Below, piece by piece: positions 1 through 8,599 of a stretch of 8,599 nt of DNA. Where the stretch lies: contig JADBKA010000200.1 of NCBI GenBank assembly GCA_014896635.1, positions 1-8,599 on the forward strand, in the 5' to 3' direction. Under the pieces are notes generated by a model. The model searched no databases, was not told where the DNA came from, and saw nothing but the letters and a program-made list of their open reading frames with translations. Within the stretch, counting starts at the first letter, position 1. Every line of letters begins with the position of its first letter. The position numbers and the translations under genes were made by a program. Origin of the DNA: Ktedonobacteraceae bacterium (lineage in GTDB: Bacteria > Chloroflexota > Ktedonobacteria > Ktedonobacterales > Ktedonobacteraceae).

Positions 1-1
1 G

Positions 2-1771
2 TGTGCCGTTGTAGCTGGTAATACCCATTTCCCGTGCAGTCTTCATCGAGGCATCAATGCCAGCATGTTGCAGCACTTTGACCGCCGGAATGTTGAGCGA
101 GTTCTGCAAGGCGCAGCGCAGCGTCATATGCCCATGAAATTGACCATCGTAATTTGTCGGCGTAAAAACAGGCGGATTGCCGCCAGGAACCTTGATGCTC
201 AGCGGTGCATCGACGATGGCCTGAGCCGGCGAAGCTCCCTGCGCGAAGGCTGTGACATAGACATAGGGCTTGAACGAAGAACCGGGCTGGCGGTAGCCCT
301 GCGTAGCAACATCGTACTTGCCGTCGATAGTCGTGCTGTTGTAATCAATACTGCCGAGCAGCGAAAGTATTGCGCCGGTATGGAAGTCGATCAGCACCTC
401 GGCGGCGTTGGTGACATGATGCGTGTCGCGCAACGCAGCAATATGCTCCTGCATGATTTTCTGAATCTTATCCTGCAATGCAAGGTTCAATGTGGTAGTG
501 ACGCTCATATCCGAGCGTGAGAGCTGCTGACGCGAGAGATGGAAGGTCTGCTGCAACTGAGCGAGAGTAAAGTAGAAAAAGTGCGGGGCGCGATTCTTCA
601 AAGTGGCGGGACGCTTGAAAAAATCCGACTTCTGCGCCTCCTTCATCGCTTCGAGCGCATCAAAAGTCTTGATGTAGCCGTTACTCACCATCAGATCAAG
701 TACCGTCTGCATGCGGGCCAGCGCAGCTTCGCGGTGCAGCAATGGATCGTAGGCATAGGGAGCCTGGGGAATACCGGCCAGCATAGCCGACTGTGCCAGG
801 CTGAGTTGCTTCGCCGCTGGCTTGCCGGGCTGGTCCTCCAGACCAAAGTAGATATAAGCAGCGGCGTCGATACCATACGCCTGCTCACCATAATAGATGC
901 TATTCAGGTACATCTCTAGAATATCACTCTTGCTGTAGTGCTCGTTCACCATCGGGATCAACGCGACTTCCTGCAACTTGCGCTCCAGGTTTGTCTTGTT
1001 GCCGACGATCAGCGTTTTGATCAACTGCTGCGTGATCGTGCTACCGCCAGCAACCACGCGCCCGTGCTTCAGGTCGTCGAGCGCGGACTGCACAATACGT
1101 CCCACATCGACGCCAGGATTGGTCCAGAAGTTTTTATCTTCCGTTGCAACTGTCGCATTGATGAGATGTTGCGAAATATCCTGTAGCGCGACACTGGTAT
1201 GCAGGCCCTGGTCGGTAAGCTGGCCAATCAAAACACCCTTGCTGTCATACATTTTCAGATTATCGCGCGGTAGCAGGTCGCGCAGGCTGATGACCTGCGA
1301 GGCGAACTGCTCCTGTGTGTCCCGATAGAAGCTGTAGGCGATGTAGGCCCCTCCTCCACTCAGGGAGAGGAAAAGAAAGAGGCCGCTTAGCACGATACTG
1401 GCAAGAGTCAACCAGAAACGCGAAACTCTGCGTTGAGTGCTCAGGCGCTCCTGGCGCAGGCGTTTACGCGAGAGGTGGCGCAACATCTTTCTGTAGTGCA
1501 AGCGACGGGCAAGCAGTACACTGTTAACATGACTATAGGACAATGGATGCGCCTCCTGCCCACGCACGGGGACAGGGGATGACGTACTAGCGGTATGAGG
1601 AAGAGCTGCAATCTGTTCGGGAAGCGACTCTCTGACGGCCCTGATAGGCATTGCGCCAGAAGCGTCTGCTGCCCCGTTACTTTTTTCAGGAAGAGGTGGC
1701 AAAGAAGAAGAGATATTTTGAGGAATTTGCTTTTTCTGTCCATTTTCACTATTTTGCTTATTCTTATACAT
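2..1771 (-). CDS. Class A penicillin-binding protein (bifunctional transglycosylase/transpeptidase), C-terminus cut by left edge
   Basis: This enzyme polymerises lipid II into glycan strands and cross-links the stem peptides on the outer face of the membrane. The frame is open from ATG 1771 to the left edge (590 codons). An in-frame TGA lies at 1789-1787, and a purine-rich ribosome site (GAGGAAAAGG) precedes the ATG. Residues 1-118 are a hydrophilic, basic cytoplasmic tail. One membrane anchor spans about 119-146. The GT51 domain shows EDKNFWTNPGVD (catalytic Glu211), GGSTITQQL (242-250), RKLQE, and SKSDILEMYLNSIYYG. The transpeptidase domain shows SSFK (nucleophile Ser498, Lys501) and SLN (558-560). 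The KTG motif should lie beyond the window. The His usual in the first GT51 motif (EDxxFxxHxG) is Asn218 here. The class is certain; the subtype (PBP1a-like) is not. Confidence 0.95.
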   Translation of the reverse strand, partial: MYKNKQNSENGQKKQIPQNISSSLPPLPEKSNGAADASGAMPIRAVRESLPEQIAALPHTASTSSPVPVRGQEAHPLSYSHVNSVLLARRLHYRKMLRHLSRKRLRQERLSTQRRVSRFWLTLASIVLSGLFLFLSLSGGGAYIAYSFYRDTQEQFASQVISLRDLLPRDNLKMYDSKGVLIGQLTDQGLHTSVALQDISQHLINATVATEDKNFWTNPGVDVGRIVQSALDDLKHGRVVAGGSTITQQLIKTLIVGNKTNLERKLQEVALIPMVNEHYSKSDILEMYLNSIYYGEQAYGIDAAAYIYFGLEDQPGKPAAKQLSLAQSAMLAGIPQAPYAYDPLLHREAALARMQTVLDLMVSNGYIKTFDALEAMKEAQKSDFFKRPATLKNRAPHFFYFTLAQLQQTFHLSRQQLSRSDMSVTTTLNLALQDKIQKIMQEHIAALRDTHHVTNAAEVLIDFHTGAILSLLGSIDYNSTTIDGKYDVATQGYRQPGSSFKPYVYVTAFAQGASPAQAIVDAPLSIKVPGGNPPVFTPTNYDGQFHGHMTLRCALQNSLNIPAVKVLQHAGIDASMKTAREMGITSYNGT

Positions 1772-1874
1772 AACGCAGCCTTTTCCTCATTTATATGTGC
1801 GCTCTCTTGCTAGAAGGTTGCCTGCTACAAACGCGATAGAAGGATACTCTCTACTAACACGATACAAAGACAGA

Positions 1875-1925
1875 ACCCGGCAAAGTTTTTACGGGTATCC
1901 ACTCACTCCTTCCAGGAGCAGGAGT
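1875..1925. repeat. Two small inverted repeats between the regulator and the PBP gene
   Basis: ACCCG (1875-1879) is mirrored by CGGGT (1892-1896), and ACTCCT (1905-1910) by AGGAGT (1920-1925) with a 9-nt loop. They sit downstream of the regulator stop and upstream of the PBP start, both genes reading leftward. Neither is followed by a clear U-run on the minus strand, so a factor-independent terminator is not supported. They could be weak mRNA 3' structures or protein sites. The rest of 1772-1978 holds no gene, and I see no convincing promoter hexamers. Confidence 0.25.
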
Positions 1926-1978
1926 CAGGATAACTCCCGAACGTGTTCTGTTTAGCAGGACGCACTACAGATGAACAG

Positions 1979-2626
1979 CTACGATTGGACTTGAGTTTGA
2001 GATTGAGCGGCTTCGATCAGAGCAGGTAAAATTTCGTTTGTAATGGCCTGGATCTGGTAGAGGCTCTCGATCCAGGGGATGTCATGTTCGCGCGCACCGC
2101 GTACTTCGGCCAGTTGCAGAATGGCCTCATCGACCAGCGTGCGAAAGTAGAGGAAGGCGCGCACGGCGTCGGCCACCGGTACATGCGACCTGTAGGTGAT
2201 CGAGCCATACTCGATGCCGAGACGTATAGCTTGCTGACGCAACTCTGTTTCGCTGGCCGCACTACTGAGTGCACGCAGCAGCAGATCCAGCACGCGATGG
2301 CCCAGTTGACGGTAGGCGCTGCGGGCCGCCTCGTCCGAATGTTTGTACCACGAAAATCCTTCCAGGGTACCCTCAGTAAAGGCCAGGCGCACACGTCCAA
2401 GCACGCTCTGGACCAGCAGTTGAGCGGCAGGGCTGGGACGTGGTTCTCTCTCCTGGTGTAGGCGCGCTTCGATATCTGCACGACGGAAGCGGCGATGCCC
2501 ACCGCTGGTGCGGCGTGATGGCAATTCGTTGCGGTCGGCCCACAGGCGCACAGTTGCCGGGTGGATGCCAAGCAACTCGGCGGCTTCGCTCAGGCTCAAC
2601 CACTCTTCCTGCTCATGTGATGGCAT
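1979..2626 (-). CDS. Helix-turn-helix (MerR/excisionase-type) transcriptional regulator with helical C-terminal domain
   Basis: This 215-residue protein is probably a cytoplasmic DNA-binding regulator. Residues 9-56 form a winged helix of the MerR/excisionase type: LSLSEAAELLGIHPATVRLW, then the wing signature TSGGHRRFRRADIEARL. Residues about 68-205 are predicted to be all helical and include PVADAVRAFLYFRTLVDEA. That pattern recalls the four-helix N-terminal domains of RsbR/RsbRD stress proteins and some PucR-type regulators; this match is by eye only. No cysteine or B12-binding motif is visible, so it is not a classic metal- or B12-sensing MerR. The start is ATG 2626, with AGGTG five bases upstream. 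It lies divergent from the Uma2-kinase-regulator genes, which is a common place for a gene that controls itself and its neighbour. The ligand is unknown. Confidence 0.85.
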   Translation of the reverse strand: MPSHEQEEWLSLSEAAELLGIHPATVRLWADRNELPSRRTSGGHRRFRRADIEARLHQEREPRPSPAAQLLVQSVLGRVRLAFTEGTLEGFSWYKHSDEAARSAYRQLGHRVLDLLLRALSSAASETELRQQAIRLGIEYGSITYRSHVPVADAVRAFLYFRTLVDEAILQLAEVRGAREHDIPWIESLYQIQAITNEILPALIEAAQSQTQVQS

Positions 2627-2684
2627 CAGCGCACCTGCCTTTCAGACCCTGGTATCTCCTCTTTTTAACACGTGCGACGCAGAT

Positions 2685-2701
2685 CAATCGTAGCTTGATT
2701 G
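2685..2701. promoter_or_regulatory. Inverted repeat CAATC-N7-GATTG, possible operator
   Basis: Perfect 5-bp arms at 2685-2689 and 2697-2701 lie 59-75 bases upstream of the regulator start in the divergent region. Size and place would suit a dimeric helix-turn-helix regulator. Arms this short arise by chance often, so the call is tentative. Confidence 0.25.
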
Positions 2702-2792
2702 TACGGAATCTCACAGGCGGCGTCAAGGGTCGGCTGAGAGCAAGCCGATGCTCTGTCCACACCTTAGCCATGACAAGGACATACATATCTTC

Positions 2793-2821
2793 TTGCGTTG
2801 TGCTATCATGCATAGCATAAA
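2793..2821 (+). promoter_or_regulatory. Possible promoter with inverted repeat GCTAT-N5-ATAGC
   Basis: The perfect inverted repeat at 2802-2816 (arms GCTAT and ATAGC, centre CATGC) lies 20-55 bases upstream of the two possible Uma2-fragment starts. A weak hexamer pair, TTGCGT (2793-2798) and CATAAA (2816-2821) with 17-bp spacing, brackets it. A protein bound to the repeat would therefore cover the promoter spacer. Both hexamers are poor matches to the sigma-70 consensus, so the promoter is only a candidate. Confidence 0.3.
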
Positions 2822-2856
2822 GCAGGTATAGAAGAATGGAGAGAAGAGGCAGAGCA

Positions 2857-3156
2857 ATGGCAACACACCGGCAGCATGATGACGAAGGCAGCTTGCATGG
2901 CATTCCCATGATTGTTGTTGAGGTACTCTCACCGAGCACGCAGCAGTACGACTGTACAGAGAAATTTGATCGCTACAAGCTTTGTTCTACCTTAGAGGTT
3001 TATATACTCGTCAGCCAGGATACACCCGTTGTGGGAGTTTACCGGCGTGCCGCCGGCTGGCAACGGGAATACTTCAGCGGGGAAGAAACCATCATGCTCG
3101 ACCAGCTTGATCTGGAACTCCCGCTGGCAGCGATCTACGAAGGTGTGCTCTCATGA
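2857..3156 (+). CDS. Half-length Uma2-family (DUF820) protein, N-terminal half missing
   Basis: Uma2 proteins have a PD-(D/E)xK nuclease-like fold and usually run to about 180-200 residues. This one has about 99. It matches only the C-terminal half: IPMIVVEVLSPSTQQYD (acidic Glu and LSPST core), then EKFDRYK with the usual Lys, YILVSQDTPVVGVYRR, and the closing LPLAAIYEGVLS. The N-terminal region that normally carries the PDV acidic segment is absent, and nothing like it appears in 2627-2856. Nuclease activity is therefore doubtful. ATG 2857 has GAGG seven bases upstream; an in-frame ATG at 2836 would add seven residues but has a weaker ribosome site. The stop overlaps the kinase start as ATGA, which suggests translational coupling. 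It may be a decayed gene kept as an upstream frame, or a small regulatory domain. Confidence 0.7.
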   Translation: MATHRQHDDEGSLHGIPMIVVEVLSPSTQQYDCTEKFDRYKLCSTLEVYILVSQDTPVVGVYRRAAGWQREYFSGEETIMLDQLDLELPLAAIYEGVLS

Positions 3157-4349
3157 ACAACACAGAAGCAGGACAGGAAGCGACGACACTGCTGCGCAGG
3201 AACCGTGATCTCGCCATTCTCTACGACATTGCAGGCTACCTGAATCACCAGGTTGATGTGCATGAGGCGCTGCAAGAAGTGCTGGCCCGCGTCACAGAAT
3301 TGCTTGGACTGGAGACCGGTTGGGTCTGGCTGCTCAATGAGGCCGGGAACACCTATCTGGCAGCCTCGCAGGCGCTCCCGCCTTATCTTGCGGATCATCC
3401 TGAGCGCATGACCGGCTCGTGCGTCTGCCTCGACACATTCCTCAGCGGCAACCTGGAAAGCGCGGCCAACGTGGATGTGCTGCGTTGCAGTCGCCTCAAG
3501 AATGCGGAGCGGGACAAAGATCCGAGCGCGCTTGGACTGCGCTTTCACGCCAGCGTCCCCATTTATGCAGGCGCAACGCGCCTGGGCGTCCTCAACGTCG
3601 CCAGCAAGGACTGGCGCGAACTCCAACCCGAGGAGTTACAGCTTCTCCACATCATCAGCGATCAGATCGGACTGGCAATCCAGCGGGCGCAACTCTCGGC
3701 GCAGCAAACGCGCTCAGTCGCGCGGCTGGCGGCCATCGAAGAGCGCAACCGCCTGGCAAGAGAGATCCATGACACGCTCGCACAGGGGCTGGCGGCCATC
3801 GCGCTGCAACTGGAAACGGCGGACGCACTGGGCGAGGCACAACCGGCACGCGCTCATGACGCCATCAAGAAAGCACTGAAGCTGGCACGCATCAATCTCG
3901 AAGAAGCTCGCCGCTCCGTCACAGACCTGCGGGCCGCTCCTCTTCAAGATCGCACCTTGCCAGAGGCTCTCGCCGCCCTCGTACAGGAACAGAACGAGCC
4001 GGGTCTCCTGATCACGTTCAACTACCGGCCACAGGACCACTTCCCTCTTCTGCCGGCGCGTATCGAGGTCGCTCTCTACCGCATTGCACAGGAAGCGCTG
4101 AACAACGCGCTCAAACACGCTCATGCCCACCACATCACCATCATGCTGCACGCTGACGAGCAACTGGTGCGCCTGGTAGTAGAGGACGATGGTAGCGGCT
4201 TCGATCCTGACACCGCCGGGCATGCGATCGAGCAGAAACACTTTGGCCTGACCGGTATGGCCGAGCGCGCCAGACTCCTGAACGGCAAGTTTTGCGTTCA
4301 GAGCGAGCCGGGAGCCGGCACCTGCATTTTCGTCACTCTGCCTTATTGA
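3153..4349 (+). CDS. Sensor histidine kinase, GAF + HisKA_3 + HATPase (NarL-type two-component system)
   Basis: This is a 398-residue kinase with no membrane segment, so it is cytosolic. Residues 20-183 form a GAF sensor domain. HisKA_3 follows with ERNRLAREIHDTLAQ: His206 is the phospho-acceptor, and the next Asp207 to Gln211 form the HDxxxQ phosphatase motif of this family. The ATPase domain shows the N-box (EALNNALKHAHA, Asn317/318), G1 (DDGSGF, 345-350) and HFGLTGMAERA. The GAF domain has Cys90 and Cys92 (GSCVCLD) and Cys112 (RCSRL). Such clustered cysteines occur in GAF kinases that bind Fe-S clusters or sense thiols, so a redox signal is plausible but unproven. The start overlaps the Uma2 stop by 4 bp, and AAGGTG lies about seven bases upstream. 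The regulator encoded next is the expected partner. Confidence 0.95.
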   Translation: MNNTEAGQEATTLLRRNRDLAILYDIAGYLNHQVDVHEALQEVLARVTELLGLETGWVWLLNEAGNTYLAASQALPPYLADHPERMTGSCVCLDTFLSGNLESAANVDVLRCSRLKNAERDKDPSALGLRFHASVPIYAGATRLGVLNVASKDWRELQPEELQLLHIISDQIGLAIQRAQLSAQQTRSVARLAAIEERNRLAREIHDTLAQGLAAIALQLETADALGEAQPARAHDAIKKALKLARINLEEARRSVTDLRAAPLQDRTLPEALAALVQEQNEPGLLITFNYRPQDHFPLLPARIEVALYRIAQEALNNALKHAHAHHITIMLHADEQLVRLVVEDDGSGFDPDTAGHAIEQKHFGLTGMAERARLLNGKFCVQSEPGAGTCIFVTLPY

Positions 4350-4351
4350 TT

Positions 4352-4386
4352 GAAATAACCGAGATAACCGAAATAACGAGGTAACC
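4352..4386. repeat. Four tandem copies of a degenerate 9-mer (GARRTAACC)
   Basis: The kinase-regulator gap is almost wholly GAAATAACC (4352-4360), GAGATAACC (4361-4369), GAAATAAC (4370-4377, one base short) and GAGGTAACC (4378-4386). The last copy supplies the GAGG ribosome site of the response regulator. Copy-number change by slippage could alter spacing and coupled translation. Confidence 0.75.
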
Positions 4387-4387
4387 A

Positions 4388-5077
4388 ATGGTTCGCATTT
4401 TGCTTGCCGATGACCACCCCATCGTCCGCGAAGGATTGCGCACCCTGCTGGAGACTCAGCCCGACTTCACAGTCATCGCGGAATGCGCTAACGGCGAAGA
4501 GACGCTGCGTCAGGCAGCGCGGCTCCAGCCCGATATTATCCTGCTGGACCTGGAGATGCCGCTCATGGACGGCGTGGAGACCATCCGGCACCTGCGACGC
4601 TCCCGCTCTGTCCAGTCTTCAGACACTGTGAGACCACTCCCGCGCATCATCGTCTTCACAGCCTTCGACGACGACGAACGCATCATCCATGCTATACAGG
4701 CAGGCGCCAACGGCTATCTGCTCAAAGATGCACCACGCGAAGAGATCTTTAAAGCGATCCACGTCGCCATGCAAGGCGGCTCTCTGCTCCAGCCAGTCGT
4801 GGCCTCGAAACTGCTGCATCACATGGGCCAGCAAAGAGACGCGGAGCACAGATTTGCTCAGATGCCGCAGGTCGAAGAACTAACCGAGCGCGAACTGGAA
4901 GTGCTGCGCCTGCTGGCACAGGGCATGCCAAACAAAGAGATCGCCGCCCACCTGGTGATCACCGAACGCACAGCAAAATTTCACGTCAGCTCCATCATGA
5001 GCAAGCTCGGCGCTACCAACCGCACCGAGGCCGTGACGCTGGCAGTTCAGCGTGGCCTTATCTCCCTGCACGCTTAA
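4388..5077 (+). CDS. NarL/FixJ-family response regulator with LuxR-type helix-turn-helix
   Basis: This 229-residue protein is the output partner of the upstream kinase. The receiver domain (1-125) has acidic Asp8/Asp9 (ADDHPIVREGL), phospho-acceptor Asp54 (LLDLEMPLMDG), switch Thr91 (VFTAFDDDE) and Lys113 (YLLKDA). A short hydrophilic insert of about 12 residues (RSRSVQSSDTVRPLP) sits between the alpha-3 region and beta-4. The DNA-binding domain starts near 165 (LTERELEVLRLLAQG) and continues through NKEIAAHL and a recognition helix (TAKFHVSSIMSKLGATNR). All key residues are intact, so it should be activated by phosphorylation and bind DNA as a dimer. GAGG lies six bases before the start. Likely targets are its own operon or the redox genes just downstream; no binding site is proven. 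Confidence 0.95.
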   Translation: MVRILLADDHPIVREGLRTLLETQPDFTVIAECANGEETLRQAARLQPDIILLDLEMPLMDGVETIRHLRRSRSVQSSDTVRPLPRIIVFTAFDDDERIIHAIQAGANGYLLKDAPREEIFKAIHVAMQGGSLLQPVVASKLLHHMGQQRDAEHRFAQMPQVEELTERELEVLRLLAQGMPNKEIAAHLVITERTAKFHVSSIMSKLGATNRTEAVTLAVQRGLISLHA

Positions 5078-5160
5078 CCCGGCGGTAAGACTTTCAGGCT
5101 ACAAATCGCTCCGATATGCGACAAAGGGAACAACGTGATATACAATAACATAGGCAGTTG

Positions 5161-5174
5161 GATAGAAATCTATC
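5161..5174. promoter_or_regulatory. Inverted repeat GATAG-N4-CTATC upstream of the small membrane-protein gene
   Basis: Perfect 5-bp arms at 5161-5165 and 5170-5174 are followed by another GATAG at 5181-5185. A TATACAAT stretch (5140-5147) 14 bases upstream could be a -10 element, though no good -35 is visible. A repeat just past a promoter could be an operator, perhaps for the adjacent response regulator. This is inference only. Confidence 0.25.
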
Positions 5175-5184
5175 GACGAGGATA

Positions 5185-5256
5185 GTGGCTACCCTTGATG
5201 CTGCTAATCTGAGCGAGGAGCGTTCGTCATCAGACTGGCGCTCGATATGGACATAA
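5185..5256 (+). CDS. Possible 23-residue upstream reading frame (leader peptide)
   Basis: A GTG start at 5185 has GAGG (5178-5181) three bases upstream. It opens a frame coding for 23 residues (ATLDAANLSEERSSS, then DWRSIWT) that stops at TAA 5254-5256, four bases before the ATG of the next gene. That gene has no clear ribosome site of its own, so ribosomes ending here could restart there. A TTG at 5158 is an alternative in-frame start. The peptide resembles nothing I know, has no regulatory run of one amino acid, and may be chance. Confidence 0.25.
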   Translation: MATLDAANLSEERSSSDWRSIWT

Positions 5257-5260
5257 AGTC

Positions 5261-5593
5261 ATGAAAGTTCCACACATTACCGCAGCCCTCGTGGTACTGG
5301 TGTTGATAGGCGTTGTCTCGGCTTTCGCCATTGGCCTGCTCAGTACGCTTGGTCCGCTGATGGCGCATGGCCCCGGTGCGATGCACGTGGCCGGAAAAAT
5401 TGTAGAAGTCGATGACAAAGATCATAGCTTTATCGTACAGACCACAACTGGACAGAAGTTGCATTTTCACTGCGATAGCCGTTGTCTCTCGCAGATTCAC
5501 CACATGGAACGTCATGTAACTGAGAAAGCCAGCACCGATATTTACTATATTCAAGGAAACGATCAAACATTGATCGCCATTGATGTTGACTAG
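5261..5593 (+). CDS. Small membrane-anchored protein with His/Cys-rich beta domain
   Basis: This is a 110-residue protein of no family I can name. Residues 6-28 are a hydrophobic segment (TAALVVLVLIGVVSAFAIGL) after a short N-terminus with a single Lys, so it is an uncleaved anchor or signal peptide with the rest outside. Residues 43-110 look like a small beta barrel (VAGKIVEVDDKDHSFIVQTT), similar in pattern to DUF5666 or CcmE-like OB folds. In the middle, H68, H70, C71, C75, H80, H81 and H85 cluster (HFHCDSRCLSQIHHMERH), which could bind metal or haem or form a disulfide. ATG 5261 is the only start in its open frame after TGA 5210 and lacks a good ribosome site. It lies 87 bases before the oxidoreductase and may be part of the same electron-transfer operon. 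Confidence 0.7.
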   Translation: MKVPHITAALVVLVLIGVVSAFAIGLLSTLGPLMAHGPGAMHVAGKIVEVDDKDHSFIVQTTTGQKLHFHCDSRCLSQIHHMERHVTEKASTDIYYIQGNDQTLIAIDVD

Positions 5594-5607
5594 CAAAGTG
5601 AAAGCGG

Positions 5608-5634
5608 CTGGAAAGCGCCTGCGACACTTTCCAG
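5608..5634 (+). other. Stem-loop CTGGAAAG / CTTTCCAG between two genes
   Basis: Perfect 8-bp arms at 5608-5615 and 5627-5634 flank an 11-nt loop. An overlapping alternative pairs AAAGTG (5595-5600) with CACTTT (5625-5630), so two folds compete for the same 3' arm. No U-run follows, so it is not a standard terminator. It could be an RNA-processing or attenuation element separating the small-protein gene from the oxidoreductase. Confidence 0.5.
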
Positions 5635-5680
5635 GCACGAACATATGACAGTATATTGATGTAGGTAGGCAGGAGTAGTG

Positions 5681-7552
5681 ATGAGCAGTAGAGAAAACAG
5701 AGCACTGGTATTCCGGCAGGGAGAACGGCAGGTCAGTAAACCAGCTATGGAGAGCGCCGATATCGTCATCGTCGGCAATGGCATCGCCGGCTTAACGGCA
5801 GCAGTTGAGGCGCGCCAACTGGCCCCGGAGAAGAAAATCGTGATTGTGACCGATCAGATTCATCCTACCATCAATACCCCTGCCCTGAAACAGTTCGCCA
5901 TCGCCAAACTGGAGCGTGAACAACTGCTGGCCTACCCGGCGGGAACCGAAAAAGCGAACCGCATTCACGTGGTAACGGCGCATGTTGAGGAGATACATGC
6001 CAGGAGCAAATACGTGACGCTCAGGGGTGGATATGCTTTCGGCTACGGCTCGCTCTTGCTCGCTACTGGCAGCCGGGCGCAAGGACTGCCAGCAGATTTG
6101 CCGGGCCGCGAATTTGATGGTGTGATCACGCTGCACCGCTTGCAGGACTACCTCGACCTGCGCCGGCGCATCGGTGAGGTGAGAGAGGCAGTCGTAATTG
6201 GGGGAGGTGTGCATGCCATCGAGACGGTGATGGGCCTGCGTTACTGGGGGATTCGCGTCCACTGGCTGATTCGCAGCTCCACTTTTATGCGCGGAACACT
6301 TGACGAAACGGCATCCGAGATGGTGCTCGATCACGTTCGTAAGAGCGGGATTGAGATTCATACAGAAACGGAAGTAATCGGGATTGTCGGTCGCGTCGGG
6401 TCAGTGGTTGGTGTGATCACCAATCACCGCCAGATGATCCCCTGCCAGCTTGTTGCGGTCTGCACCGGCACACAGCCGGTCACAACGCTGGCCGAGCGCA
6501 GCACTATCCCGATCCAGCATAAACGCGGCATCATCGTAGACGACAAACTGCGTAGCAGCGTGCGCGACATCTTTGCCGCCGGGGACGCGGCGGCACTGAA
6601 AAATCCCCAGACCGGCATCTATGAGCCGCGCGCGCAGTGGTACGCCGCCGTTCACCAGGGACGTATCGCCGGGGCCATGCTGGCCGGTAGAGCTGACCTG
6701 GCCCGGCAACCATTCGGCACGCGCTGGCACGCCACTCACCTCGGCGACCTCTCTATGCTCTCGGTAGGCAATCCTCTGAGTACAGATCCGCGCGCCGTCA
6801 CGCTGACCGACACTAGCCAGGGCGGCTATCGCCGCTTGACGCTGCTAGATGACCGCCTGATCGGCTATCTCTCGCTTGGAACCGTCCAGCCCGATAGCCT
6901 GGCGATCAAACGTATCATCGACGAAGGCCACTCGATACGTGATATCACAAAGGCTTTGCTCAAAGGCCATTTCGACGCACGCCGCTACTTCTCCGAACGA
7001 CGTTCGCGCGCGGTCGAGAAGATGCTTGTCACCAGTAGACTCCCTATGCTGGAAACTGCCGAAAGCGCGCTGGTAACAAGACGCCTGCCAACGCAGGAAC
7101 TCACTGATTTTGTCGCTACTCCTCAGGCACCGTCAGTACGCCCGTCGTCCACCGATGCGTTACCATCCTCTTCTCGTACAACACAGGCCAGCAGGCAAGA
7201 GGAGACCGGGGAAAGAGACGAAACGCATCAGCTCCCAGGCGCGATCCCACTACTGCCAGACCAGTTCCTCCTGGACACGCCAGCAGAACAGGAAGGCATG
7301 GCCCCTGACATCTTCGCCGAAGAACTCGATCCATTCAGCGGCTCACTACCGGAATTGCCGGAACTGCCGGCACAGGTCACCGACTCTACAGCCAGATCCA
7401 TCGCGGCTCCCGCGCCAGCCCGGCCAACCGGTCCAGCCGGGCAGCCCGCCGTACCAGTACCAGAAACCTCCCGTACTCAGACTGCGAACAGGAGGCGCGA
7501 GAGCGAGGCAGAAAAGCGTCCCACATGTGGCCTGCGTGCATATATGCGCTAA
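5681..7552 (+). CDS. FAD/NAD(P)-dependent oxidoreductase (Pyr_redox_2) with long disordered C-terminal tail
   Basis: This 623-residue flavoprotein probably takes electrons from NAD(P)H via FAD and passes them to the ferredoxin encoded next. The FAD-binding motif is IVIVGNGIAGLTAA (Gly32-Gly37), then LLLATGS (128-131) and DIFAAGDAA (Asp302). The nucleotide-binding motif is VVIGGGVHAIE (Gly174-176). Arg198 and Arg204 after the second strand form an R-x5-R pair, which hints at NADPH. No redox-active CxxC is present, so it is not a disulfide reductase; the layout resembles rubredoxin reductase or the N-terminus of NirB. A C-terminal domain runs to about 445. Residues 450-620 are Pro/Ser/Thr/Glu-rich and probably disordered, far beyond the usual 400-450 residues. 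ATG 5681 is chosen because AGGAG (5671-5675) lies five bases away; GTG 5678 directly precedes it but is too close. The ferredoxin gene follows after 23 bases. Confidence 0.9.
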   Translation: MSSRENRALVFRQGERQVSKPAMESADIVIVGNGIAGLTAAVEARQLAPEKKIVIVTDQIHPTINTPALKQFAIAKLEREQLLAYPAGTEKANRIHVVTAHVEEIHARSKYVTLRGGYAFGYGSLLLATGSRAQGLPADLPGREFDGVITLHRLQDYLDLRRRIGEVREAVVIGGGVHAIETVMGLRYWGIRVHWLIRSSTFMRGTLDETASEMVLDHVRKSGIEIHTETEVIGIVGRVGSVVGVITNHRQMIPCQLVAVCTGTQPVTTLAERSTIPIQHKRGIIVDDKLRSSVRDIFAAGDAAALKNPQTGIYEPRAQWYAAVHQGRIAGAMLAGRADLARQPFGTRWHATHLGDLSMLSVGNPLSTDPRAVTLTDTSQGGYRRLTLLDDRLIGYLSLGTVQPDSLAIKRIIDEGHSIRDITKALLKGHFDARRYFSERRSRAVEKMLVTSRLPMLETAESALVTRRLPTQELTDFVATPQAPSVRPSSTDALPSSSRTTQASRQEETGERDETHQLPGAIPLLPDQFLLDTPAEQEGMAPDIFAEELDPFSGSLPELPELPAQVTDSTARSIAAPAPARPTGPAGQPAVPVPETSRTQTANRRRESEAEKRPTCGLRAYMR

Positions 7553-7575
7553 CGACAAAGAAAGGAAGAGTTTGC

Positions 7576-7884
7576 ATGCTCAAATTGCTCACTCCCCGAC
7601 CTGTTCTCGTCCATAAAACCGCGCCGCAGGTAGTACAGGAAATTCATGCCTGTATCGGCTGCAACGAATGTTTACTGGCCTGCCCGGCTGTGGATGAACC
7701 AGTTACCATAGATGTGCTGAACCACGAAACGATTGCGGGACCAATCTCACCGCCGGTAGCGCGCTTCGCCAGAGCTTGCTACCAGTGTGGCGCCTGCGTT
7801 CCCCCCTGTCCCGTAGGACTACACCGCGACGCCATGATGCTGTGGCTCAGGATGCGCCTGCAACGAGAAGGTCTGGAAGGATGA
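7576..7884 (+). CDS. Two-cluster 4Fe-4S ferredoxin-type protein
   Basis: This small soluble electron carrier has 102 residues. Two classic motifs are present: CIGCNECLLACP (Cys26, 29, 32, 36) and CYQCGACVPPCP (Cys68, 71, 74, 78). Each should bind one 4Fe-4S cluster. The 31-residue gap between the two motifs resembles the dicluster domain of HdrC/GlpC or succinate dehydrogenase-type iron-sulfur subunits more than short bacterial ferredoxins. No C-terminal CCG domain follows, so it is not a full HdrC/GlpC. ATG 7576 has AAAGGAAGAG five bases upstream. It lies 23 bases after the flavoprotein and 9 bases before the membrane protein, so all three are likely cotranscribed. Its likely role is to carry electrons from FAD to the membrane partner. 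Confidence 0.93.
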   Translation: MLKLLTPRPVLVHKTAPQVVQEIHACIGCNECLLACPAVDEPVTIDVLNHETIAGPISPPVARFARACYQCGACVPPCPVGLHRDAMMLWLRMRLQREGLEG

Positions 7885-7893
7885 ACAAAGAGT

Positions 7894-8599
7894 ATGGGAT
7901 TCGACTTTTTTTCTCTCAACCGTAAACGTCTGCTCAATATCGCTATCACCACACTGCTGATCGTCCTCGCGGTCGCTTATTTCGTGTGGTTCAGCCGTAC
8001 CAGCAACGATCCGACGCCCGATAGTTTCGCTGGCTATCTTTTCGCCATCAGCGGGACAGTGGTCCTGCTGCTGGCGGCGGTTCGCTATAGTATGCATCGC
8101 CGCTCACGTAAGCGCACCGTTGGTCTGCTCAGCAGATCACTCAACTGGCATATCAGCCTCGGCATCCTGGCTCTGGTGCTGATCATCCTGCACTCCTTTG
8201 GCAACTTCAACCCGCGCAGCGGCACCTACGCGCTCTTCGCTCTGGTCGCCCTGGTCATCAGTGGTGCAATTGGCCGCCTGATCGACCGGATAGCACCGGG
8301 AAAAATTGCTCAGACCGCATCACAGGCTCTGACAGAGCAAGGGGAAGATCGCATTGAATCGATCACACGGGGTCTGCAAGCACTCGTCACCCATAATAGA
8401 CAGCAGGTCCAGGGAGTAAAGCTTGCACATGATGCTCACGATAACGCAACAGATCGCTCTCTCACATCTTCCACCTCTACTACCCGCGCACCCGCGACAT
8501 CCTCTACGGCCCGGCTGAACGAGCAAAGTCTGCCCGCTGGATGGCCCGCGCCACGACAAAAACCGGAAGAAGCACAGATATTGCGGTCTTCCTGGGATA
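7894..8599 (+). CDS. Four-helix membrane protein, putative b-type cytochrome, C-terminus cut by right edge
   Basis: The frame is open from ATG 7894 to the window end (235 codons). Four hydrophobic helices are visible: about residues 16-35, 46-66, 85-103 and 110-127. Helix 3 reads WHISLGILALVLIILHSFGN, with His86 and His100 spaced H-x13-H as in the haem-binding helices of b-type cytochromes. His68 (YSMHRRSRKR) lies at the inner end of helix 2 in a very basic loop. By the positive-inside rule both termini face the cytoplasm. After helix 4 comes a charged, helical stretch, then a Ser/Thr/Pro-rich linker. The start has GGAAGG about 13 bases upstream. A full cytochrome b would need His partners on another helix, so haem content is inferred. 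It probably receives electrons from the flavoprotein and ferredoxin. The missing C-terminus could carry another domain. Confidence 0.8.
   Translation, partial: MGFDFFSLNRKRLLNIAITTLLIVLAVAYFVWFSRTSNDPTPDSFAGYLFAISGTVVLLLAAVRYSMHRRSRKRTVGLLSRSLNWHISLGILALVLIILHSFGNFNPRSGTYALFALVALVISGAIGRLIDRIAPGKIAQTASQALTEQGEDRIESITRGLQALVTHNRQQVQGVKLAHDAHDNATDRSLTSSTSTTRAPATSSTARLNEQSLPAGWPAPRQKPEEAQILRSSWD

Follow-up and report, generated by a model that had tools for sequence, protein, structure and literature searches.

A conserved, apparently unnamed redox gene module of Ktedonobacteria and its reading as a transmembrane electron conduit

Gene content and organization of the locus

Ktedonobacteria are soil bacteria of the phylum Chloroflexota. 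The window, that is, the whole stretch of DNA analysed here, covers 8599 nucleotides of a Ktedonobacteraceae bacterium (contig JADBKA010000200.1, assembly GCA_014896635.1). Its 3' part carries, on the plus strand, genes for a small protein with a predicted OB-fold domain (positions 5261–5593), a flavoprotein (5681–7552; an in-frame GTG is present at 5678), a small ferredoxin (7576–7884) and a membrane protein (from 7894) whose 3' part lies beyond the window end at 8599. An earlier note had described the last three as adjacent genes with gaps of 23 and 9 bases, and their coordinates agree, the longer gap separating the flavoprotein and ferredoxin genes and the shorter one the ferredoxin and membrane-protein genes.

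A scan with one genome per species yielded 11 loci, all of them from Ktedonobacteria. In every one of them the genes share a strand and the order small protein, flavoprotein, ferredoxin, membrane protein, which is more than chance. The conserved unit also includes the small-protein gene. On a wider scale, flavoprotein and ferredoxin genes adjoin the membrane-protein gene in all 25 strongly matching genomes among 301 sampled Chloroflexota genomes, so that the synteny check proposed in the earlier note came out in favour of a real module. The closest locus, L001, on a contig of a Ktedonobacteraceae metagenome-assembled genome (MAG), shares 69% identity in the flavoprotein, 75.5% in the ferredoxin, 76% in the kinase and 80% in the regulator. 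The earlier note had suggested looking on the right for a cytochrome c or terminal reductase gene. In nine of the 11 Ktedonobacteria loci, the gene 3' of the membrane protein belongs to a family of small membrane proteins that has no Pfam match, but in distant relatives from other Chloroflexota a multihaem cytochrome c follows (see below). Promoter and terminator scans returned signals at shuffle level only.

Upstream of the module lie genes, identified by Pfam matches and also on the plus strand, for a GAF sensor histidine kinase (3153–4349), its likely regulator, and for the LuxR-type response regulator (4388–5077) that partners the kinase. This pair precedes the module in nine of the 11 loci, with four intervening genes in L001 and L006. 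The GAF region of the kinase contains the motif H-x7-C-x-C-x19-C, invariant in all nine aligned rows (L002, whose kinase frame is split, was omitted), and is a possible Fe–S site. In AirS of Staphylococcus aureus, according to the part of the source available to us, a C-x7-C-x-C-x17-C motif holds a [2Fe-2S] cluster (PMC4601167); by analogy with it, the kinase could plausibly place the module under redox or oxygen control.

The flavoprotein and the ferredoxin

The flavoprotein is predicted, from Pfam, a 12-row alignment and PDB relatives, to be an FAD-dependent NAD(P)H oxidoreductase; it has a long tail of low complexity. It matches Pyr_redox_2 with 163 bits and lacks CxxC, in keeping with the earlier reading of the gene as an NAD(P)H-type FAD enzyme without that motif, and its GxGxxA-type motifs are conserved across the 12 aligned rows. 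A Pyr_redox_2 domain, apparent FAD and NAD(P) sites and the lack of a redox Cys pair place it with the ferredoxin reductase type. Ala-68 of the flavoprotein aligns with a Cys of the CoA-disulfide reductase 4fx9 that lies within PCGIP and that we take to be the active-site Cys. The LIRG sequence at the end of the second NAD-binding strand of the flavoprotein matches VRG of 4fx9; an Arg at this position accompanies the use of NADPH, which is therefore a possible substrate.

The flavoprotein has fold relatives among ferredoxin reductases; another, 8c0z_E, is the NADH-linked subunit of a complex with aldehyde oxidoreductase activity. With members of the ferredoxin reductase/CoA-disulfide reductase group, such as TodA, putidaredoxin reductase, BphA4, PadH and 8c0z_E, it shares the Pyr_redox_2 fold, two nucleotide sites and the lack of CxxC; 8c0z_E and PadH presumably serve complexes with electron-carrying partners. 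It differs from this group in that its partners are a dicluster ferredoxin and a putative membrane cytochrome, and in its long, conserved tail. The best curated model, that of PadH (NF045765), scores 143 bits (cut-off 475). Within the tail lies the motif E-E-x-x-P-F-[ST]-G-x-L-P (window positions 7319–7351), which is present in the flavoproteins of all 11 Ktedonobacteria loci, with two or three copies in L004, L005 and L010. It also occurs in 17 of the 25 loci from the strongly matching genomes (L019–L043).

The ferredoxin, assigned by Pfam and a 12-row alignment, matches Fer4_9 with 32.7 bits (cut-off 27) and contains two C-x2-C-x2-C-x3-C-P motifs. All eight Cys are invariant in the 12 rows, whose mean column identity is 83%; this upholds its description as a two-cluster protein, with the two clusters predicted to be of the 4Fe-4S type. 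A sequence search of the PDB with the ferredoxin gave no meaningful match. In one MAG (G006), a paralogous flavoprotein and ferredoxin are fused in one reading frame, which supports a direct partnership of the two proteins.

The membrane protein

The encoded part of the membrane protein contains an H-x13-H pair, His-86 and His-100 (codons 8149–8151 and 8191–8193). Full-length relatives, of about 300–340 amino acids, have a second such pair in the part that, for the window protein, lies beyond the window end. An AlphaFold2 model of the ortholog from L004 predicts five membrane helices, with the His pairs on helices 3 and 5. The haem-type His pair reported earlier is present; beyond the four helices reported with it, full-length relatives have a fifth helix, which bears the second pair. 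Both pairs were found in all 43 inspected rows (37 distinct places), a count that leaves out one false match (L065) and one wrong-frame row (L060), and the four His are invariant in 19 of 19 aligned rows with identities down to 24%.

Because of the second pair in its relatives, the protein looks like a two-haem b protein, with haem binding suggested by the His motifs. Two pairs on two helices would fit a path that crosses the membrane instead of ending at it. The conserved gene order upholds the single module of the earlier note, but the path from NAD(P)H to the membrane envisaged there may continue to the other side. A similar placing of His pairs is described, in the accessible part of the source, for four-His ferric reductase domains (PMC3591440).

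Searches for known relatives of the membrane protein gave little. A sequence search of the PDB produced no meaningful match, Foldseek found none for the model at E 0.001, and the VIA scores of the model fell within the background range for helical bundles. Profile comparisons with two ferric-reductase sets (four and eight sequences) and a b561 set (five sequences) were not significant.

Distribution and sister versions

The membrane protein had matches in 48 of the 301 genomes sampled, all of them from Chloroflexota; 25 were strong (E 3.6e-43 or better). Four of the 48 (G029, G056, G249 and G263; 18–25 bits) were set aside; the G029 protein (L065) lacks H-x13-H and presumably resembles an MFS transporter. 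Of the 18 remaining, more distant genomes, 13 were fetched widely (L052–L064). Relatives whose source name shows the organism come from Chloroflexi groups throughout, and among the matches listed 11 of 120 proteins are labelled b561/Ni-Fe hydrogenase cytochrome b.

In other Chloroflexota, a multihaem cytochrome c directly follows the membrane protein in all 14 widely fetched loci. All 12 loci from L052 to L063 encode a dicluster ferredoxin, the flavoprotein, the membrane protein and a cytochrome with at least 14 CxxCH motifs; L064 has the flavoprotein and a 13-CxxCH frame, and L068 (genome G020) combines the membrane protein with a cytochrome of 8 CxxCH motifs, while neither the flavoprotein profile nor that of the ferredoxin matched in its 15 kb. 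Among the five other distant genomes, one (L045) likewise shows the cytochrome within its short stretch.

A second, distant membrane protein is encoded in each of nine Ktedonobacteria genomes. In all seven loci fetched for it, from six genomes, the neighbouring genes encode a flavoprotein with one or more FHA domains and a ferredoxin with cyclic-nucleotide-binding domains, a further version of the module. A kinase–Rieske fusion was considered as a component of this FHA version and dropped, since it lies beside only one of the seven loci (L014); the upstream genes checked in L012, L013, L015, L016 and L018 do not encode kinases. In a tree of 38 membrane proteins, from which L068 was omitted, the three versions form three clades, each supported at 99/96 or better, and the three types require just two label changes, the minimum possible. 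Long branches separate the types, which leaves their mutual order uncertain.

The domains of the FHA version, together with the possible Fe–S site in the kinase upstream of the triad, bring to mind a redox sensor, in which the chain would carry little current and inform signalling proteins about the state of NAD(P)H. For the module described here we regard such a role as very unlikely, given that the window version has neither FHA nor cyclic-nucleotide signalling domains.

Comparison with known electron-transfer systems

The four His on two helices liken the membrane protein to the ferric reductase superfamily (NOX, FRE, MsrQ/YedZ and STEAP; PF01794). The module differs from it in the five predicted helices of the membrane protein, in carrying its flavin on a Pyr_redox_2 protein encoded apart and in placing a 4Fe-4S ferredoxin between the two proteins; a fused FAD/NADPH dehydrogenase domain, as in the long forms of NOX and FRE, was not found in any of the full-length relatives scanned. 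The window protein has no match to PF01794 at E 0.1, four of 19 aligned rows match weakly (best E 0.0028), and the cut-off of 28 bits is passed by two distant paralogues (29.9 and 30.3 bits). His pairs in a membrane protein are also a feature of cytochrome b561/Ni-Fe hydrogenase cytochrome b (PF01292), to which 11 of 19 rows show weak matches (best E 4.4e-6); the window protein scores 13.2 bits and that of L053 23.5 bits, both below the cut-off of 30.1.

Rnf, Nuo, Nfn and Hdr also arrange flavin and Fe–S carriers around NAD(P)H. The ferredoxin scores far below the cut-offs for RnfC (22.7 bits; cut-off 246), NuoI (20.6; 113) and the HdrC-type model TIGR03290 (21.1; 160), and no Rnf, Nuo, Nfn or Hdr partners were found among the seven window proteins scanned, in agreement with the earlier view that this set is not one of the named complexes. 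A survey of flavinylation distinguishes five types of transmembrane electron transfer (NapH-like, MsrQ-like, PepSY-like, DsbD and NQR/RNF-like), which resemble the module in joining a cytosolic donor, a membrane carrier and an outside acceptor; in the accessible text of the survey none is described with this gene set and the word 'Chloroflexi' does not occur (PMC8238504). The available part of a report on one Chloroflexi genome mentions several multihaem cytochromes without this operon (PMC3971608). A literature search, with subscription papers mostly outside its coverage, returned no description of the gene set. The module thus appears to be conserved and unnamed.

The small OB-fold protein and the possible electron acceptor

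The small protein was characterized from a 12-row alignment and an AlphaFold2 model (mean pLDDT 89), which predicts one membrane helix and an OB fold; its sequence contains C-x3-C and H-x2-R-H-x2-E motifs. It is encoded in 20 of the 25 genomes with the triad and in none of the other 276 of the 301 Chloroflexota genomes, and in 19 of these 20 it shares a contig with the membrane protein. Being missing from five triad genomes, it is not the acceptor everywhere. C-x3-C is present in all 13 Ktedonobacteria copies compared and in none of the three outgroup copies, which retain the His-Arg-His-Glu stretch; we have therefore dropped the Cys pair as a universal active site. SilF and CusF, both Cu/Ag chaperones, give the best fold matches; CcmE ranks lower, and many unrelated OB proteins follow. 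The protein may take electrons, bind metal or help in assembly, and we consider it a candidate electron acceptor or partner in Ktedonobacteria.

These fold matches, the NOX-like placing of the four His (in the model and in the portion of PMC3591440 available to us) and the source name 'Iron reductase' of one relative (P0036) are all compatible with an oxidase-like enzyme or metal reductase, whose outer haem would directly reduce O2 to superoxide, or Fe(III) or Cu(II), with the OB-fold protein as metal partner. OB folds are common, however, and the three outgroup copies without C-x3-C also speak against it, so that we rate this reading as improbable.

Two families of c-type cytochromes were searched for. 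Cytochrome_C7 (PF14522) was absent from all 12 triad genomes tested and present in all five cytochrome-type genomes; Cytochrome_CBB3 (PF13442) had no match above cut-off in nine Ktedonobacteria genomes and one each in G100, G092 and G058. The absence of cytochrome c7 would suit an NAD(P)H:quinone oxidoreductase, in which the membrane protein would reduce menaquinone within the membrane and the electrons would stay in the cell. Many b-type membrane subunits serve quinones, and the sub-cut-off similarity of 11 of 19 rows to b561/Ni-Fe hydrogenase cytochrome b points the same way. An exit to the outside is suggested instead by the predicted haems on both sides of the membrane and by the multihaem cytochrome c that the sister operons encode, and a quinone reductase accordingly seems unlikely to us.

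Proposed electron path and implications

We think it rather likely that these genes encode a transmembrane electron conduit from NAD(P)H through FAD, two 4Fe-4S clusters and two haems b to an outside acceptor; the FAD, Fe–S and haem binding is predicted from motifs and family matches. Its cofactors, topology, direction and acceptor, as we infer them from the observed gene order, motifs, clades, distribution and predicted folds, would be as follows. The FAD of the flavoprotein would take electrons from cytosolic NAD(P)H and pass them, one at a time, to the two 4Fe-4S clusters of the ferredoxin. From there they would enter the five-helix membrane protein, pass through one haem b close to its cytoplasmic side and another close to its outer side and, finally, reach an extracytoplasmic acceptor. 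In other Chloroflexota this acceptor would be the product of the next gene, the multihaem cytochrome c, a link drawn from the operons of the relatives rather than from the window. In Ktedonobacteria, where the cytochrome c7 family was not found, the small OB-fold protein may take this place or act as a partner.

The current could in principle run the other way, from an outside donor through the membrane protein into the cytosol, where ferredoxin or NAD(P)+ would be reduced. Both ferredoxins and flavoproteins of this kind can operate in either direction, and electron uptake is conceivable for the multihaem cytochromes of the sister operons. Transfer to NAD(P)+ would, however, be uphill unless driven by the membrane potential, and no donor system was found among the window genes scanned; we would give reverse flow very little weight.

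The anatomy of the module has good support, and it is best read, it appears, as a conduit across the membrane. More tentatively, and with somewhat less than even confidence, the three versions could represent a new class of conduits found across the Chloroflexota, with a NOX-like two-haem core, a feed through a separate flavoprotein and a 4Fe-4S ferredoxin, and exchangeable outlets: a multihaem cytochrome, a cytochrome-free OB-fold protein handling metal, thiol or oxygen (in Ktedonobacteria), or FHA and cyclic-nucleotide signalling. The four genes of the module can be addressed in culture, for instance in Ktedonosporobacter rubrisoli and Dictyobacter, and the module makes it testable how genomes without cytochrome c7 export reducing power.

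Neighbouring genes and the paralogous version of the gene set

Among the Ktedonobacteria loci with the gene order small protein, flavoprotein, ferredoxin and membrane protein, nine of the 11 encode a conserved membrane protein of ∼ 115–150 aa as the next gene after the putative membrane cytochrome (L001, positions 9185–9598, and relatives); a scan of two copies against Pfam returned no match. A paralogous version of this set, also in Ktedonobacteria, has a flavoprotein with fused FHA domains and a ferredoxin with fused cyclic-nucleotide-binding domains at all seven loci (L012–L018; for example, L014, positions 1747–7082). In Ktedonosporobacter rubrisoli, a protein kinase whose C-terminus carries a Rieske domain (L014, positions 253–1707) is encoded directly upstream of the paralogous set; this kinase-Rieske protein was absent beside the five further loci of this version examined (L012, L013, L015, L016 and L018).

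Elsewhere in the Chloroflexota, the cytochrome-type operon at L058 adjoins an open frame (positions 9971–13438) that is 1155 aa long and contains 47 CxxCH motifs. The distant membrane-protein relative at L068 (positions 6348–12916 with its neighbours) is accompanied by a cytochrome with eight CxxCH motifs, a protein kinase that contains beta-propeller repeats, and a beta-helix protein; no flavoprotein was found beside it in the locus stretch.

Conserved motifs and a possible gene remnant in the window

The 106-aa frame at window positions 2836–3156 presumably resembles the C-terminal part of a Uma2-type protein and is perhaps a decayed gene. The GAF sensor kinase (window 3153–4349, forward strand) carries the pattern H-x7-C-x-C-x19-C, which is invariant in all nine aligned rows and closely resembles the Cys arrangement in AirS, an Fe-S kinase (PMC4601167). 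Within the low-complexity flavoprotein tail, the window and its relatives share the short conserved motif E-E-x-x-P-F-[ST]-G-x-L-P (window 7319–7351, forward strand), which is found in multiple copies at L004, L005 and L010 and perhaps serves in docking or phosphorylation.
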